Below, piece after piece: positions 1-64,000 of a DNA stretch of 64,000 nt (its first letter is position 1; the number at the start of each line of letters is the position of its first letter). Source of the stretch: Salipiger thiooxidans (GTDB taxonomy: Bacteria > Pseudomonadota > Alphaproteobacteria > Rhodobacterales > Rhodobacteraceae); NCBI RefSeq assembly GCF_900102075.1, contig NZ_FNAV01000006.1, positions 62,001 through 126,000 on the forward strand, in the 5' to 3' direction. The notes beneath the pieces were generated by a model. It saw nothing but the letters and a program-made list of their open reading frames with translations. It made no database searches and had not been told where the DNA came from. Both the position numbers and the translations under genes were made by a program.

Positions 1-680
1 TCGGTCAGCGCACCCTCGGTCGAGTAGCGGTTGCGGAACGTGCCGCCGAACACGTCGTCGAGGTAGCGCAGCCGCGGCAGCGACCGGTCGAGCACGCTGA
101 CCTCGGCGCCCATGCCCGCGGCGACCCGCGCCGCGTGGGTGCCGACAGTGCCCCCGCCGATCACCACGACCCGGGCCGGGCCGACGCCGGGCACACCGCC
201 CAGAAGCACGCCGCGCCCGCCATTCGCCTTCTGCAGCGTCCACGCCCCCATCTGCGGCGCGAGGCGTCCCGCGACCTCGGACATCGGCGCCAGAAGCGGC
301 AGCCCGCCGCGGTCATCGGTCACCGTCTCGTAGGCGATGCAGGTGGCCCCGGAGGCGAGCAGGTCCTCGGTCTGCTCGGGATCGGGCGCGAGGTGGAGAT
401 AGGTGAAGAGGATCTGCCCCTCGCGCAGCATCGCCCGCTCGGCCGGCTGTGGCTCCTTCACCTTCACGATCATGTCGGCCTCGGCAAAGACCTCGGGGGC
501 GCTGCCGACGATGCGGGCGCCCGCCGCGACGTAGTCCGCGTCCTCGAAGCCGGCGCCGAGACCGGCGCCCTGCTGGATCAGGACGGTGTGTCCGCTCGCG
601 ACCGCTTCGCGGGCGGCGTTGGGGGTCAGGCCGACGCGGTATTCCTGCGCCTTGACCTCTGCGGGGCATCCAAGTTTCAT
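1..680 (-). CDS. ald: Alanine dehydrogenase, partial (C-terminus beyond the window)
   Basis: NAD-dependent alanine dehydrogenase: L-alanine + NAD+ to pyruvate, ammonium and NADH. The N-terminal 226 residues are visible. They begin MKLGCPAEVKAQEYRVGLTP, typical of the family's substrate-binding lobe, and continue into the Rossmann domain with VVVIGGGTVGTHAARVA and an acidic residue (LDRS) at the end of the second strand. The ATG at 680 is preceded by GGGAGGAG. The gene is divergent from an Lrp-type regulator at 816, the usual alphaproteobacterial arrangement in which the regulator activates ald in response to alanine. The 3' end is cut by the window edge. Confidence 0.95.
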   Translation of the reverse strand, partial: MKLGCPAEVKAQEYRVGLTPNAAREAVASGHTVLIQQGAGLGAGFEDADYVAAGARIVGSAPEVFAEADMIVKVKEPQPAERAMLREGQILFTYLHLAPDPEQTEDLLASGATCIAYETVTDDRGGLPLLAPMSEVAGRLAPQMGAWTLQKANGGRGVLLGGVPGVGPARVVVIGGGTVGTHAARVAAGMGAEVSVLDRSLPRLRYLDDVFGGTFRNRYSTEGALT

Positions 681-699
681 CTGCGACTCCTCCCTGTCG

Positions 700-730
700 A
701 TTATATTTGAATCCTGCCAAGCGTGGCTTG
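700..730 (-). promoter_or_regulatory. ald promoter -10 and candidate Lrp-type site
   Basis: On the minus strand a perfect TATAAT lies at 705-700, about 20 bases upstream of the ald start. No good -35 element is spaced 16-18 bases from it, which fits an activator-dependent promoter. Just upstream is an inverted repeat CAAGC-GTG-GCTTG (718-730), suitably placed for binding by the divergently encoded Lrp family regulator. The -10 is directly visible; the regulator assignment is inference from gene order. Confidence 0.5.
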
Positions 731-815
731 CAATTTCCGCGCGGATTTGGTGCGTTGCGCGGCGCCCTCCGCGTAGAAGCTTCGACAAACGGCCCCTTTC
801 ACGAAAGAAATCACC

Positions 816-1274
816 ATGGATCTGGACGACACCGACCGCCGCATCCTGCGCGTCCTTCAGAAACAGGGCCGCATGTCCAACGCAGACCTGTCGGATCAGG
901 TTCATCTCTCGCCCTCCGCCTGCCACCGCCGGGTACAGCGGCTCGAGACCGAGGGCTTCATCCGCGGCTACGTGGCGCTGCTCGATGCGCGCAAGATGAA
1001 CATGCCCACCACGGTCTTCGTCGAGATCACCCTGAGCGCGCAGGCCGACGAGGTGCTGGAAGCCTTCGAGAAAGCGGTCTCGCGCATTCCCGACGTGCTG
1101 GAATGTCACCTGATGGCCGGCACCGCCGACTACATCCTCAAGGTCGTAGCCGAAGACACCGAGGACTTCGCCCGCATCCACCGCCAGTACCTGACCCGCC
1201 TGCCCGGCGTCGCGCAGATGCAGTCGAGCTTCGCCCTGCGCACGGTGTTCAAGACCACCGCCCTGCCCGTCTGA
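816..1274 (+). CDS. Lrp/AsnC family transcriptional regulator next to ald
   Basis: A 152-residue Lrp/AsnC protein of normal family length. Residues 1-60 form the winged helix-turn-helix (DDTDRRILRVLQKQGRMSNA, then LSPSACHRRVQRLE as recognition helix). Residues 65-150 form the RAM ligand-binding domain, with the typical HLMAGTADYILKV segment. The start follows a GAAAGAAATCACC leader with only a modest ribosome site. The position divergent to ald points to alanine-responsive control of ald, as for Lrp/AldR proteins in other alphaproteobacteria; that role is inferred from context. Confidence 0.93.
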   Translation: MDLDDTDRRILRVLQKQGRMSNADLSDQVHLSPSACHRRVQRLETEGFIRGYVALLDARKMNMPTTVFVEITLSAQADEVLEAFEKAVSRIPDVLECHLMAGTADYILKVVAEDTEDFARIHRQYLTRLPGVAQMQSSFALRTVFKTTALPV

Positions 1275-1345
1275 GGGCACCCCGGCACGCACAGGCTGCA
1301 ACCAAATGACGCCACGACCATCGCCGGCTGCGGCACCCACAATTG

Positions 1346-1359
1346 TTTGACATATCAAA
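1346..1359. promoter_or_regulatory. Palindrome TTTGA-CATA-TCAAA upstream of a decayed gene
   Basis: A perfect 5-base-arm inverted repeat, overlapped by a second one (GACAT-ATCAA-ATGTC, 1349-1363). It lies about 40 bases upstream of the remnant GMC oxidoreductase at 1399. The shape fits a dimeric repressor site. It may be a leftover operator of the dead gene; no regulator is assigned. Confidence 0.35.
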
Positions 1360-1398
1360 TGTCCGACAAGTGAGCGGCGATGCGGAAGGGGAGGGCCA

Positions 1399-1656
1399 AT
1401 GTCCCGGGATCACGTCATCGCCGGAGCAAGCCGCGCGGGTTGCGTGCTGGCCAAGCGTCTGGCCGAGGCGGGGCGCCGCGGGCTGTTGCTCGAGGCCGGC
1501 GGTCGCGACAACGACCACTGGAACCACATCCCGATGGGCTACCTCTACTCCATCAACAACCCGCGCACTGCCGAAGAATCCGGGCTGAACGGGCGCTCGC
1601 TGATCGGCAAGGTGCCGGGCGGATATCGGCGTATCAGCGAATGGACGAAAGGCCGC
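1399..1656 (+). pseudogene. GMC oxidoreductase (choline dehydrogenase-like) N-terminal remnant
   Basis: The reading frame from 1399 encodes a recognisable FAD-binding N-terminus of the glucose-methanol-choline oxidoreductase family: AGCVLAKRLAEAG, LLLEAGGRDNDHWNHIP, YLYSINNPRT and GLNGRSLI. The segment is decayed. The dinucleotide-binding glycine motif reads GASRAG instead of GAGSAG. Residues normally found between NPRT and GLNGRS are missing, and so are those of the YPRGKVLGG block. After about 85 residues the similarity ends at the stop codon of the convergent efflux gene. The rest of the usual ~530-residue protein is absent. I read this as the 5' stump of a deleted gene. Confidence 0.7.
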
Positions 1657-1659
1657 GGC

Positions 1660-2547
1660 TCAGAGCACCACGATGCCGCTGTGCTTGGCCTTGTGCTCGG
1701 GCTCGACGTGGATGATCACGCGGCTGCCCTCGAAGGCCTTGTGCAGCGCCCCCTCGACCCGGTCGCAGATGTCGTGGGCGGCGTCCACGGTCATGTCGCC
1801 GGGCACCACGAGGTGGAACTCGACGAAGACCGCACTGCCGGCGCGGCGCGAGCGCAGGTCGTGGGCCTCGACGGCGCCCTCGGCATTGGCCGAGATCAGC
1901 GCACGCATCTGCTCCAGCTCTTCCTCGGGGGCGGAGACGTCCATCAGCCCGCCGACCGAGCCGCGCACCACCTGCCAGCCCGACCACAGGATGTTGAGCG
2001 CCACCAGCGCGGCCAGCGCCGGGTCGAGCCACGCCCAGCCGGTGAGCACCGCGGCCACCACGCCCGCCGTGACCCCGATGGACGAAACCACATCGGTCAG
2101 CAGGTGCCTGCCGTCGGCCTCGAGCGCGGGAGAGTGCATGCGCCGCCCGGTGCGGATCAGCTTCCAGCACCAGGCCGCGTTGATCAGGCTCGCGACGCAG
2201 TTGATCCCGAGCCCGAGCCAGGGCGCCTCGATGATGCGTGGGTCCTGCCACGCCGACCAGGCCTCGCGCAGGATCAGGATCGCCGCGACGACGATCAGAA
2301 CGCCCTCGAGCACGGCGCTGAAATACTCGGCCTTGTGATGGCCGAACGGATGGCGGGAATCGGCGGGCTGAGCGGCGATGCGCAGCGCCACCACCGCGGC
2401 CAGCGCCGTCGCGACGTTGACGATGCTCTCGAGCGCGTCGGACAAAAGCGCGACGGAGCCGGTCAGCCACCAAGCGATGGTCTTGATCGCGAGAACAGCG
2501 AGGCCCACGGCAACACTGCCGCAGGCGATTTTCAGGACCTGGCTCAT
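1660..2547 (-). CDS. Cation diffusion facilitator (divalent metal efflux) protein
   Basis: A 295-residue inner-membrane CDF transporter exporting divalent metal ions (Zn, Co, Fe or Mn) against protons. Six membrane helices occupy roughly residues 10-205. Family metal-site motifs are visible: SDALES in helix 2, HPFGHHKAEYFSA in the following loop, and HLLTDVVSS in helix 5. The C-terminal cytoplasmic ferredoxin-like domain has FHLVVPGDMTVDAAHDICD and ends in a His-rich stretch (HVEPEHKAKHSG). The ATG at 2547 has an AGAGGG ribosome site; longer in-frame starts lack one and add a non-hydrophobic leader. The metal cannot be fixed from sequence alone. Confidence 0.9.
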   Translation of the reverse strand: MSQVLKIACGSVAVGLAVLAIKTIAWWLTGSVALLSDALESIVNVATALAAVVALRIAAQPADSRHPFGHHKAEYFSAVLEGVLIVVAAILILREAWSAWQDPRIIEAPWLGLGINCVASLINAAWCWKLIRTGRRMHSPALEADGRHLLTDVVSSIGVTAGVVAAVLTGWAWLDPALAALVALNILWSGWQVVRGSVGGLMDVSAPEEELEQMRALISANAEGAVEAHDLRSRRAGSAVFVEFHLVVPGDMTVDAAHDICDRVEGALHKAFEGSRVIIHVEPEHKAKHSGIVVL

Positions 2548-2681
2548 GGTCGCCCTCTTTGCGTGTGCGCGCCTGATAGCGAAGCGTCCCGCATCGCGCA
2601 ACCGACCACCGCCATGCCGCGCGCGCATGGCTTTCAGGGGCTTCAGGATGCCGCCTATCCCCGCCCGCACGCCGGTTCGGC

Positions 2682-3104
2682 CTAGCGCTTCAGCGAGTCG
2701 CGGATCTCGATCAGGATGTCGAGTTCCGAGGGGCCGGTCTTCACTTCGGGCGCCACCTCGTCAGGCTTCTCGGCCGCCGATTTCACCCGGTTGACGGTCT
2801 TCACCAGCATGAAGACGACGAAGGCGATGATGAAGAAGTTGATCACGGCGGTGAGGAAGGCACCGTAGGCAAAGACCGTGGCCCCGGCCTCGCGCGCGGC
2901 CTCGAGGCTGGCATAGCTGCCGTCTCCGTAGACCCAGAACAGGTTGGTGAAATCGATGCCGCCGGTGAAGAGACCGACGATGGGATTGATCATGTCGTTG
3001 ACCAGCGATTGCACGATGGCGGTGAAGGCGGCGCCGATGATGATGCCGACCGCCATGTCCATGACGTTGCCCTTGGCGATGAAATCCTTGAATTCCTGAA
3101 TCAC
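2682..3104 (-). CDS. mscL: Large-conductance mechanosensitive channel
   Basis: MscL is the pentameric inner-membrane channel that opens on hypo-osmotic shock. The 140-residue product begins with [19 protein letters not shown], the conserved amphipathic S1 helix and start of TM1. TM1 is [20 protein letters not shown]2 is around residues 80-105 ([20 protein letters not shown]), and a charged C-terminal helix follows. A GTG start at 3104 is chosen because AAGGAA lies 7 bases upstream and it matches the family N-terminus; a longer in-frame reading would add an unrelated leader. Single gene, divergent from the glutathione transferase. Confidence 0.94.
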
Positions 3105-3254
3105 TTTTGTGTTCCTTGCTGTCCTCGGCTGCGTCGCAGCGATTGATCGCCCGGTCCTCTGCGGGCAAGGCTTGGGGAAACACTGGCATAGCCGGGCCCG
3201 CGCGGAAACGGCAAACCGCCCGCCTCTGGTCCGGCGCATTTGCAGGAGCGCAGA

Positions 3255-3953
3255 ATGACCACTCTTTCCGATTTCCCGATCACCGCCCGCTGGCCCGCGA
3301 CCCATCCCGACCGCATCCAGCTCTATGCCTTCCCGACCCCCAACGGGGTCAAGGTGTCGATCGCGCTCGAGGAAATGGGCCTGCCCTACGAGGCTCACAA
3401 GGTGCCGCTGGGCGACGCGTTCGTGAAGAGCGCCGAGTTCACCTCGCTCAACCCCAACGGCAAGATCCCCGCGATCATCGACCCCGACGGCCCCGATGGC
3501 AGCCCCGTCGGCATCTTCGAGAGCGGCGCCATCCTGATCTATCTGGCCGACAAGACCGGACGCTTCATCGGCAGCACGCCCGCGGCGCGTTACGAGGTGC
3601 TGCAGTGGCTGATGTTCCAGATGGGCGGCATCGGGCCGATGTTCGGGCAGCTCGGCTTCTTCTGGAAATTCGCGGGCTCCGAGATCGAGGATCCCCGCCC
3701 GCGCGAGCGCTACGTCTCCGAGGCGCGCCGCCTGCTCGGCGTGGTCGAGCGGCAGCTCGAAGGGCGAGAGTGGATCGCCGGCGACTACTCCATCGCCGAC
3801 ATGGCCATCGCGCCCTGGCTCAACGCGCTCGGGTTCTACGGCGCGACGGACGTGGTGGGCTGGCCGGAGCTGCCGAACTGCCGGGCCTACGTGGAACGGT
3901 TCCTAGAACGGCCCGCGGTAAAGATCGGCATGGTCACCCCGCCGCGGGACTGA
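3255..3953 (+). CDS. Glutathione S-transferase family protein (YfcG-like)
   Basis: A 232-residue cytosolic protein with an N-terminal thioredoxin-like domain ([20 protein letters not shown], then NPNGKIPAI and [15 protein letters not shown], the glutathione-binding ESGAI motif) and an all-helical C-terminal domain ([13 protein letters not shown]). The TPNGxKV and ESGAI signatures match the YfcG/Nu-class glutathione-dependent disulfide oxidoreductases. The ATG at 3255 follows GGAG with 7-base spacing. Likely thiol-disulfide reductase or peroxide detoxification; substrate unknown. Confidence 0.88.
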
Positions 3954-4013
3954 GCGCGGCTTGCGTGACGCACGGCCCCCGCTACTCAAGGGGACCTGCG
4001 TCGTTTGAAGAAC

Positions 4014-4463
4014 TCAGCCCGGCAGGGTGCCGGTGAGCACGTAGCGGAAGATCTCGACCACCTCCTCCGGCTCGCGGGCGACCGCGAGCGCGGCGGCGTC
4101 GACCTCCTTGAGCGCGTGGTCATGCTCGGGCGGCTGCAGGATGATCAGCGACTTGCCGAGAGCCGCGGCATAGCCCGCGTCGAAGGCGGCGTTCCACTGC
4201 TTGTACTTGTCGCCGAAGCGCACCACCACGACGTCCGCGTCGGCGATGCCCTTGCGGGTTCGGATCGCGTTCATCTGGGCGCCCTTGCGGTCGTGCCAGA
4301 ACTTGCTCTCCTCGGCGCCGAGGATCGTCACCCCGCAATCGTCGCTCGCGGCATGATCGGTCACCGGTGACGAAAACGTGACGTCGAGCCCCTGCGCGCC
4401 CTCGATGATCCGGTCGCGCCAGTCGCTGTGGATTTCCCCCGACAGATAGACGTTCAGCCCCAT
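4014..4463 (-). CDS. ytoQ: YtoQ family protein
   Basis: A 149-residue protein resembling the YtoQ family, related in fold to nucleoside 2-deoxyribosyltransferases. Visible features are VYLSGEIHSDWRDRI at the N-terminus, FSSPVTDHAASDDCG, and DADVVVVRFGDKYKQWNAAFDAG. The last has the D-x-x-x-x-x-F-G-x-x-x-x-Q-W-N-x-A-x-D arrangement seen where the fold binds a nucleotide-like ligand. The start at 4463 has AAGGAGGG upstream. No metabolic role is established for the family. Convergent with the transferase gene. Confidence 0.8.
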   Translation of the reverse strand: MGLNVYLSGEIHSDWRDRIIEGAQGLDVTFSSPVTDHAASDDCGVTILGAEESKFWHDRKGAQMNAIRTRKGIADADVVVVRFGDKYKQWNAAFDAGYAAALGKSLIILQPPEHDHALKEVDAAALAVAREPEEVVEIFRYVLTGTLPG

Positions 4464-4632
4464 GTCCTCATTCCCTCCTTATGCGGTGTCCGACCTGTTC
4501 CTGACATATGCTGGCTTGGGCGCAAGACAAACCCGCGCCCCTTGCCGGGCCCCTCGGGAAAGGTGACCTGCCGGTTTCCGGGCAGGCGCTCCGGCTGCGG
4601 CGGTTTCACGCCGAATTGCAGCGCCCAGCCCC

Positions 4633-5770
<1,138 letters not shown>

Positions 5771-5815
5771 CACGCGTTGAATGATCGCGGCCCCAAGCCT
5801 GTTATAAGGGGTTGA

Positions 5816-6730
5816 ATGGCGAAGCACGGAACCAATTCCGAGGACTATTCCCGCCCGCTGAAGCGTCTGCTTCTGGCGGTACTGGTCCTGTGCCTCTTCG
5901 GGCTCTTCCTGTTCTGGCGGATCGACAGTCCGCGGGTGGAGCGTTTCCGCGCGCAGGTGATCGACGCCGTGCTGCCCGGCTTCGACTGGGCCATGGCGCC
6001 GGTCACGGGTACGGTGAACATCCTGCGGGATTTCCAGAGCTACCAGCGCATCCACGAGCAGAACCAGGAACTGCGCCGCGAGCTGCGCCAGATGACCGCC
6101 TGGAAAGAGGCCGCCCTGCAGCTCGAGCAGGAGAACGCGCGCCTGCGCGATCTCAACAACGTGCGCCTTGATCCCCGGCTCACCTACATCACCGGCGTGG
6201 TGCTGGCCGACAGTGGCTCACCCTTCCGCCAGTCGGTGCTGATCAACGTGGGATCGCGCGACGGCATCGTCGACGGCTGGGCGACCATGGACGGCATCGG
6301 CCTCGTCGGGCGGGTCTCGGGGGTCGGCGCCAACACCAGCCGGGTGATCCTGCTTACCGACACCACCAGCCGCATTCCCGCGGTGATCCAGCCTTCGGGA
6401 CAGCGCGCGCTGGTGACCGGTGACAACTCCGCCGCGCCGCCCATCGACTTCCTCGAGGATCCCGACCAGGTGCGCCCCGGCGACCGCATCGTGACCAGCG
6501 GCGACGGCGAGGTCTTCCCGCCGGGGCTGCTGATCGGACAGGTGGCCGAGGATCCGGGCGGCCGACTGCGGGTCCGGCTTGCCGCCGACTACGAGCGGCT
6601 CGAGTTCCTGCGCGTCCTGCGCGACCACGGCGCCCGGCGCGTGAGCTCGCCCTCGGCGCTGATCCTGCCCGAGCTGCCGCCGGGCACGGGCAGCAACACC
6701 GCGCAGGCACCGGAGCAGCCCGATGGCTGA
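5816..6730 (+). CDS. mreC: Rod shape-determining protein MreC
   Basis: Bitopic inner-membrane protein that links cytoplasmic MreB to periplasmic PBP2. The 304 residues contain a cytoplasmic tail, one membrane helix (about 18-38: LLLAVLVLCLFGLFLFW), a coiled coil (about 75-110, rich in Q, E, L and R), and the periplasmic beta-domain with VGSRDGIVDGWATMDGIGLVGRV and DRIVTSGDGEVFPPGLLIG. The ATG at 5816 follows AAGGGG. Overlaps mreD by 8 bases. Confidence 0.96.
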   Translation: MAKHGTNSEDYSRPLKRLLLAVLVLCLFGLFLFWRIDSPRVERFRAQVIDAVLPGFDWAMAPVTGTVNILRDFQSYQRIHEQNQELRRELRQMTAWKEAALQLEQENARLRDLNNVRLDPRLTYITGVVLADSGSPFRQSVLINVGSRDGIVDGWATMDGIGLVGRVSGVGANTSRVILLTDTTSRIPAVIQPSGQRALVTGDNSAAPPIDFLEDPDQVRPGDRIVTSGDGEVFPPGLLIGQVAEDPGGRLRVRLAADYERLEFLRVLRDHGARRVSSPSALILPELPPGTGSNTAQAPEQPDG

Positions 6731-7262
6731 ATCCCGCCCCGCCCGCATCTGGATCATGCGTGCGGCCTTTGTCGGACTGTCGCTTCTGGTGATGTTCTAT
6801 CACCTGCTGCCGCTCGACCTGCTACCGCCGCGCTATGCCGGGCCCGACCTTCTGGTGGCGCTCTGCTTCGCATGGGCGCTACGCCGTCCCGACTACGTGC
6901 CCGCACTTTCGGTCGCGGCGGTGATGCTGCTCGCGGACATCCTCTTCCAGCGCCCGCCGGGGCTCTGGTCGGCGCTGGTGCTGATGGCGACCGAGTTCCT
7001 CAAGTCGCGCGACCGGCGCGACCGCGAGAGCACCTTCGTCATGGAGTGGATCGCTGTCGCGACGGTGCTCGCAGTCATCACGATTGTGTTTCGCCTTGCC
7101 CTCGGGCTCTTGATCGTTCCGGCCGGACCGTCTTTCCTGTCGCTGATGCGCTTCGCGATGACCGTGATCTGCTACCCGCTGGTGGTGATGGTCTCGCAGT
7201 ACCTGCTCGGGGTCCGACGCCTTGCCCCGGGCGATTTCGACCACGCCGGGAGGAGCCTGTGA
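6723..7262 (+). CDS. mreD: Rod shape-determining protein MreD
   Basis: A 179-residue integral membrane protein with five to six hydrophobic helices and the family's short, poorly conserved sequence. Identification rests on hydropathy, the start of helix one (IMRAAFVGLSLLVMFYHLLP), the LLPPRYAGPDLLVALCFAW segment, and its fixed position between mreC and the PBP2 gene. It starts inside mreC and its stop overlaps the GTG start of mrdA, so translation of the three is probably coupled. Confidence 0.93.
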   Translation: MAESRPARIWIMRAAFVGLSLLVMFYHLLPLDLLPPRYAGPDLLVALCFAWALRRPDYVPALSVAAVMLLADILFQRPPGLWSALVLMATEFLKSRDRRDRESTFVMEWIAVATVLAVITIVFRLALGLLIVPAGPSFLSLMRFAMTVICYPLVVMVSQYLLGVRRLAPGDFDHAGRSL

Positions 7263-9184
7263 GACGCACGCCCCGCGATACCGCCGAGAGCAGCCGCAAG
7301 ATCACCCGACGCGGGCTCATGCTGGGCGCCGCCCAGGTGGCCTTTGCCGGCACGCTGGCGATGCGCATGCGCTACATGCAGGTGGAGCAGGCTGACGAGT
7401 TCCGCCTGCTGGCCGAAGAGAACCGCATCAACATCCACCTGATTCCGCCGTCGCGCGGCCGCATCTTCGACCGCAACGGCCGGGTGATCGCCGAGAACGA
7501 GAACACCTACCGCATCACCATGCGGCGCGAGGATGCCGGTGACATCGACGACGTCATCCGCCGCCTCTCGGTGCTGGTCGAACTCGACCCGGCCGAGGTC
7601 AAGCGCGCCATCGAGGAGATGCGGACCTCACCGCCGTTCCTGCAGGTGACCGTCGCCGACCGCGTGAGCTGGGAGTCGATCAGCCGCGTCGCGGTGAACG
7701 CCCCCGCCCTGCCCGGCGTCACACCCGAGGTAGGCCTGAGCCGCGTCTACCCGCAGCACGAGAACTTCGCCCACGTGGTGGGCTACGTGGGCCCGGTCTC
7801 CGAGCGCGATCTCGCCCGCTACGAGGACCCCGAGCCGGTGCTGCGCATCCCGCGCTTCCAGATCGGCAAGGTCGGCATCGAGGCGAAGTTCGAGGAGCAG
7901 CTCCGCGGCAAGGCCGGTGCCAAGCGCGTCGAGGTCAACGCCGTCGGCCGCGTCATGCGCGAGCTCGACCGGCGCGAGGGCGCGACCGGTGCCGACATGC
8001 AGCTTACCGTCGACAGCGACCTGCAGGATTACATCAAGGCGCGCCTCGGCGAGGAAAGCGCCTCGGCGGTGGTGATCGACGTCGAGAACGGCGACGTGCT
8101 GGCCATCGCCTCGGCCCCCTCCTACGACCCGAACAAGTTCGTCCGCGGCATCTCGGTCGCCGACTACAACGTGCTGCGCGAGAACAACCACCGGCCGCTG
8201 GCCTCGAAGACCGTGCAGGACGCCTACCCGCCCGGCTCGACCTTCAAGCTGGTGACCGCGCTGGCGGGCCTCGAGGCCGGGGTCATCGGGCCCGACGACA
8301 CGGTCTACTGCCCCGGTCATATGGAGATCGGTTCGCGGCGCTTCCACTGCTGGAAGCGCTCTGGTCACGGCCGGGTCAACCTCGAGAACAGCCTCCGCGA
8401 CAGTTGCGACGTGTTCTACTACGACCTCGCGCTGAAGGTGGGCATCGAGAAGATCGCCGACATGGGCCGCAGGCTCGGGCTCGGCACCGCGCCGGACGTG
8501 CCGATGTCGGCGGTTACCGACGGGCTGATTCCCGACAAGGACTGGAAGCGGCGCGAGCGCGGCGCCGAGTGGCGCATCGGCGACACGGTGAACGCCTCGA
8601 TCGGACAGGGCTACGTGCTGACCTCGCCGCTGCAGCAGGCGGTGATGGTGGCGCGGGTTGCCACGGGGCGCGCCATCGAGCCGCGGCTGGTGCGCAGCGT
8701 CGGCGGCGTCGAGACGCCGTCGCGGGGCGGCGGCACGCTGGACATCGACCCGACGCATCTCAAGTACATCCGCAAGGGCATGTTCTCGGTGATGAACAGC
8801 CGCCGGGGCACCGCCTACCGGTCGCGCATCGCTCTCGACCACATGCTGATGGCGGGCAAGACCGGCACCAGCCAGGTGCTGAACCGCGTCGTGAACAGCA
8901 AGGAAGTGCCGTGGGAGCATCGCGACCACGCGCTCTTCGTGAACTTCGCGCCCTATGACGCGCCGCGCATCGCGGTCTCGGTGGTCGTCGAGCACGGTGG
9001 CGGCGGGTCCTCGACCGCGGCGCCCATCGCGCGCGACATCACCCTGCAGGCGCTCTTCGGCGGCACCCCGCCGCTCGACGCCTACCCTTCCTCGGACCGC
9101 GGCCGCATCGAGGCGCAGCAACAGGAGATCGAACGGATCCGCCGCGAACGGGCCGCCGCCGCCGCCGCGGGGAGCCGGGCATGA
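7259..9184 (+). CDS. mrdA: Penicillin-binding protein 2 (elongation transpeptidase)
   Basis: Class B PBP cross-linking peptidoglycan during cell elongation together with RodA. I take the GTG at 7259 (641 residues) because GGGAGGAG lies just upstream and it overlaps the mreD stop. One membrane helix near residues 18-40 is followed by the dimerisation domain (IPPSRGRIFDRNG). In the transpeptidase domain the nucleophile motif is STFK at about residue 327, the second motif SCD at about 382, and KTGTSQ at about 534. The C-terminal tail is Arg/Ala-rich and probably disordered. The stop overlaps the rodA start by 4 bases. Confidence 0.97.
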   Translation: MRRTPRDTAESSRKITRRGLMLGAAQVAFAGTLAMRMRYMQVEQADEFRLLAEENRINIHLIPPSRGRIFDRNGRVIAENENTYRITMRREDAGDIDDVIRRLSVLVELDPAEVKRAIEEMRTSPPFLQVTVADRVSWESISRVAVNAPALPGVTPEVGLSRVYPQHENFAHVVGYVGPVSERDLARYEDPEPVLRIPRFQIGKVGIEAKFEEQLRGKAGAKRVEVNAVGRVMRELDRREGATGADMQLTVDSDLQDYIKARLGEESASAVVIDVENGDVLAIASAPSYDPNKFVRGISVADYNVLRENNHRPLASKTVQDAYPPGSTFKLVTALAGLEAGVIGPDDTVYCPGHMEIGSRRFHCWKRSGHGRVNLENSLRDSCDVFYYDLALKVGIEKIADMGRRLGLGTAPDVPMSAVTDGLIPDKDWKRRERGAEWRIGDTVNASIGQGYVLTSPLQQAVMVARVATGRAIEPRLVRSVGGVETPSRGGGTLDIDPTHLKYIRKGMFSVMNSRRGTAYRSRIALDHMLMAGKTGTSQVLNRVVNSKEVPWEHRDHALFVNFAPYDAPRIAVSVVVEHGGGGSSTAAPIARDITLQALFGGTPPLDAYPSSDRGRIEAQQQEIERIRRERAAAAAAGSRA

Positions 9185-10320
9185 GCTATCTCGAATACAC
9201 GGTCAAGACGGTCCCGACCGGGTGGCGCAAGGTGCTCTACCTGAACTGGCCGCTGGTGATCCTGCTGACAGCGGTCGCCTGCGTCGGCTTCCTGATGCTC
9301 TACTCGGTCGCGGGCGGCTCCATCGAACGCTGGGCCGAGCCGCAGATGGAACGCTACGCGCTTGGCCTTGCGGCGATGTTCCTCGTGGCGATGGTGCCGA
9401 TCTGGCTCTGGCGCAACCTCTCGGCGCTGATCTACATGCTGGCGCTGGCGCTGCTGGTGGGGGTGGAACTCTTCGGCACCGTCGGCATGGGTGCGCAACG
9501 CTGGATCGACATCGGCTTCATGCAGCTGCAGCCGTCCGAGCTGATGAAGATCGCGCTGGTGATGGTGCTGGCGGCCTATTACGACTGGCTGCCGATGAAA
9601 CGGGTGTCGCACCCGATCTGGGTGCTGGCGCCGATCCTGCTGATCCTGCTGCCGACCGGGCTGACGCTGATCCAGCCCGACCTCGGCACCGCGCTCCTGC
9701 TGCTGATCGCGGGCGCGCTGATGATGTTCCTCGCGGGCGTGCACTGGCTCTACTTCGCCGTGGTGGCCGCCGGAGGCGTGGGCGCGGTCTACACCGTCTT
9801 CCTGTCGCGCGGCACCAGCTGGCAACTGCTGCAGGACTACCAGTTCCGCCGCATCGACACCTTCCTCGACCCCTCGACCGATCCGCTGGGCGCCGGCTAC
9901 CACATCACCCAGGCCAAGATCGCCATGGGCTCGGGCGGCTGGACCGGGCGCGGCTTCATGCAGGGCACCCAGTCCCGGCTGAACTTCCTGCCCGAGAAGC
10001 ATACCGACTTCATCTTCAACACGCTGGCCGAGGAATTCGGCTTCGTCGGCGGCATCTCCCTTCTCATCCTCTACGTGCTCGTCCTCGTGTTCTGCATCAT
10101 CGCCGCCATGCAGAACCGCGACCGCTATTCCTCGCTGCTGACGCTGGGCATCGGCCTGACTTTCTTCCTGTTCTTTGCCGTGAACATGTCGATGGTCATG
10201 GGCCTCGCCCCGGTGGTCGGCGTGCCGCTGCCGCTGGTGAGCTACGGTGGCTCGGCAATGATGGTGCTGATGATCGCCTTCGGAATGGTCCAGAGCGCAC
10301 AGATCCACAGGCCCCGCTGA
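9181..10320 (+). CDS. rodA: Rod shape-determining protein RodA (SEDS glycosyltransferase)
   Basis: A 379-residue polytopic SEDS protein that polymerises lipid II into glycan strands as partner of PBP2. About ten membrane helices are apparent. Signature regions are GAQRWIDIGFMQLQPSELMK, IQPDLGTALLLL, the loop with FLPEKHTDFIFNTLAEEFGF, and GVPLPLVSYGGSAMM. It starts with ATGA overlapping the mrdA stop, and ghrA begins 2 bases after its stop. Confidence 0.97.
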   Translation: MSYLEYTVKTVPTGWRKVLYLNWPLVILLTAVACVGFLMLYSVAGGSIERWAEPQMERYALGLAAMFLVAMVPIWLWRNLSALIYMLALALLVGVELFGTVGMGAQRWIDIGFMQLQPSELMKIALVMVLAAYYDWLPMKRVSHPIWVLAPILLILLPTGLTLIQPDLGTALLLLIAGALMMFLAGVHWLYFAVVAAGGVGAVYTVFLSRGTSWQLLQDYQFRRIDTFLDPSTDPLGAGYHITQAKIAMGSGGWTGRGFMQGTQSRLNFLPEKHTDFIFNTLAEEFGFVGGISLLILYVLVLVFCIIAAMQNRDRYSSLLTLGIGLTFFLFFAVNMSMVMGLAPVVGVPLPLVSYGGSAMMVLMIAFGMVQSAQIHRPR

Positions 10321-10321
10321 C

Positions 10322-11254
10322 ATGACGAACATTCTCTTTGCCGCCGGCCCCGACCGCTGGGCCGTCTACGAGGCGCCGCTGCGCGCTGCGCTCGACGGCT
10401 TCGGCCTCGACTACGCGCTGAGGTGCGAGGCGGAACCGGAAACCGTTGACTACATCGTCTATGCGCCGGATTCCGAGGTCCGGGACTTCACCCCCTACAC
10501 CCGCCTCAAGGCGGTGCTGAACCTCTGGGCCGGGGTCGAGCGGATCACCGGGAACAAGACCCTGACCGTGCCTCTCGCGCGCATGGTCGACGAGGAAGGC
10601 CTGACACAGGGCATGCTGGAATACGTCACCGGGCATGTGCTGCGGCACCACCTCGGGATGGATCGCTACATCATGAACCCCGACCATCGCTGGGACCCGG
10701 TGGTGCCGCCGCTCGCCTCCGAGCGGCCGGTGACGGTGCTGGGGCTCGGCACGCTGGGCACCGCCTGCGCGGGTGCGCTTGCCGGGCTCGGCTTCCCGGT
10801 CTCGGGCTGGTCGCGCACCCCGCGCGAGGTCGAGGGCATCACCTGCCACCACGGCCCGGACGGCCTGACGAAGGCGCTGGCGGGGGCCGAGATCCTCGTG
10901 CTGCTGCTGCCGGACACGCCCGCGACGCAGGACCTGATGAACAGGGAGACGCTGGCGCTCCTGCCCCGCGGCGCCTGCATCGTGAACCCCGGGCGCGGCC
11001 CGCTGATCGACGACGCGGCGCTGGTCGAGGCGCTCGACCAGGGCCAGGTCGGGCACGCGACGCTCGACGTCTTCCGCAGGGAGCCGCTGCCGCAGGATCA
11101 TCCGTTCTGGGCGCATCCCGGCGTGACGATCACGCCCCACGTGGCCGCCGACACCCGCGTGCCCAGCGCCTCCCGCGTCATCGCCGAGAACATCCGGCGG
11201 GGCGAGGCCGGCGAGCCCCTCCTCCACCTGGTGGACCGCGCGGCGGGCTACTGA
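10322..11254 (+). CDS. ghrA: Glyoxylate/hydroxypyruvate reductase A
   Basis: A D-2-hydroxyacid dehydrogenase reducing glyoxylate to glycolate and hydroxypyruvate to D-glycerate with NAD(P)H. The 310 residues match GhrA length. The Rossmann motif is VLGLGTLGTACAGAL (about 137-151), with GWSRTPRE after the second strand, which favours NADPH. The catalytic triad is visible: Arg in VNPGRGPLIDD, Glu in DVFRREPLP and His in ITPHVAA. It follows rodA so closely that it may be read from the cell-shape operon, although the functions are unrelated. Glyoxylate is also made by the Mcl reactions of the ethylmalonyl-CoA pathway encoded further along. Confidence 0.9.
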   Translation: MTNILFAAGPDRWAVYEAPLRAALDGFGLDYALRCEAEPETVDYIVYAPDSEVRDFTPYTRLKAVLNLWAGVERITGNKTLTVPLARMVDEEGLTQGMLEYVTGHVLRHHLGMDRYIMNPDHRWDPVVPPLASERPVTVLGLGTLGTACAGALAGLGFPVSGWSRTPREVEGITCHHGPDGLTKALAGAEILVLLLPDTPATQDLMNRETLALLPRGACIVNPGRGPLIDDAALVEALDQGQVGHATLDVFRREPLPQDHPFWAHPGVTITPHVAADTRVPSASRVIAENIRRGEAGEPLLHLVDRAAGY

Positions 11255-11275
11255 ACCCGCACCACGGTCGCGACC

Positions 11276-11671
11276 TCAGCTGCGGCGGTGACGGAAGACC
11301 CCGGTGCCCTTGGCCACGAGCTGCCCGGTGTCGTCGGTGATCTCGCCCTCGGCAAAGAAGGTGGTCCTGCCGCCGCCGGTCTTGCGGGCCTCGCAGATCA
11401 GCTTCGTGCCCTTCGCCTGACCGATGTACTGGACGTTGAGCGACAGCGTCAGCCCCATGCGCCGCTCCGCGGCATCGCCGGACCAGAGCCCGCACAGACC
11501 CATGGTCGAGTCGAGCAGCGTCGCGATCGCGCCGCCATGCGGGATGCCCTGCCGGTTCTCGAGAAACGGACGGATGGGCATCTCGTAGCGGGCATAGTCT
11601 TCGCGCCACGCGACCAGCTCGTAGCCGAGGTGCTGCGCGAAGGGGCTGGGGGGATCGGTGATGTCGTTCAT
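11276..11671 (-). CDS. PaaI-type hotdog-fold thioesterase
   Basis: A 131-residue single-domain hotdog protein of the PaaI/YigI type, probably hydrolysing an acyl-CoA thioester. The central helix motif is GIPHGGAIATLLDSTMGLCG, with the Asp (TLLDS) that acts in this subfamily. The strand segment LTLSLNVQYIGQAKGT and a C-terminal GTGVFRHR are also family-like. The start overlaps the helicase stop by 4 bases, so the two are cotranscribed. Substrate unknown. Confidence 0.85.
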   Translation of the reverse strand: MNDITDPPSPFAQHLGYELVAWREDYARYEMPIRPFLENRQGIPHGGAIATLLDSTMGLCGLWSGDAAERRMGLTLSLNVQYIGQAKGTKLICEARKTGGGRTTFFAEGEITDDTGQLVAKGTGVFRHRRS

Positions 11672-13209
11672 GCCGGGCCTGTCTCTGCCTCTTCCTGTTC
11701 CAGCGTCAGCGCCACCGCGGGCGCCTTTAGATCATCGGTGCCGAGCGGCCCCGTGGGCCGCGCCAGCCGGTTGCGCACCACCCAGTAAAGCCGGTCCGAC
11801 GCCCGGGTGATCGCCACGTAGGCGAGCCGCTTCCACAGCGGCTGCCCGGCCTCGACCCGGCCCATGCGCGCCGCGGCAAAGAGATCCGGCGCGAACACCT
11901 GCACGTTCTCCCATTGCGACCCCTGCGCCTTGTGGATGGTCACCGCCGCCCCGTGCAGGAAGGCCGCGCCCATGCGGGCCGCGTAGGGGATGAAGGGCTC
12001 TTCCTCGTCGGGCTTCTCGATCTTCACGATCGAGGCCGCCGAGACCTGCGGATCGGGCGCGCCCATCACGTGCAACCGCGAGAAACCAGGCTTGCGGCCC
12101 GGTCCGAGGTAGATCACCTGCGCACCCTTGATGAGCCCGCGCGCCTCGAGGTCCAGCCGCTTCTTGCGGTGTTTCAGCGGCAGCTCGATGCCGTCGCAGA
12201 TCAGCGGCTCGCCGGGCAGAAGCTCGGTCTCCGGCGCGCCATGCACGGCGCGGAAGGCATTGATCAGACGGATCCGCGTGGCATTGCGCCAGACCAGCAC
12301 CGGCGAGCGCGCCATCAGGTCGACCTCGACCCGGCCCGCCCAGACCACGCGGTCATCCTGCGCCGCCTTCTCCTCGACCATGCGCTCGAAATGGTGGAAC
12401 TCGAGCGAGGGATCGGCCAGCGCATGGGCGAGATCGAGGATCGGGTTGTCGGCCTGCTGCCGGTGGATGCGGTGCAGCTCGAGCTTGCGCTCCTCGGGCA
12501 CCTCGTCGAAGACCATCTTGCCGGACTGGTTCACCGGCGCGAGCTGCGCCGGATCGCCGAACAGCACGAGGTTGGGGAAAATCTCCTGCAGGTCCTCGAA
12601 CTGGCGGTCGTCGAGCATCGAGGCCTCGTCGACGAAGCCGATGTCCAGCGGCTCCTCGCGGCGCTTCCAGCCGGTGATGAAATCGCTGCCCCTGAGCCCC
12701 GCCGCCGCCAGCGCCGCCGGCACCGACTTGTGGCCCTGGAAGGCGGCATAGGCGCGGTCGAGCGCGTCCTCGGTCAGCGCCTCGATCTCGGGCTTCTCGG
12801 CCTGGTCTGTGAGCCATTCGGCGATGCGCTCGTATTCGGGATCGTAGACCGGCGTATAGATGATGCGGTGAATGGTGGTCGCGGGCACGCCGCGCATCCG
12901 CAACACGCTCGCCGCCTTGTTGGTGGGCGCCAGCACAGCGAAGCTGCGCTTCTCGCGACGCTTGCGGCTCTCGAAATCGCCCGACACAAGCTCGGCCCCC
13001 GCGGCCTCGACCGCCTTGCAGAGCTCGGAGAGCAGCAGCGTCTTGCCCGAGCCCGCCTTGCCCATGACCGCCATCACCCGGGCCGCGCCGTCCTTGGCGG
13101 GCAGCACCACGCCGTCGTCGAGATCGACGCCGGCACCGCGCAGCATCTCCGCCACGCGGTCCCAGGCCTCGGCCTGGTCGTCGGAGAATGTCAGCGCGGG
13201 AAGATCCAT
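11668..13209 (-). CDS. ATP-dependent RecD-like DNA helicase
   Basis: A 513-residue superfamily 1 helicase. Walker A is GKAGSGKT at about residues 50-57. Motif Ia is APTNKAAS, Walker B is GFVDEASML, motif III is LFGDPAQLAPV, and the C-terminal UvrD_C_2 portion has ALLHGAAVTIHKAQGSQW-like sequence (AAFLHGAAVTIHKAQGS) and the VAITRASDRLYW motif. This layout is that of stand-alone RecD2-like proteins in alphaproteobacteria rather than the RecBCD subunit. It is the first gene of a two-gene unit with the thioesterase. A role in DNA repair or recombination is inferred from the family. Confidence 0.85.
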   Translation of the reverse strand: MDLPALTFSDDQAEAWDRVAEMLRGAGVDLDDGVVLPAKDGAARVMAVMGKAGSGKTLLLSELCKAVEAAGAELVSGDFESRKRREKRSFAVLAPTNKAASVLRMRGVPATTIHRIIYTPVYDPEYERIAEWLTDQAEKPEIEALTEDALDRAYAAFQGHKSVPAALAAAGLRGSDFITGWKRREEPLDIGFVDEASMLDDRQFEDLQEIFPNLVLFGDPAQLAPVNQSGKMVFDEVPEERKLELHRIHRQQADNPILDLAHALADPSLEFHHFERMVEEKAAQDDRVVWAGRVEVDLMARSPVLVWRNATRIRLINAFRAVHGAPETELLPGEPLICDGIELPLKHRKKRLDLEARGLIKGAQVIYLGPGRKPGFSRLHVMGAPDPQVSAASIVKIEKPDEEEPFIPYAARMGAAFLHGAAVTIHKAQGSQWENVQVFAPDLFAAARMGRVEAGQPLWKRLAYVAITRASDRLYWVVRNRLARPTGPLGTDDLKAPAVALTLEQEEAETGPA

Positions 13210-13262
13210 GCGGCGGACCCTACTGTCCCGCGCCGGAAGACGCCAGAGAGCACGGCGCCCGC

Positions 13263-13330
13263 ACCTTCATCTTGCCCGATAAACTCCGGGGGAGTCCGCG
13301 GAAAGCGGACGGGGGCAGCGCCCCCTCTTC
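13263..13330 (+). repeat. Dispersed two-hairpin repeat, copy 1
   Basis: A 30-base conserved block (13263-13292) is followed by a hairpin GTCCGC-GGAAA-GCGGAC (13294-13310) and a second hairpin GGGGGC-AGC-GCCCCC (13311-13325). The second copy at 49474-49540 shares 29 of the 30 bases of the block and the second hairpin, while the first stem is a different sequence that still pairs. The remaining ~180 bases of this intergenic gap, up to 13510, are C-rich and show nothing I can name. Confidence 0.8.
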
Positions 13331-13510
13331 CCTCACGGGTACCGCGACCGCAGGTGGTCAATCCTCGCTGCAGGCAAGGCATCGCCGCACGACCTGCCCC
13401 CGCACGAGACAACGACACCAACCGAAGACCGCTCCGAACCCACCTCCCACCCCCATCACAGGACGGAAAACCGCAGCAGCGTCCCGGCCACGGCCCCACC
13501 CCGCCAGAAC

Positions 13511-14488
13511 TTATTTGCAGATCGGCAACGCCCGCTGCGGCTGCTCCGGCAGCGAGTCCCGCCAGCTGTCGATCACCGGCTGCAGCGTCCGCTTCGACCA
13601 GAATTTCGGGGCTCCGATGGCCTGAAGACAGGCGGCGTTCCAGTAGAGCCCCGCGCGCGACGGCGCGGTCCCGGCCTTCACCGCATTGGCGACCGCATCG
13701 ACATCGCGGCCTTCGGGATAGATGTAGAGCGTCGTCGGGTTGCCCTCTACCTGCGCGAGGATGTCCCGCGAGACGGCGGGCGACCACGTGGTGCAGCCGT
13801 TGCTGCGGCCACCGGTGTAGTTCACGAGGCTCCCGTAGGGCACGTAGCCTTCCTCGTCCGCGTGCGGGTTCCGCGGGTCCCTGAAACGGCACTGCCATTT
13901 GACGAAGACCGCCGGGTGCCCTCCGATGGCCCGCTCCCGCGCGTTCGCCGTATCGCCCTTGCCGTCGAACAGCAGGAAGGTGCGGTAGAGCGGTGTGCGC
14001 TTGCCGGACTGGCTGTAGTAACCCTTGAAGGACGTTCGGGTCTCGGCGGTCAGGTAGGGCCCGCCCATGGTCAGCTTCGACCCCTCGGCATTGCTGAAAT
14101 TCCTGGCGCATTGCCGGCCGTTGGAGAAATCCGCCCGCTGCAGCTTGCGTCCGTTGCCATAGCCCGACGACACCGCGCGAAACGACCGCGAAGGCTCGCA
14201 GATGACGTAGAACCGCCGCCCGGGATCGCCGTTCGGCGCCGTGCTCGGCCGCGTCGCGTCCATGGCGAGGTAGCAGGGGTTGCGCACCTCGCCGCTGGCC
14301 CGGTTCTTCAGGTAGAGCTCGCGGGCCCTCTGCAGGACGACGGGGGCGATCTGGCCCTCGCCGAGCCCCACATGCGCCTGAAGCCAGGACGGGATGCCCC
14401 CGCCCTCCGACGCCGCCCGGGCCGGGAAGGGCGCCGAGAGGGCCAGAAGGACGGCAAGGGCCATGGTGAGACGGAGTGCATTCAGCAT
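13511..14488 (-). CDS. Secreted L,D-transpeptidase-like protein (YkuD_2 type)
   Basis: A 325-residue exported protein. The N-terminus has a clear signal peptide (LTMALAVLLALSAPFPARA, then A-S). Downstream features match the murein L,D-transpeptidase catalytic-domain family PF13645: RFYVICEPSRSFRAVSSGYG, GGPYLTAETRTSFKGYYSQSG, the GHPAVFVKWQ segment with the candidate catalytic His, and GRSNGCTTWSPAV with the candidate Cys. The ATG at 14488 has AGGAGA 8 bases upstream; longer starts would bury the signal peptide. Likely acts on peptidoglycan in the periplasm. It lies just downstream of luxI on the same strand; whether it is quorum-controlled is not known. Confidence 0.8.
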   Translation of the reverse strand: MLNALRLTMALAVLLALSAPFPARAASEGGGIPSWLQAHVGLGEGQIAPVVLQRARELYLKNRASGEVRNPCYLAMDATRPSTAPNGDPGRRFYVICEPSRSFRAVSSGYGNGRKLQRADFSNGRQCARNFSNAEGSKLTMGGPYLTAETRTSFKGYYSQSGKRTPLYRTFLLFDGKGDTANARERAIGGHPAVFVKWQCRFRDPRNPHADEEGYVPYGSLVNYTGGRSNGCTTWSPAVSRDILAQVEGNPTTLYIYPEGRDVDAVANAVKAGTAPSRAGLYWNAACLQAIGAPKFWSKRTLQPVIDSWRDSLPEQPQRALPICK

Positions 14489-14694
14489 CGGGGAAATCTC
14501 CTGCCAGACGATCCTCGATACATGCATAGCACAACTAGCTCGACGCAGATGCAACCTGTGGATTATTTCCTCGGGACTGGTGGGATTTCGGCATCGCCTC
14601 TGGCAGGGCAACGCTCATGCGACGGGCCGCGCGATCGGCCCCTCGTGAGGCGGACACCCGCGCGCGCCGCGAAGCGCCCCCTGCCCCGCGGTCC

Positions 14695-15330
14695 TCAGGC
14701 GGCCACCGGCACCCGGACCTCGCCCGCCCCGAAGGCGGCTTCGAACCAGCCGCGCGACATGGCGGCGGAGATGCCGGCGCTGGAGGAGACCCGCGCATGC
14801 GCCCCGGCGCTGAATTCCCAGAGGCCGACCGAGACGCGCTCGCGGCCCTCGCCCTGGCTGCCCAGCACCTCGGGCGAGGCGCCGATGCGCTTGTAGATCC
14901 GCACCATGCGGGCGTCGAACACCCCGACGTAATGCGCGACGCCGAAGGCCTGCATGACCTCGCCGCCCGCCAGCATCAGGGCGGCAGCGGCGCCCGGACC
15001 GGTCTCGCGCGAGAGACAGAAGCGGGTGCATTCCCAGATCAGCGGGCTCTCGATCCGGACGCCGCCGGTGAGATGCAGGAAATGGTCGTTCACCATGCAG
15101 CGCCCCACCGTGGGCAGCAGCCGCATCGAGCCGCCGTGACGGCCGTCCGGGCGCTCCCAGATCACGTAGAGCGGGTTCATTCCGTCATATTCGTCGCGCT
15201 CCTCACCCTGTGCGTCGACCGCAACGTCCCAGCCGAGCCGGGTGCGGAACTGGTCCGCGCGATCGGTGAACATGCTGCGCTTGAGCAGCGGGAACGCGTC
15301 GAGCTGGTCTGCGTAGATGTAGCGGATCAT
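14695..15330 (-). CDS. luxI: Acyl-homoserine-lactone synthase (LuxI family)
   Basis: Makes N-acyl-homoserine lactone from S-adenosylmethionine and an acyl-ACP or acyl-CoA. The 211 residues fit the family. The invariant N-terminal residues are at the canonical positions: Arg24, Phe28 and Trp34 (in DRADQFRTRLGWDV), followed by an acidic pair in ERDEYDG. The SMRLLPT segment carries the conserved Arg, and WECTRFCLSRE the conserved Glu and Arg. Acyl chain length cannot be read from sequence. Lies 168 bases downstream of luxR on the same strand. Confidence 0.95.
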   Translation of the reverse strand: MIRYIYADQLDAFPLLKRSMFTDRADQFRTRLGWDVAVDAQGEERDEYDGMNPLYVIWERPDGRHGGSMRLLPTVGRCMVNDHFLHLTGGVRIESPLIWECTRFCLSRETGPGAAAALMLAGGEVMQAFGVAHYVGVFDARMVRIYKRIGASPEVLGSQGEGRERVSVGLWEFSAGAHARVSSSAGISAAMSRGWFEAAFGAGEVRVPVAA

Positions 15331-15498
15331 GGCGTCTTCTCCCTCGCAAAGTCCGATGGGAAGAAGCTGCGCAGACAGGGTTAAGGACCCGACATCGCCA
15401 TGCGCGGTGCGCTCAGATATGGTTAACGGATGGGCCGGACACGCCTCCCGGCCGGCGGGCCGGAGCCCGCCCCGAACCTGCGCCCCTGACGGGCCGCG

Positions 15499-16227
15499 TC
15501 AGACGACGATGAGCCCACGGGACAGTGCCCGCGCCACCGCATGGGTGGTGTTCATCGCGCCCAGCTTGAAGCGGGCGCTTTCGATGTAGACCCGCAGCGT
15601 GTGCTCCGAGATGCTCAGCGTCTCGGCCACCTGCGCGCGGCTGTAGCCGACCGCAAGAAGGGTCATTGCCTCGATCTCGCGAGGGCTGAGCGGCTGGGCG
15701 GGTTCGGGCCGGCGTCCCGGCTCGAGCTCCAGCGCCTTCTGGTTGAAGTAATGCGCGATGAGGATCATGTCCCTGCGAGTGAGCGCGGTGAACTCTGCCC
15801 AGGCCTCGTCATCGCAGCTGTGGTTGACGGTGAAGAGCGCGAACTGGCCGTTCGGCCCCCGGATCGGAATGGAATAGCCCTGGTTTCCGACGCCATGGGC
15901 AATGGCATCCCACTGAAAGGCCCGCGCCGCCTTGGACGACCAGTCGAGCCGTTTCCAGTCGACGGGGTGAAACCGTTGAAAACACCCCTGAATGACCGGA
16001 TCTATTCGAAGGTACCCCTTTTCGAGGTAGCGCTCGACCCAGACCGGATCGTAGGTGCCGCAGCCATATTGTTCACCATTGGCACTGACCCAGTGATAGA
16101 CGAGGTGGTCCACCTTGAACCGGTCACGCAACGCCTCGGCTACGGATTGAAGATCCTCGCGCCGCTCGGCCAGCTCAAGCTGTTCCAGAAACCCTCCCGT
16201 TACGGGAATCCCCTCCGCAGATCCCAA
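15499..16227 (-). CDS. luxR: LuxR family autoinducer-binding transcriptional regulator
   Basis: Quorum-sensing regulator paired with the adjacent luxI. Residues about 15-165 are the autoinducer-binding domain, with conserved aromatic and acidic residues in DHLVYHWVS, YDPVWVERYLEKGYLRIDPV and NQGYSIPIRGPNGQFALF. Residues about 175-240 are the LuxR HTH (LSPREIEAMTLLAVGYSRAQVAETL). No ATG is well placed. I choose the TTG at 16227 (242 residues) because GAGGGGG lies 5 bases upstream and the product then has family length. A GTG at 16245 lacks a ribosome site, and the ATG at 16326 would add 33 unconserved residues. The start overlaps the end of the small upstream ORF. Confidence 0.9.
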   Translation of the reverse strand: MGSAEGIPVTGGFLEQLELAERREDLQSVAEALRDRFKVDHLVYHWVSANGEQYGCGTYDPVWVERYLEKGYLRIDPVIQGCFQRFHPVDWKRLDWSSKAARAFQWDAIAHGVGNQGYSIPIRGPNGQFALFTVNHSCDDEAWAEFTALTRRDMILIAHYFNQKALELEPGRRPEPAQPLSPREIEAMTLLAVGYSRAQVAETLSISEHTLRVYIESARFKLGAMNTTHAVARALSRGLIVV

Positions 16228-16372
16228 TGCCCGCCCCCTCGGCACCAGACGCGATTTCGACCTGGGCGACGAGTTGCGCCTCGTCGAGTTGTTCGGCCAA
16301 TGCGTCGAGCGCATTCGCGCGCGCAAAGGATTTCAGGTCTGTCAGTACGTCTATGATCCAATCATGTCGCAT
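16175..16372 (-). CDS. Small ORF upstream of and overlapping luxR
   Basis: A 65-residue frame starting at an ATG with GGAAGG 6 bases upstream, the best ribosome site in the luxR region. The first ~45 residues look protein-like: an amphipathic helix (WIIDVLTDLKSFARANALDALAEQLDEAQLVA) split here as WIIDVLTDLKSFARAN and ALAEQLDEAQLVAQVEIAS. The C-terminal ~20 residues are Gly-rich and coincide with the overlapped luxR start. It would be translated just before luxR in another frame, which suggests coupling. Function unknown. Confidence 0.6.
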   Translation of the reverse strand: MRHDWIIDVLTDLKSFARANALDALAEQLDEAQLVAQVEIASGAEGAGIGICGGDSRNGRVSGTA

Positions 16373-16413
16373 GGTCAGCCTTCCCCGCAGAGTCTTAACA
16401 AAAGATTAACATA

Positions 16414-16419
16414 ACTATA
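16414..16419 (-). promoter_or_regulatory. Candidate -10 element of the luxR transcript
   Basis: On the minus strand TATAGT lies 42 bases upstream of the small ORF start in a notably AT-rich stretch. A TTTTCA about 18 bases upstream is a possible -35. No canonical lux box was recognised here or upstream of luxI. Confidence 0.35.
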
Positions 16420-16530
16420 GCACCCCCTATTACCGCCTGAAAATTCGCGCATTCCAACTCCCCAGAAATGGTGAGGCGCCGATTTCGAAGCCCCTGACCG
16501 CATTGGACCTGCAGGCCCCCGCAAACGAAA

Positions 16531-16562
16531 CGCCCGCGAACCGTCGACACGATTCGCGGGCG
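16531..16562 (-). terminator. Rho-independent terminator after ccr
   Basis: A perfect 10-base stem, CGCCCGCGAA paired with TTCGCGGGCG, with a 12-base loop. On the minus strand it is followed by TTTCGTTT. It lies 30 bases past the ccr stop codon and separates ccr from the luxR unit. Confidence 0.8.
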
Positions 16563-16591
16563 CGTATTGCGGTTGCGGGCTCAATGCCGGG

Positions 16592-17878
16592 TTAACCCCG
16601 GGCCGCTAGTGCCTCTTCGAAGGTGCGCAGCCCGGTCTTGGGCGACTGCACCAGAACGGCCATGTTGCCGGGTTTGTGCTCGTTCTTGCGCATCTTGACG
16701 TGGGCGTCGGGGATCTGCTCCCAGCCGAAGACCTCGGACATGCAGGGATCCAGCCGCCGCTCGATCATCAGGCGGTTGGCCGAGGCAGCCTGCTTGAGGT
16801 GGGCGAAGTGCGAGCCCTGCAGGCGCTTCTGGTGCATCCACATGTAGCGGACGTCGAAGGTGCAGTTGAAGCCGGTGGTGCCGGCGCAGATCACCACCAT
16901 GCCGCCCTTCTTGCAGACCAGCGTCGAGACCGGGAAGGTCGCCTCGCCCGGGTGCTCGAAGACCATGTCGACGCTCACGCCCTTGCCGGTGATCTCCCAG
17001 ATCGCCTTGCCGAACTTGCGCGCCTCCTTGAGCCACTCGTTATATTCCGGCGTGTTGACCGTGGGCAGCTGCCCCCAGCACTTGAAGTCCTTGCGGTTGA
17101 TGACGCCCTTGGCACCGAGCCCGAGAACGAAGTCGCGCTTGTCTTCCTCCGAGATCACTCCGATGGCATTGGCGCCGGCGGTGTTGATCAGCTGGATCGC
17201 ATAGGAGCCGAGGCCGCCCGAGGCGCCCCAGACCAGGACGTTCTGGCCCGGCTTGAGTTCGTGCGGATGGTGCCCGAAGAGCATCCGGTAGGCGGTGGCC
17301 AGCGTCAGCGTGTAACAGGCGCTCTCTTCCCAGGTCAGGTGCTTGGGACGCGGCATAAGCTGCTGCGCCTGCACACGGGTGAACTGGCTGAATGAGCCGT
17401 CGCCGGTCTCGTAGCCCCAGATCCGCTGCGTGGGCGAGAACATCGGGTCGCCGCCGTTGCACTCCTCGTCGTCACCGTTGTCCTGGTTGCAGTGAATGAC
17501 GACCTCGTCGCCGACCTTCCACTGGCTGACCTTGTCTCCGACCGCCCAGACGATGCCCGAGGCGTCGGAGCCCGCGATGTGGAAGTCCTGATTGTGGACA
17601 TCGAAGGGCGAGATCGGAATGCCGAGACCGGCCCAGACACCGTTATAGTTGACGCCCGCCGCCATGACGAGAACCAGCACTTCGTGGCTGTCGATCTGCC
17701 AGGTGTCGACGACTTCCTTCTGGAACGACTGGTCGGGCTCACCATGACGCTCGCGCCGGATCGCCCACGCGTACATCTTCTTCGGCACGTAGCCGAGGGG
17801 CGGCATCTCGCCGATCTCGTAGAGGTCTTTCTCCGGTGCCTCGTAGGGCGCGATCCCGGTTTGCGTGTCCAGAGCCAT
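16592..17878 (-). CDS. ccr: Crotonyl-CoA carboxylase/reductase
   Basis: Reductively carboxylates crotonyl-CoA with NADPH and CO2 to (2S)-ethylmalonyl-CoA, the committed step of the ethylmalonyl-CoA pathway. The 428 residues belong to the medium-chain dehydrogenase superfamily. Features include VLVMAAGVNYNGVWAGLG, GSDASGIVWAVGDKV, WEESACYTLTLATAYRML, and the nucleotide-binding VWGASGGLGSYAIQLI. The length and the insert WGYETGDGSFSQFTRV are those of Ccr rather than simple quinone reductases. The ATG at 17878 has AAGGAGGA; an in-frame ATG at 17908 would add 10 residues. Divergent from ecm, the pathway's mutase. Confidence 0.97.
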   Translation of the reverse strand: MALDTQTGIAPYEAPEKDLYEIGEMPPLGYVPKKMYAWAIRRERHGEPDQSFQKEVVDTWQIDSHEVLVLVMAAGVNYNGVWAGLGIPISPFDVHNQDFHIAGSDASGIVWAVGDKVSQWKVGDEVVIHCNQDNGDDEECNGGDPMFSPTQRIWGYETGDGSFSQFTRVQAQQLMPRPKHLTWEESACYTLTLATAYRMLFGHHPHELKPGQNVLVWGASGGLGSYAIQLINTAGANAIGVISEEDKRDFVLGLGAKGVINRKDFKCWGQLPTVNTPEYNEWLKEARKFGKAIWEITGKGVSVDMVFEHPGEATFPVSTLVCKKGGMVVICAGTTGFNCTFDVRYMWMHQKRLQGSHFAHLKQAASANRLMIERRLDPCMSEVFGWEQIPDAHVKMRKNEHKPGNMAVLVQSPKTGLRTFEEALAARG

Positions 17879-17896
17879 CGGGTCCTCCTTCCATTT

Positions 17897-17915
17897 GGCC
17901 GGCACCATGCCGGCC
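17897..17915 (-). promoter_or_regulatory. Hairpin in the ccr leader next to the ribosome site
   Basis: A perfect inverted repeat GGCCGGCA-CCA-TGCCGGCC ends about 19 bases before the ccr ATG and abuts the AAGGAGG ribosome site. A stem this stable could modulate initiation or mRNA stability; function not shown. Confidence 0.45.
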
Positions 17916-18000
17916 GGCCATGTTTCCCTTCACTCCAAGCCCGCGCCGCAGTGCAGAATCGACGGGCTTTGAACAGATGAGATAGCGGTGGCCGCGCAAC

Positions 18001-18141
18001 AATGCAACAACGACCAAGGTGCATTTTGTAATTTTATGACCGAGCAAACGCAGAAACTTCCAGCAGCCTCACCAGGCGCCCGGTGAGGAAGCAGCCTTCG
18101 CAGCGCTCTCAGACGCTTTAGAGTAGCCTATTTGCGGCAAA
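18001..18141. promoter_or_regulatory. Candidate operators in the ccr/ecm divergent region
   Basis: The 439-base gap between ccr and ecm holds several symmetric elements: AATGCA-N13-TGCATT (18001-18025), a CCTCACC...GGTGAGG pair near 18070, and TTTGC-G-GCAAA (18131-18141). The last resembles the TTTGCAAA sites of the ScfR-type regulators (RamB, PccR) that control short-chain acyl-CoA metabolism. The elements are directly visible; the regulator link is inference. Confidence 0.4.
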
Positions 18142-18232
18142 ATCCGCTATTTTCGCGAGATGCGGCGCTTCAAATGCAGGGTTTCGCTGAAGGGTTGCTC
18201 GCACAGGCAGAACCGCGCCGCAGCGCGGCGAA

Positions 18233-18261
18233 TTGACGAGACATAATATTTCGAATATTCA
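18233..18261 (+). promoter_or_regulatory. Candidate ecm promoter with internal palindrome
   Basis: TTGACG (18233-18238) and TATTCA (18256-18261) are 17 bases apart, 57 bases before the ecm start. Between and overlapping them is a perfect inverted repeat AATATT-TCG-AATATT (18245-18259), well placed for a repressor that would block this promoter. Confidence 0.5.
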
Positions 18262-18317
18262 CCCACGGACGCAACAACCTTGCCAGCAAGATTCTGGTCA
18301 GCTCCACGGAGACCGAC

Positions 18318-20315
18318 ATGACGGACGTTCAGAAAGACCGCCAGCCGAGTGACGCCCCCCGCCAGGCAGACCGGCCGTGGCTGATCCGGACCTATGCCGG
18401 ACACTCGACGGCCAAAGCCTCGAATGCGCTCTACCGCAACAACCTCGCCAAGGGGCAGACCGGGCTCTCGGTCGCCTTCGATCTGCCGACCCAGACCGGC
18501 TACGACAGCGACCACGTGCTGAGCCGGGGCGAGGTCGGCAAGGTTGGCGTGCCCGTCTGCCATCTGGGCGACATGCGCACGCTCTTCGACCAGATCCCGC
18601 TGGAGCAGATGAACACCTCGATGACGATCAACGCCACGGCGCCGTGGCTGCTGTCGCTCTATATCGCGGTGGCCGAGGAGCAGGGCGCGGACGTCTCTAA
18701 GCTGCAAGGCACCGTGCAGAACGACCTCATCAAGGAATACCTGTCGCGCGGCACCTACATCTGTCCGCCCAAGCCCTCGCTGAAGATGATCGGGGACGTG
18801 GCCGAATACTGCTACACCAACGTTCCCAAGTGGAACCCGATGAACGTCTGCTCCTACCACCTGCAAGAGGCCGGCGCGACGCCCGAGCAGGAACTGGCCT
18901 TTGCGCTCGCCACCGCCATCGCGGTTCTCGACGAGCTCAAGCCGCGCGTCGCCCCCGAGGATTTCCCGGCGCTCTGCGGCCGGATCTCGTTCTTCGTCAA
19001 CGCGGGCATCCGCTTCGTCACCGAGATGTGCAAGATGCGTGCCTTCGTGATGCTCTGGGACGAGATCCTCGAGACGCGCTACGGCGTGCAGGACCCGAAG
19101 TTCCGCCGCTTCCGCTACGGCGTGCAGGTGAACTCGCTGGGCCTCACCGAGCAGCAACCCGAAAACAACGTCTACCGCATCCTGATCGAGATACTCGCGG
19201 TAACGCTCTCCAAGAACGCCCGCGCCCGCGCCGTGCAGCTGCCGGCGTGGAACGAGGCGCTCGGCCTGCCCCGCCCGTGGGACCAGCAATGGTCGATGCG
19301 GATGCAGCAGATCCTCGCCTACGAGACCGATCTGCTGGAATACGGCGATCTCTTCGACGGCAACCCGGCGGTCGAGACCAAGGTCGCGGCGCTGGCCGAC
19401 GGGGCACGTGCCGAGCTTTCCAACATCGGGGCCATGGGCGGCGCGATCGAGGCCATCGACTACATGAAGGGCCGGCTCGTCGACGCCAATGCCGAGCGGC
19501 TGAACCGCATCGAGCGCAACGAGACCATCGTCGTGGGCGTCAACAAGTGGACCGAGGGCGAGGCCTCGCCGCTGGTGGGCGAGGACGGCGGCATCATGGT
19601 CGTCGACCCGGCCGTCGAGCAGGAGCAGATCGCGCGGCTCAACGCCTGGCGGGCAGAACGCGACGACGCGGCCGTCGCCGCGGCACTGGCCGAGCTTCGT
19701 GCGGCGGCAAAGGAGGGGCGCAACGTCATGCCTGCCTCGATCGCCGCGGCCAAGGCCGGCGTCACCACCGGGGAATGGGCCCAGCAGATGCGCGTCGTCC
19801 ACGGCGAATACCGGGGCCCCACCGGCGTCTCGCGATCGGTCAGCAACAAGACCGAGGGGCTCGACGACATCCGCGACGCCGTCGATGCGGTCAGCGACCG
19901 TCTCGGACGCCGCCTGCGTTTCCTTGTGGGCAAGCCCGGGCTCGACGGCCATTCCAACGGCGCCGAGCAGATCGCCTTCCGCGCCCGCGATTGCGGAATG
20001 GAGATCGATTACGAGGGCATTCGCCTGACGCCTGAACAAATCGTCGAGGCAGCAAAGAACGGTGCCCACGTGGTCGGGCTTTCGATCCTGTCCGGCAGCC
20101 ATATTCCCCTCGTCGAGGACCTGATGGAAAGAATGCGGGCCGAGGGGCTTGGCAATGTGCCGGTCGTGGTCGGCGGAATCATCCCCGACGAGGACGCCCG
20201 GAGGCTGCGTGCAATGGGCGTGGCGAAGGTCTACACCCCCAAGGATTTCGTCCTGAACACCATCATGATGGATATTGTGGCTCTGGTCGATTCCAAGGCT
20301 GTTGCAGCGGAATAG
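18318..20315 (+). CDS. ecm: Ethylmalonyl-CoA mutase (B12-dependent)
   Basis: Converts (2R)-ethylmalonyl-CoA to (2S)-methylsuccinyl-CoA using adenosylcobalamin. The 665-residue single chain has a TIM-barrel acyl-CoA domain (residues about 20-530: WLIRTYAGHSTAKASNALYR, SVAFDLPTQTGYDSDH, EQMNTSMTINATAPWLLSLY) and a C-terminal B12-binding domain. The latter carries the DxHxxG motif in KPGLDGHSNGAEQ and the SILSGSH and VVVGGIIP segments. The length and start differ from methylmalonyl-CoA mutase, and divergence from ccr supports Ecm. Confidence 0.96.
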   Translation: MTDVQKDRQPSDAPRQADRPWLIRTYAGHSTAKASNALYRNNLAKGQTGLSVAFDLPTQTGYDSDHVLSRGEVGKVGVPVCHLGDMRTLFDQIPLEQMNTSMTINATAPWLLSLYIAVAEEQGADVSKLQGTVQNDLIKEYLSRGTYICPPKPSLKMIGDVAEYCYTNVPKWNPMNVCSYHLQEAGATPEQELAFALATAIAVLDELKPRVAPEDFPALCGRISFFVNAGIRFVTEMCKMRAFVMLWDEILETRYGVQDPKFRRFRYGVQVNSLGLTEQQPENNVYRILIEILAVTLSKNARARAVQLPAWNEALGLPRPWDQQWSMRMQQILAYETDLLEYGDLFDGNPAVETKVAALADGARAELSNIGAMGGAIEAIDYMKGRLVDANAERLNRIERNETIVVGVNKWTEGEASPLVGEDGGIMVVDPAVEQEQIARLNAWRAERDDAAVAAALAELRAAAKEGRNVMPASIAAAKAGVTTGEWAQQMRVVHGEYRGPTGVSRSVSNKTEGLDDIRDAVDAVSDRLGRRLRFLVGKPGLDGHSNGAEQIAFRARDCGMEIDYEGIRLTPEQIVEAAKNGAHVVGLSILSGSHIPLVEDLMERMRAEGLGNVPVVVGGIIPDEDARRLRAMGVAKVYTPKDFVLNTIMMDIVALVDSKAVAAE

Positions 20316-20447
20316 ACAAAATGGCGCTTTTGTCTCGGAATGCGTGGCGATTCCTCTACCTGAGCGGGCATCGCAAAATTTCGACATGACGTAAAAGTGA
20401 AATAAGTCTTAATTTCGGACGCGCCCATAAATAGAACTGGCAATTCC

Positions 20448-20482
20448 CCGCTCACCTCAACGGTGAGCGGATTGCATATTTT
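20448..20482 (+). terminator. Rho-independent terminator after ecm
   Basis: A 9-base stem CCGCTCACC/GGTGAGCGG with a 5-base loop (20448-20470) is followed by ATTGCATATTTTTT. An earlier weaker hairpin GACAAAA-N6-TTTTGTC begins at the ecm stop codon (20315-20334). Confidence 0.8.
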
Positions 20483-20511
20483 TTGACAAATCTTTGCGAT
20501 GACACAAATCT
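20483..20511 (+). promoter_or_regulatory. Candidate promoter of the H-NS-like gene
   Basis: A perfect TTGACA (20483-20488) directly follows the ecm terminator T-run. AAATCT (20506-20511) lies 17 bases further. The leader then contains an inverted repeat GAGCTTAC...GTAAGCTC (20519-20549) ending 21 bases before the start codon. Confidence 0.5.
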
Positions 20512-20570
20512 GGATCTTGAGCTTACATTTCAGATGGGGAAGTAAGCTCTCCACGAAAATGGAGAAACGC

Positions 20571-20882
20571 ATGGACATTGATCTGGACACCCTGTCGAAA
20601 GACCAGCTGAAACAGCTCAAGGCAGACGTCGAGAAAGCCCTGAAAACGATTGATGCACGCCGCAAGGCGGACGCAAAGCGCGCGGTTGAACAAGCCGCCA
20701 AGGAATACGGTTTCTCGCTCGAGGAAATCCTCACCGCCGCCGGACCGAAAGGCTCGAAAGGCGCACCGAAATACGCCAATCCCGCTGATCCGGACCAGAC
20801 CTGGACCGGTCGTGGACGCAAACCCAACTGGGTGGTGGCCGCACTCGAGTCCGGCAAGTCTCTGGACGATCTGGCAATCTGA
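20571..20882 (+). CDS. H-NS family histone-like nucleoid protein
   Basis: A 103-residue H-NS-like protein of the short alphaproteobacterial type (HvrA/Spb relatives). Residues 1-50 are a charged coiled-coil oligomerisation helix ([20 protein letters not shown]). The C-terminus carries the DNA-minor-groove motif in [16 protein letters not shown]. The ATG at 20571 is chosen for its GGAGA 6 bases upstream; another ATG at 20559 has none. It should silence AT-rich promoters. The stop codon overlaps the deoD start codon (TGATG). Confidence 0.9.
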
Positions 20883-21589
20883 TGACAGTTCATATCGGCG
20901 CGCAGCCGGGCCAGATCGCTGAAACGGTCCTGATGCCCGGGGATCCCCTGCGGGCCGAATGGGCTGCCAACACCTTCCTCGACAATCCCGTCTGCGTGAA
21001 CCGCGTTCGCGGGATGCTCGGATTCACGGGCACCTGGCAAGGGCACCCGGTCACGATCCACGGATCGGGCATGGGGATGCCGAGCCTGTCGATCTACGCC
21101 AACGAGCTGATCCGCGAGTACGGGGCCAAGACCCTCATCCGGATCGGCTCGGCCGGCGCCATGCAGGACAAGGTGAAATTGCGTGACGTCATCCTCGCGA
21201 TGACCGCCTCGTCCCTGTCCACGCCGTCCGTCGGCATATTCCGCGAACTCAATTTCGCACCCTGTGCGGATTTCGAATTGCTGAATGCTGCAGTCGCATC
21301 GGCGAAAGCAATGGGCGCAATATATCACGTGGGCGGAATATATTCCGCGGACGTTTTCTATGACGAGCGTCCCGATCTCAATGAGATCATGACGCGTCAT
21401 GGAATTCTGGGCGTCGAAATGGAAGCGGCGGAGCTCTACAACCTCGCCGCGCGGCACGGGGTCCGGGCGCTGGCGGTGCTGACCGTCTCCGACCACCTCC
21501 TGCGCCACGAGGCACTGCCCTCCGAGGACCGCCAGAGCTCGTTCGGCGACATGGTGCAGATCGCACTCGAGGCGGCCTTCGCCGGCTGA
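20882..21589 (+). CDS. deoD: Purine-nucleoside phosphorylase (DeoD type)
   Basis: Hexameric nucleoside phosphorylase cleaving purine (deoxy)nucleosides with phosphate. The 235 residues fit DeoD. Motifs are [14 protein letters not shown] (phosphate loop), [44 protein letters not shown] and the catalytic Asp in TVSDHLL. It has no ribosome site of its own and begins at the H-NS stop, so it is probably translated by re-initiation. The middle of the gene (about 21230-21420) is visibly less GC-rich than both ends and includes the 16-base perfect palindrome GCGGAATATATTCCGC (21333-21348). Confidence 0.95.
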
Positions 21590-21705
21590 TCGCGGGGCCA
21601 TCTCGGGCCGCCCATCGAACGTCACGAACGGACTACACGAAAAACACGGCGTCGCTTTCCACGGACTCCCTCGCGGGAGGCAACGCGGATGGCGATGCCC
21701 CTCTC

Positions 21706-22551
21706 CTAGCGGCCGTGGCTGCGGTCGTAGCCGTTTCGTGCGGGCTGTTGCCAGTCGCCGAGCGCGCCCGCCGCGGGGGTGAGGATCTCGACCTTCAGCG
21801 GATGGCAGACGGCGGTGTCCGAGCTGTGCTCGGATGAGCAGTCTCCGCCCGGGCAAGCGCTCAGCGCGCCCAAGAGGTCGATCTCGGCGAAGAACGTCAG
21901 GCTGTCGCCGGGACGCACCGGGCTCGCCTTCATGAAGTACTGGCCGGTGTCGCGGGTGAAGCCGGTGCACATGAAGACGTTCAGCACGTCATGCACATGC
22001 GCCTCGGCCTCGCGCAGCGGCAGGCCGGTGGCGTCGGCAAGGGCGCGGGTCAGGTTCGAGTGGCAGCAATGGTGGTACTGCGTGCCGGAAAGCAGGTTGC
22101 CGGTGTAGGGGTCGCAGCGGGTGCCGATCACGTCGTGGACCGAGCCGCCAAAGGCGTCGATGCCGTACCAGTCCAGCGTGTCGTCCACGATGGTCGCCAT
22201 CGGGCGCAGGTGCGGGAAGGCCGACCAGAGCCGCTCGCCGGTCGTCACGTGGGTGCCGTGCAGGGCGCGGGTCTTGCCGGAGTAGAACCGCTCCGAGAGA
22301 TCGGCAGCGTTCCACAGGTTGAGGTCACCCACCTGCGGGCCGTCGACGCTCACGATGCGAAAGAACTGCCCGGCGGCCACGCGAAAGGAGCAGGCGTCGC
22401 GGGGTGCGGCGATGACCGTTTCGACCAGCTCCGCCCCGGCCAGCCCCTGCGTGTAGAGCCCGAGGTCGGGCTGCGGCAGGCTGTCGTTCGGATAGCAGAT
22501 CACCGGCGCGATGGCGCGGCGGGTCTCGGCGTCGGGTGGAGCGATTGTCAT
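21706..22551 (-). CDS. DUF1989 (urea carboxylase-associated type) protein
   Basis: A 281-residue DUF1989 protein, a family often annotated as urea amidolyase/carboxylase-associated. Conserved features are AAGQFFRIVSVDGPQVGDLNLWN, a Thr-rich segment GTHVTTGERLWS, HHCCHSNLTRAL, and HDVLNVFMCTGFT. The His/Cys pairs may bind metal. The ATG at 22551 is preferred over the ATG at 22593, which adds a basic leader. It lies downstream of a branched-chain-amino-acid-type ABC cassette on the same strand, separated by 72 bases, so the transporter may carry its substrate. The true reaction is not known. Confidence 0.75.
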   Translation of the reverse strand: MTIAPPDAETRRAIAPVICYPNDSLPQPDLGLYTQGLAGAELVETVIAAPRDACSFRVAAGQFFRIVSVDGPQVGDLNLWNAADLSERFYSGKTRALHGTHVTTGERLWSAFPHLRPMATIVDDTLDWYGIDAFGGSVHDVIGTRCDPYTGNLLSGTQYHHCCHSNLTRALADATGLPLREAEAHVHDVLNVFMCTGFTRDTGQYFMKASPVRPGDSLTFFAEIDLLGALSACPGGDCSSEHSSDTAVCHPLKVEILTPAAGALGDWQQPARNGYDRSHGR

Positions 22552-22623
22552 GGCGGGTCTCCCTTCTGTGGCGCGTCCCGGACTGAAGCGCAATGGCCGG
22601 CCACGCGCAAGGACGCGCGGGGC

Positions 22624-23306
<683 letters not shown>

Positions 23307-23310
<4 letters not shown>

Positions 23311-24056
23311 GCGCCGTCTCCGAGGTAGGCGTCGCGCACCAGCGGGTCGCGGCGGATTTCGTCCACGGTGCCGGTGGCGATCACCCGTCCGTAGACCAGC
23401 ACGCTGATCCGGTCGGCAAGCGCGAAGACCGCGTCCATGTCGTGCTCGACCAGCAGGATCGGCGCCTGCTGCCGCAGCCCGTCGAGGAAAACGGTCAGCC
23501 GCTGCGAGCCCTCCTGCCCCAGCCCGGCCATGGGCTCGTCCATGACGAAGGCGCGCGGGCGCAGGGTCAGGGCGACCGCCACCTCGAGCTGCCGGCGCTG
23601 GCCGTGGCTGAGCTCTGCGGTGCGCAGCGCGGCGAGATCGGCCAGCCCCACCGCCTCGAGCGCGGCCTCGGCAGTGGCACGCAGGTCGCGGTCCTTCGAC
23701 ACCCGCGACAGGAAGCGCCAGGGCCGGCCGCTGGCGCCGAGCGCCCCCAGCAGAACGTTCTGGAGCACCGTGTCCTGCATCGCCAGCGCCGAGATCTGGA
23801 AGGTCCGCGCCAGCCCGCGCGCCGCGCGCGCCTGCGTGGTCTCGGCGGTGACATCCTGCCCGAGCAGTTCCACCCGCCCCTCGTCCGGCGTCAGCGCACC
23901 GCAGATCTGGGCGATCAGGGTGGATTTGCCCGCACCGTTCGGCCCGATGATGGCGTGGATCTCGCCCGGCCTCAGGTCGAGCGTGATGCCGTCGCTGGCC
24001 TGCAGCGCGCCGTAGGCCTTGCGCAGCCCATGAGTGGCCAGCACCGGCTCAGTCAT
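23307..24056 (-). CDS. LivG-like ABC transporter ATP-binding protein
   Basis: First ATPase of the same cassette, 249 residues. Walker A is GPNGAGKST, the LivG-type segment is RGLARTFQIS, the signature is LSHGQRRQLE and Walker B is AFVMDEPMAGLG. The H-loop is LVEHDMDAVF, and the tail IRRDPLVRDAYLGDG is typical of LivG. Overlaps the upstream permease by 8 bases. Confidence 0.9.
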
Positions 24057-25029
24057 GCCGCGCCCTTCCCGCCAGAACGCCGACGAGGCCGCCCTTGCCG
24101 AAGAGCACCACCAGCAGCAGGAACAGGCCGAGAAAGATCTGCCAGTACTCGCTCACCCCACCCAGAAGGTGCTCGAGCAGCACGTAGAACCCCGCCCCCG
24201 CCACCGGCCCGAACAGCCGTGCCACGCCACCGATGATGACGAAGACCATGATCTCGCCCGACATCTGCCAGCTCAGCATGGTGGGCGACACGAAGCGGTT
24301 GAGGTCCGCGAAGAGCGCCCCGGCAAGCCCGGTGATGGCGCCCGAGATCACCAGCGCGACAAGCTGCAGCCGCACCGGGTCGAGCCCCACCGCCCGCACC
24401 CGCTCGGGCACCTGCCGGGCCGCGTTGAGCGCCAGGCCGAAGGGCGAGCGCATCAGCCGCGCGTGCAGGACCAGCACGAGGCACAACAGCCCGAAGCAGA
24501 GCCCGTAGAACTGGATTGGGTCCAGCGTGTTCAGCCCCGGGAAGCCGTTGCGGACGTAGATCGAGAGCCCGTCCTCGCCGCCATAGGCGGGCCAGGAGAT
24601 GGCGAAGAAATACATCATCTGCCCGAAGGCCAGCGTGATCATGATGAAATAGACGCCCGAGGTACGCAGGCTCAGAAGTCCAATGAGCAGCGCCGCCAGC
24701 CCCGAGGCCAGCACCGCCACCAGCCAGATCACCGGCATCGACTTGGTGCCGGCGATCTCGAAGGGCCATTCCATCAGCGGCGTGTAGTTCTGCGCGTGGC
24801 TCGCGAGGATGCCCATGGCGTAGCCGCCGATGCCGAAGAACACCGCGTGGCCGAGGCTCACCAGCCCGCCCATGCCGAGCGCGATGTTCAGCCCCACCGC
24901 CGCCAGCGCGAAGATCACCGCACGGGTGGCCAGCGTGATGGTGAAGGGCGCGTCCGCCCAGAGCGCCCAGCCGGGCACTGCCACGAGCGCCAGCAGCAGG
25001 GCGGCGTTGACCAGCCCCTCGCGGCTCAT
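24049..25029 (-). CDS. LivM-like ABC transporter permease
   Basis: A 326-residue membrane component with eight to ten hydrophobic helices. The LivM signature LNIALGMGGLVSLGHAVFFG is near residues 45-65, and SGVYFIMITLAFGQMMYFF follows. The coupling-helix region is SPFGLALNAARQVPERVRAVG. The ATG at 25029 overlaps the livH-like stop by 4 bases; a longer in-frame reading would run back through that gene. Confidence 0.9.
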   Translation of the reverse strand: MSREGLVNAALLLALVAVPGWALWADAPFTITLATRAVIFALAAVGLNIALGMGGLVSLGHAVFFGIGGYAMGILASHAQNYTPLMEWPFEIAGTKSMPVIWLVAVLASGLAALLIGLLSLRTSGVYFIMITLAFGQMMYFFAISWPAYGGEDGLSIYVRNGFPGLNTLDPIQFYGLCFGLLCLVLVLHARLMRSPFGLALNAARQVPERVRAVGLDPVRLQLVALVISGAITGLAGALFADLNRFVSPTMLSWQMSGEIMVFVIIGGVARLFGPVAGAGFYVLLEHLLGGVSEYWQIFLGLFLLLVVLFGKGGLVGVLAGRARHD

Positions 25030-25946
25030 GCCCGGCCTCCGAACAGGCCGGTCGGCCGCCAGACCAGCACCGCCGCCATCAGCACGTAGATCGCCATGGA
25101 CGCAAAGGCCGAGCCCGCGGTCGCAGCACTCGCCGGGTCGATGAATAGCCTGAAAAGTTCGGGCAACAGCACGCCGCCCAGCGTGTCGGTAAGCCCGACC
25201 AGCAGCGCGCCGATGAGCGCGCCCCGGATCGAGCCGATGCCACCGATCACGATGACCACGAAGGCAAGGATCAGCACCGGCTCGCCCATGCCCACCTGCA
25301 CCGACTGGATGGCGCCGACGAGCGCCCCTGCGAGCCCGGCCAGCCCCGCGCCGAGCGCGAAAACCAGGGTGTAGAGCTTCGAGATGTCGACACCCAGCGC
25401 CGCGATCATCTCGCGGTCGTTCTCGCCCGCGCGGATGCGGATGCCGAGCCGCGTGCGGCTGTTGAGCCACCAGAGCCCCAGCGCCACGGCGATGCCGATC
25501 ACGATCAGCGCGAGGCGGTAGAGCGGATAGGCGATGCCGCCGGGCAGCGTCACCGTGCCCGAGAGCGCGTCCGGCACGTCGAGGTAGAGCGGGAAGGAGC
25601 CGAAGACCCAGCGCGTGCCCTCGGAGAAGATCAGGATCAGCGCGAAGGTCGCGAGCACCTGGTCAAGGTGGTCCCGGGCGTAGAGCCTGCGGATCACCAG
25701 CGTCTCGACCAGCGCACCCGCGGCGGCGGCGGCGGCCAGCGCCGCGACCAGCGCCAGCAGGAACGACCCGGTGAGCCCCGCCACGGTCGCGGCGGCGAAG
25801 GCGCCCACCATGTAGAGCGCCCCGTGGGCGAGGTTGATGAGCCCCATGACGCCGAAGATCAGCGTCAGCCCGGCGGCCATCAGGAACAGCATCACGCCGG
25901 ACTGCAGGCCGTTCAGGACCTGTTCTGCAAGCAGGATCGGGGACAT
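25026..25946 (-). CDS. LivH-like ABC transporter permease
   Basis: A 306-residue permease with about eight membrane helices. The family motif FGVMGLINLAHGALYMVGA is near residues 30-50. The coupling region is RIRAGENDREMIAALGVD, followed by VGMGEPVLILAFVVIVIGG and GSIRGALIGALLVG. First gene after the binding-protein gene, from which it is separated by a strong hairpin. Confidence 0.9.
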   Translation of the reverse strand: MSPILLAEQVLNGLQSGVMLFLMAAGLTLIFGVMGLINLAHGALYMVGAFAAATVAGLTGSFLLALVAALAAAAAAGALVETLVIRRLYARDHLDQVLATFALILIFSEGTRWVFGSFPLYLDVPDALSGTVTLPGGIAYPLYRLALIVIGIAVALGLWWLNSRTRLGIRIRAGENDREMIAALGVDISKLYTLVFALGAGLAGLAGALVGAIQSVQVGMGEPVLILAFVVIVIGGIGSIRGALIGALLVGLTDTLGGVLLPELFRLFIDPASAATAGSAFASMAIYVLMAAVLVWRPTGLFGGRA

Positions 25947-25965
25947 CTCAGGCCTTTGCCGTGTC

Positions 25966-25989
25966 GGGGGCCCGCCTCGGCGGGCCCCC
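25966..25989 (-). terminator. Hairpin between the binding-protein and permease genes
   Basis: A perfect 11-base stem GGGGGCCCGCC/GGCGGGCCCCC begins 7 bases after the binding-protein stop codon. There is no T-run after it. Such structures commonly stabilise the upstream mRNA and let the binding protein be made in excess over the membrane parts. Confidence 0.7.
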
Positions 25990-25995
25990 GCAGGA

Positions 25996-27132
25996 TCACT
26001 TCATCGAGCACTCTTCGACATAGGCGCTCGAGCGGTCCTCGAGCGCGGTGGCGACGATCTTGTTGGTGAAGACGTCGCCTTCCTGGATGACCTCGCGGAT
26101 GTAGATGTCCTGGATCGGGTGCTGGTTGGTGTCGAAGGAGAATTCGCCGCGCACGCTGTCGAAGGCGGCCTCCTTCAGCGCCGCGCGGAAGGCTTCGGCG
26201 TCCGAAGGCTCGGCCTTGTCCAGCGCCGAGAGCAGCAGGTTCGCGGTGTCGTACCCATAGGCCGCATAGAGCGACGGCAGGCGGCCGTAGGCCTCCTCGA
26301 AGCCGCTGACAAAGGCCGCGTTAGCCTCGTTGTCGAGATCCTTGGACCAGTTCGAGCCGTTCTTCACCCCGAGCGCCGCGTCGCCCACGGCCTGAAGGAT
26401 GTTCTGGTCGAACGAGAACGCCGGGCCCATCACCGGCAGGTCGACGCCACTGTCGGCAAACTGCTTGAGGAACGAGATCCCCATGCCGCCGGGCAGGAAG
26501 AAGAAGATGCTGTCGGCGCCCGAGGCGCGGATCTGCGCGATCTCGGAGGCGTAGTCGGTCTGGCCGAGCTTGGTGTAGACCTCGCCCGCCAGCTCGCCGC
26601 CGTAGAAGCGCTTGAAGCCGTTGAGGCTGTCCTGCCCAGCCGGGTAGTTCGGCGCCATGATGAAGGGCTTGGTGAAGCCCTCGGACTTGGCATAGGCACC
26701 GGCGGCCTCGTGCAGGTTGTCGTTCTGATAGCTGACCGCGAAGTAGTTCGGATTGCAGCCCTTGCCCGCCAGCTGCGCCGGCGCGGCGTTGGTCGAGAGG
26801 TAGAACTTGCCCTGCGCGGTGGCGGCGGGCACCACGGCCATGGCAAGGTTCGACCACACGATGCCGGTCAGGATGTCGACCTTCTCGGACTGGATCATCT
26901 TGTCGGCGATCTGCACCGCCACGTCGGGCTTCTGCTGGTCGTCCTCGACGATCACCTCGACGTCGTCGCGCCCGGCCTTCTGCATCGCCAGCAGAAAGCC
27001 GTCACGGGTGTCGATGCCGAGGCTGGCACCGCCGCCGGACAGCGTGGTGATCATGCCGACCTTCACCTCGGCCTGTGCGCTCGCGGCAAGTGCCGCCAGG
27101 CTCGCGGCGGCGAGCAGCGTTCTGATGGACAT
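25996..27132 (-). CDS. Branched-chain amino acid-type ABC substrate-binding protein
   Basis: A 378-residue periplasmic type I binding protein. The signal peptide is MSIRTLLAAASLAALAASAQ followed by A-E at the cleavage site. The mature protein starts VKVGMITTLSGGGASLGIDT, the classic opening of the Leu/Ile/Val-binding family, with FYLSTNAAPAQLAGKGCNPN further on. The ATG at 27132 has GGGAG 8 bases upstream. Ligand is not determinable; the neighbouring DUF1989 gene hints at a nitrogenous compound. Confidence 0.9.
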   Translation of the reverse strand: MSIRTLLAAASLAALAASAQAEVKVGMITTLSGGGASLGIDTRDGFLLAMQKAGRDDVEVIVEDDQQKPDVAVQIADKMIQSEKVDILTGIVWSNLAMAVVPAATAQGKFYLSTNAAPAQLAGKGCNPNYFAVSYQNDNLHEAAGAYAKSEGFTKPFIMAPNYPAGQDSLNGFKRFYGGELAGEVYTKLGQTDYASEIAQIRASGADSIFFFLPGGMGISFLKQFADSGVDLPVMGPAFSFDQNILQAVGDAALGVKNGSNWSKDLDNEANAAFVSGFEEAYGRLPSLYAAYGYDTANLLLSALDKAEPSDAEAFRAALKEAAFDSVRGEFSFDTNQHPIQDIYIREVIQEGDVFTNKIVATALEDRSSAYVEECSMK

Positions 27133-27260
27133 TGCGAAACTCCCTGTTCTCGTTCCCCCTGCCGGATCTCCGCCCGGCGTGCCGCGCAAGGGTTAACGGA
27201 AATGCGAGCGATGTCCATGCAGGACCTTTCCCATGCCATGCCCCGCCGCAGGGGCGCCAC

Positions 27261-27288
27261 AAAAAAGGCCGGGCGCAAAGGCCCGGCC
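27261..27288 (-). terminator. Rho-independent terminator after the decarboxylase gene
   Basis: Stem GGCCGGGC/GCCCGGCC with a 6-base loop, followed on the minus strand by TTTTTT. It lies 30 bases past the decarboxylase stop codon. Confidence 0.85.
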
Positions 27289-27317
27289 CTGTCCGTGAGG
27301 GTTGGACGGTCGGTGTC

Positions 27318-28526
27318 TCAGATCGCGACCACGTCGAGCGGCGGGAAGCCGTTGAAGCCGACCGAGGCATAGGTCGAGGTGTAGGCGCCGCAGTTGCGGA
27401 TCACGATGCGGTCGCCGGCGCGCAGCCCCAGCGGCAGCTCGACCGGGCGCTTCTCGTAGAGCACGTCGGCGCTGTCGCAGGACGGCCCCGCGAGGATGCA
27501 GGCGCCGGTGTCCTCGTGATCCCGGTCGGTGAGGAACTGGTAGCGGATCGCCTCTTCGATGGTCTCGGCAAGGCCCGAGAACTTGCCGATGTCGAGGTAG
27601 ACCCAGCGGTGCAGGTCGTTGTCGGACTTCTTCGAGACCAGCAGCACCTCGGCGGCAATGGCGCCCGCCTCGGCCACGAGGCCACGGCCGGGCTCGGCCA
27701 TCACCTCGGGAACGTCGCCGAAGCGCTCGTGCACAAGGGTCATGACGTCTGCCGCGTAGCAGGCCGGCGCGTCGATCGCCTCGCCGTAGAAGGCCGGGAA
27801 ACCGCCGCCGATGTTGAGCAGCGACATCTCATGGCCGGCGTCGCGGGCGGCGTGCCAGATGGCTGCGACCTGGTCGAGCACCGGCGCCCACATCTGGGCG
27901 CGGCGGGTCTGCGAGCCCACGTGGAACGACAGGCCCACCGGCGCGAGGCCGAGCTGACGCGCCACGGTGAAGAGGTGCAGGACCTTGTCGCGCGAGCAGC
28001 CGAACTTGCGGGTGAGCGGCCAGTCGGCCTCGGTGTTCTCGACGATCACGCGGATGTAGACGCGCGCGCCGGGCGCGTGCTCGGCGATCTTCTCGAGCTC
28101 CTGCTCGGCGTCCGCGGCAAAGAGGGTCACACCTTGGGCATGGGCCCAGGCGACGTCTGACACCTTCTTGACGGTGTTGCCGAAGGAGATCCGGTCGGCC
28201 GTGGCACCGGCAGCGAGGCACATGGCGATCTCGGTGCGCGAGGCGGCGTCGAAGTTCGAGCCGAGGCGGGTGAGCGTGCGCAGGATCTCGGGCGCCGGGT
28301 TCGCCTTGACCGCGTAGTGGATGCGGGCACGGCCGAGCCCCTGCGCCAGCGCGGCGTAGTGGCGCGCCACCGTCTGGGTGTCGATCACCAGCGTCGGGCG
28401 CTCGAACCGGTGCGCACGCACGTAGGCCTCGGCGCGGCTGAGCGAGCGCTCCGGTGCGGTCTCCGGGTCGGGGGCGGCAAAGACAGGGGTTTGACGGGCA
28501 GCGAGCCCGGTCACGTATGCGTTCAT
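27318..28526 (-). CDS. Ornithine/lysine-type decarboxylase (PLP alanine-racemase fold)
   Basis: A 402-residue group IV decarboxylase making putrescine (or cadaverine). The PLP lysine is in HYAVKANPAPEIL. GSNFDAASRTEI, LSFHVGSQ with the active-site His, LNIGGGFP and AEPGRGLVAEAG bind cofactor and substrate. The C-terminal GPSCDSADVLYEK contributes the Cys-Asp of the second subunit's active site. Start at 28526, where TTGGAGATGACC provides the ribosome site; an in-frame ATG at 28538 has none. The leader is structured and carries an upstream ORF (separate entries). Ornithine specificity is likely from similarity to alphaproteobacterial enzymes but not proven. Confidence 0.9.
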   Translation of the reverse strand: MNAYVTGLAARQTPVFAAPDPETAPERSLSRAEAYVRAHRFERPTLVIDTQTVARHYAALAQGLGRARIHYAVKANPAPEILRTLTRLGSNFDAASRTEIAMCLAAGATADRISFGNTVKKVSDVAWAHAQGVTLFAADAEQELEKIAEHAPGARVYIRVIVENTEADWPLTRKFGCSRDKVLHLFTVARQLGLAPVGLSFHVGSQTRRAQMWAPVLDQVAAIWHAARDAGHEMSLLNIGGGFPAFYGEAIDAPACYAADVMTLVHERFGDVPEVMAEPGRGLVAEAGAIAAEVLLVSKKSDNDLHRWVYLDIGKFSGLAETIEEAIRYQFLTDRDHEDTGACILAGPSCDSADVLYEKRPVELPLGLRAGDRIVIRNCGAYTSTYASVGFNGFPPLDVVAI

Positions 28527-28602
28527 GGTCATCTCCAATCAGACCCGGCCATTCCGGTTTCCCGGCGCAGACCGCTCAGTTCCAAGGGAGACGTTACCGT
28601 CG
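28527..28602 (-). promoter_or_regulatory. Structured decarboxylase leader with anti-Shine-Dalgarno
   Basis: On the minus strand the leader contains a hairpin GTTAC...GTAAC at the end of the upstream ORF, then CGTCTCC (28593-28587), and then a CCGG-GAAA-CCGG stem with a GNRA tetraloop (28565-28554). CGUCUCC can pair with the decarboxylase ribosome site GGAGAUG (28536-28530) over 7 bases with one G-U pair. This is the layout of a translational switch. A conserved leader called the speF motif is described upstream of alphaproteobacterial ornithine decarboxylases; this is probably a member, but I could not compare it with the covariance model. Confidence 0.6.
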
Positions 28603-28671
28603 CTACGTAACCGCGTGGGAAGGATCCCCACCTCGACAGAGGCGCGTGCGTTGGCGTCTATGAACGCGCAT
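28603..28671 (-). CDS. Arg-rich leader peptide upstream of the decarboxylase gene
   Basis: A 22-codon ORF, MRVHRRQRTRLCRGGDPSHA plus VT, ending at a TAG inside the leader stem. It has eight basic Arg codons and two His. Its ribosome site is weak. Position, size and composition fit a leader peptide whose stalled translation would control the downstream anti-Shine-Dalgarno, as the Arg/His-rich SpeFL peptide does for enterobacterial speF. That parallel is inference. Confidence 0.5.
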   Translation of the reverse strand: MRVHRRQRTRLCRGGDPSHAVT

Positions 28672-28738
28672 ATGGCGCCGGAGTACCACGCAATCAAGAT
28701 CGTTTCGGGGCGGTTCGGAGAATTTTCGCGCGACGGCC

Positions 28739-28936
28739 TCAGCCGTGTTCGCGCAGGCACAGTTGCGGCGGCTCGCCGCGCTTGCCTTCGGTCTCGGCCC
28801 CGCAATGGATGCAGGTCCAGCGCGAGACATCGCCCTGGCGGTATTCCCGCCAGCGGCAGAGCCTGCGGTCCCGGTGTTTCCTGTTGTAGAGCAGCAGGAT
28901 CACGAACGCGACGACGAGGCCGACGGCAAAGATCAT
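28739..28936 (-). CDS. Small membrane-anchored zinc-ribbon-like protein
   Basis: A 65-residue protein with one N-terminal membrane helix (IFAVGLVVAFVILLLY), a basic stretch (NRKHRDRRLCRWREYRQG), then WTCIHCGAET and PPQLCLRE. The CxxC and the later Cys suggest a small metal-binding knuckle. GAGG lies upstream of the ATG. No function is known to me. It precedes the decarboxylase leader on the same strand. Confidence 0.65.
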   Translation of the reverse strand: MIFAVGLVVAFVILLLYNRKHRDRRLCRWREYRQGDVSRWTCIHCGAETEGKRGEPPQLCLREHG

Positions 28937-29008
28937 TGCCGGCCTCGGGAAATCGGTCGCTGTGTCATGGGATCAGCCGGCAGGGCGGATGCTCCGCCCC
29001 GGACGCCC

Positions 29009-29167
29009 TCAGGCGGCCTGGTAGTAGGCGCAGGTGCCGGGCTCTTCGTCCGCATCGCGGGCGGTGTCGTGCACGAGAACGGGTTCGGGCTGGTAGTAGG
29101 CATAGGCCTGTTCGAGAATGGCAAGCGCCTCGGCGGCGTCGATTTGCGATTTGGTCTGCTCTTGCAT
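29009..29167 (-). CDS. Small Tyr-motif protein of unknown function
   Basis: A 52-residue ORF starting at an ATG with AAGGA 7 bases upstream. The sequence is acidic, with an amphipathic N-terminal helix (AAEALAILEQAYAYYQPEP) and a C-terminal echo of the same aromatic motif (TCAYYQAA). The duplicated YYQ-P/A motif, good ribosome site and conserved-looking composition argue for a real gene; no family is recognised. A 7-base-stem hairpin (28983-28999) follows the stop. Confidence 0.5.
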   Translation of the reverse strand: MQEQTKSQIDAAEALAILEQAYAYYQPEPVLVHDTARDADEEPGTCAYYQAA

Positions 29168-29334
29168 CGGGTGGTCCTTCGGTATCGGTCCGTCTTTCCC
29201 CCCTCGGACGTCTAGATAGCCTTTGCTGCAGCGCAGCACACCCCCCGATGCTGCAACAGGGCTTTGCAGCTCCTGCATGGTTCCGCAGGGTCATCGCCCC
29301 CCCACCCCGCTGGCAGGACACTTTCGAAACGCAA

Positions 29335-29363
29335 GACGCCGCGCTTGCGGAAAGCGCGGCGTC
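29335..29363 (-). terminator. Terminator hairpin of the sdh operon
   Basis: A perfect 12-base stem GACGCCGCGCTT/AAGCGCGGCGTC with a 5-base loop, 24 bases beyond the sdhB stop, followed on the minus strand by TTGCGTTTCG. The T-tract is weak but the stem is very stable. Confidence 0.75.
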
Positions 29364-29386
29364 GAGATGTCGTTGGACGGTCCGTC

Positions 29387-30166
29387 TCAGACGTGCCGGT
29401 TCAGCATCATGCGCTTGATCTCGGCGATGGATTTCGCCGGGTTCAGACCTTTCGGGCAGGTCTTGGTGCAGTTCATGATGGTGTGGCAGCGGTAAAGCTT
29501 GAACGGGTCCTCGAGCGCGTCGAGACGCTCGCCCGTGGCCTCGTCGCGGCTGTCGATGATCCAGCGGTAGGCGTGAAGCAGCGCAGCCGGGCCGAGATAG
29601 CGGTCGGAGTTCCACCAGTAGCTCGGGCACGAGGTCGAGCACGAAGCGCACATCACGCACTCATAGAGACCGTCGAGCTTCTTGCGGTCCTCGATGGACT
29701 GCTTCCACTCCTTCTCGGGACGGTTGGTCTTGGTCTCGAGCCACGGCATGATCGAGGCGTGCTGCGCGTAGAAATGCGTCAGGTCGGGGATCAGGTCCTT
29801 GACCACGGGCATGTGCGGCAGCGGGTAGATCTTCACGTCGCCCTTGATCTCGTCGAGACCGTAGATGCAGGCGAGCGTGTTGATGCCGTCGATGTTCATC
29901 GCGCAGGAGCCGCAGATGCCTTCACGGCAGGAGCGGCGGAAGGTCAGCGTCGGGTCGATCTCGTTCTTGATCTTGATAAGCGCGTCCAGAACCATCGGGC
30001 CGCACTTGTCCATGTCGAGGAAATAGGTATCGACGCGCGGGTTCTCGCCGTCCTCCGGGTTCCAGCGATAGATCTTGAAGGCCCGGACGTTGGTCGCGCC
30101 CTGTGGCTTGGGCCAGGTCTTGCCGGTCCGGATCTTCGAGTTCTTGGGGAGTGTGAATTGAACCAT
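29387..30166 (-). CDS. sdhB: Succinate dehydrogenase iron-sulfur subunit
   Basis: The electron-transfer subunit of complex II, 259 residues. The N-terminal [2Fe-2S] domain shows [15 protein letters not shown] and the later Cys in INTLACIY. The C-terminal domain binds [4Fe-4S] and [3Fe-4S] through [16 protein letters not shown] and [17 protein letters not shown]. Last gene of the sdh operon, separated from sdhA by three small envelope genes. Confidence 0.98.
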
Positions 30167-30175
30167 GTCGCTCTC

Positions 30176-30484
30176 CTATCGGATGAGGGCCGGCAGCCCC
30201 TCGGCCGCCAGGCAGGTTAGTGTCTCGGGCTTCGAGACGATCTCTCGGACGATCTGCACGGTGCTTTCCGTCGGACCGGTCACGCTGTCCGCCGCAAGCG
30301 CGTAGATCTGCGTCGCGGTGGCATTGTTGATGATGCAGTCGAGGGCCGGCTGCACCGGAACGCCCGGGAATTGCTCGACCACGATCTTGGACGTGGTCGA
30401 CCGGGCCGCGGAGCGCGCAATCTCGTCCTGGCTTTCCGCGGAGCAGGCGGCAAGGAAGAGGATCGGTAGCAGAATCTTGCGCAA
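30176..30484 (-). CDS. Small putative lipoprotein A in the sdh operon
   Basis: A 102-residue predicted lipoprotein. I choose the TTG at 30484 because GGAGA lies 6 bases upstream and the product then starts RKILLPILFLAAC, a compact signal with lipobox LAAC. The mature part has LDCIINNATATQIYALAADSV and ends with a second conserved Cys (ETLTCLAAEG). It resembles the next upstream gene product in the spacing C-x8-QI-AL-A...C, so the pair are probably diverged tandem duplicates. Function unknown. Confidence 0.7.
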   Translation of the reverse strand: MRKILLPILFLAACSAESQDEIARSAARSTTSKIVVEQFPGVPVQPALDCIINNATATQIYALAADSVTGPTESTVQIVREIVSKPETLTCLAAEGLPALIR

Positions 30485-30494
30485 GAAACGTCTC

Positions 30495-30818
30495 CTAGTA
30501 GAGCAGCCAGTAGAACGGGCCACCACGCATGCAGTCGCGGGTGCCCCGCTTGTAGAGGATATCGGTCACGATATCGTCGGTCAGTTCGTTCTGGGCCAGG
30601 GCGCTGTTCATCGCCAGCGCCTCGATCTGGCCACGGCTCGCGAAGTCGAGCGTGCAGGCCACGGCCCGCTCGGTCGGCACCCCGGGCGCCATGCGCGCCA
30701 GCACCGGCGCCACCGCCTGCGCCGCGGTCTCGCGGGCGAGGGAGTTCTCCTCGACCGGGGACAGCAGCGAGCAGCCGGACACCGCCAGCACCAGGAGGAC
30801 GCCGCTCAGCCTTTGCAT
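30495..30818 (-). CDS. Small putative lipoprotein B in the sdh operon
   Basis: A 107-residue predicted lipoprotein with signal QRLSGVLLVLAVSGC (lipobox VSGC). The core AVACTLDFASRGQIEALAMN and C-terminal RGTRDCMRGG align with lipoprotein A (LDC...TQIYALAA...LTC), supporting duplication. Overlaps the preceding gene by 13 bases. Function unknown; the link to complex II is positional only. Confidence 0.72.
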   Translation of the reverse strand: MQRLSGVLLVLAVSGCSLLSPVEENSLARETAAQAVAPVLARMAPGVPTERAVACTLDFASRGQIEALAMNSALAQNELTDDIVTDILYKRGTRDCMRGGPFYWLLY

Positions 30819-31363
30819 AGCAGCCTTCCCCGGTACATGCCGCGCACGCCCGAAGGGCAGGACGCGCTTGCCTGGAACGGAACCGCCCCGGCCGGGACCG
30901 CTCCGCGTTTCACCGTCGCCGGCAGGCTCCGCATCGCGGGTTGCGCAATGATCGGGCCCGCGACGCCCGCGTCACCTTCGAGCCGGCGCAGGTAGGCCGC
31001 CGAGTCCAACGGATCGAGAGCCTTGCCCAGATCCGCCGGGGTCGCTGCCGGGTAGACCTGGTTCCCGTAGGACCGGGCCGGCATCGGGGTGAGCGGGGGC
31101 CGGCCCACCGCGTCGAACATGCAGGCATTGATCTGCCCCGCAAGCTCGGGCGGCGTCGACCGGCTGGCAAGCACGACGTAGGAATTGGCGGTCACGCCAT
31201 TCGCCGAGCGGTATTTCTGCGCGATGGCAAGCGGCTGGGTCGCCCCCTCCAGCCCCGCACATTGCCAGATCGCTGCCCTCTGCGCCTGGAACCGAGCCTG
31301 GGCTTCCGGGCTCGGCCCGAAGGCTGCAAGAGTGAGAATGGCAGCGAAAAGCACGGGCTTCAT
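30806..31363 (-). CDS. Secreted hypothetical protein in the sdh operon
   Basis: A 185-residue exported protein with signal KPVLFAAILTLAAFGPSPEA followed by QA. Four Cys in the mature part could form two disulfides (IWQCAGL, NACMFDA, ASCPSG, LLCKG). The start shares a base with the sdhA stop, so translation is coupled to sdhA. No domain recognised. Confidence 0.7.
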   Translation of the reverse strand: MKPVLFAAILTLAAFGPSPEAQARFQAQRAAIWQCAGLEGATQPLAIAQKYRSANGVTANSYVVLASRSTPPELAGQINACMFDAVGRPPLTPMPARSYGNQVYPAATPADLGKALDPLDSAAYLRRLEGDAGVAGPIIAQPAMRSLPATVKRGAVPAGAVPFQASASCPSGVRGMYRGRLLCKG

Positions 31364-33168
31364 CAGAACGTCCGGGCTTTCGGTGCGATCTTGGCCAGGC
31401 TGATGCCGCCCTCGGCTTCGGTGGTCAGCGGATCGACAACCACCGGGCGCTGGCTCAGCGTCACCGTGTTGCCCTCGACGCGGCTGATGGTGTGGACCCG
31501 CCAGTTCTCGTCGTCGCGGTTCGGATAGTCCTCATGGGCGTGCGCCCCGCGGCTCTCCTTGCGCGCCTCGGCGCCGACGATGGTCGCGAGCGCGTTGGGC
31601 ATGAGGTTGGTGAGTTCCAGCGATTCCATCAGGTCCGAGTTCCAGATCAGCGTCCGGTCAGTGACCTTGAGATCGCCCATCTTGCCGGCGATCGCGGTCA
31701 TCTTCTCGACACCCTCCTTGAGGGTCTTGTCGGTCCGGAACACCGCCGCGTCGGCCTGCATGGTGCGCTGCATTTCGAGGCGCAGCTCGGCGGTCGGCGT
31801 ATCGCCGTCCGCGTTGCGGATGCTGTCGAAGCGGTCGAAGGCCTTGTCCACCGAGACCTGGTTCAGCGCGTGCTTGGACGCGGCGCGGTCGACCACCTCG
31901 CCGGCGCGGATCGCGGCAGCGCGGCCGAAGACCACGAGGTCGATCAGCGAGTTGGACCCGAGACGGTTGGCACCGTGCACCGAGGCGCAGCCCGCCTCGC
32001 CCACGGCCATCAGGCCCGGAACGACGGCATTCGGGTTGTCCGCGGTCGGGTTCAGAACCTCGCCCCAGTAGTTGGTCGGAATGCCGCCCATGTTGTAGTG
32101 CACGGTCGGCAGCACCGGGATCGGCTCCTTGGTCACGTCGACGCCGGCGAAGATCTTCGCCGATTCCGAGATGCCCGGAAGCCGCTCGGCCAGCGCCTCG
32201 GCCGGCAGGTGAGACAGGTTCAGGTGGATGTGGTCGCCATGTTCGCCCACACCGCGGCCTTCGCGGATCTCCATGGTCATCGAGCGCGAGACGTAGTCAC
32301 GCGGCGCGAGGTCCTTGTAGGTCGGTGCGTAGCGCTCCATGAAACGCTCGCCCTCGGAGTTGGTGAGGTAACCGCCCTCGCCCCGTGCGCCCTCGGTGAT
32401 GAGGCAGCCCGAGCCGTAGATGCCGGTGGGGTGGAACTGCACGAATTCCATGTCCTGCAGCGCGAGGCCCGCACGGGCCACCATGCCGCCGCCGTCGCCG
32501 GTGCAGGTGTGCGCCGAGGTGGCCGAGAAGTAGGCCCGGCCGTAGCCGCCGGTGGCCAGAACGACCATCTTGGCGTTGAAGATGTGGAAGGTGCCGTCGT
32601 CGAGCTTCCAGCAGACCACGCCCTGGCAGACGCCGTCATCGCTCATGATGAGGTCGATGGCGAAGTACTCGATGTAGAACTCGGCGTTGTTCTTCAGCGA
32701 CTGGCCGTAGAGCGTGTGCAGGATGGCGTGGCCGGTACGGTCGGCCGCGGCGCAGGTGCGCTGCACGGGCGGGCCTTCACCGAACTCGGTGGTGTGGCCG
32801 CCGAAGGGCCGCTGGTAGATCTTGCCTTCCTCGGTGCGCGAGAACGGCACGCCGTAGTGCTCGAGCTCGTAGACCGCGGCGGGAGCCGAACGCGCGAGGT
32901 ATTCCATCGCGTCGGTATCGCCGAGCCAGTCCGAGCCCTTGACGGTGTCGTACATGTGCCACTGCCAGTTGTCGGGGCCCATGTTGGACAGCGACGCGGC
33001 GATGCCGCCCTGTGCGGCGACGGTGTGCGAGCGGGTCGGGAAGACCTTGGTCACGCAGGCGGTGCGCAGGCCCTGCTCCGCCATGCCCAGCGTGGCGCGC
33101 AGGCCGGCGCCGCCGGCCCCCACGACCACGACGTCATAGGTATGCGTCTCGTATTCGTATGCAGCCAT
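31363..33168 (-). CDS. sdhA: Succinate dehydrogenase flavoprotein subunit
   Basis: Catalytic subunit of complex II oxidising succinate to fumarate; 601 residues. The Rossmann motif is [18 protein letters not shown]. The covalent-FAD His is in [11 protein letters not shown]. Substrate residues lie in [17 protein letters not shown] and [11 protein letters not shown], and the C-terminal capping/helical region is complete. 18 bases downstream of sdhD. Confidence 0.98.
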
Positions 33169-33186
33169 TTTCCTGGTCTTCCTGTC

Positions 33187-33558
33187 TCAGAGCGCGATCT
33201 TGACGAGCGCGAAAAGCCCGCAGGCGATCATGACGTAGCTGAAGGCGACGTAGGCCATGATCAGAACCTTGCGGGTGGTGCCGGCGGTGTAATCCTCGAT
33301 CATCACACGCCCACCCTTGTGGAAGTGCATCATGCCGACGATCAGCACGAGCGCGGTGAGGATCGCGGGGAAGGGCCGCGACATGGTGGCCAGCGCCGCG
33401 TCGTAGCCGGAGCCGAGCGCGTTGCCGAAGATGAAGATCCAGGCCGGCATCATGAAGGCCAGCGCGACCGAGGACACGATCATGAACCAGTGATGCTCTG
33501 CGCCGGTGTGGGCCGAGCCCTTGCCAACGGCGCGCTTGCGGTCGGTGATGTAACGCAT
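33187..33558 (-). CDS. sdhD: Succinate dehydrogenase membrane anchor subunit
   Basis: A 123-residue protein with three membrane helices that help bind heme b and ubiquinone. The SGYDAALATMSRPFPAILTA loop and GMMHFHKGGRVMIEDY, with the heme-ligand-type His, are typical of alphaproteobacterial SdhD. The start lies 13 bases after the sdhC stop. Confidence 0.93.
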   Translation of the reverse strand: MRYITDRKRAVGKGSAHTGAEHHWFMIVSSVALAFMMPAWIFIFGNALGSGYDAALATMSRPFPAILTALVLIVGMMHFHKGGRVMIEDYTAGTTRKVLIMAYVAFSYVMIACGLFALVKIAL

Positions 33559-33571
33559 CGTGACGTCCCCC

Positions 33572-33967
33572 TCAGAGCCAGATGATGATCACGGTCAGGA
33601 TCGTCAGCACGACCGACCCGTAAACGCAGATCCAGCCGAGTTTTTCGGCGGTTTCGATGTCAAGCCCCTTGCCCGCGTCGAAGACGAGGTGACGGAGGCC
33701 GCCGAGGTAATGGTACCAGATCGCCCAGAGCGAGCCGAACATGATCAGGTCGCCGACGAAGGAGGTGATCCACCATTCGGCGGTTTCGAAGTATTCGGGT
33801 CCCGCGGCGAGCGCGAGAAGCCACCAGATCAGCAGGAGCACCGCGACCATCATCGCGTTGCCGGTGATCCTGATCATCACAGAGGTCACTGCGGTGAGCT
33901 GGAGGCGGTAGTATTGAACGAACATGAAGGGGGAGAGCGGGCGCTCGATCCGTTTCGCTTCGGCCAT
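33572..33967 (-). CDS. sdhC: Succinate dehydrogenase cytochrome b556 subunit
   Basis: A 131-residue three-helix anchor and heme-binding subunit. Conserved signatures are RPLSPFMFVQYYRLQLTA (quinone-site region), SVMIRITGN and HYLGGLRHLVFDAG with the heme His. First gene of the operon. Confidence 0.95.
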   Translation of the reverse strand: MAEAKRIERPLSPFMFVQYYRLQLTAVTSVMIRITGNAMMVAVLLLIWWLLALAAGPEYFETAEWWITSFVGDLIMFGSLWAIWYHYLGGLRHLVFDAGKGLDIETAEKLGWICVYGSVVLTILTVIIIWL

Positions 33968-34086
33968 GGCTAGTCCTTTCGGTTCCCTTGTGCTCGGGTT
34001 CTAGCGGGTTTTCTCCCCCTCTGTCACCAGACTGCACGCGCAGCGAGCGCGTTTTTTGCCCGCTTTTGGAAAAAATAGGCAGGATA

Positions 34087-34116
34087 TGTGATCACACCCA
34101 AAAAGCTGTGATCACA
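34087..34116. promoter_or_regulatory. Paired TGTGATCACA palindromes upstream of sdhC
   Basis: Two identical perfect 10-base palindromes TGTGATCACA at 34087-34096 and 34107-34116, with starts 20 bases apart, lie 120-149 bases upstream of sdhC. The same pair occurs upstream of sucC. Just beyond is a perfect CGACGC...GCGTCG inverted repeat (34121-34141). Two dimers could bind the same DNA face. The regulator is not identifiable from the window. Confidence 0.75.
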
Positions 34117-34198
34117 TTCTCGACGCTAACATTCTGCGTCGCGGAAAACCGGGCGGGGACTTGATTCTGTGCAGGCCCGCACGGTGCGGACCCAGGGC

Positions 34199-34402
34199 TC
34201 ACTCGGGGAAACCCAGCCGCTTGAGCGCGAGGGCGCCCATGCTGCGGCGGGCGGGATCCGCCGAGTTCAGATCCCGGTGAATGCGGGACACGAGCCCGCT
34301 GAACTTGCGGCGCTTGACCAACGCGTCGATGGCTTCGGGGATCTTGCTCGCCGGCATCGCCAGAACGTCGCTCGTGCCGCTTGGGAGCGGAGTGCCAGAC
34401 AT
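34199..34402 (-). CDS. Small conserved-looking hypothetical protein
   Basis: A 67-residue basic protein starting SGTPLPSGTSDVLAMPASKI and ending MGALALKRLGFPE. The ATG at 34402 follows AGAGG with 7-base spacing; an in-frame extension to 34468 runs through a tandem DNA repeat and is unlikely to be coding. No family recognised. It lies alone between the sdh and mch units. Confidence 0.65.
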   Translation of the reverse strand: MSGTPLPSGTSDVLAMPASKIPEAIDALVKRRKFSGLVSRIHRDLNSADPARRSMGALALKRLGFPE

Positions 34403-34429
34403 CGGGGAACCTCTTCTGCAAAAAGGACG

Positions 34430-34477
34430 ATTCTCTTTCACCACTTCGATTGTATTCTCTTTCACCACTTCGATTGT
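34430..34477 (-). repeat. Perfect tandem duplication of a 24-base unit
   Basis: Two identical adjacent 24-base units (34430-34453 and 34454-34477), beginning ATTCTCTTTC and ending TTCGATTGT on the plus strand, 28 bases upstream of the small gene. It may duplicate a promoter or leader element. Confidence 0.95.
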
Positions 34478-34527
34478 AAAGATCGGGAAACACTAACGCT
34501 AAGATTTAGTAAATGTTCCCCCGCAGC

Positions 34528-35559
34528 TTATTGCGGCATGAGCGCCCAGTAATCGAGATCGAGCAGAACCTCGGGCAGATACTTGCCGTCCTCGCCCCGA
34601 AGCGTGAAGGACTCCCCGCCCTTGGTGGCCACCAGCCGCAGCCGGATCGCGCCCACGCCCGGCGCCGGCGTGTCGGCTTTGTCGAGCACTTCGGTCCAGG
34701 CCTTGACGGTATCGCCCGAGAAGCACGGGTTGGCGTGGGCGCCGCCGTTCAGCCCCACGATCATCTGCGCGTTGGCAAGCCCGTTGAAGCTCAGGGCGCG
34801 GGCCATCGAGATCACGTGACCGCCGTAGATCAGGCGCTGGCCGTCGGGCCGGAAGGTGGCGTCGAAATGCACCTTGGCGGTGTTCTGCCAGAGCCGCGTC
34901 GCCATCATGTGCTCGGCCTCCTCGATGGTGACGCCGTCGACGTGGTCGATGGTCTCGCCCGGCTCGTAATCGCCCCAACGGTGCGGCTCCCCCGCGAGGG
35001 TGAAATCGTAGGCCGAGAAATCCAGGCCCTCGGGGATCACCAGATCCTCGGGCGCCAGCACCGACTTCAGCTCCGGCATCACCGTCTCGGGCGCCGGAGC
35101 GTCGAGATCCTTCTTCCGCACCATCACCCAGCGGCAATACTCCATCACGGTCTCGCCGTTCTGATTGGTGCCGGTGGTGCGCACGTAGACCACCCCGGTC
35201 TTGCCGTTCGAGTTCTGCTTGAGCCCGATCACCTCGGAGGAGGATCGCAGCGTGTCACCGGCATAGACGGGTTTCAGCCAGCGCCCCTCGGCATAGCCGA
35301 GGTTTGCCACCGCGTTCAGCGACACGTCCGGCACGGTCTTGCCGAAGACCACGTGGAACGCCGCCAGATCGTCGAGCGGCGAGGCCGGCAGACCGCAGGC
35401 CCGGGCGAATTCGTCCGAGGAATAAAGAGCATGCCGCGCCGGGTAGAGCGCATGATAGAGCGCCCGCTCCCCGCCCGAGACGGTGCGCGGCACGGCGTGC
35501 TCGATCACCTGGCCGATGCTGTAATCCTCGAAGAACCTGCCCGGGTTGGTCTTGGCCAT
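34528..35559 (-). CDS. mch: Mesaconyl-CoA hydratase (MaoC-like)
   Basis: Hydrates mesaconyl-C1-CoA to beta-methylmalyl-CoA in the ethylmalonyl-CoA pathway. The 343 residues contain two hotdog/MaoC-like halves, the length of characterised Mch rather than of single-domain MaoC hydratases. Segments include NPGRFFEDYSIGQVIEHAVP, YSSDEFARACGLP, and in the second half AKVHFDATFRPDGQRLIYGG with HVISMARALS. The downstream-to-upstream neighbours on the same strand are DUF1737, nnrU and mcl2; Mcl2 acts later in the same route, which supports the assignment. Confidence 0.93.
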   Translation of the reverse strand: MAKTNPGRFFEDYSIGQVIEHAVPRTVSGGERALYHALYPARHALYSSDEFARACGLPASPLDDLAAFHVVFGKTVPDVSLNAVANLGYAEGRWLKPVYAGDTLRSSSEVIGLKQNSNGKTGVVYVRTTGTNQNGETVMEYCRWVMVRKKDLDAPAPETVMPELKSVLAPEDLVIPEGLDFSAYDFTLAGEPHRWGDYEPGETIDHVDGVTIEEAEHMMATRLWQNTAKVHFDATFRPDGQRLIYGGHVISMARALSFNGLANAQMIVGLNGGAHANPCFSGDTVKAWTEVLDKADTPAPGVGAIRLRLVATKGGESFTLRGEDGKYLPEVLLDLDYWALMPQ

Positions 35560-35762
35560 CAGAGCTCTCCCAGCTTGAGGTCGGGGGTGTAGTCGCCCTC
35601 AGCCTCCTTCACCACGGCCTGACCGCAGCGCATCACACCATTGGCGGCGTCGAAGGCGTAGGTGGGCTGACCGTAGAGCTCCCAACCCTTGTTCAGCGCC
35701 GATGTCACCTTGTGACAGAAGGCGGAAGTGTCGTCCTCGGAGAGAAAGCGGTAGATCTTCAT
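35559..35762 (-). CDS. DUF1737 small protein
   Basis: A 67-residue protein with the DUF1737 pattern: MKIYRFLSEDDTSAFCHKVT, ALNKGWELYGQPTYAFD and CGQAVVKE. The ATG at 35762 follows GGAGCAAAG. The stop shares a base with the mch start. It resembles small proteins often found beside metabolic enzymes; function unknown. Confidence 0.82.
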   Translation of the reverse strand: MKIYRFLSEDDTSAFCHKVTSALNKGWELYGQPTYAFDAANGVMRCGQAVVKEAEGDYTPDLKLGEL

Positions 35763-35778
35763 TCTTTGCTCCAACAGG

Positions 35779-36324
35779 TTAGCCGAAGGTCGGGTAGCCG
35801 AGCCAGGTGTGGATGTAGCCGATCACGAAGAGCAGCAGCACGCTGATCGCCGCGAACATCGCGTCCTTGCCGATGCTGCCCTTCGCGGGCGGGGTCCAGC
35901 CGGGCTCGGTCCGGTTGATGACCATGATCTCGACGATGGCCCAGAGGCCCAGCCCGCCGAACAGCACGAAGGAGGGCACGTCGCCGTTCACCAGCAGGTG
36001 CGCCACCGCCCAGAGCAGGAAGCCCGTCAGCATCGGGTGACGCATCTTGTAGAAGAGCGCGCCCTTCTTCGGGCCCGGCGAGGTGAAATAGAGCGCCGCC
36101 AGCATCAGCAGGTTGTTGATCCCGACCGTCGCCGGATGCCGCCCCCAGAAGAAGGCGCCGTCCGCCATGCGGTAACCGAAGATCATCAGCAGGACCGACA
36201 CCAGCAGGGCGAGCGCGATCGCCCCCTTGCCCTTGTCGCCCATCGCCGCCCGCTGCGCCGGGGCGAGTCGCTTGAACAGGTGCGCGGCCCACCACAGGGC
36301 GACGCCGAGAATGAGAAGGACCAT
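35779..36324 (-). CDS. nnrU: NnrU family membrane protein
   Basis: A 181-residue protein with five or six membrane helices and NnrU/mesaconase-neighbour features: LGVALWWAAHLFKRLAPA, GYRMADGAFFWGRHP, the KMRHPMLTGFLLWAVAHLLVNG loop with several His, and LFGGLGLWAIVEIM. NnrU was named in nitrite/NO-reducing bacteria. No denitrification genes occur here, so its role in this setting is open. Confidence 0.85.
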   Translation of the reverse strand: MVLLILGVALWWAAHLFKRLAPAQRAAMGDKGKGAIALALLVSVLLMIFGYRMADGAFFWGRHPATVGINNLLMLAALYFTSPGPKKGALFYKMRHPMLTGFLLWAVAHLLVNGDVPSFVLFGGLGLWAIVEIMVINRTEPGWTPPAKGSIGKDAMFAAISVLLLFVIGYIHTWLGYPTFG

Positions 36325-36366
36325 GGGTGTCTCCTTTGGTCTTACCTAATTCCCGGCACAGTGCGA

Positions 36367-37218
36367 TTATTCTGTCATGGCAGCAATGGCATCCGCTTTC
36401 GCGAGGATGCTTTGCGCGGTGGCCACGTGCAGGTTCTCGACGATCTTGCCATCGACGACCGCAACCCCCTGCCCCGCCTTCCCGGCGGCCTCGAAGGCCT
36501 CGATCTGGCGCTTGGCAAGGTCGATCTCGGCCTCGGTCGGGGCGAAGGCGTCGTTGGCGATCGCGACCTGCGCGGGGTGGATCAGGGTCTTGCCGTCGAA
36601 GCCCATGTCGCGGCCCTGGTCGCATTCCGCCTTGAGTCCCTCGTCGTCCTTGAAGGCGTTGTAGACGCCGTCGACGATGACGCAGCCCGTGGCCTTGGCG
36701 GCCAGCAGGCAGAGCCCGAGCGAGCTCTGCATCGGCAGCCGGTCGGCGCGGAAGCGCGAGTTCAGTTCCTTGGCGAGGTCGTTGGTGCCCATGACCATGC
36801 CCCAGAGCTGCTCGTGCGCGCCGATGGCGGCGGCGTTGAGGATGCCGCGCGGCGTTTCCATCATCGCCCAGAGCGGCTTGTCGGTGAGTTTCGCGAGCGC
36901 GTCGAGCTGTTCGGGGCTCTCGACCTTGGGCAGCAGGATGGCATCGCAATCCATGTCGTTGGCGGCGACCGCATCGTCCTTGCCCCAGCGGGTGTCGAGC
37001 CCGTTGATCCGCACGATCTTCGTGCGCTTGCCGAAACCGCCCTGGCGCAGCGCCGCGGCGAGGGTCTCGCGCGCGGCCTCCTTTTCTCCGGGCGACACCG
37101 CGTCCTCGAGATCGAAGATGATCGCATCGACCGGAAGCGTCCGGGCCTTGTCCAGAGCACGGTCCTTGGAGCCCGGAATATAGAGCACCGAGCGGTAGGG
37201 GCGCATCGTGAGGTCCAT
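36367..37218 (-). CDS. mcl2: (3S)-malyl-CoA thioesterase (CitE-like)
   Basis: Hydrolyses (3S)-malyl-CoA to malate and CoA, finishing the ethylmalonyl-CoA route after glyoxylate is condensed with acetyl-CoA. The 283 residues have the HpcH/CitE TIM barrel: RSVLYIPGSKDRALDKA, DAIIFDLEDAVSPGEKEAAR with metal-binding acids, IVRINGLDTRWG, LPKVESPEQL, MMETPRGILNAAAI and GMVMGTNDLAKEL. The size and the YIPGSK/GTNDLAKEL wording match Mcl2 of Rhodobacter rather than the longer lyase Mcl1. The ATG at 37218 has GGGAGGAG. Confidence 0.9.
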   Translation of the reverse strand: MDLTMRPYRSVLYIPGSKDRALDKARTLPVDAIIFDLEDAVSPGEKEAARETLAAALRQGGFGKRTKIVRINGLDTRWGKDDAVAANDMDCDAILLPKVESPEQLDALAKLTDKPLWAMMETPRGILNAAAIGAHEQLWGMVMGTNDLAKELNSRFRADRLPMQSSLGLCLLAAKATGCVIVDGVYNAFKDDEGLKAECDQGRDMGFDGKTLIHPAQVAIANDAFAPTEAEIDLAKRQIEAFEAAGKAGQGVAVVDGKIVENLHVATAQSILAKADAIAAMTE

Positions 37219-37380
37219 GTTTCTCCTCCCTCTCGAAGAAATAATGTTGCGTGGTAGAGGCCAGTTTTTTGCGAAAAGTGCAAGAGACTTTGTGCCGCGA
37301 CGCAGAAAAAAGCACCGCATTTGAGCTGTTGCGCCCTGGCAGGGGGTAACGCGCGGGTCCGTTAACCTTTCCTTGGACAT

Positions 37381-37400
37381 TGTTCCGCAGGCTCGGAACA
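37381..37400 (+). promoter_or_regulatory. Inverted repeat upstream of the small secreted protein gene
   Basis: A perfect TGTTCCG-CAGGCT-CGGAACA hairpin or operator in the 299-base gap between mcl2 and the next plus-strand gene. Elsewhere in the gap a TTGC-N7-GCAA element (near 37270) lies on the mcl2 side. Nothing else was recognised there. Confidence 0.35.
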
Positions 37401-37517
37401 GGCGGCGGAAACGGTCCCCGCCGCGGGAGCGAAGCCAACCGAAGCCGAGGGCAAGACAGGCGCGGGACGCGGACAAAGAGCCGCTCGGCCCGGCGCCACA
37501 GCCGAAAGGGCAAAGCG

Positions 37518-37835
37518 ATGAATGCGACGAAAGCAGTTACGACAGTCGTGGCGGCCGTGATCGCGGCGGTCTCCGCCGGAACGGCCCACGCTCAGAACCC
37601 CGCCTGCGCCCCGCGCGATCAGGTCGTCGAGAAGCTTGCCACGAAATACGGCGAGACCCGCCGGAGCATCGGGCTCGGCAGCAACAACGCGATGATGGAG
37701 GTGTTCGCCTCGGGCGAGACCGGCACCTGGACGATCACCGTGACCTCCGCCGCGGGCGTCACCTGTCTCGTCGCCAGCGGACAGGCGTTCGAAACCCTCG
37801 CCGAGGCGCTGCCGAAGCCGGAAAGCGACGCGTGA
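37518..37835 (+). CDS. Small secreted hypothetical protein
   Basis: A 105-residue exported protein. The signal peptide is NATKAVTTVVAAVIAAVSAG followed by TAHA-Q. The mature part has two Cys (NPACAPRD and GVTCLVAS) likely to form a disulfide, and a small beta-rich core (LATKYGETRRSIGLGSNN, ASGETGTWTITVTS). AAGGGC precedes the ATG. It resembles small periplasmic proteins common in this order; function unknown. Confidence 0.75.
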   Translation: MNATKAVTTVVAAVIAAVSAGTAHAQNPACAPRDQVVEKLATKYGETRRSIGLGSNNAMMEVFASGETGTWTITVTSAAGVTCLVASGQAFETLAEALPKPESDA

Positions 37836-37984
37836 CGCACGGCCGCACGATCCGTCCGAGAATCGAAGGTCTCGCGCCCGAGTGCCATTTTTGACGGCAA
37901 TCACGGCCCCCTCACGTGGTGATTTACACACTCTGGGCGGGCGCGACCGTTCGTATGCTAACCTATCGTTTTCCTTGTCTTTAG

Positions 37985-39070
<1,086 letters not shown>

Positions 39071-39076
39071 GACACC

Positions 39077-39102
39077 CGCCGGGGCGTGGTTCAGCGCCCC
39101 GG
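39077..39102. terminator. Hairpin between mdh and the convergent glycosyltransferase
   Basis: Stem GCCGGGGCG/CGCCCCGGC with an 8-base loop starts 7 bases after the mdh stop and covers the last codons of the convergent gene. It probably ends mdh transcripts; no T-run follows. Confidence 0.65.
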
Positions 39103-40143
39103 CACCCCCCGGATCAGTCCGGCAAGGTCCTCGGGACCGGTATAGCGCTTCGAGCCGCCAAACACCGGCGACTGCTCCAGCGTCCCCCCCTTCAGAAGCC
39201 GCTTGTAATGCTCCGAGCCATCCGCGTGCTGTCCCCGCTGCGCGATGTACTCGACCCCCTTGCGCCCGCGCGTGAGCGGGTAATGCAGGAAGGCGGCGAT
39301 GCTCTCGGAACAGCGCAGCGCGGTGTCGGCCTTGTGCGGGCCGCCGGCAAACCGCATCCCCCGCTTCCAGCGCAGCAGTCCGAGCTTGGTGCAGTTGAGC
39401 GAACCGCTGAAGAGCTTGCGCGACACCTTCCGCCCGAGCCAGCCCGCATCGGCGTTCACCGGCCGGTCGAGCCCGAAGCGGTTGCGCACCACCCAGGTCG
39501 CGAGCGGCCCCGCCCCCTTGGGCTTGGGGTAGAACAGCCGGTGCCGCGCGCCGCCGTTGAAGATGACCGGCGGCGACGGGTGTTTGGCCAGCACCTTGGG
39601 CGTGACCGGGCGCATGATGTAGCCCTCGGGAAAGCCTGCAGGTGCATCGAAGAACGGGAAACACTCGGCGAGGCTGCGGCCGCTGCCATCGGGATAGACG
39701 TGCTCGGACAGCGGCAGGTCGCCATACATGTCGATCATCAGCGTGAGCACCACCTCGGCGCCTTCGGCATCGAGCTCGGAGAGGTACGACCCGATCTCGC
39801 GCCCCTGCATCCCCGGGTAGACGAAATGCTCGTCGAGATCCGGCACGAGACTCCAGCGGCCGGTGCACAGCGTGTCCATGATCTCGCCGCGCCACTCCGC
39901 CTTGTCGGTGCCGAAATGCGAGTCCGGCTTCGGATGGAACACCGTGACGTCGGGCTGGGCCGCGAGGAACTCGGAGGTGCCGTCGGTCGAACGGTCGTCG
40001 ACGATGAGGAAGGTCGGGCGGCAGATCCGGCGGTAGTGGTCGAGGAAGTCGGCGAGGATGTTGACCTCGTTATGGGCCAGCGCGACCACCGGAAGCGCCG
40101 TTGAATCGTGCCGGTCCTCGCCGTATCTCACCAGTCTCTGCAC
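39091..40143 (-). CDS. Glycosyltransferase family 2-like protein
   Basis: A 350-residue protein of the GT2-like type (PF13704). The N-terminal half has VVALAHNEVNILADFLDHYR, FLIVDDRSTDGTSEFLA and a DLDEHF acidic motif that would bind metal and nucleotide sugar. The C-terminal half is rich in aromatic and basic residues and has no membrane helix. Similar genes occur singly in roseobacters. Acceptor and product unknown; a role in surface polysaccharide is possible. Confidence 0.82.
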   Translation of the reverse strand: MQRLVRYGEDRHDSTALPVVALAHNEVNILADFLDHYRRICRPTFLIVDDRSTDGTSEFLAAQPDVTVFHPKPDSHFGTDKAEWRGEIMDTLCTGRWSLVPDLDEHFVYPGMQGREIGSYLSELDAEGAEVVLTLMIDMYGDLPLSEHVYPDGSGRSLAECFPFFDAPAGFPEGYIMRPVTPKVLAKHPSPPVIFNGGARHRLFYPKPKGAGPLATWVVRNRFGLDRPVNADAGWLGRKVSRKLFSGSLNCTKLGLLRWKRGMRFAGGPHKADTALRCSESIAAFLHYPLTRGRKGVEYIAQRGQHADGSEHYKRLLKGGTLEQSPVFGGSKRYTGPEDLAGLIRGVPGR

Positions 40144-40276
40144 GTCCCGGGCCTCCGTTCGTCGCGGTTTCCTCCTCGATACCGCGACCGGCCCGAGCTC
40201 ACAATCGCCAACCGGACAGGCAGTTCGGCGTGATTCTGCCCGTCACGCGCTAACATCGGCGGGGTCCGCCGGTATT

Positions 40277-40307
40277 TGTGATCACAGCCCCAAAACGTGT
40301 GATCACA
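40277..40307. promoter_or_regulatory. Paired TGTGATCACA palindromes upstream of sucC
   Basis: Two perfect TGTGATCACA palindromes at 40277-40286 and 40298-40307, starts 21 bases apart, 113-143 bases upstream of sucC. The arrangement, and even the CCCAAAA-like spacer, match the pair before sdhC. The region also has GCTAACAT (40249-40256). Confidence 0.75.
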
Positions 40308-40419
40308 AAGCGAAAAAATTGCTCGCAATTCGCGGGGTCCGGCAATATTTCGACTGACGCAGGCCGATATGCATGGGTATACCGGCACCGAAATCGCAGC
40401 AAGACGGGAAGATTCTTTC

Positions 40420-41613
40420 ATGAACATCCATGAATATCAGGCGAAGGCGCTTCTGCGCGACTATGGCTGCCCGGTCTCCGACGGCCGTATCGTGCTGACT
40501 GCCAACGACGCCAAGACCGCCGCGGGCGAGCTCGACGGGCCGCTCTGGGTGGTCAAGGCGCAGATCCACGCAGGTGGTCGCGGCAAGGGCTCCTTCAAGG
40601 AATCCGAGGCTGGCGAAAAGGGCGGCGTGCGCCTTGCCAAGTCGGTCGAAGAGGCCGCCGAGGAAGCCAACCGGATGCTCGGCCACACGCTGGTGACGCA
40701 CCAGACCGGTCCGGCAGGCAAGCAGGTCAACCGCATCTACATCGAGGACGGCTCGGACATCACCTCCGAATTCTACCTCGCCCTGCTCGTCGACCGCGTC
40801 ACCTCGCGCGTGTCCATCGTCTGCTCGACCGAGGGCGGCATGGACATCGAGGAAGTGGCAGCCTCGACCCCCGAGAAGATCCTGTCGTTCTCCATCGACC
40901 CCGCCGTCGGCTACCAGGGCTTCCACGGCCGTCGCGTCGCCTTCGCCCTCGGGCTGTCCGGCAAGCAGATCCGCCAGTGCACCAACCTCCTCTCGAACCT
41001 CTACCGGATGTTCGTCGAGAAGGACATGGAGATGCTCGAGATCAACCCGCTGATCGTCACCACCGACGGTGATCTCAAGTGCCTCGACTGCAAGGCCGGC
41101 TTCGACGGCAACGCGCTCTACCGCCACCCCGACATCGTCGGCCTGCGCGACGAGACCGAGGAAGACCCCAAGGAACTCGCCGCCTCGCAGCACGACCTGA
41201 ACTACATCGCGCTCGACGGTGAGATCGGCTGCATGGTGAACGGCGCAGGCCTTGCCATGGCAACCATGGACATCATCAAGCTCTACGGTGCAGAGCCCGC
41301 CAACTTCCTTGACGTGGGCGGCGGCGCAACCAAGGAGAAGGTGACCGAAGCCTTCAAGATCATCACCTCGGACCCGAACGTGAAGGGCATCCTGGTGAAC
41401 ATCTTCGGTGGCATCATGCGCTGCGACGTGATCGCAGAGGGTGTGCTCGCCGCGGTGAAGGAAGTCGGTCTGCAGGTTCCGCTGGTCGTGCGTCTCGAAG
41501 GCACCAACGTGGATCTCGGCAAGGAGATCATCGCGAACTCCGGTCTGAACGTGATCGCCGCCGACAACCTCAGCGATGGCGCCGAGAAGATCGTGAAGGC
41601 CGTGAAGGGCTGA
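40420..41613 (+). CDS. sucC: Succinyl-CoA synthetase beta subunit
   Basis: ADP-forming succinyl-CoA ligase beta chain, 397 residues. The N-terminal ATP-grasp domain has [37 protein letters not shown] and [20 protein letters not shown]. The C-terminal CoA-ligase domain has [25 protein letters not shown] and [15 protein letters not shown]. First gene of the suc unit. A small ORF separates it from sucD. Confidence 0.98.
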
Positions 41614-41700
41614 TCCGGGTGCGGTCGATGCAGCATATCACCGACGGCGTGGAACGTTCCGCGCGCGTGGCGTGTTCCCCCCGCAAAGGAGGACTCCGTC

Positions 41701-42051
41701 ATGTCGATCAAGCTGCCCGGCCGCAACACCCTGCCCACCGTCTCCGCGAAGCCGCTTCCGGCACGTCGCGACCGGCTTTTGCCGGTGGCCTATGCCGGCG
41801 GGATGCTCGCGATCGGAGCGGCTCTGCTGGTCGCCAAGCCGAAGTTCGGGCATGTTCCGCAGCCCAACCGCATGGGGGACGGACCGCGGCTCAGCCGCTG
41901 GCGCCGTGCCGCGCAGCGCGGTCGGGATGGCGTGCAGACCTTCGCGCCGGCCAACGTGACGGACTCCATCGGGCGTTCGCTCATGCTGGGGGGCGTTGCG
42001 CTCCTGCTGGCGCGGGCGCTGGACGAGATCGCGGGACGCGACGGGCAGTAA
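41701..42051 (+). CDS. Small membrane-associated protein between sucC and sucD
   Basis: A 116-residue basic protein with a very strong ribosome site (AAAGGAGG) 8 bases before its ATG. Two hydrophobic stretches ([20 protein letters not shown], about 26-46, and [19 protein letters not shown], about 89-107) flank an Arg-rich middle ([15 protein letters not shown]). No known family. Its place inside sucCD makes co-expression certain if the operon is intact. Confidence 0.65.
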
Positions 42052-42196
42052 CGGCCCCCCTTCCCTTCACCGAACAGAGCGGACAGCGCGCGCCCTTGGG
42101 CCGTGTGCTGTCTTTCCGTATCACCGGCCCGCGTCCCGCGGCGCCGTCTCAAAACGCGCGCCGCGCTTCCGCGGCCAACTAGGGAGAACGCCAACC

Positions 42197-43081
42197 ATGG
42201 CAGTCCTCGTCGACGCAAATACCAAAGTCATCTGTCAGGGCTTCACCGGCTCGCAGGGCACCTTCCACTCCGAGCAGGCCATCGCCTACGGCACCAAGAT
42301 GGTCGGCGGCGTGACCCCGGGCAAGGGTGGCCAAGACCACCTCGGCCTGCCCGTCTTCAACTCGGTCCACGAGGCCGTGCACGTGACCGGCGCCAATGCT
42401 TCGGTCATCTACGTGCCGCCGCCCTTCGCGGCCGACTCGATCCTCGAGGCCATCGACGCCGAGATCCCGCTGATCGTCTGCATCACCGAGGGCATCCCGG
42501 TTCTCGACATGATGAAGGTCAAGCGCGCCCTGATCGACAGCTCCTCGCGCCTGATCGGCCCGAACTGCCCGGGCGTCATCACCCCGGACGCCTGCAAGAT
42601 CGGCATCATGCCCGGCCACATCCACAAGCGCGGCAAGGTGGGCGTCGTGTCCCGCTCGGGCACGCTGACCTATGAAGCCGTGAAGCAGACCACCGACCTC
42701 GGCCTCGGCCAGTCCTCGGCCGTCGGCATCGGCGGTGACCCGATCAAGGGCACCGAGCACATCGACGTGCTCGACATGTTCCTCGACGATCCGGAAACCG
42801 AAGCGATCATCATGATCGGCGAAATCGGCGGCTCCGCCGAGGAAGAGGCCGCGGCCTTCATCGCCGAGCAGAAGAAGAAGGGCCGCTGGAAGCCCATCGC
42901 AGGCTTCATCGCCGGCCGCACCGCCCCTCCGGGCCGCCGCATGGGCCACGCCGGCGCCATCGTCGCCGGTGGCAAGGGCGACGCGGAATCCAAGATCGAA
43001 GCCATGAAGTCCGCGGGCATCGTGGTTGCCGACAGCCCCGCCACCCTCGGCGAGGCCGTGATGGCCGCGATCAAGGGCTGA
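42197..43081 (+). CDS. sucD: Succinyl-CoA synthetase alpha subunit
   Basis: The CoA-binding and phosphohistidine-carrying subunit, 294 residues. It starts [20 protein letters not shown] with the CoA-site GFTGxQG motif. Further on are [27 protein letters not shown], and the active-site His in [22 protein letters not shown] precedes the ATG. Confidence 0.98.
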
Positions 43082-43090
43082 GCTATCTTC

Positions 43091-43122
43091 GTCCGCGGCG
43101 GGCAGTCCCGTCCGCCGCGGAC
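43091..43122 (+). terminator. Hairpin after sucD
   Basis: A perfect 11-base stem GTCCGCGGCGG/CCGCCGCGGAC with a 10-base loop begins 10 bases after the sucD stop. No T-run follows, so it may stabilise sucCD mRNA rather than end it. Confidence 0.65.
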
Positions 43123-43183
43123 ACGAAATCGTTGATGGGCCGGGACTTGCCTTGCCCGCTGTGACACGGAAGAGGAGCATCAC

Positions 43184-43213
43184 GAAAGGGACCCTGCCGA
43201 CGAGGTCCCTTTC
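43184..43213 (+). terminator. Hairpin in the sucA leader (possible attenuator)
   Basis: A perfect 10-base stem GAAAGGGACC/GGTCCCTTTC with a 10-base loop, followed by CTGCTGCTT, ends 38 bases before the sucA ATG. It could be a terminator separating sucCD from sucAB or an attenuator for sucA. Confidence 0.6.
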
Positions 43214-43251
43214 CTGCTGCTTCACCGATCGGTCAGAAAGGAAGACGCGCG

Positions 43252-46224
43252 ATGACGGATCAAAGCCCCAACGACCAGTTCCACGCCTCCAGCTTCATGC
43301 AGGGGGCGAACGCGGAATATCTTGAACAGATGTACGCCCGCTACGCCAACGACCCGAATGCGGTCGACGAGGCGTGGGCCGAATTCTTCAAGGCTCTCGG
43401 CGACGACGAGACCAGCGTCAAGAAAGAGGCGCAGGGCGCCTCGTGGGATCGTGCCGACTGGCCGCCCGCTCCGCAGGATGATCTGACCGCCGCCCTCACC
43501 GGCGAGTGGCCGATGCCCGCGATGCCCGCCGAAGCCAAGGGCGCCGGCAAGAAGATCGCCGCCAAGGCCGCCGAAAAGGGCGTCTCGGTGACCGACGATC
43601 AGGTCAAGCGCGCCGTGCTCGACTCGATCCGCGCGCTGATGATCATCCGCGCGCACCGCATCCGCGGCCACCTTGCCGCCGATCTCGACCCGCTGGGCCT
43701 GCACGGCCGCGACGCGCACCCCGAGCTCGACCCCAAGGCCTACGGCTTCACCGAAGCCGACATGGACCGCCCGATCTTCATCGACAACGTGCTCGGCCTG
43801 CAGGTCGCGTCGCTGCGCGAGATCATGGGCGTGCTCAAGCGCACCTATTGCGGCACCTTCGCCCTCCAGTACATGCACATCTCGGACCCCGAGCAGTCGG
43901 CATGGCTCAAGGAGCGCATCGAGGGCTACGGCAAGGAGGTGAAGTTCACCCGCGAGGGACGCCGCGCCATCCTCAACAAGATGGTCGAGGCCGAGGGCTT
44001 CGAGAAGTTCCTCCATGTGAAGTACATGGGCACCAAGCGCTTCGGCCTCGACGGCGGTGAATCGCTGATCCCGGCCATGGAGCAGATCATCAAGCGCGGC
44101 GGCAGCCTCGGCATCAAGGAGATCGTCTTCGGGATGCCGCACCGTGGCCGCCTGTCGGTGCTCGCCAACGTGCTGCAAAAGCCCTACCGCGCGATCTTCA
44201 ACGAATTCCAGGGCGGCTCGTTCAAGCCCGAGGACGTGGACGGCTCCGGCGACGTGAAATACCACCTCGGCGCCTCCTCGGACCGCGAGTTCGACGGCAA
44301 CAAGGTGCACCTGTCGCTGACCGCCAACCCCTCGCACCTCGAGGCGGTGAACCCGGTGGTGCTCGGCAAGGTCCGCGCCAAGCAGGACCAGCTCAATGAC
44401 GTCGAGCGCCGGCAGGTGCTTCCGATCCTGCTGCACGGCGACGCGGCCTTCGCGGGCCAGGGCGTCGTGGCCGAGTGCTTCGCGCTCTCCGGCCTGCGCG
44501 GCCACCGCACCGGCGGCACCATCCACATCGTGGTGAACAACCAGATCGGCTTCACCACCGCGCCGCACTTCTCGCGCTCGTCGCCCTACCCCACCGACAA
44601 CGCTCTGGTGGTCGAGGCGCCGATCTTCCACGTCAACGGGGACGACCCCGAGGCCGTGGTCCACGCCGCCAAGGTCGCGACCGAGTTCCGCCAGAAGTTC
44701 GGCAAGGACGTGGTCATCGACATGTTCTGCTATCGTCGCTTCGGTCACAACGAAGGTGACGAGCCGATGTTCACCAACCCGGTGATGTACAAGCAGATCA
44801 AGAGCCACAAGACCACGCTCACGCTCTACACGGACCGTCTCGTCAAGGACGGCCTGATCCCCGAGGGCGAGATCGAGGACATGAAGGCGGCGTTCCAGGC
44901 CCACCTCAACGAAGAGTTCGAGGCCGGCAAGACCTACAAGCCGAACAAGGCAGACTGGCTCGACGGCCGCTGGTCGCATCTCGACGCGCAGAAGGAAGGC
45001 AACTACCAGCGCGGCGAAACGGCGATCAAGCCCGAGACCATGGCCGAGATCGGCAAGGGGCTGACCACCACGCCCGACGGCTTCCCGCTGCACAAGACCA
45101 TCGGCCGCTTCCTCGACGCGCGGACCAAGATGTTCGAGACCGGCCAGGGCTTCGACTGGGCGACGGGCGAGGCACTTGCCTTCGGCTCGCTGCTGACCGA
45201 GGGCTACCCGGTGCGTCTCGCGGGCCAGGACTCGACCCGCGGCACCTTCTCGCAGCGCCACTCCGGCCTCGTGAACCAGGATGACGAAGAGCGCTACTAC
45301 CCGCTCAACCACATCCGCGACGGTCAGGCCCGCTACGAGGTCATCGACTCGGCGCTGTCGGAATACGCGGTCTGCGGTTTCGAATACGGCTACTCGCTGG
45401 CCGAGCCCAATGCGCTGACGCTCTGGGAAGCCCAGTTCGGCGACTTCGCCAACGGCGCGCAGATCATGTTCGACCAGTTCATCTCTTCGGGTGAATCCAA
45501 GTGGCTGCGGATGTCGGGCCTCGTCTGCCTGCTGCCGCACGGCTACGAGGGCCAGGGGCCGGAGCACTCCTCTGCCCGCCTGGAGCGCTTCCTGCAGATG
45601 TGCGGTCAGGACAACTGGATCGTCGCCAACTGCTCGACCCCGGCGAACTACTTCCACATCCTGCGCCGGCAGTTGCATCGCAGCTACCGCAAGCCGCTCA
45701 TCATGATGACGCCGAAGTCGCTTCTGCGTCACAAGCTGGCGGTCTCGACGGCGGCGGACTTCACCACCGGGTCGAGCTTCCACCGCGTCCTGTGGGACAG
45801 CGCGCAATCCGGCGAGAGCCAGACCCAGCTGAAGCCCGACGCCGAGATCAAGCGCGTGGTGATGTGCTCGGGCAAGGTCTACTACGACCTGCTGGAAGAG
45901 CGCGATGCGCGCGGGCTGGACGACGTCTACCTGCTGCGGGTCGAGCAGTTCTACCCGTTCCCGGCGCTGTCGCTGGTGAAGGAGCTGGAACGCTTCAAGG
46001 GCGCCGAGATGATCTGGTGCCAGGAAGAGCCCAAGAACCAGGGTGCCTGGACCTTCATCGAACCCAACATCGAATGGGTGCTGGGCCGCATCGACGCGAC
46101 CCACCAGCGGCCGCGCTACGTCGGCCGCGCCACCTCGGCCTCGCCCGCGACGGGTCTGGCCAGCCAACACAAGGCACAACAAGAGGCGCTCGTGAACGAG
46201 GCGCTGACCATCGAAGGGAACTGA
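43252..46224 (+). CDS. sucA: 2-oxoglutarate dehydrogenase E1 component
   Basis: Thiamine-diphosphate-dependent decarboxylase of the 2-oxoglutarate dehydrogenase complex; 990 residues, full length. It begins with the E2-binding N-terminal peptide [20 protein letters not shown]. Active-site regions are [17 protein letters not shown], the TDP/Mg site [14 protein letters not shown]...[10 protein letters not shown], and [10 protein letters not shown]. The transketolase C-terminal domain includes [13 protein letters not shown] and [24 protein letters not shown] lies upstream of the ATG. Confidence 0.98.
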
Positions 46225-46228
46225 CACA

Positions 46229-47737
46229 ATGACGACCGAAGTGCGCGTCCCCACGCTCGGGGAATCCGTGACCGAGGCAACGGTGGCCACCTGGTTCAAG
46301 AAACCGGGCGACGCCGTGGCCGTGGACGAGATGCTGTGCGAGCTTGAGACCGACAAGGTGACCGTCGAGGTGCCCTCCCCCGTGGAAGGCGTCCTCGAGG
46401 ACATCGTCGCGAAGGAAGGCGATACCGTGGGCGTGGACGCGCTGCTGGCCAATATCGCGCCCGCTGGCGAAGCCGGCTCGACCACCGTCGAAGAGCGCCC
46501 CTCGGCCGCCAAGCCCGCCGCCCCCTCGGGCGACGCGGCCCCGGTCGACGTGATGGTGCCGACGCTGGGTGAATCGGTGACCGAGGCCACCGTCTCGACC
46601 TGGTTCAAGAAGGTCGGCGACAGCGTCCAGCAGGACGAGATGCTCTGCGAGCTCGAGACCGACAAGGTCTCGGTCGAGGTTCCCGCGCCCGCCTCCGGCA
46701 CGCTGACCGAGATCCTCGCCCCCGAGGGCTCGACCGTGGAAGCCGGCGGCAAGCTCGCCGTGCTCTCGAGCGGTTCCGGCGCCGCCGCCCCGGCCGCGGC
46801 CCCCGCCGCTGCCGCACCTGCCGCCTCCTCGGGCAGCAAGGACGCGGAAGACGCCCCCTCGGCCAAGAAGGCCATGGCGGAAGCCGGGCTCGACCCGAAA
46901 TCCGTGCAGGGCACCGGCAAGGACGGCCGCGTCATGAAGGAAGACGTGACCGCCGCGATCGCCGCCGCCAAGTCCGCGCCCGCAGCGGCCAGCGCCCCGG
47001 CAGCGGCCCCCCGCGCGCCGAGCCCGGCCGAGGACGCCGCCCGCGAGGAGCGGGTCAAGATGACCCGCCTGCGCCAGACCATCGCGCGCCGCCTGAAGGA
47101 CGCGCAGAACACCGCGGCCATGCTCACCACCTACAACGAGGTGGACATGACCGAGACCATGGCCCTGCGCAGCCAGTACAAGGAGCTGTTCGAGAAGAAG
47201 CACGGCGTGCGTCTCGGCTTCATGTCCTTCTTCACCAAGGCCTGCGTGCACGCGCTGAAGGAAGTCCCCGAGGTCAACGCCGAGATCGACGGCACCGACG
47301 TGGTCTACAAGAACTTCGTGCACATGGGCATCGCCGCCGGCACGCCCCAGGGCCTCGTGGTTCCGGTCATCCGCGACGTGGACAACAAGTCCTTCGCCGA
47401 GATCGAGGGCGAGATCGCCGAGAAGGGCAAGCGCGCCCGTGACGGCAAGCTCTCGATGGCCGAGATGCAGGGCGGCACCTTCACCATCTCCAACGGTGGT
47501 GTCTACGGCTCGCTGATGTCCTCGCCGATCCTGAACCCCCCGCAGTCGGGCATCCTCGGCATGCACAAGATTCAGGACCGTCCGATGGTCGTGAACGGCA
47601 AGATCGAGATCCGCCCGATGATGTACCTCGCGCTGAGCTACGATCACCGCATCGTCGACGGCAAGGGCGCCGTGACCTTCCTCGTCCGCGTCAAGGAAGC
47701 GCTCGAGGATCCGCGCCGCCTGCTGATGGATCTCTGA
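46229..47737 (+). CDS. sucB: 2-oxoglutarate dehydrogenase E2 (two lipoyl domains)
   Basis: Dihydrolipoyl succinyltransferase, 502 residues, longer than the ~405 of E. coli SucB because it has two lipoyl domains. Lipoyl-Lys motifs are [14 protein letters not shown] at about residue 43 and [14 protein letters not shown] at about 150. The two domains match at about 40 of 50 aligned positions. Ala/Pro linkers lead to the E1/E3-binding domain ([28 protein letters not shown]) and the catalytic domain with [13 protein letters not shown]. The stop codon overlaps the ATG of the next ORF. Confidence 0.97.
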
Positions 47738-48333
47738 TGATCCAAGACTACTCCAAACTCGGTTCCTCCGACTTCTCTGAGGCGTTCGGATTTGGGGCGG
47801 TAACCTTAATTGCAATTGGCTTCTACTACAGGAGCCAATTGCAACCATTCGCCGAAGTGTATGAGTTCGTGGAACGAATCCCTGCGTGGCTAGGCGCTGC
47901 ATGCGCTGCCATCGCAGTATTTGTGTCTTACATTGCTGGTCGTTCAGTCGCCGCGTTGGGGAAACTGCTCGCCGAATACGGTGGCTTGGTCAGTCGTTTC
48001 GACGAAGAGATCGTTGCAAGAGTCTCACTTAGCCGGAACGAAAGCCTATGGCATTGCATGGCGATGGCGGAACGGCGCATAGGGTTTTTCCATGGCATGC
48101 TTGGAACGGCAGTTGCGATGCTGTTGCTTCTAGTATTTTCCGCGTTGGCCCCCCTGCTCACAAGCGCTGCCCCACTCAACGGCTGGCCGATGCACCTCTT
48201 TTCGTTCATCATATTGGCGCTTACCGTACTCTCCTGCAGGTTAGCCTCAGCACAAGAAGTTAGCAGGTTTCATCAGCTCTACGTCCGCTACTCCGACCTC
48301 GAAAAGTCAGATACCACCCATGGGCAAACATAG
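47737..48333 (+). CDS. Orphan four-helix membrane protein with atypical composition
   Basis: A 198-residue protein with four predicted membrane helices (about 17-32, 49-67, 118-140, 150-168) in two pairs. They are separated by a cytoplasmic-type loop (RSVAALGKLLAEYGG, RVSLSRNESLWHCMAMAERR). The codon usage is clearly less GC-rich than the flanking suc genes, with many codons ending in A or T. The start overlaps the sucB stop (ATGATGA-type junction), so it depends on coupling. No family recognised. It looks like foreign DNA inserted between sucB and the next operon member. Confidence 0.65.
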   Translation: MIQDYSKLGSSDFSEAFGFGAVTLIAIGFYYRSQLQPFAEVYEFVERIPAWLGAACAAIAVFVSYIAGRSVAALGKLLAEYGGLVSRFDEEIVARVSLSRNESLWHCMAMAERRIGFFHGMLGTAVAMLLLLVFSALAPLLTSAAPLNGWPMHLFSFIILALTVLSCRLASAQEVSRFHQLYVRYSDLEKSDTTHGQT

Positions 48334-48459
48334 AGTGTCCAAACTACTCGGTTGCATAGGACATCTCATTGGAGCTGTCGGGTCGGATTTCACACTCTCC
48401 GGCGTGTGCCGCGGACTAAAGAGAACCCTTTGCACCCAGTCCAGATCGGAGACCACCGC

Positions 48460-48693
48460 ATGAACCAGCTCCTTCTCCGCTACACCAGCTTCGACGCCGG
48501 CCAATTCGACGGCGACGCCGAGAACCGCGGCAACGCCGGGCTCACCCTGCTGCAACGCTGGCAGGAGACCGACGGCGCCGCCACCTGGCTGCTCTTCAGC
48601 ATCAACGATGCCGACAAGGCCAGGTCCTGGCTGAGCCAGGCCGACTCGCTGGGCCACGCGCCCGCCGAGGCCCATTTCCTGAGGACCGCATGA
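48460..48693 (+). CDS. Small hypothetical protein in the suc operon
   Basis: A 77-residue soluble protein, NQLLLRYTSFDAGQFDGDAE to AEAHFLRTA, with a compact alpha/beta look (TWLLFSINDADKARSWLSQA). GGAGA lies 7 bases before the ATG and the stop overlaps the first MAPEG gene by 4 bases. The pattern resembles small ferredoxin-like DUFs, but I cannot place it. Confidence 0.65.
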   Translation: MNQLLLRYTSFDAGQFDGDAENRGNAGLTLLQRWQETDGAATWLLFSINDADKARSWLSQADSLGHAPAEAHFLRTA

Positions 48694-49082
48694 CCCCGGA
48701 ACTCGCAGCCCTCGCCGCCACGGCCTTCATCCACCTCGCCGCCGTGCTCTGGTCGCAGCGGGCGCTCGAGGCCGATGTGGGGCGCGACGGCAACACCGGC
48801 CCCCGCGACGGCGTCGAGGCCCGCCTCTCCGCGCACACGCTCCGCCTGCGCCGCGCGCTGGCCAACCACACCGAGAACATCGGCCTCTTCATCATCGCCG
48901 TGGCGCTGGTGCAGTTCACCCAGAGCAACGGCTGGCTCACCGCCATCGCCGCCTGGGTCTTCGTCGCCGCCCGCGCCCTCTACCTGCCCGCCTACGCCTT
49001 CGGCTGGGTACCGTGGCGGTCGCTGATCTTCTCGGCGGGCCTCGTCTCCTGCTTCGTCATGATCCTCGCGAGCCTGCTCTGA
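48690..49082 (+). CDS. MAPEG family membrane protein 1
   Basis: A 130-residue four-helix membrane protein of the MAPEG (eicosanoid/glutathione metabolism) family. Conserved features are an N-terminal helix after TPELAAL, RLRRALANHTENIGLFIIAV (the family's glutathione-side Arg/Asn/Glu region) and AARALYLPAYAFGWVPWRSL. The next gene is a paralogue. Role beside 2-oxoglutarate dehydrogenase unknown. Confidence 0.87.
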   Translation: MTPELAALAATAFIHLAAVLWSQRALEADVGRDGNTGPRDGVEARLSAHTLRLRRALANHTENIGLFIIAVALVQFTQSNGWLTAIAAWVFVAARALYLPAYAFGWVPWRSLIFSAGLVSCFVMILASLL

Positions 49083-49084
49083 CC

Positions 49085-49474
49085 ATGACCCCTGAACTCA
49101 CCGCCCTCACCCTCGCCGCGCTCCTGCAGGTCCTGCAGATGATGCTGTTCTCGATCCTCGCGCAGAAGCAGGTGGGCAGCAAGTACGCCGCCTCCCCGCG
49201 CGACAGCAGCCGCGAGCTCACCGGCCTCGCCGGCCGTGCGCAACGGGCGATGAACAACCACTTCGAAGGGCTGATCCTGTTCGGCATCGCCACCATGGTG
49301 GTGACCTACGCCGACAAAAGCAGCGCGCTCACCGTGATCCCGGCGCTGCTCTACCTCGGCGCCCGCGTGCTCTACATCCCCGCCTATCTGCTCGGCTGGG
49401 CGCCGTGGCGCTCGCTGATCTGGGCGGTCGGGCTGTTCTCGACCGTCGTCATGCTGGTGGCGGCGCTCCTGTGA
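49085..49474 (+). CDS. MAPEG family membrane protein 2
   Basis: A 129-residue paralogue of the preceding gene. It shares the opening MTPEL and the closing pattern RVLYIPAYLLGWAPWRSLIW, with RAMNNHFEGLILFGIATMVV in place of the Asn-Glu region. A tandem duplication is the simplest explanation. The stop codon touches the second copy of the dispersed repeat. Confidence 0.87.
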   Translation: MTPELTALTLAALLQVLQMMLFSILAQKQVGSKYAASPRDSSRELTGLAGRAQRAMNNHFEGLILFGIATMVVTYADKSSALTVIPALLYLGARVLYIPAYLLGWAPWRSLIWAVGLFSTVVMLVAALL

Positions 49475-49540
49475 CCTTCATCTTGCCAGATAAACTCCGG
49501 GGGTGAGGCGCGGCACGCGCCGAGGGGGCAGCGCCCCCTC
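49474..49540 (+). repeat. Dispersed two-hairpin repeat, copy 2
   Basis: A 30-base block (49474-49503) identical to copy 1 except one base, then hairpin GGCGCG-GCA-CGCGCC (49507-49521) and hairpin GAGGGGGC-AGC-GCCCCCTC (49522-49540). The first stem differs from copy 1 at several positions but still pairs. It lies between the second MAPEG gene and lpd, ending 34 bases before the lpd start. Confidence 0.8.
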
Positions 49541-49574
49541 CCCCTCCGAACCGACAACAGAAAGGACAAACGAA

Positions 49575-50969
49575 ATGGCACAATACGACGTCATCGTCAT
49601 CGGCGCGGGCCCCGGCGGCTACGTCGCCGCCATCCGCTGCGCCCAGCTCGGACTCAAGACCGCCTGCGTCGAGGGCCGCGAGACCCTCGGCGGAACCTGC
49701 CTGAACGTGGGCTGCATCCCCTCCAAGGCGCTGCTGCACGCCAGCCACCAGCTGCACGAGGCCGAGCACAACTTCGCGGCCATGGGCCTCAAGGGCAAGG
49801 CGCCCACCGTCGACTGGAAGCAGATGCTCTCCTACAAGGACGACGTCATCGGCCAGAACACCAAGGGCATCGAGTTCCTCTTCAAGAAGAACAAGATCGA
49901 CTGGATCAAGGGCTGGGCCAGCATCCCCGAGGCCGGCAAGGTCAAGGTCGGTGACGAGACCCACGACGCCAAGAACATCATCATCGCCTCGGGCTCTGTG
50001 CCCGCGTCGGTGCCCGGTGCCGACGTCGAGATCGACGAGAAGGTCGTGGTGACCTCGACCGGCGCGCTCGAGCTGCCCAAGGTGCCGAAGAAGATGATCG
50101 TCATCGGTGCCGGCGTCATCGGGCTCGAGATGGGCTCGGTCTACGCGCGTCTCGGCGCCGAGGTCGAGGTGATCGAGTATCTCGACGCCATCACCCCCGG
50201 CATGGACGCCGAGGTGCAGCGCAGCCTGCAGAAGCTGCTGTCGAAGCAGGGCCTCAAGTTCACCCTCGGCGCCGCCGTGTCGAAGGTCGAGACCAAGGGC
50301 GGCAAGGCCACGGTCACCTACAAGCTGCGCAAGGACGACAGCGAGCAGTCGGCCGAGGCCGACGTGGTGCTCGTCGCGACCGGTCGCAAGCCCTACACCG
50401 ACGGGCTGGGCCTCGACGCGCTCGGCATCGCCACCACCGACCGCGGTCAGATCAAGACCGACGGCCACTGGCAGACCAGCGTCAAGGGCATCTACGCCAT
50501 CGGCGACGCGATCACCGGCCCGATGCTGGCCCACAAGGCCGAGGACGAGGGCATGGCCTGCGCCGAGGTCATCGCCGGCAAGCATGGCCACGTGAACTAT
50601 GGCGTCATCCCCGGCGTGATCTATACTTGGCCCGAGGTCGCCTCGGTCGGCGCCACCGAGCAGGAGCTCAAGAACGAGGGCCGCGCCTACAAGGTCGGCA
50701 AGTTCTCGTTCATGGGCAACGGCCGCGCGAAGGCGGTCTTCGCGGGTGAAGGCTTCGTGAAGATCCTCGCGGACAAGGAAACCGACCGCATCCTCGGCTG
50801 CCACATCATCGGCCCGTCGGCCGGCGACCTGATCCACGAGGTCTGCGTGGCGATGGAATACGGCGGCTCGGCCGAAGACCTGGCGCTGACCTGCCACGCC
50901 CACCCGACCTTCTCGGAAGCGGTGCGCGAGGCGGCTCTGGCCTGCGGCGACGGCCCGATCCACTCCTGA
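49575..50969 (+). CDS. lpdA: Dihydrolipoyl dehydrogenase (E3)
   Basis: FAD disulfide oxidoreductase reoxidising lipoyl groups of the 2-oxoglutarate complex; 464 residues. FAD motif [19 protein letters not shown], redox pair [16 protein letters not shown] motif [22 protein letters not shown] site [20 protein letters not shown], and the C-terminal [15 protein letters not shown] with the catalytic His-Glu. AAGGAC lies upstream of the ATG. Last gene of the suc operon. Confidence 0.98.
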
Positions 50970-51014
50970 TCCCGACGCTCCCGGCTCTCGCGGCCGGAGG
51001 GACCGGCAAAAAAG

Positions 51015-51039
51015 GGGCCCCCGCGCGCTGCGGGGGCCC
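51015..51039 (+). terminator. Terminator of the suc-lpd operon
   Basis: A 10-base GC stem GGGCCCCCGC/GCGGGGGCCC with a 5-base loop, preceded by AAAAAA and followed by TCTTCGTTT, 46 bases past lpd. Confidence 0.75.
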
Positions 51040-51377
51040 TCTTCGTTTCGGCGATCACGCCCGCCTCGCTCGCGATCCAGTCGTTGCCATTCACGGGTGT
51101 CGCGCTCGCCGCTTCGGTCGTTGTAGGGCGCCACGCTCAGGGACGGGTACTGGTTCAGCGCATCGGGGAAGACGATCTGGCTGGTCGGGACGGTCCTGTC
51201 GTCGACCTAGTAAGGGCCCTCGGGCATCCCCACGCGCACGGTCGGCGTCAGCAACCCTGCCGATTGCGCCTACGCGCGCGCCCGCGGGAAGGCGCCGACA
51301 CCGGCGGCACACACGGGAGAGGCGGCGAACCCGGCGAACAGAGCGCGGCGGGTGGTGAGGACGGGGTCCTTGGGCAT
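51040..51377 (-). pseudogene. Decayed intradiol ring-cleavage dioxygenase-like gene with Tat signal
   Basis: An ATG at 51377 with AGGAGA just upstream opens a frame with a twin-arginine-like signal (LTTRRALFAGFAASPVCAAG). It is interrupted by TAG at 51272-51270 and again at 51209-51207. The second TAG sits in LTPTVRVGMPEGPY-stop-VDD, where intradiol dioxygenases usually read EGPYYVD, so one base change made it. Beyond, TSQIVFPDALNQ...VAPYNDRSGERDT resembles the C-terminal end of those enzymes. The catalytic middle is missing, so I infer a large in-frame deletion plus two nonsense changes. Confidence 0.55.
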
Positions 51378-51463
51378 GATGTCTCCTGAGTTCCTTGACG
51401 TCAGGAGTTCCGCCCGTCCGGCCGGCGGTTCCGTTTCCGGAACCGATCACGGCGTCGAGAGGG

Positions 51464-52066
51464 TCACCAGAGCGTCTGCCTGGCCCGCTCGGGGTAGGTG
51501 CGGTCCCAGGCCCCTGCCTCGATCTCGCCGCTGGTCATCTCGTCGAGGATCTCGCCCAGAGACGGGGTCTCGGCGCTGTCGTCGCGGCCCCAGAGGCCCG
51601 AGCGCAGCAACGCCTTGGGGCATTGCGCGTAGACCTCGGCGATCTCGATCACCGCGACCGTGGCGGGCAGCATGCTCTTGCGCGCGAAGCGGCCGCGCAG
51701 CGCCTCGTCGTCGGTCAGCCACGCCTTGCCGTTCACCCGCACCACCGAGTTGTCGCCGGGCACCATGAACATCAGCGAGATGCGCCCGTCAGTGACGAGG
51801 TTGCGCAGGCTGTCGAGCCGGTTGTTGCCGCGCCAGTCGGGCAGCGCCAGCGTGCCGGGGTCGAGCTCGAGTACCACCGGGCCGTCGTCGCCGCGCGGCG
51901 TGCCGTCGGTGCCGTTCGGGCCCACGGTCGAGACGACGCAGAAGCGCGAGGCGGCGATCCACTTGCGATAGGCGGGCGTGAGCCGCCCCGCGACCTTGCG
52001 CAGCGACGCCTCGGACGGCGTCCCGTACAGCGCCTCGAGCGCCGCGATGTCCTCAATCCTTCGCAT
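51464..52066 (-). CDS. Pyridoxamine 5'-phosphate oxidase-related flavin-binding protein
   Basis: A 200-residue split-barrel protein of the PNPOx-like family, probably binding FMN. The segments RKWIAASRFCVVSTVGPNGT, PRGDDGPVVLELDPGTLALP and NNRLDSLRNLVTDGRISLMF match the subfamily annotated as MSMEG_1061-type. Real PdxH substrate residues are not obvious, so pyridoxal synthesis is unlikely. It overlaps plsC by 14 bases. Confidence 0.82.
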   Translation of the reverse strand: MRRIEDIAALEALYGTPSEASLRKVAGRLTPAYRKWIAASRFCVVSTVGPNGTDGTPRGDDGPVVLELDPGTLALPDWRGNNRLDSLRNLVTDGRISLMFMVPGDNSVVRVNGKAWLTDDEALRGRFARKSMLPATVAVIEIAEVYAQCPKALLRSGLWGRDDSAETPSLGEILDEMTSGEIEAGAWDRTYPERARQTLW

Positions 52067-52787
52067 ACTGCATGGCCTCCTCGTAGAGCCGGTCGCTGGC
52101 GGTTTCGACCTCCTGTTCCAGCTGACCGAGGAACGCGTCCTTCGACAGGCCGGGTTCGATCACGGGCAGGAACTCGACCACGGCGAGCCCCGGCTTGCGG
52201 TAGATGCCCTTGCGCGGCCAGAACACGCCGACGTTGGTGGCGGCGGGCACACAGGGCTGTCCGGACTGGCGGTATAGCAGCGCCGCGCCCACCTTGTAGG
52301 GCATCTTCACCTGCGGGGCGACGCGTGTTCCCTGCGGGTAGATGATCAGCTGTCCGGGCGCGGCGGCGCCCTGCGACACGTCCCTGAGCATCTTGGCGAT
52401 GGCCGCCCCGCGCTTGCCGCGGTTGACCGGCACGCATCCGATCCGCAGCGCGTACTGGCCGAGGACCGGCGCCCAGAGCAGCTCGCGCTTCATGATGAAC
52501 TTTGCTGCGGGCACCGCGCTGAAGATCATGATGATGTCGAGGAAGCTCTGGTGCTTGGAGGCGACGATCACCTCCTCCGTCGGCGGCGTGCCCCGGACCT
52601 CGGTCCGCAGTCCCACCATCCAGGCGGCGCACCAGCGCGTCCAGCGGCTCCAGGAGACACAGGCGACCCGCGCTCCGTGGGTCGACAGCATCGCCCACGG
52701 GAAGAACAGGATGCCGATCACCGCCATGCCACCGTACATCGCGACGAGAAAAACCAGCGAGCGCAGCCACTGGATCGCGTAACCCAT
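52053..52787 (-). CDS. plsC: Lysophospholipid acyltransferase (PlsC family)
   Basis: Acylates 1-acylglycerol-3-phosphate to phosphatidic acid or remodels a related lysolipid; 244 residues. An N-terminal membrane helix (SLVFLVAMYGGMAVIGILFF) is followed by the HxxxxD motif in ASKHQSFLD, VNRGKRGAAIAKM, the IIYPQGTRV motif III, and CVPAATNVG. The start is the ATG at 52787, sharing a base with the ftsX stop. Confidence 0.9.
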   Translation of the reverse strand: MGYAIQWLRSLVFLVAMYGGMAVIGILFFPWAMLSTHGARVACVSWSRWTRWCAAWMVGLRTEVRGTPPTEEVIVASKHQSFLDIIMIFSAVPAAKFIMKRELLWAPVLGQYALRIGCVPVNRGKRGAAIAKMLRDVSQGAAAPGQLIIYPQGTRVAPQVKMPYKVGAALLYRQSGQPCVPAATNVGVFWPRKGIYRKPGLAVVEFLPVIEPGLSKDAFLGQLEQEVETASDRLYEEAMQYAKD

Positions 52788-53692
52788 CAGCTCAATCCTC
52801 CGAGTACGCGGCGCGCGGCCACCGCGGTTGCGACGAAGGCCACCGCCGCGGCCAGCGGCGGGACCAGAAGCGGCACCACCCAGTGCCAGCCCCGGAAGCC
52901 GAGCCCGGTCAGGAAGCTCGCGGTTTCGCCCGCCGGGGGCATCAGCAGCACCGCCCCGATGCCCAGCACCGTCCCCGCCGCGGCGCCCGAAAGCGCCCGC
53001 AGGGTGAAGCGCCGCACGAAGGCGCGGGCGATGTAGGCGTCGGTGGCCCCCACGAGGCGCAGCACCGCGATCACCTGCGCGTTGGCCGCCAGCGCCGCGT
53101 TGGCGGCCAGCGTCACCATGGCGCCCACGGTGGCGGCGATCATCAGCGCCGAGGCCCAGCCCAGCAACCGCAGCCGCGAGGCCGCCGCGATCAGCGGCTT
53201 GCGCCAGCGCGCGTGGTCGTCGAGCACCGCGCCGGGCACCTCGGCCTGCAGCCGCAGGCGGAGCCCGTCGGGGTCGTAGCCCTCGGGCGTTTCCAGCACC
53301 TCGATGAGCTGCGGCACGGGCAGTTGCGCCACCGGCAGGTCCGGCCCGAACCACGGCTCGAGCAGCGCCTGCTGCTCGGCCTCGCTCAGGGCGCGGGCCG
53401 AGGCGACACCGGGGGTCTGCTGCAGCAGCCGCAGCGCGGTGGCGGTCTGCTCCGCCATCTGCCCGTCGGGCGCCGAGATCCGCACCGTCGAGGCCCTTGC
53501 AAGCTCGTCGCCCCAGCTCGTGGCCAGCCGTGCCGCCGCCAGCGACAGCGCCAGCGCGAAGACCGCGAGAAAGGCCATGGCGGCAGCGGCGAAGAGCGTC
53601 AGCCGCGCGGTGAAACCGGTGGGCGGCACGACCCGGTCGGCAGCCTTGTCGCCGCGGCCGAGCGCGAACAGCGTTTGCAGCGTTGCCTTCAC
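52787..53692 (-). CDS. ftsX: Cell division protein FtsX
   Basis: Membrane partner of FtsE that transmits ATP hydrolysis to periplasmic murein hydrolases at the septum; 301 residues. One helix near residues 27-50 is followed by the periplasmic loop (STVRISAPDGQMAEQTATAL) and three C-terminal helices. NAQVIAVLRLVGATDAYIARAF is the conserved cytoplasmic link. The GTG start at 53692 overlaps the ftsE stop by 4 bases. Confidence 0.92.
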   Translation of the reverse strand: MKATLQTLFALGRGDKAADRVVPPTGFTARLTLFAAAAMAFLAVFALALSLAAARLATSWGDELARASTVRISAPDGQMAEQTATALRLLQQTPGVASARALSEAEQQALLEPWFGPDLPVAQLPVPQLIEVLETPEGYDPDGLRLRLQAEVPGAVLDDHARWRKPLIAAASRLRLLGWASALMIAATVGAMVTLAANAALAANAQVIAVLRLVGATDAYIARAFVRRFTLRALSGAAAGTVLGIGAVLLMPPAGETASFLTGLGFRGWHWVVPLLVPPLAAAVAFVATAVAARRVLGGLS

Positions 53693-54366
53693 AGATCGAC
53701 CCCCGCCGCGTTCAGCCTGCGGTTGGCGATGCGCAGCACCCGCGCCTGCACCTGCGACTTGGCGGCCCGGATGAGCTGCAGGTCGTGGGTCGCGATCAGC
53801 ACCGTGACGCCCATGCGGTTGAGCTCGATCAGCAGGCGCAGCAGCCGCTGCGACATCTCCCAGTCGACGTTGCCGGTGGGTTCGTCCGCCAGCACCACCT
53901 CGGGCGACATGATGACGGCGCGGGCCAGCGCCGCGCGCTGACGCTCGCCGCCGGAAAGCTCGGGGGGCAGCGCGCCGGCGCGCTCGGTCAGCCCGACCCA
54001 GGCCATCAGCTCGCGCAGGTTGTCGTCCTGCTCGGGCATCGCCTGCCCCGCGACGGCCATCGGCAGCGCGACGTTCTCGGCCACCGAGAGGTGGTCCAGG
54101 AACTGGCAATCCTGATGCACCACGCCGATGCGGCGGCGGCTCATGGCGATGTCGTCGCGGTCCATCTGCCGGACATCCTGCCCGAACAGACGCGCGACGC
54201 CAGCGGTGGGACGCAGCGCGCCGTAACAGAGCTTGAGAAGGGTGGTCTTGCCCGCCCCGGACGGGCCGGTGAGGAAGTGAAACGACCCCGGCGCCAACTG
54301 CAGGGACAGCTCGCTCAGAAGCTCGCCGCCGCCATAGCTGTACGCCACGTTGTCCAGTTCGATCAC
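53689..54366 (-). CDS. ftsE: Cell division ATP-binding protein FtsE
   Basis: ABC-type ATPase of the FtsEX complex; 225 residues from the GTG at 54366. That start is preferred because GGGGATGGA precedes it and it gives the family length and opening (IELDNVAYSYGGGELL). An ATG at 54405 lacks a ribosome site. Walker A is GPSGAGKTT, signature LSGGERQRAALARA, Walker B VVLADEPTGNVD, H-loop IATHD. Transcribed away from the zinc-ribbon gene. Confidence 0.93.
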   Translation of the reverse strand: MIELDNVAYSYGGGELLSELSLQLAPGSFHFLTGPSGAGKTTLLKLCYGALRPTAGVARLFGQDVRQMDRDDIAMSRRRIGVVHQDCQFLDHLSVAENVALPMAVAGQAMPEQDDNLRELMAWVGLTERAGALPPELSGGERQRAALARAVIMSPEVVLADEPTGNVDWEMSQRLLRLLIELNRMGVTVLIATHDLQLIRAAKSQVQARVLRIANRRLNAAGVDL

Positions 54367-54526
54367 GCCCGTTCCATCCCCGGAAAAACTCGGCCTGTTG
54401 TGCATGAGCCGCGCCGCATATGCAATCCGCGCCGCCCCGGGAAAATGGGCTTTTCCCATAGGGGTCGGTAACCTATTGTCGGCAAAGGAACGAGGCGTGA
54501 ACGGTGCAGTTGATCATGGGGACGAG

Positions 54527-55417
54527 ATGCGGCTGATTTGCCCGAATTGCGGCGCGCAATACGAGGTGCCAACGAACGTCATCCCCGAGGGCGGGCGCGA
54601 TGTGCAATGCTCGAACTGCGGCCACACCTGGTTCCAGGCCCATCCCGATGACGACGCCGATCTGACGGGCGAGCTTGGCCACGGGCTTCCCGACGACGAC
54701 TGGAAGGCCGACCTTCCGCCCGAGACCCCCGCCCCGGAGCCCGAGGCGGAGCCGGACCCCGAGACCATCCCCGAGCCTGACCCCGAGGAAGAACCCGAGC
54801 CGTTGCCCGTGGCCCCGCGCCCGCGCAAGCCGCGCAGCCTTGATCCCTCCGTGGCCGAGGTGCTGCGTGCCGAAGCCGAGCGCGAGGCCCGCAACCGCGC
54901 GGCCGACACGCTCGAGACCCAGCCCGAGCTCGGCCTGCAGCCCCCCGACGAGGACGACGCGGCCCGCCGTGCGCACGCGGCGCGCGAGCGCATGTCGGCG
55001 CTCCGGAGCGAGGACACCACGGCCTCGCTGGTCGGCGACGAGAGCACGGCCGCAGCGGCCGCCTCCGCCACCACCGCTGCCAGCACCCGCCGAGAGTTGC
55101 TGCCGGACATCGAGGAAATCAACCAGACCCTGCGCGCCACCGAGCGCCGCGGCATGGAGACGCCGCAGGGCCGCGCCGTGCTCGAGGACGAGGAAAAAAC
55201 CGAGCGCAGCGGCTTTGCCAACGGCTTCCGGCTGGTTCTGGCCATCGTGATCATCGCGATCGCGCTCTACCTGCTGGCGCCCAGGATCGCCGGGATGTTC
55301 CCCGGTGCCGAACCCTTCCTGACCGCCTATGTCGCCAAGATCGACGCGCTGCGACTCTGGCTCGACGGCCAGGTGACCGCGATTGTGCAGATGTTCGGAG
55401 ACGCGCCCGCCGAGTGA
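54527..55417 (+). CDS. Zinc-ribbon membrane protein (MJ0042-type finger)
   Basis: A 296-residue protein. Residues 1-37 hold a four-Cys zinc ribbon, MRLICPNCGAQYEVP and VQCSNCGHTWF, of the MJ0042 type. Residues 40-215 are a long acidic, Pro- and Ala-rich, probably disordered segment. One membrane helix (about 233-255: FRLVLAIVIIAIALYLLAPR) is near the C-terminus. GGGGACGAG precedes the ATG. Such proteins are common next to ftsE in this order; function unknown. Confidence 0.85.
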   Translation: MRLICPNCGAQYEVPTNVIPEGGRDVQCSNCGHTWFQAHPDDDADLTGELGHGLPDDDWKADLPPETPAPEPEAEPDPETIPEPDPEEEPEPLPVAPRPRKPRSLDPSVAEVLRAEAEREARNRAADTLETQPELGLQPPDEDDAARRAHAARERMSALRSEDTTASLVGDESTAAAAASATTAASTRRELLPDIEEINQTLRATERRGMETPQGRAVLEDEEKTERSGFANGFRLVLAIVIIAIALYLLAPRIAGMFPGAEPFLTAYVAKIDALRLWLDGQVTAIVQMFGDAPAE

Positions 55418-55436
55418 GCGCGCAATGGCGGGGCGC

Positions 55437-56702
55437 TCAGCCCCGCCCCTTCCACGGCACCAGCGCCTTTTCGGCAAGCCGCATCAGGATGTCGATGCCG
55501 AAGCCGATGACGCCGATCAGGATGATCCCCATGATCACGATGTCGGTAAGCTGGAACTTCGACGCCACCATGATCATCATGCCCGCGCCCTTCTCGGCCG
55601 CCACCAGTTCGGCGGCCACGACGGTGCCCCAGCACACGCCCATCGCCACCCGCGCGCCGGTGAAGATGTCCGGCAGCGAGTTCGGCACGATGACGTGGCG
55701 CATGATCTGCCACTTGCTCGCGCCCAGCGAATAGGCGGCGTGAACCTTCGAGATACTCACGCCCGAGACGCCCGAGCGCGCGGCGATGGCCATGATCCAG
55801 AGCGCGGCGAGGAACAGCAGGATGATCTTGCCCAGCTCGCCGATGCCCGCCCAGATGATCACCAGCGGGATCAGCGCCAGCGGCGGCACCGGGCGCATGA
55901 ACTCGACGATGGGGTCGAACCAGCCGCGGAACCAGTCGCTGAGCCCCATGGCGTAGCCCAGCGGAATGCCGATCATAGCGCCGAAGAAGAAGCCCGCGAT
56001 GACCCGGAACAGCGACCAGCCGAGGTGCTCCCAAAGGGTGCTGCCGCGATAGCCCTCGCGGGCGATCTCGCCCAGCCGCGCCATCACCGCCTCGGGCGGC
56101 GGCAGCCAGATCGGCTCCATCTGCCAGCCCTTGGCGGGCTCGAAGTTGAGCGTGCCCTTGGGCGACATGCCGACGCGGCCGTACTCGGTGATGACCTCGC
56201 CGCCCGGCGCGATGGGCTCGCCGTTGACGGCCACCACGGTGTGTCCCTCGTCGCGGCCGTGCTCGTCGTTCTGGTCCACCCGCACCAGACCCGAGCGCCA
56301 GGCGCCCACGGTGGCGGAGTCGTTCCTGGCCCAGCCCTCGCCCGGGTCGACCTCGGGCGCATCCACCTCCTCGCCCACCGGGAAGACCCGGATGGTGACG
56401 GTGGCGTCGTCGGGCGCAACGCCCTCCGCCTCGGCGGTGTAGGTGAAGGTGGCGTCGCCCACGAAGGGCCCCGGCGCGTGCAGGAAGCCCGGCACCCAGT
56501 TCGACCCGGTGAAGGCGCCCCAGAGCAGGAAGATGGTCAGCACCGAGACGACGCTGGCGATGCGGTTGGGCCGCACCGCGCTTTCGTCGCCGAAGGTGAC
56601 GGTCTTGCGGGCGGTGAAATCGCCGGTGGTGCGATGCACCAGCAGCTTCACCAGCAGGAAGGAGCCCACGAAGATCGCCACGTAAATCAGGAAGACGATC
56701 AT
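55437..56702 (-). CDS. tauC: Taurine-type ABC transporter permease with extra N-terminal domain
   Basis: A 421-residue permease, far longer than the ~270 of typical TauC/SsuC. The C-terminal ~250 residues are the standard permease: WLPPPEAVMARLGEI, SLFRVIAGFFFGAMIGIPLG and the coupling motif AAYSLGASKWQIMRHVIVP. The first ~170 residues add two membrane helices and a ~120-residue hydrophilic, acidic, probably periplasmic beta-rich part (FTYTAEAEGVAPDDATVTI). It overlaps tauB by 4 bases. Taurine is inferred from the neighbouring tpa. Confidence 0.85.
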   Translation of the reverse strand: MIVFLIYVAIFVGSFLLVKLLVHRTTGDFTARKTVTFGDESAVRPNRIASVVSVLTIFLLWGAFTGSNWVPGFLHAPGPFVGDATFTYTAEAEGVAPDDATVTIRVFPVGEEVDAPEVDPGEGWARNDSATVGAWRSGLVRVDQNDEHGRDEGHTVVAVNGEPIAPGGEVITEYGRVGMSPKGTLNFEPAKGWQMEPIWLPPPEAVMARLGEIAREGYRGSTLWEHLGWSLFRVIAGFFFGAMIGIPLGYAMGLSDWFRGWFDPIVEFMRPVPPLALIPLVIIWAGIGELGKIILLFLAALWIMAIAARSGVSGVSISKVHAAYSLGASKWQIMRHVIVPNSLPDIFTGARVAMGVCWGTVVAAELVAAEKGAGMMIMVASKFQLTDIVIMGIILIGVIGFGIDILMRLAEKALVPWKGRG

Positions 56703-57517
56703 GTCGCGGCCCCCCCGGTCACTTCGGCGCGGCCCATGATCTCTTCCTCCATGTCCCAGATCATCCCGAGGATCTCCTCGCGGGTGCGGGCGAACTCTGG
56801 GTGCTTCTTCACCGCGCGCAGGTCCTCGCCCACGCCGATGTCGGCGAAGGGCAGACGGTACTCGCGGTGGATGCGCCCGGGACGCGGCGCCATCACCAGC
56901 AGGCGCTCGCCGAGAAGCAGCGCCTCTTCCACCGAGTGGGTGATGAGGATGATGGTCTTGCCGGTCTCCTTCCAGAGCTTCAGCACGAGGCTTTGCATCT
57001 TCTCGCGGGTCAGCGCGTCGAGCGCGCCCAGCGGTTCGTCCATGAGGATCACGTCGGGCTCATTGGCAAGGCAGCGGGCCAGTGCCACGCGCTGCTGCAT
57101 GCCGCCGGACAGCTCGTAGACCGCCTTTTCCTTGAAGTCGCGCAGTCCGACCACCTCGAGCAGGTGGTCGACGTTGGCGCCCCAGTCACGCTCGCGCCGC
57201 CCGGCCATGCGGGGCCCGAAGCTCACGTTGTCGCGCACGTTCATCCACTCGAAGAGCGCGCCCTGCTGGAACACCATGCCGCGCTCGGCGGCGGGGCCGG
57301 TGACGCGGTGGCCGTTCAGCCGGATCTCGCCCGAGGTGGGCGCAAGGAAGCCCGCCACGATGTTGAGAAGCGTGGTCTTGCCGCAGCCCGAGGGGCCCAG
57401 CACCGAGAGCAGTTCGCCCGCGCCGAGCTCGAGCGTCACGTCCTTGAGCGCCTGCACCGAGCTGCCGTTGGGCAGGTCGAAGCGCATGGAGATCTGGTCG
57501 ATGGAAAGTCCGTTCAT
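56699..57517 (-). CDS. tauB: Taurine-type ABC transporter ATP-binding protein
   Basis: A 272-residue ATPase of the nitrate/sulfonate/taurine group. Walker A GPSGCGKTT, Q-loop GMVFQQGALFEWMNV, signature LSGGMQQRVALARC, Walker B VILMDEPLGALD, H-loop ILITHSVEEAL. The GRIHREYRLPFA segment is typical of sulfonate systems. Second gene of tauABC. Confidence 0.9.
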   Translation of the reverse strand: MNGLSIDQISMRFDLPNGSSVQALKDVTLELGAGELLSVLGPSGCGKTTLLNIVAGFLAPTSGEIRLNGHRVTGPAAERGMVFQQGALFEWMNVRDNVSFGPRMAGRRERDWGANVDHLLEVVGLRDFKEKAVYELSGGMQQRVALARCLANEPDVILMDEPLGALDALTREKMQSLVLKLWKETGKTIILITHSVEEALLLGERLLVMAPRPGRIHREYRLPFADIGVGEDLRAVKKHPEFARTREEILGMIWDMEEEIMGRAEVTGGAAT

Positions 57518-57633
57518 TCCCGTCCTTCACGATGTCAGGTGCCGGGGCCGCAGGGGGCCGGCAAGGGCGCCCCTGCAAAAATCTCGTGCAAGATTCTGCG
57601 CGGGCCGGACGACAGGCCGCCCCGCGCGCCGCA

Positions 57634-58626
57634 TCACATTCCCGAAGCCGCCTCGAGCGGGCCGGTGTTGACCGCGTCGGCGTAGCTGTCGAGCGCCGCG
57701 TCGATGGAGCCGGCGGCCACGAAGACATCCGCCACGCCCTTCATGAACTCCTGCGCGCCGCCGCCCAGCCACTTCTCGGTGAGCTGCTCCTCGACGCTCG
57801 GGAACACGAAGGTGCCGATGGTCTCCCGGGTGGCCTCGAGATCCATGCCGGCGTCCTTGGCGATAACCGGCAGCATCTTCTCGTGGTTGGCCTCGTCCGC
57901 CCACATCTCGTTGGCGTCGCGGGTGACCATCAGGAACTTCGAGACGAGGTCCGAGTTCTCGGCGACCCAGCCCGCCGGGCCCGAGGTCACGTCGAATACG
58001 AGGATGCCCAGCTCTTCCTTCTCGGCGCCGGTCAGCAGCACGTTGCCGTGCTCCTTCATGCGGCGCAGCGAGCCGCCCCAGCCGCAGGCCATGTCGACCG
58101 AGGCCTGCGCGATCGCGGCGGCGCCGTCCGGCGGCGCCATGTCGACGATCTCGAGGCTGTCGAGCGGGACGCCGAAGTGGTCCATCTGCTTGAGGAAACC
58201 GTAGTGGGCGGCGGTGCCCAGCGGCACGGCGACCTTCTTGCCGGCCAGCTCGCTTGCCGAGTCCTTGTCGATCTCGAGCGCCTCGGCCACGACGCAGTTG
58301 TCGTTGTCGGCGTAGCTCACCGCCACGTCGAGCACCTGCAGGTCCTGCCCGGCGCTGACGGCCACGACGAAGGGCGGCACGCCCTGGCTCACCGAGAGCT
58401 GAACGTCGCCCGAGGCCATCGCCGCCGACATGGCGGTGCCGGTGTCGAAGCTCACCCAGTTGATGTCGACGCCCATGGCCTCGTCGTAGAGGCCCTCGGC
58501 CTTGGCGTATTCGAACGGCATCGGCCACTCGAGGAAATAGCCCACGGTGACGGTCTCGGCATGTGCCGCACCGGCGAGCAGCGCAGCGGCTGCGGCGCCA
58601 GCCATCAGGCCCTTGAATCTGGTCAT
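57634..58626 (-). CDS. tauA: Taurine-type ABC substrate-binding protein
   Basis: A 330-residue periplasmic binding protein with signal FKGLMAGAAAAALLAGAAHA before E. The mature start VTVGYFLEWPMPFEYAKAEG and INWVSFDTGTAMSAAMASGD fit roseobacter taurine-binding proteins, with WGGSLRRMKEHG in the ligand region. The ATG at 58626 follows GGGAG. First gene of the transporter and divergent from tpa. Confidence 0.9.
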   Translation of the reverse strand: MTRFKGLMAGAAAAALLAGAAHAETVTVGYFLEWPMPFEYAKAEGLYDEAMGVDINWVSFDTGTAMSAAMASGDVQLSVSQGVPPFVVAVSAGQDLQVLDVAVSYADNDNCVVAEALEIDKDSASELAGKKVAVPLGTAAHYGFLKQMDHFGVPLDSLEIVDMAPPDGAAAIAQASVDMACGWGGSLRRMKEHGNVLLTGAEKEELGILVFDVTSGPAGWVAENSDLVSKFLMVTRDANEMWADEANHEKMLPVIAKDAGMDLEATRETIGTFVFPSVEEQLTEKWLGGGAQEFMKGVADVFVAAGSIDAALDSYADAVNTGPLEAASGM

Positions 58627-58746
58627 ATGGAGACTCCCCTGTTCTGTTGCCCGGCTCATCACGGCCGCGCTTTTTTTCGCGGGCCTGTCCTCCGACCCGG
58701 CCCCCCGCACCATTCCCATCGGAAAACCGGCACCCGATCAATGTTT

Positions 58747-58767
58747 TTCCGGAGAATTCTGCCGGAA
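58747..58767. promoter_or_regulatory. Candidate operator between tauA and tpa
   Basis: An inverted repeat TTCCGG-AGAATTCTG-CCGGAA lies midway in the 329-base divergent gap. A GCTAACAT element at 58897-58904, about 50 bases upstream of tpa, could be an extended -10. No gene-like signal is otherwise seen in the gap. Confidence 0.4.
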
Positions 58768-58955
58768 AGATCGTCGGGTTGCCCAGTGAACGGGCCGATG
58801 CCCCGGCCGCGCCGCGGCGCTCGATTTCCATGCGGCGGCGCAGCGATCCCTGCTGCCCCCGGTGGTTGGGGTGTTGCCTAGGCTGACCATGTGTGTGCTA
58901 ACATTCGCTGCAACACGGCCCGCGCGCCGTTCCCTTGCAGACCGGGAGTCACGAA

Positions 58956-60344
58956 ATGGACGGCACCACCACCCAGAACGATCTCAGCCACGTCGTCGAG
59001 GCCGACAAGCGCCACGTCTGGCACCATCTCGTGCAGCACAAGGCCTTCGAGACCTCGGACCCGCGCATCATCGTCGAGGGCAAGGGCATGCGTGTCTGGG
59101 ACCAGCACGGACGCGAGCACATCGACGCCGTCTCGGGCGCCGTCTGGACGGTGAACGTGGGCTACGGCCGCAAGAGCATCGTCGACGCCATGTCCGAGCA
59201 GCTGATGAAGCTGAACTATTTCGCCGGCGCCGCGGGCTCGGTGCCCGGCGCGCTGTTTGCCGAGAAGCTGATCTCGAAGATGCCGGGGATGAGCCGGGTC
59301 TATTACACGAACTCCGGTTCCGAGGCGAACGAGAAGGCCTTCAAGATGGTCCGCCAGATCGCCCACAAGCGCTATGGCGGCAAGAAGCACAAGATCCTCT
59401 ACCGCGAGCGCGACTACCACGGCTCGACCATCGGGGCGATGTCCTGCGGCGGCCAGGTCGAGCGCAACATTCAGTACGGCCCCTTCGCGCCGGGCTTCGT
59501 CGAGGTGCCGCATTGCCTTGAATACCGCGCCCAGTGGGACCTGACGGGCGAGGCCTATGGCCAGCGTGCCGCCGATGCCATCGAGGAAGTCATCCTGCGC
59601 GAGGGCCCCGACACCGTGGGCGCGCTCTGCCTCGAGCCGGTGACCGCCGGTGGTGGCGTCATCGTCCCGCCCCCGGGTTACTGGGAACGCGTGCAGGAGA
59701 TCTGCCGCAAGTACGACATTCTGCTGCACATCGACGAGGTGGTCTGCGGCGTGGGCCGCACCGGCACGCACTGGTTCGGCTACCAGCATTACGGCATCGA
59801 GCCCGACTTCGTGACCATGGCCAAGGGCGTCGCCTCGGGCTACGCCGCCATCGCCTGCTGCGTGACCTCCGAGCGGGTCTTCGACCTCTTCAAGGACGAT
59901 GCCAGCGATCCGATGAACTACTTCCGCGACATCTCGACCTTCGGCGGCTGCACCGCAGGCCCCGCCGCGGCGCTCGAGAACATGCGCATCATCGAGGACG
60001 AGAACCTGCTCGAGAACACCACCAGGATGGGCGACTACATGCTCGACCGGCTGGGCGAGCTCATGGACAAGCACGCCGTCATCGGCGACGTGCGCGGCAA
60101 GGGCCTGTTCCTCGGGGCCGAGCTGGTCAGCGACCGCGACGCCAGGACCCCGGTGACCGAGGCGCAGATCGGCGCCGTGGTGGCGGGCTGTGCCACCGAG
60201 GGCGTCATCATCGGCGCCACCAACCGCTCGGTGCCGGGGCTCAACAACGTGCTCTGCTTCGCGCCCGCGCTGATCGCCACAAAGGACGACATCGACCAGA
60301 TCGTCGGTGCCGTCGACAAGAGCCTGGCGAAGGTCTTCGCCTGA
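58956..60344 (+). CDS. tpa: Taurine-pyruvate aminotransferase
   Basis: PLP class III transaminase moving the amino group of taurine to pyruvate, giving sulfoacetaldehyde and alanine; 462 residues. YYTNSGSEANEKAFKM binds the phosphate, RDYHGSTIGAMS the ring, LLHIDEVVCGVGRTG supplies the cofactor Asp, and MAKGVASGYA the Schiff-base Lys. The opening RHVWHHLVQHKAF and overall similarity are those of Tpa rather than omega-amino-acid transaminases in general. The ATG at 58956 has GGGAG 7 bases upstream. Alanine formed here could be handled by Ald. Confidence 0.9.
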   Translation: MDGTTTQNDLSHVVEADKRHVWHHLVQHKAFETSDPRIIVEGKGMRVWDQHGREHIDAVSGAVWTVNVGYGRKSIVDAMSEQLMKLNYFAGAAGSVPGALFAEKLISKMPGMSRVYYTNSGSEANEKAFKMVRQIAHKRYGGKKHKILYRERDYHGSTIGAMSCGGQVERNIQYGPFAPGFVEVPHCLEYRAQWDLTGEAYGQRAADAIEEVILREGPDTVGALCLEPVTAGGGVIVPPPGYWERVQEICRKYDILLHIDEVVCGVGRTGTHWFGYQHYGIEPDFVTMAKGVASGYAAIACCVTSERVFDLFKDDASDPMNYFRDISTFGGCTAGPAAALENMRIIEDENLLENTTRMGDYMLDRLGELMDKHAVIGDVRGKGLFLGAELVSDRDARTPVTEAQIGAVVAGCATEGVIIGATNRSVPGLNNVLCFAPALIATKDDIDQIVGAVDKSLAKVFA

Positions 60345-60348
60345 CACG

Positions 60349-61056
60349 ATGAACACGATGGACGAGACGAAGACCAACGATCACGGCCAACCGGTCGGCC
60401 AGCCGGTCGGCGGAGACTTCCCGCGCCCCCTGCCCCCGCGCAGCCCCAACGAGGGCCGTTTCGTGCGGCTCGAACCGCTGACCGTGGCCCATGCCGCGGG
60501 GCTCTTCGGGGCCTTCGCCGAGGACGCGGGCGGCCGTGGCTGGACATACCTGCCGCGCGGGCCCTTCACCGACCTCGCCGATGCCGAAGCCTGGGCCGCC
60601 ACCGCCGAGCAGAGCCGGGACCCGCTCTACTTCGCCATCTGCGCGCCCGATGGCACCCCGCTGGGGTTCTGCTCCTACCTGCGGATCGACCCGGCCAACG
60701 GCGTGATCGAGGTGGGCTTCATCCACCTGTCCCCGCGCCTGCAGCGCACCGCCGCCGCCACCGAGGCCATGTTCCTGATGATGGCCCGCGCCTTCGACGA
60801 GCTCGGCTATCGCCGCTACGAGTGGAAATGCGACGCGCTCAACATGCCGTCGCGCCGCGCCGCCCAGCGGCTCGGGTTCAGCTACGAGGGCACCTTCCGG
60901 CAGGCGGTGATCGTCAAGGGCCGCAACCGCGACACCGCGTGGTTCTCGATCATCGACGGCGAATGGCCCTCGCTTCGGGCGCGCTTCCAGGCGTGGCTGG
61001 ATCCGTCCAACTTCGACGCCGACGGCCGGCAGATCCTGCCGCTGTCCGAGGCCTGA
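60349..61056 (+). CDS. GNAT family N-acetyltransferase (RimJ/RimL type)
   Basis: A 235-residue acetyltransferase. The first ~45 residues are polar and proline-rich. The domain follows: FVRLEPLTVAHAAGLFGAFA, IEVGFIHLSPRLQRTAAATE with the acetyl-CoA pyrophosphate loop region, KCDALNMPSRRAAQRLGF and GTFRQAVIVKGRNRDTAWF. Typical of the YjgM/RimJ-like branch acting on proteins, peptides or small amines. It starts 5 bases after tpa; a second ATG 9 bases further is possible. Link to taurine unproven. Confidence 0.85.
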   Translation: MNTMDETKTNDHGQPVGQPVGGDFPRPLPPRSPNEGRFVRLEPLTVAHAAGLFGAFAEDAGGRGWTYLPRGPFTDLADAEAWAATAEQSRDPLYFAICAPDGTPLGFCSYLRIDPANGVIEVGFIHLSPRLQRTAAATEAMFLMMARAFDELGYRRYEWKCDALNMPSRRAAQRLGFSYEGTFRQAVIVKGRNRDTAWFSIIDGEWPSLRARFQAWLDPSNFDADGRQILPLSEA

Positions 61057-61059
61057 GCC

Positions 61060-61506
61060 TCAGCGCTCCGACGCCGCCTGCCGCGCCTGCCGCAGGCGGT
61101 CGCTGAGGCCGTGGATCTCGTCGCGCAGACGCACGAGGTCCTCGACCGGCAGCCCGATCCGTTCCGCCAGACAGCCCGGCACATGAGCCGCCCGCGCCTG
61201 CAGCGCCCGTCCCGCCTCGGTGAGGCGGATCAGCACCCGCCGCTCGTCCTCGGGGTCGCGGCTGCGCAGGATCTGGCCCTGTGCCTCGAGCCGCTTGAGC
61301 AGCGGCGTGAGCGTGTTCGATTCCAGCCGCAGCTCGCGCCCGAGCGCCCCCACCGTGCGCCCGTCCTCGGCCCAGAGCGCCGTCATCACCAGATACTGCG
61401 GATAGGTCAGGCCGATGTCGTCGAGCAGGTCGGCATAGGCCTGCTGCATCGCGTGCTGCGCCGAGTAGAGCGCGAAACAGATCATGTCGGGAGGTGTCAG
61501 CTGCAT
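61060..61506 (-). CDS. ohrR: MarR family regulator, OhrR type
   Basis: A 148-residue winged-helix repressor. The N-terminus MICFALYSAQHAMQQAY carries the reactive Cys (residue 10 here) in the LCFALY setting that senses organic hydroperoxides in OhrR. The DNA-binding helices are TVGALGRELRLESNTLTPLL, with the wing DPEDERRVLIRLTEAG. Divergent from ohr, the usual OhrR target. Confidence 0.9.
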   Translation of the reverse strand: MQLTPPDMICFALYSAQHAMQQAYADLLDDIGLTYPQYLVMTALWAEDGRTVGALGRELRLESNTLTPLLKRLEAQGQILRSRDPEDERRVLIRLTEAGRALQARAAHVPGCLAERIGLPVEDLVRLRDEIHGLSDRLRQARQAASER

Positions 61507-61573
61507 TTCCGGAAAATAGATCGCACGCGACAGGATCGCAAGGGAGTTGACTCGCGGTGGCTCGCCCCCTATT

Positions 61574-61591
61574 TATATCGCACACGATATA
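61574..61591. promoter_or_regulatory. Candidate OhrR operator
   Basis: A perfect inverted repeat TATATCG-CACA-CGATATA lies 24-41 bases upstream of the ohr start. A second weaker match to its core (GATCGCACGCGA, near 61520) is close to the ohrR start, so one repressor could control both genes. Confidence 0.6.
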
Positions 61592-61614
61592 ATCGCAAAC
61601 GAATGGAAAACCTC

Positions 61615-62043
61615 ATGTCCGTCGATCCCAAGTACTGGGCCGAAGCCACCGCGTTTGGCGGCGGCCGCAACGGTCACGCGAAACTGGCCAGCGGAATGCT
61701 GACCGTCACCATGTCGAGCCCCAAGGAGCTTGGCGGCGACGGCAAGGGCCACAACCCCGAAGAGCTCTTCGCGCTTGGCTACGCGGCCTGCTACCTCAGC
61801 GCGATGCGCTTCGCGGCGCAGAGCGAGAAGCTCGGCACCGTGCCCGATGATGCCTCGGTGAACGCCCATGTGGGGATCGGCCCGCGCAGCGACGGCGGTT
61901 TCGGCCTGAAGGTCACGCTCGAGGTCTCCCTGCCGGGGCTGGAGCGCGACGTGGCCGAGAAGATCGCCGAGCGCGGCCACTTCATCTGCCCCTACTCGAA
62001 CGCCACCAAGGGCAACATCGAGGTCGAGATCGTCGTCCTCTGA
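61615..62043 (+). CDS. ohr: Organic hydroperoxide resistance protein
   Basis: Thiol peroxidase of the Ohr/OsmC fold reducing organic hydroperoxides with lipoylated proteins as electron donors; 142 residues. The peroxidatic Cys is in GYAACYLSAM and the resolving Cys in FICPYSNATKG. The conserved Arg equivalent is in the N-terminal EATAFGGGRNGHA region. The ATG at 61615 has GGAAAA upstream; an ATG at 61603 is in frame but lacks a ribosome site. Its lipoyl reductant links it to the lpd/sucB system in the window. Confidence 0.93.
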   Translation: MSVDPKYWAEATAFGGGRNGHAKLASGMLTVTMSSPKELGGDGKGHNPEELFALGYAACYLSAMRFAAQSEKLGTVPDDASVNAHVGIGPRSDGGFGLKVTLEVSLPGLERDVAEKIAERGHFICPYSNATKGNIEVEIVVL

Positions 62044-62125
62044 AGCCCCCTCTCCCGCGCGCCCGCACCTGCAGGCGGGTCGCGCGCACCGGGGTAATGC
62101 ACGCCAGGTGCTGAAGGCAAAAAGA

Positions 62126-62147
62126 AAGGACCGCCGAAGCGGTCCTT
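62126..62147 (-). terminator. Rho-independent terminator of the HU gene
   Basis: Stem AAGGACCGC/GCGGTCCTT with a CGAA tetraloop, followed on the minus strand by TTTCTTTTTGCC, 37 bases beyond the stop codon. Confidence 0.88.
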
Positions 62148-62183
62148 GGAATCCGAAGCCTCCCGAAGGAGCTTCCGAAAGGA

Positions 62184-62471
62184 TCAGCCGTTGACGCTGT
62201 CCTTGAGGGCCTTGGCGATGGTCATCTTGACCTGCTTGTCGGCCTCTTTCTTGAACTGCTCGCCGGTCGCGGGGTTGCGGACCATGCGCTCCGGGCGCTC
62301 GCGGCAATAGATCTTGCCGACGCCAGGAAGGGTCACTGCACCACCGTCGGCGACTTCCTTGGTGATGATGCCGGTGATCGCGTCCAGCGCGGCGGACGCG
62401 GTTTTTTTGTCTGCGCCCATCTCCTCGGCCAGTGCGGCCACAAGCTGGGTTTTGGTCATCGGTTTCGCCAT
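62184..62471 (-). CDS. hup: HU family DNA-binding protein
   Basis: A 95-residue nucleoid protein that bends DNA. TKTQLVAALAEEMGADKKTA forms the dimerisation helices, GAVTLPGVGKIYCRERPERM leads into the beta-arm (RNPATGEQFKK) and the C-terminal helix is KQVKMTIAKALKDSVNG. An AAGGAG ribosome site sits upstream, but a first ATG, out of frame, lies between it and this start. A -10-like TATAAT is at 62530-62525. Confidence 0.95.
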   Translation of the reverse strand: MAKPMTKTQLVAALAEEMGADKKTASAALDAITGIITKEVADGGAVTLPGVGKIYCRERPERMVRNPATGEQFKKEADKQVKMTIAKALKDSVNG

Positions 62472-62611
62472 TTCATGGTCTCCTTAACTGCCCGAAGTAA
62501 TGGGCCTCGTCGCGTAAGCGTAACATTATATGGAGTTCAAACACAACGAATAGTGGGTGTTTGCAAGGGAAAACTGCGCATATTGCGGTGTTTCGGCGGT
62601 GTTCCTCCACT

Positions 62612-64000
62612 TCAGAGGAAAGCTGTTTCCTCAAAGCTACGCAGCTTCCGGCTATGCAGCCTCTCGAGCGGCATTCCGCGAAGCCGTTCCATCGCGCGAA
62701 TGCCGATCATCAGGTGCCGCGCGACCTGCGTCTTGTAGAAGTCGCTGGCCATGCCGGGAAGCTTCAATTCGCCGTGCAGCGGTTTGTCGCTGACACAGAG
62801 CAGCGTGCCGTAGGGCACCCGGAAGCGGAAGCCGTTGGCGGCGATCGTCGCGCTTTCCATGTCGAGCGCCACGGCCCGGGATTGCGACAGCCGCTGCACC
62901 GGGCCGGACTGATCGCGCAGCTCCCAGTTGCGGTTGTCGACCGAGGCCACGGTGCCGGTCCGCATCACCCGCTTGAGGTCGTAGCCGTCGAGCTGGGTCT
63001 CCTCGGCCACGGCGGTCTCGAGCGCGACCTGGATCTCGGCCAGCGCTGGGATCGGCACCCAGACGGGCAGGTCGTCGTCGAGCACCTTGTCCTCGCGCAA
63101 GTAGGCGTGGGCCAGCACGAAGTCGCCCAGCGACTGCGAACTGCGCAGCCCGGCGCAGTGCCCCACCATCAGCCAGGCATGCGGGCGCAGCACGGCGATG
63201 TGGTCGGTGGCGGTCTTGGCGTTCGAGGGCCCCACCCCGATGTTCACCAGCGTGATGCCCGCGCCGTGCGGGCGCTTGAGGTGGTAGGTCGGCATCTGCG
63301 GCATCTTGGGGCTGAGAGGCAGCGCGGCCTCGGCATCGGTGATCTCGGCGTTGCCGGTCGAGACGAAGCTGGTGTAGCCGCTGTCCGGATCGGCGAGCTG
63401 CTGGCGGGCATAGGCCTCGAACTCGCTGACGTAGAACTGGTAGTTGGTGAACAGCACGTGGTTCTGGAAGTGCCTGGGATCGGTCGCGGTGTAATGCGCG
63501 AGCCGCGCCAGAGAGTAGTCGACCCGCTGCGCGGTGAACGGCGCGAGCGGCCCGGCGCCATCCTCGGCGGGCTTGGCGACACCGTTCACGATGTCGTCGT
63601 TGGTCACGCTCAGGTCGGGCACGTCGAAGACGTCGCGCAGCACGAAGCGCCCCGCCCCCTCCTGCGGCACCGTGAGCTCGGGATAGTTGGCGACGGCGAA
63701 ATGCACCGGCATCGGCGTCGTCGAGAGCCCCACCTGCACCGGCACCCCGTGGTTCTCGAGCAGCAGGCGGATCTGCTGCTTGAGGTAGTGCCGGAACAGG
63801 TCCGGGCGGGTGATGCTGGTGGCGTGGGTGCCGGGCGCGGGCACGTGGCCAAAGCTCAGGCGGCTGTCGACCTTGGCGTGGCTCGTGGTGGTGATGCGCA
63901 CCTCGGGATAGAAGGCGCGGATGCGCACCCCGGGGTGCCCGTCGCTCATCGCCGCGAGGAACCGGTCGTGCAGGAAGCCCGCGGACAGGTCGTAGAGCTC
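62612..64000 (-). CDS. amn: AMP nucleosidase, partial (N-terminus beyond the window)
   Basis: Cleaves AMP to adenine and ribose 5-phosphate. The visible 462 C-terminal residues cover the Amn-specific N-terminal region (VRIRAFYPEVRITTTSHAKV, FRHYLKQQIRLLLENHGVPV) and the nucleoside-phosphorylase-like domain (GITLVNIGVGPSNAKTATDH, LMVGHCAGLR, VALDMESATIAANGFRF, LLCVSDKPLHGELK). The frame stays open to the window edge, where about 30 residues are missing. Related in fold to DeoD at 20882 but a different enzyme. Confidence 0.94.
   Translation of the reverse strand, partial: ELYDLSAGFLHDRFLAAMSDGHPGVRIRAFYPEVRITTTSHAKVDSRLSFGHVPAPGTHATSITRPDLFRHYLKQQIRLLLENHGVPVQVGLSTTPMPVHFAVANYPELTVPQEGAGRFVLRDVFDVPDLSVTNDDIVNGVAKPAEDGAGPLAPFTAQRVDYSLARLAHYTATDPRHFQNHVLFTNYQFYVSEFEAYARQQLADPDSGYTSFVSTGNAEITDAEAALPLSPKMPQMPTYHLKRPHGAGITLVNIGVGPSNAKTATDHIAVLRPHAWLMVGHCAGLRSSQSLGDFVLAHAYLREDKVLDDDLPVWVPIPALAEIQVALETAVAEETQLDGYDLKRVMRTGTVASVDNRNWELRDQSGPVQRLSQSRAVALDMESATIAANGFRFRVPYGTLLCVSDKPLHGELKLPGMASDFYKTQVARHLMIGIRAMERLRGMPLERLHSRKLRSFEETAFL

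Follow-up and report, generated by a model that had tools for sequence, protein, structure and literature searches.

Twin palindromes before sdhC and sucC in the Rhodobacteraceae: probable AkgR operators in helical phase with predicted promoters

Which protein reads the paired palindromes that stand before sdhC and sucC in this DNA, and what does it do from there? The window (the whole stretch analyzed, 64,000 nucleotides) contains four exact copies of TGTGATCACA, treated here as candidate AkgR boxes without strand. The pair before sdhC comprises a proximal box at 34087..34096 and a distal box at 34107..34116, with starts 20 bases apart, and it recurs before sdhC in relatives; the pair before sucC comprises a distal box at 40277..40286 and a proximal box at 40298..40307, with starts 21 bases apart. 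These positions and offsets, reported in a first-pass annotation, are confirmed. The same annotation placed the pairs about 115 to 150 bases before the start codons; the pair-to-ATG gaps are 119 bases for sdhC and 112 bases for sucC (ATG at 40420). The open reading frame of sdhC (33572..33967, minus strand) leads an sdhCDA..B run, and its match in relatives precedes sdhD and sdhA. The sucC gene (40420..41613, plus strand), identified from its reading frame and from relatives, leads a co-directional sucC-sucD-sucA-sucB-lpd run that is putatively governed by the pair. The reported lack of a perfect copy before mdh or sucA also holds, and no copy with up to two mismatches is found there in the window. 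The CCCAAAA likeness of the spacers fares worse: the two stretches run in opposite directions relative to sdhC and sucC, and the spacers of relatives share only a loose A/T-rich middle, so a common CCCAAAA spacer was rejected as a feature because it is neither co-oriented nor conserved.

The 5.87-Mb genome has seven exact copies of TGTGATCACA, four of them in the sdhC and sucC pairs, and no copy of the backwards control. With a spacer of 5 to 35 bases allowed, the genome contains two exact pairs. Four matches with at most one mismatch are present in the window, compared with 1.03 expected from dinucleotide shuffles; counting near-copies, 6 of 100 shuffles also reach four. At up to two mismatches there are nine matches versus 16.2 expected, and hence no excess of weak copies. 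A genome search for spacer-11 pairs with at most three mismatches returns the sucC pair alone, the sdhC pair (spacer 10) falling outside the search pattern. The remaining three exact boxes in the genome (L001, L002, and L003) are single, were only inspected, and may be chance copies. We note that the L003 box (L003:1501-1510) is located near the start of another GntR-FCD gene, within the longest reading frame.

Across relatives, the pair is found beside TCA-cycle genes. The pattern TGTGATCACA-N5..35-TGTGATCACA matches 188 of 295 genomes of the same family, while the backwards control matches none of the 295. All 30 loci fetched from this search have the pair before sucC (27) or sdhC (3), 96 to 190 bases from the start codon as placed by alignment. 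Named GTDB genomes yield at least 121 pairs in at least 118 stretches, again with a spacer of 5 to 35 allowed; those listed comprise 89 before sucC, 19 before sdhC, one before sucA, two in stretches cut off beside mdh, and 10 elsewhere. The spacing is nearly fixed in the 111 listed pairs that are TCA-linked (11 bases in 102 and 10 bases in nine). The 10 listed non-TCA pairs have spacers of 10, 13, 13, 13, 14, 16, 17, 30, 33, and 35 bases and come from records of other groups, one of which (L072) is titled merely as an alphaproteobacterium. Among 385 genomes of the class, the pair occurs in four of five from the same family versus three of the 380 others, where the spacers are 12, 14, and 12 bases; the backwards control matched one genome (G372). 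The proposal of a dedicated TCA-cycle operator is supported by 30 of 30 family loci and by 109 of the 121 listed GTDB pairs, which precede sucC, sdhC, or sucA. Rather than being absent from relatives or scattered at random with respect to TCA genes, the pair is kept beside them. At L150 the order is mdh, pair, sucA, and sucCD do not lie in between; the pair directly precedes sucA, which indicates that it is tied here to the operon rather than to sucC as such.

Several individual loci deserve mention. In the class genomes, the exact pairs outside the family are at L243 (spacer 14), L244 (spacer 12), and L238 (spacer 12). The one at L243 is flanked by a GntR-FCD gene (37% identical) on one side and an aldehyde dehydrogenase gene on the other, and the box may serve related GntR proteins in other pathways. 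Record L131, titled Nocardioides marinus, has the pair together with family-like sdh, mdh, and suc genes; its Mdh and SucC are 91% and 82% identical to those of the window, and the record is probably contaminated or misnamed. Finally, L275 (G136:C8:47341-47381) is an exact pair from the family with a spacer of 21 bases, approximately one helical turn above the usual value.

The regulator of the pair is most likely AkgR, known from Rhodobacter sphaeroides. We take RSP_0981 of that species to be AkgR, as it is reportedly named in the primary mBio 2015 paper, and we take genome G051 to be that of R. sphaeroides 2.4.1. PMC4344238 lists RSP_0981 as a GntR protein with three predicted targets: sucCD (RSP_0967-6), sdh (RSP_0974-6), and the genes for alpha-ketoglutarate dehydrogenase (RSP_0965-62). 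PMC6365646 terms AkgR a transcriptional activator and gives its box motif as GTGATCAC. This core box is present in the window palindromes, and it is located upstream of sdh and suc genes. The AkgR ortholog of the genome is P0001 (G000:C46:13185-13832, 216 aa), a protein with a GntR and an FCD domain that shares 71-75% identity with its orthologs from Rhodobacter ruber, Defluviimonas, Gemmobacter, and Paracoccus. In G051, the order lpd-sucBADC-mdh ... sdhCDAB is followed by a P0001 ortholog (75% identical) no more than 0.8 kb from sdhB. Its site agrees with the place of RSP_0981 by tag order, a match by synteny. Ahead of sdhC the same genome carries the pair in exact form, and ahead of sucC with one mismatch. 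Of the 385 genomes of the class, all five family members have a full ortholog, and the best match to P0001 outside the family has E = 1e-43 (37% identity). Another candidate for AkgR, a GntR gene close to sdhB in Defluviimonas (L226:3785-4552), was rejected: it is closest to L162 of the present genome (71%), GTGATCAC is absent nearby, and in G051 it is a P0001 ortholog that adjoins sdhB. As a separate observation, G193 has two akgR orthologs in one genome, 83% and 84% identical to P0001.

Regulator gene and operator are present or absent together, with five exceptions. An akgR ortholog, defined by a cut-off of E < 1e-50 that just admits G033 (1.6e-56) and just excludes G054 (5.6e-49), is detected in 268 of the 295 family genomes. 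Of these 268, 184 have the exact pair, versus four of the 27 genomes without akgR (Fisher p = 6e-8 with kinship ignored; the genomes are related, and neither counts nor p-values are independent). The four that have the exact pair but no detected akgR (G019, G256, G264, and G273) are 73-93% complete, and the exact pair is absent from all 16 genomes that lack akgR at a completeness of at least 95%. Near-perfect pairs were then sought before sucC only, in a sample of 30 of the 295 genomes in which this gene was located by a SucC search; 29 gave a usable upstream region. The akgR-positive sample consisted of 15 hand-picked from the 84 genomes without the exact pair, of which G037 was unusable owing to a weak SucC match; the akgR-negative sample consisted of 15 of the 16 near-complete genomes, with G167 left out. 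A near-perfect pair (17-19 of 20 matches, spacer 10 or 11) is found in 14 of 14 akgR-positive genomes and in one of 15 akgR-negative genomes. The fifth exception is this last genome, G114, which has a 19-of-20 pair and is called 100% complete, yet is split into 320 contigs. G109, also without akgR, retains a single 9-of-10 box before sucC and no pair.

The box also occurs before akgR itself. Forty orthologs were compared, the 30 best matches and 10 others, and in 34 of them a box with at least 9 of 10 matches starts 9 to 35 bases before the predicted akgR start codon; windows of equal length drawn at random from the same loci have one in 287 of 8000 cases. The gene for P0001 has such a box before its own start codon; the six orthologs without one are those of R. 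ruber, Gemmobacter, G051, and three others. AkgR would probably bind this single box too, limiting its own expression.

Before sdhC, a -35 element (GTGACA, 34022..34027, minus strand) is predicted 59 bases from the pair, with a predicted -10 element (TAGAAC, 33998..34003, minus strand) at 18-base spacing. For R. sphaeroides, PMC7471390 announces a data set of transcription start sites. From relatives, 44 sdhC upstream regions were extracted, and the pair (at least 18 of 20 matches) is found in 41 of them, with a spacer of 11 (35) or 10 (6), and in the other three no pair is found; its presence is selected, because most loci of the sdhC and sucC upstream sets were fetched for the exact pair, but spacing (5-35 allowed) and promoter distance were not selected. 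An exact GTGACA follows the pair in 24 of the 41 regions, at 46-47 (3), 57-59 (16), 68-69 (2), and 78-79 (3) bases. These distances are strongly phased, with a Rayleigh R of 0.91 at a period of 10.5-10.75 as opposed to 0.2-0.3 for the distance from hexamer to ATG. None of 2000 uniform draws reaches the observed value, and 1 of 5000 does so when only distinct offsets are used. With the relaxed motif GTGAC[AT], 36 of the 41 regions have a hexamer and every one falls on the same four rungs (3, 27, 3, and 3); hexamers no more than 40 bases from the start codon, such as one in L080, were dropped from the count, and the motif is not found in the other five. The -35 element predicted in the window is on this ladder. 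In addition, sdhC pairs with a spacer of 10 may lie one base further from the -35 element (3 of 3 at 59 bases versus 2 of 24, p = 0.003), and the sucC pairs do not clearly behave in the same way.

Before sucC, the predicted -35 (CTGACG, 40354..40359, plus strand) is 46 bases from the pair, at a position that matches the promoter profile of the family, and is followed at 18-base spacing by a predicted -10 (TATACC, 40378..40383, plus strand). The profile was trained on 109 upstream regions of common leader length and then slid over all 150; agreement within the training set is partly built in, because the offset was held near 44. A score of at least 6 is attained in 117 of the 150 regions, with the -35 at the main position of about 46 bases in 94, one turn closer (about 35) in 17, and elsewhere in six, while 33 score too low for a promoter to be placed. 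The 41 regions outside the training set were scanned freely; that score is attained in 26, all but one of which (25) have the -35 at about 35 (17) or about 46 (8) bases. Among 12 sucC leaders of at least 126 bases, seven have the promoter at one of the two positions, one has it elsewhere, and four score too low. The extra length of these leaders thus falls mostly on the downstream side of the promoter. A quick SucC tree covering 77 of the 111 classed rows, of which 65 are far and 12 near, requires at least eight changes in the promoter-position state. We think it likely that the pair has moved by whole helical turns several times at two TCA promoters, and never by half turns where the sdhC promoter can be placed.

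We consider it highly probable that the twin palindromes are AkgR operators from which two dimers activate sdh and suc from upstream of the promoters. One AkgR dimer would bind each palindrome, 20-21 base pairs apart, upstream of the sdhC and sucC promoters; 20-21 base pairs correspond to two helical turns, which would place both dimers on the same face of the DNA, where they may bind cooperatively. Bound AkgR would then activate transcription of sdhCDAB and sucCDAB-lpd by direct contact with RNA polymerase, presumably in response to a sensed metabolite, and we propose that this contact is why the distance from pair to -35 steps by about one helical turn. The two-turn, one-face arrangement suggested in the first-pass annotation is supported by the spacers of 10 or 11 and by the ladder of promoter distances. 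An RNA hairpin or attenuator was rejected because of the place of the pair, which is upstream of the predicted promoters.

Repressors are common among GntR proteins, and AkgR could instead repress sdh and suc from the same operator, for example by forming a tetramer. At the akgR start codon, the single box does sit in a repressing position. At sdhC and sucC, however, wherever the promoter is on the ladder, the pair ends at least 35 bases before the -35 and does not overlap the predicted promoter, which makes repression less likely; the conserved phase fits polymerase contact, and AkgR is called a transcriptional activator in PMC6365646. We regard repression as improbable. A still smaller chance is given to one or more other GntR paralogs, and not the P0001 protein, reading the pair. 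There are 42 FCD-type matches in the genome, any of which might read the box, and one of them, at C33, is a paralog with 37% identity; a GntR gene of equal identity (37%) from outside the family adjoins a similar pair with spacer 14. Against this, presence of the P0001 ortholog tracks the pair over 295 genomes, the ortholog is syntenic with sdhB in G051, and a box with at least nine matches is not found in the 8-kb stretch around the C33 paralog.

The likeness of the palindromes to half-sites of GntR and CRP proteins had been remarked upon before the regulator was named. The GntR part stands, AkgR being a member of the GntR/FCD family; the CRP part is a partial resemblance. In CRP sites, TGTGA and TCACA are separated by six bases, but here the half-sites, which do resemble those of CRP (TGTGA...TCACA), have no bases between them, and TGTGA-N6-TCACA does not describe the boxes. 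Furthermore, according to PMC4344238, no CRP-analogous proteins are predicted in R. sphaeroides. The same paper predicts regulation of mdh and sdh by CceR (RSP_1663), but the RSP_1663 motif given there, [A/G/T]GTT-N6-8-AAC[A/C/T], is unlike the boxes when compared by eye, as is the published TCTTATGTCTTATATAAGACATAAGA-like palindrome of the HutC-type SdhR. With motifs that differ in this way, a CRP/FNR-type, CceR, or SdhR site was rejected and can be given almost no credence.

Activation by AkgR from an upstream pair has a parallel in class I activation by CRP, where the activator is bound upstream of the promoter at a distance that varies by whole helical turns. The upstream activator and the whole-turn variation are common to both; the protein family and the site differ, and here two tandem boxes are located further upstream. 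The closest known system is the AkgR (RSP_0981) regulon of R. sphaeroides, which has the same GTGATCAC box, the same sdh, sucCD, and alpha-ketoglutarate dehydrogenase targets, and an orthologous GntR/FCD regulator. It differs in that akgR is next to sdhB there and unlinked here (contig C46). Regulators of the PS417_07240 type, associated with the deoxyribonate cluster of Pseudomonas, are also gntR-like, 32% identical to AkgR, and share the GTGATCAC palindrome, according to PMC6365646. One palindrome, at -47 to -40 from the regulator start codon, is described there for a different pathway, and no twin palindrome is found in the passages on it. Nor did we find the twin spacing or the ladder of promoter distances in the AkgR literature as far as it was accessible, short of the primary mBio 2015 paper, which may describe part of them. 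The operator most likely belongs to the known AkgR system, to which the twin geometry seen across the family and the ladder of distances add features that, this primary paper aside, are new as far as we have checked.

These results carry the AkgR box before the sdh and suc genes beyond a single model species to most of the sampled family, name a likely regulator, and supply a search pattern for AkgR targets. They also amount to a natural experiment on the distance and rotation that a tandem GntR activator tolerates relative to its promoter: if the positions have shifted by whole turns during evolution, the genomes themselves measure the rotational constraint on activation by tandem GntR dimers. 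A dedicated tandem-dimer activation geometry would, if true, be unusual for the FadR/FCD GntR family. One further element is seen in the window, upstream of sdhC beyond the pair, where a 24-base unit, ATTCTCTTTCACCACTTCGATTGT, occurs twice in tandem at 34430-34477.
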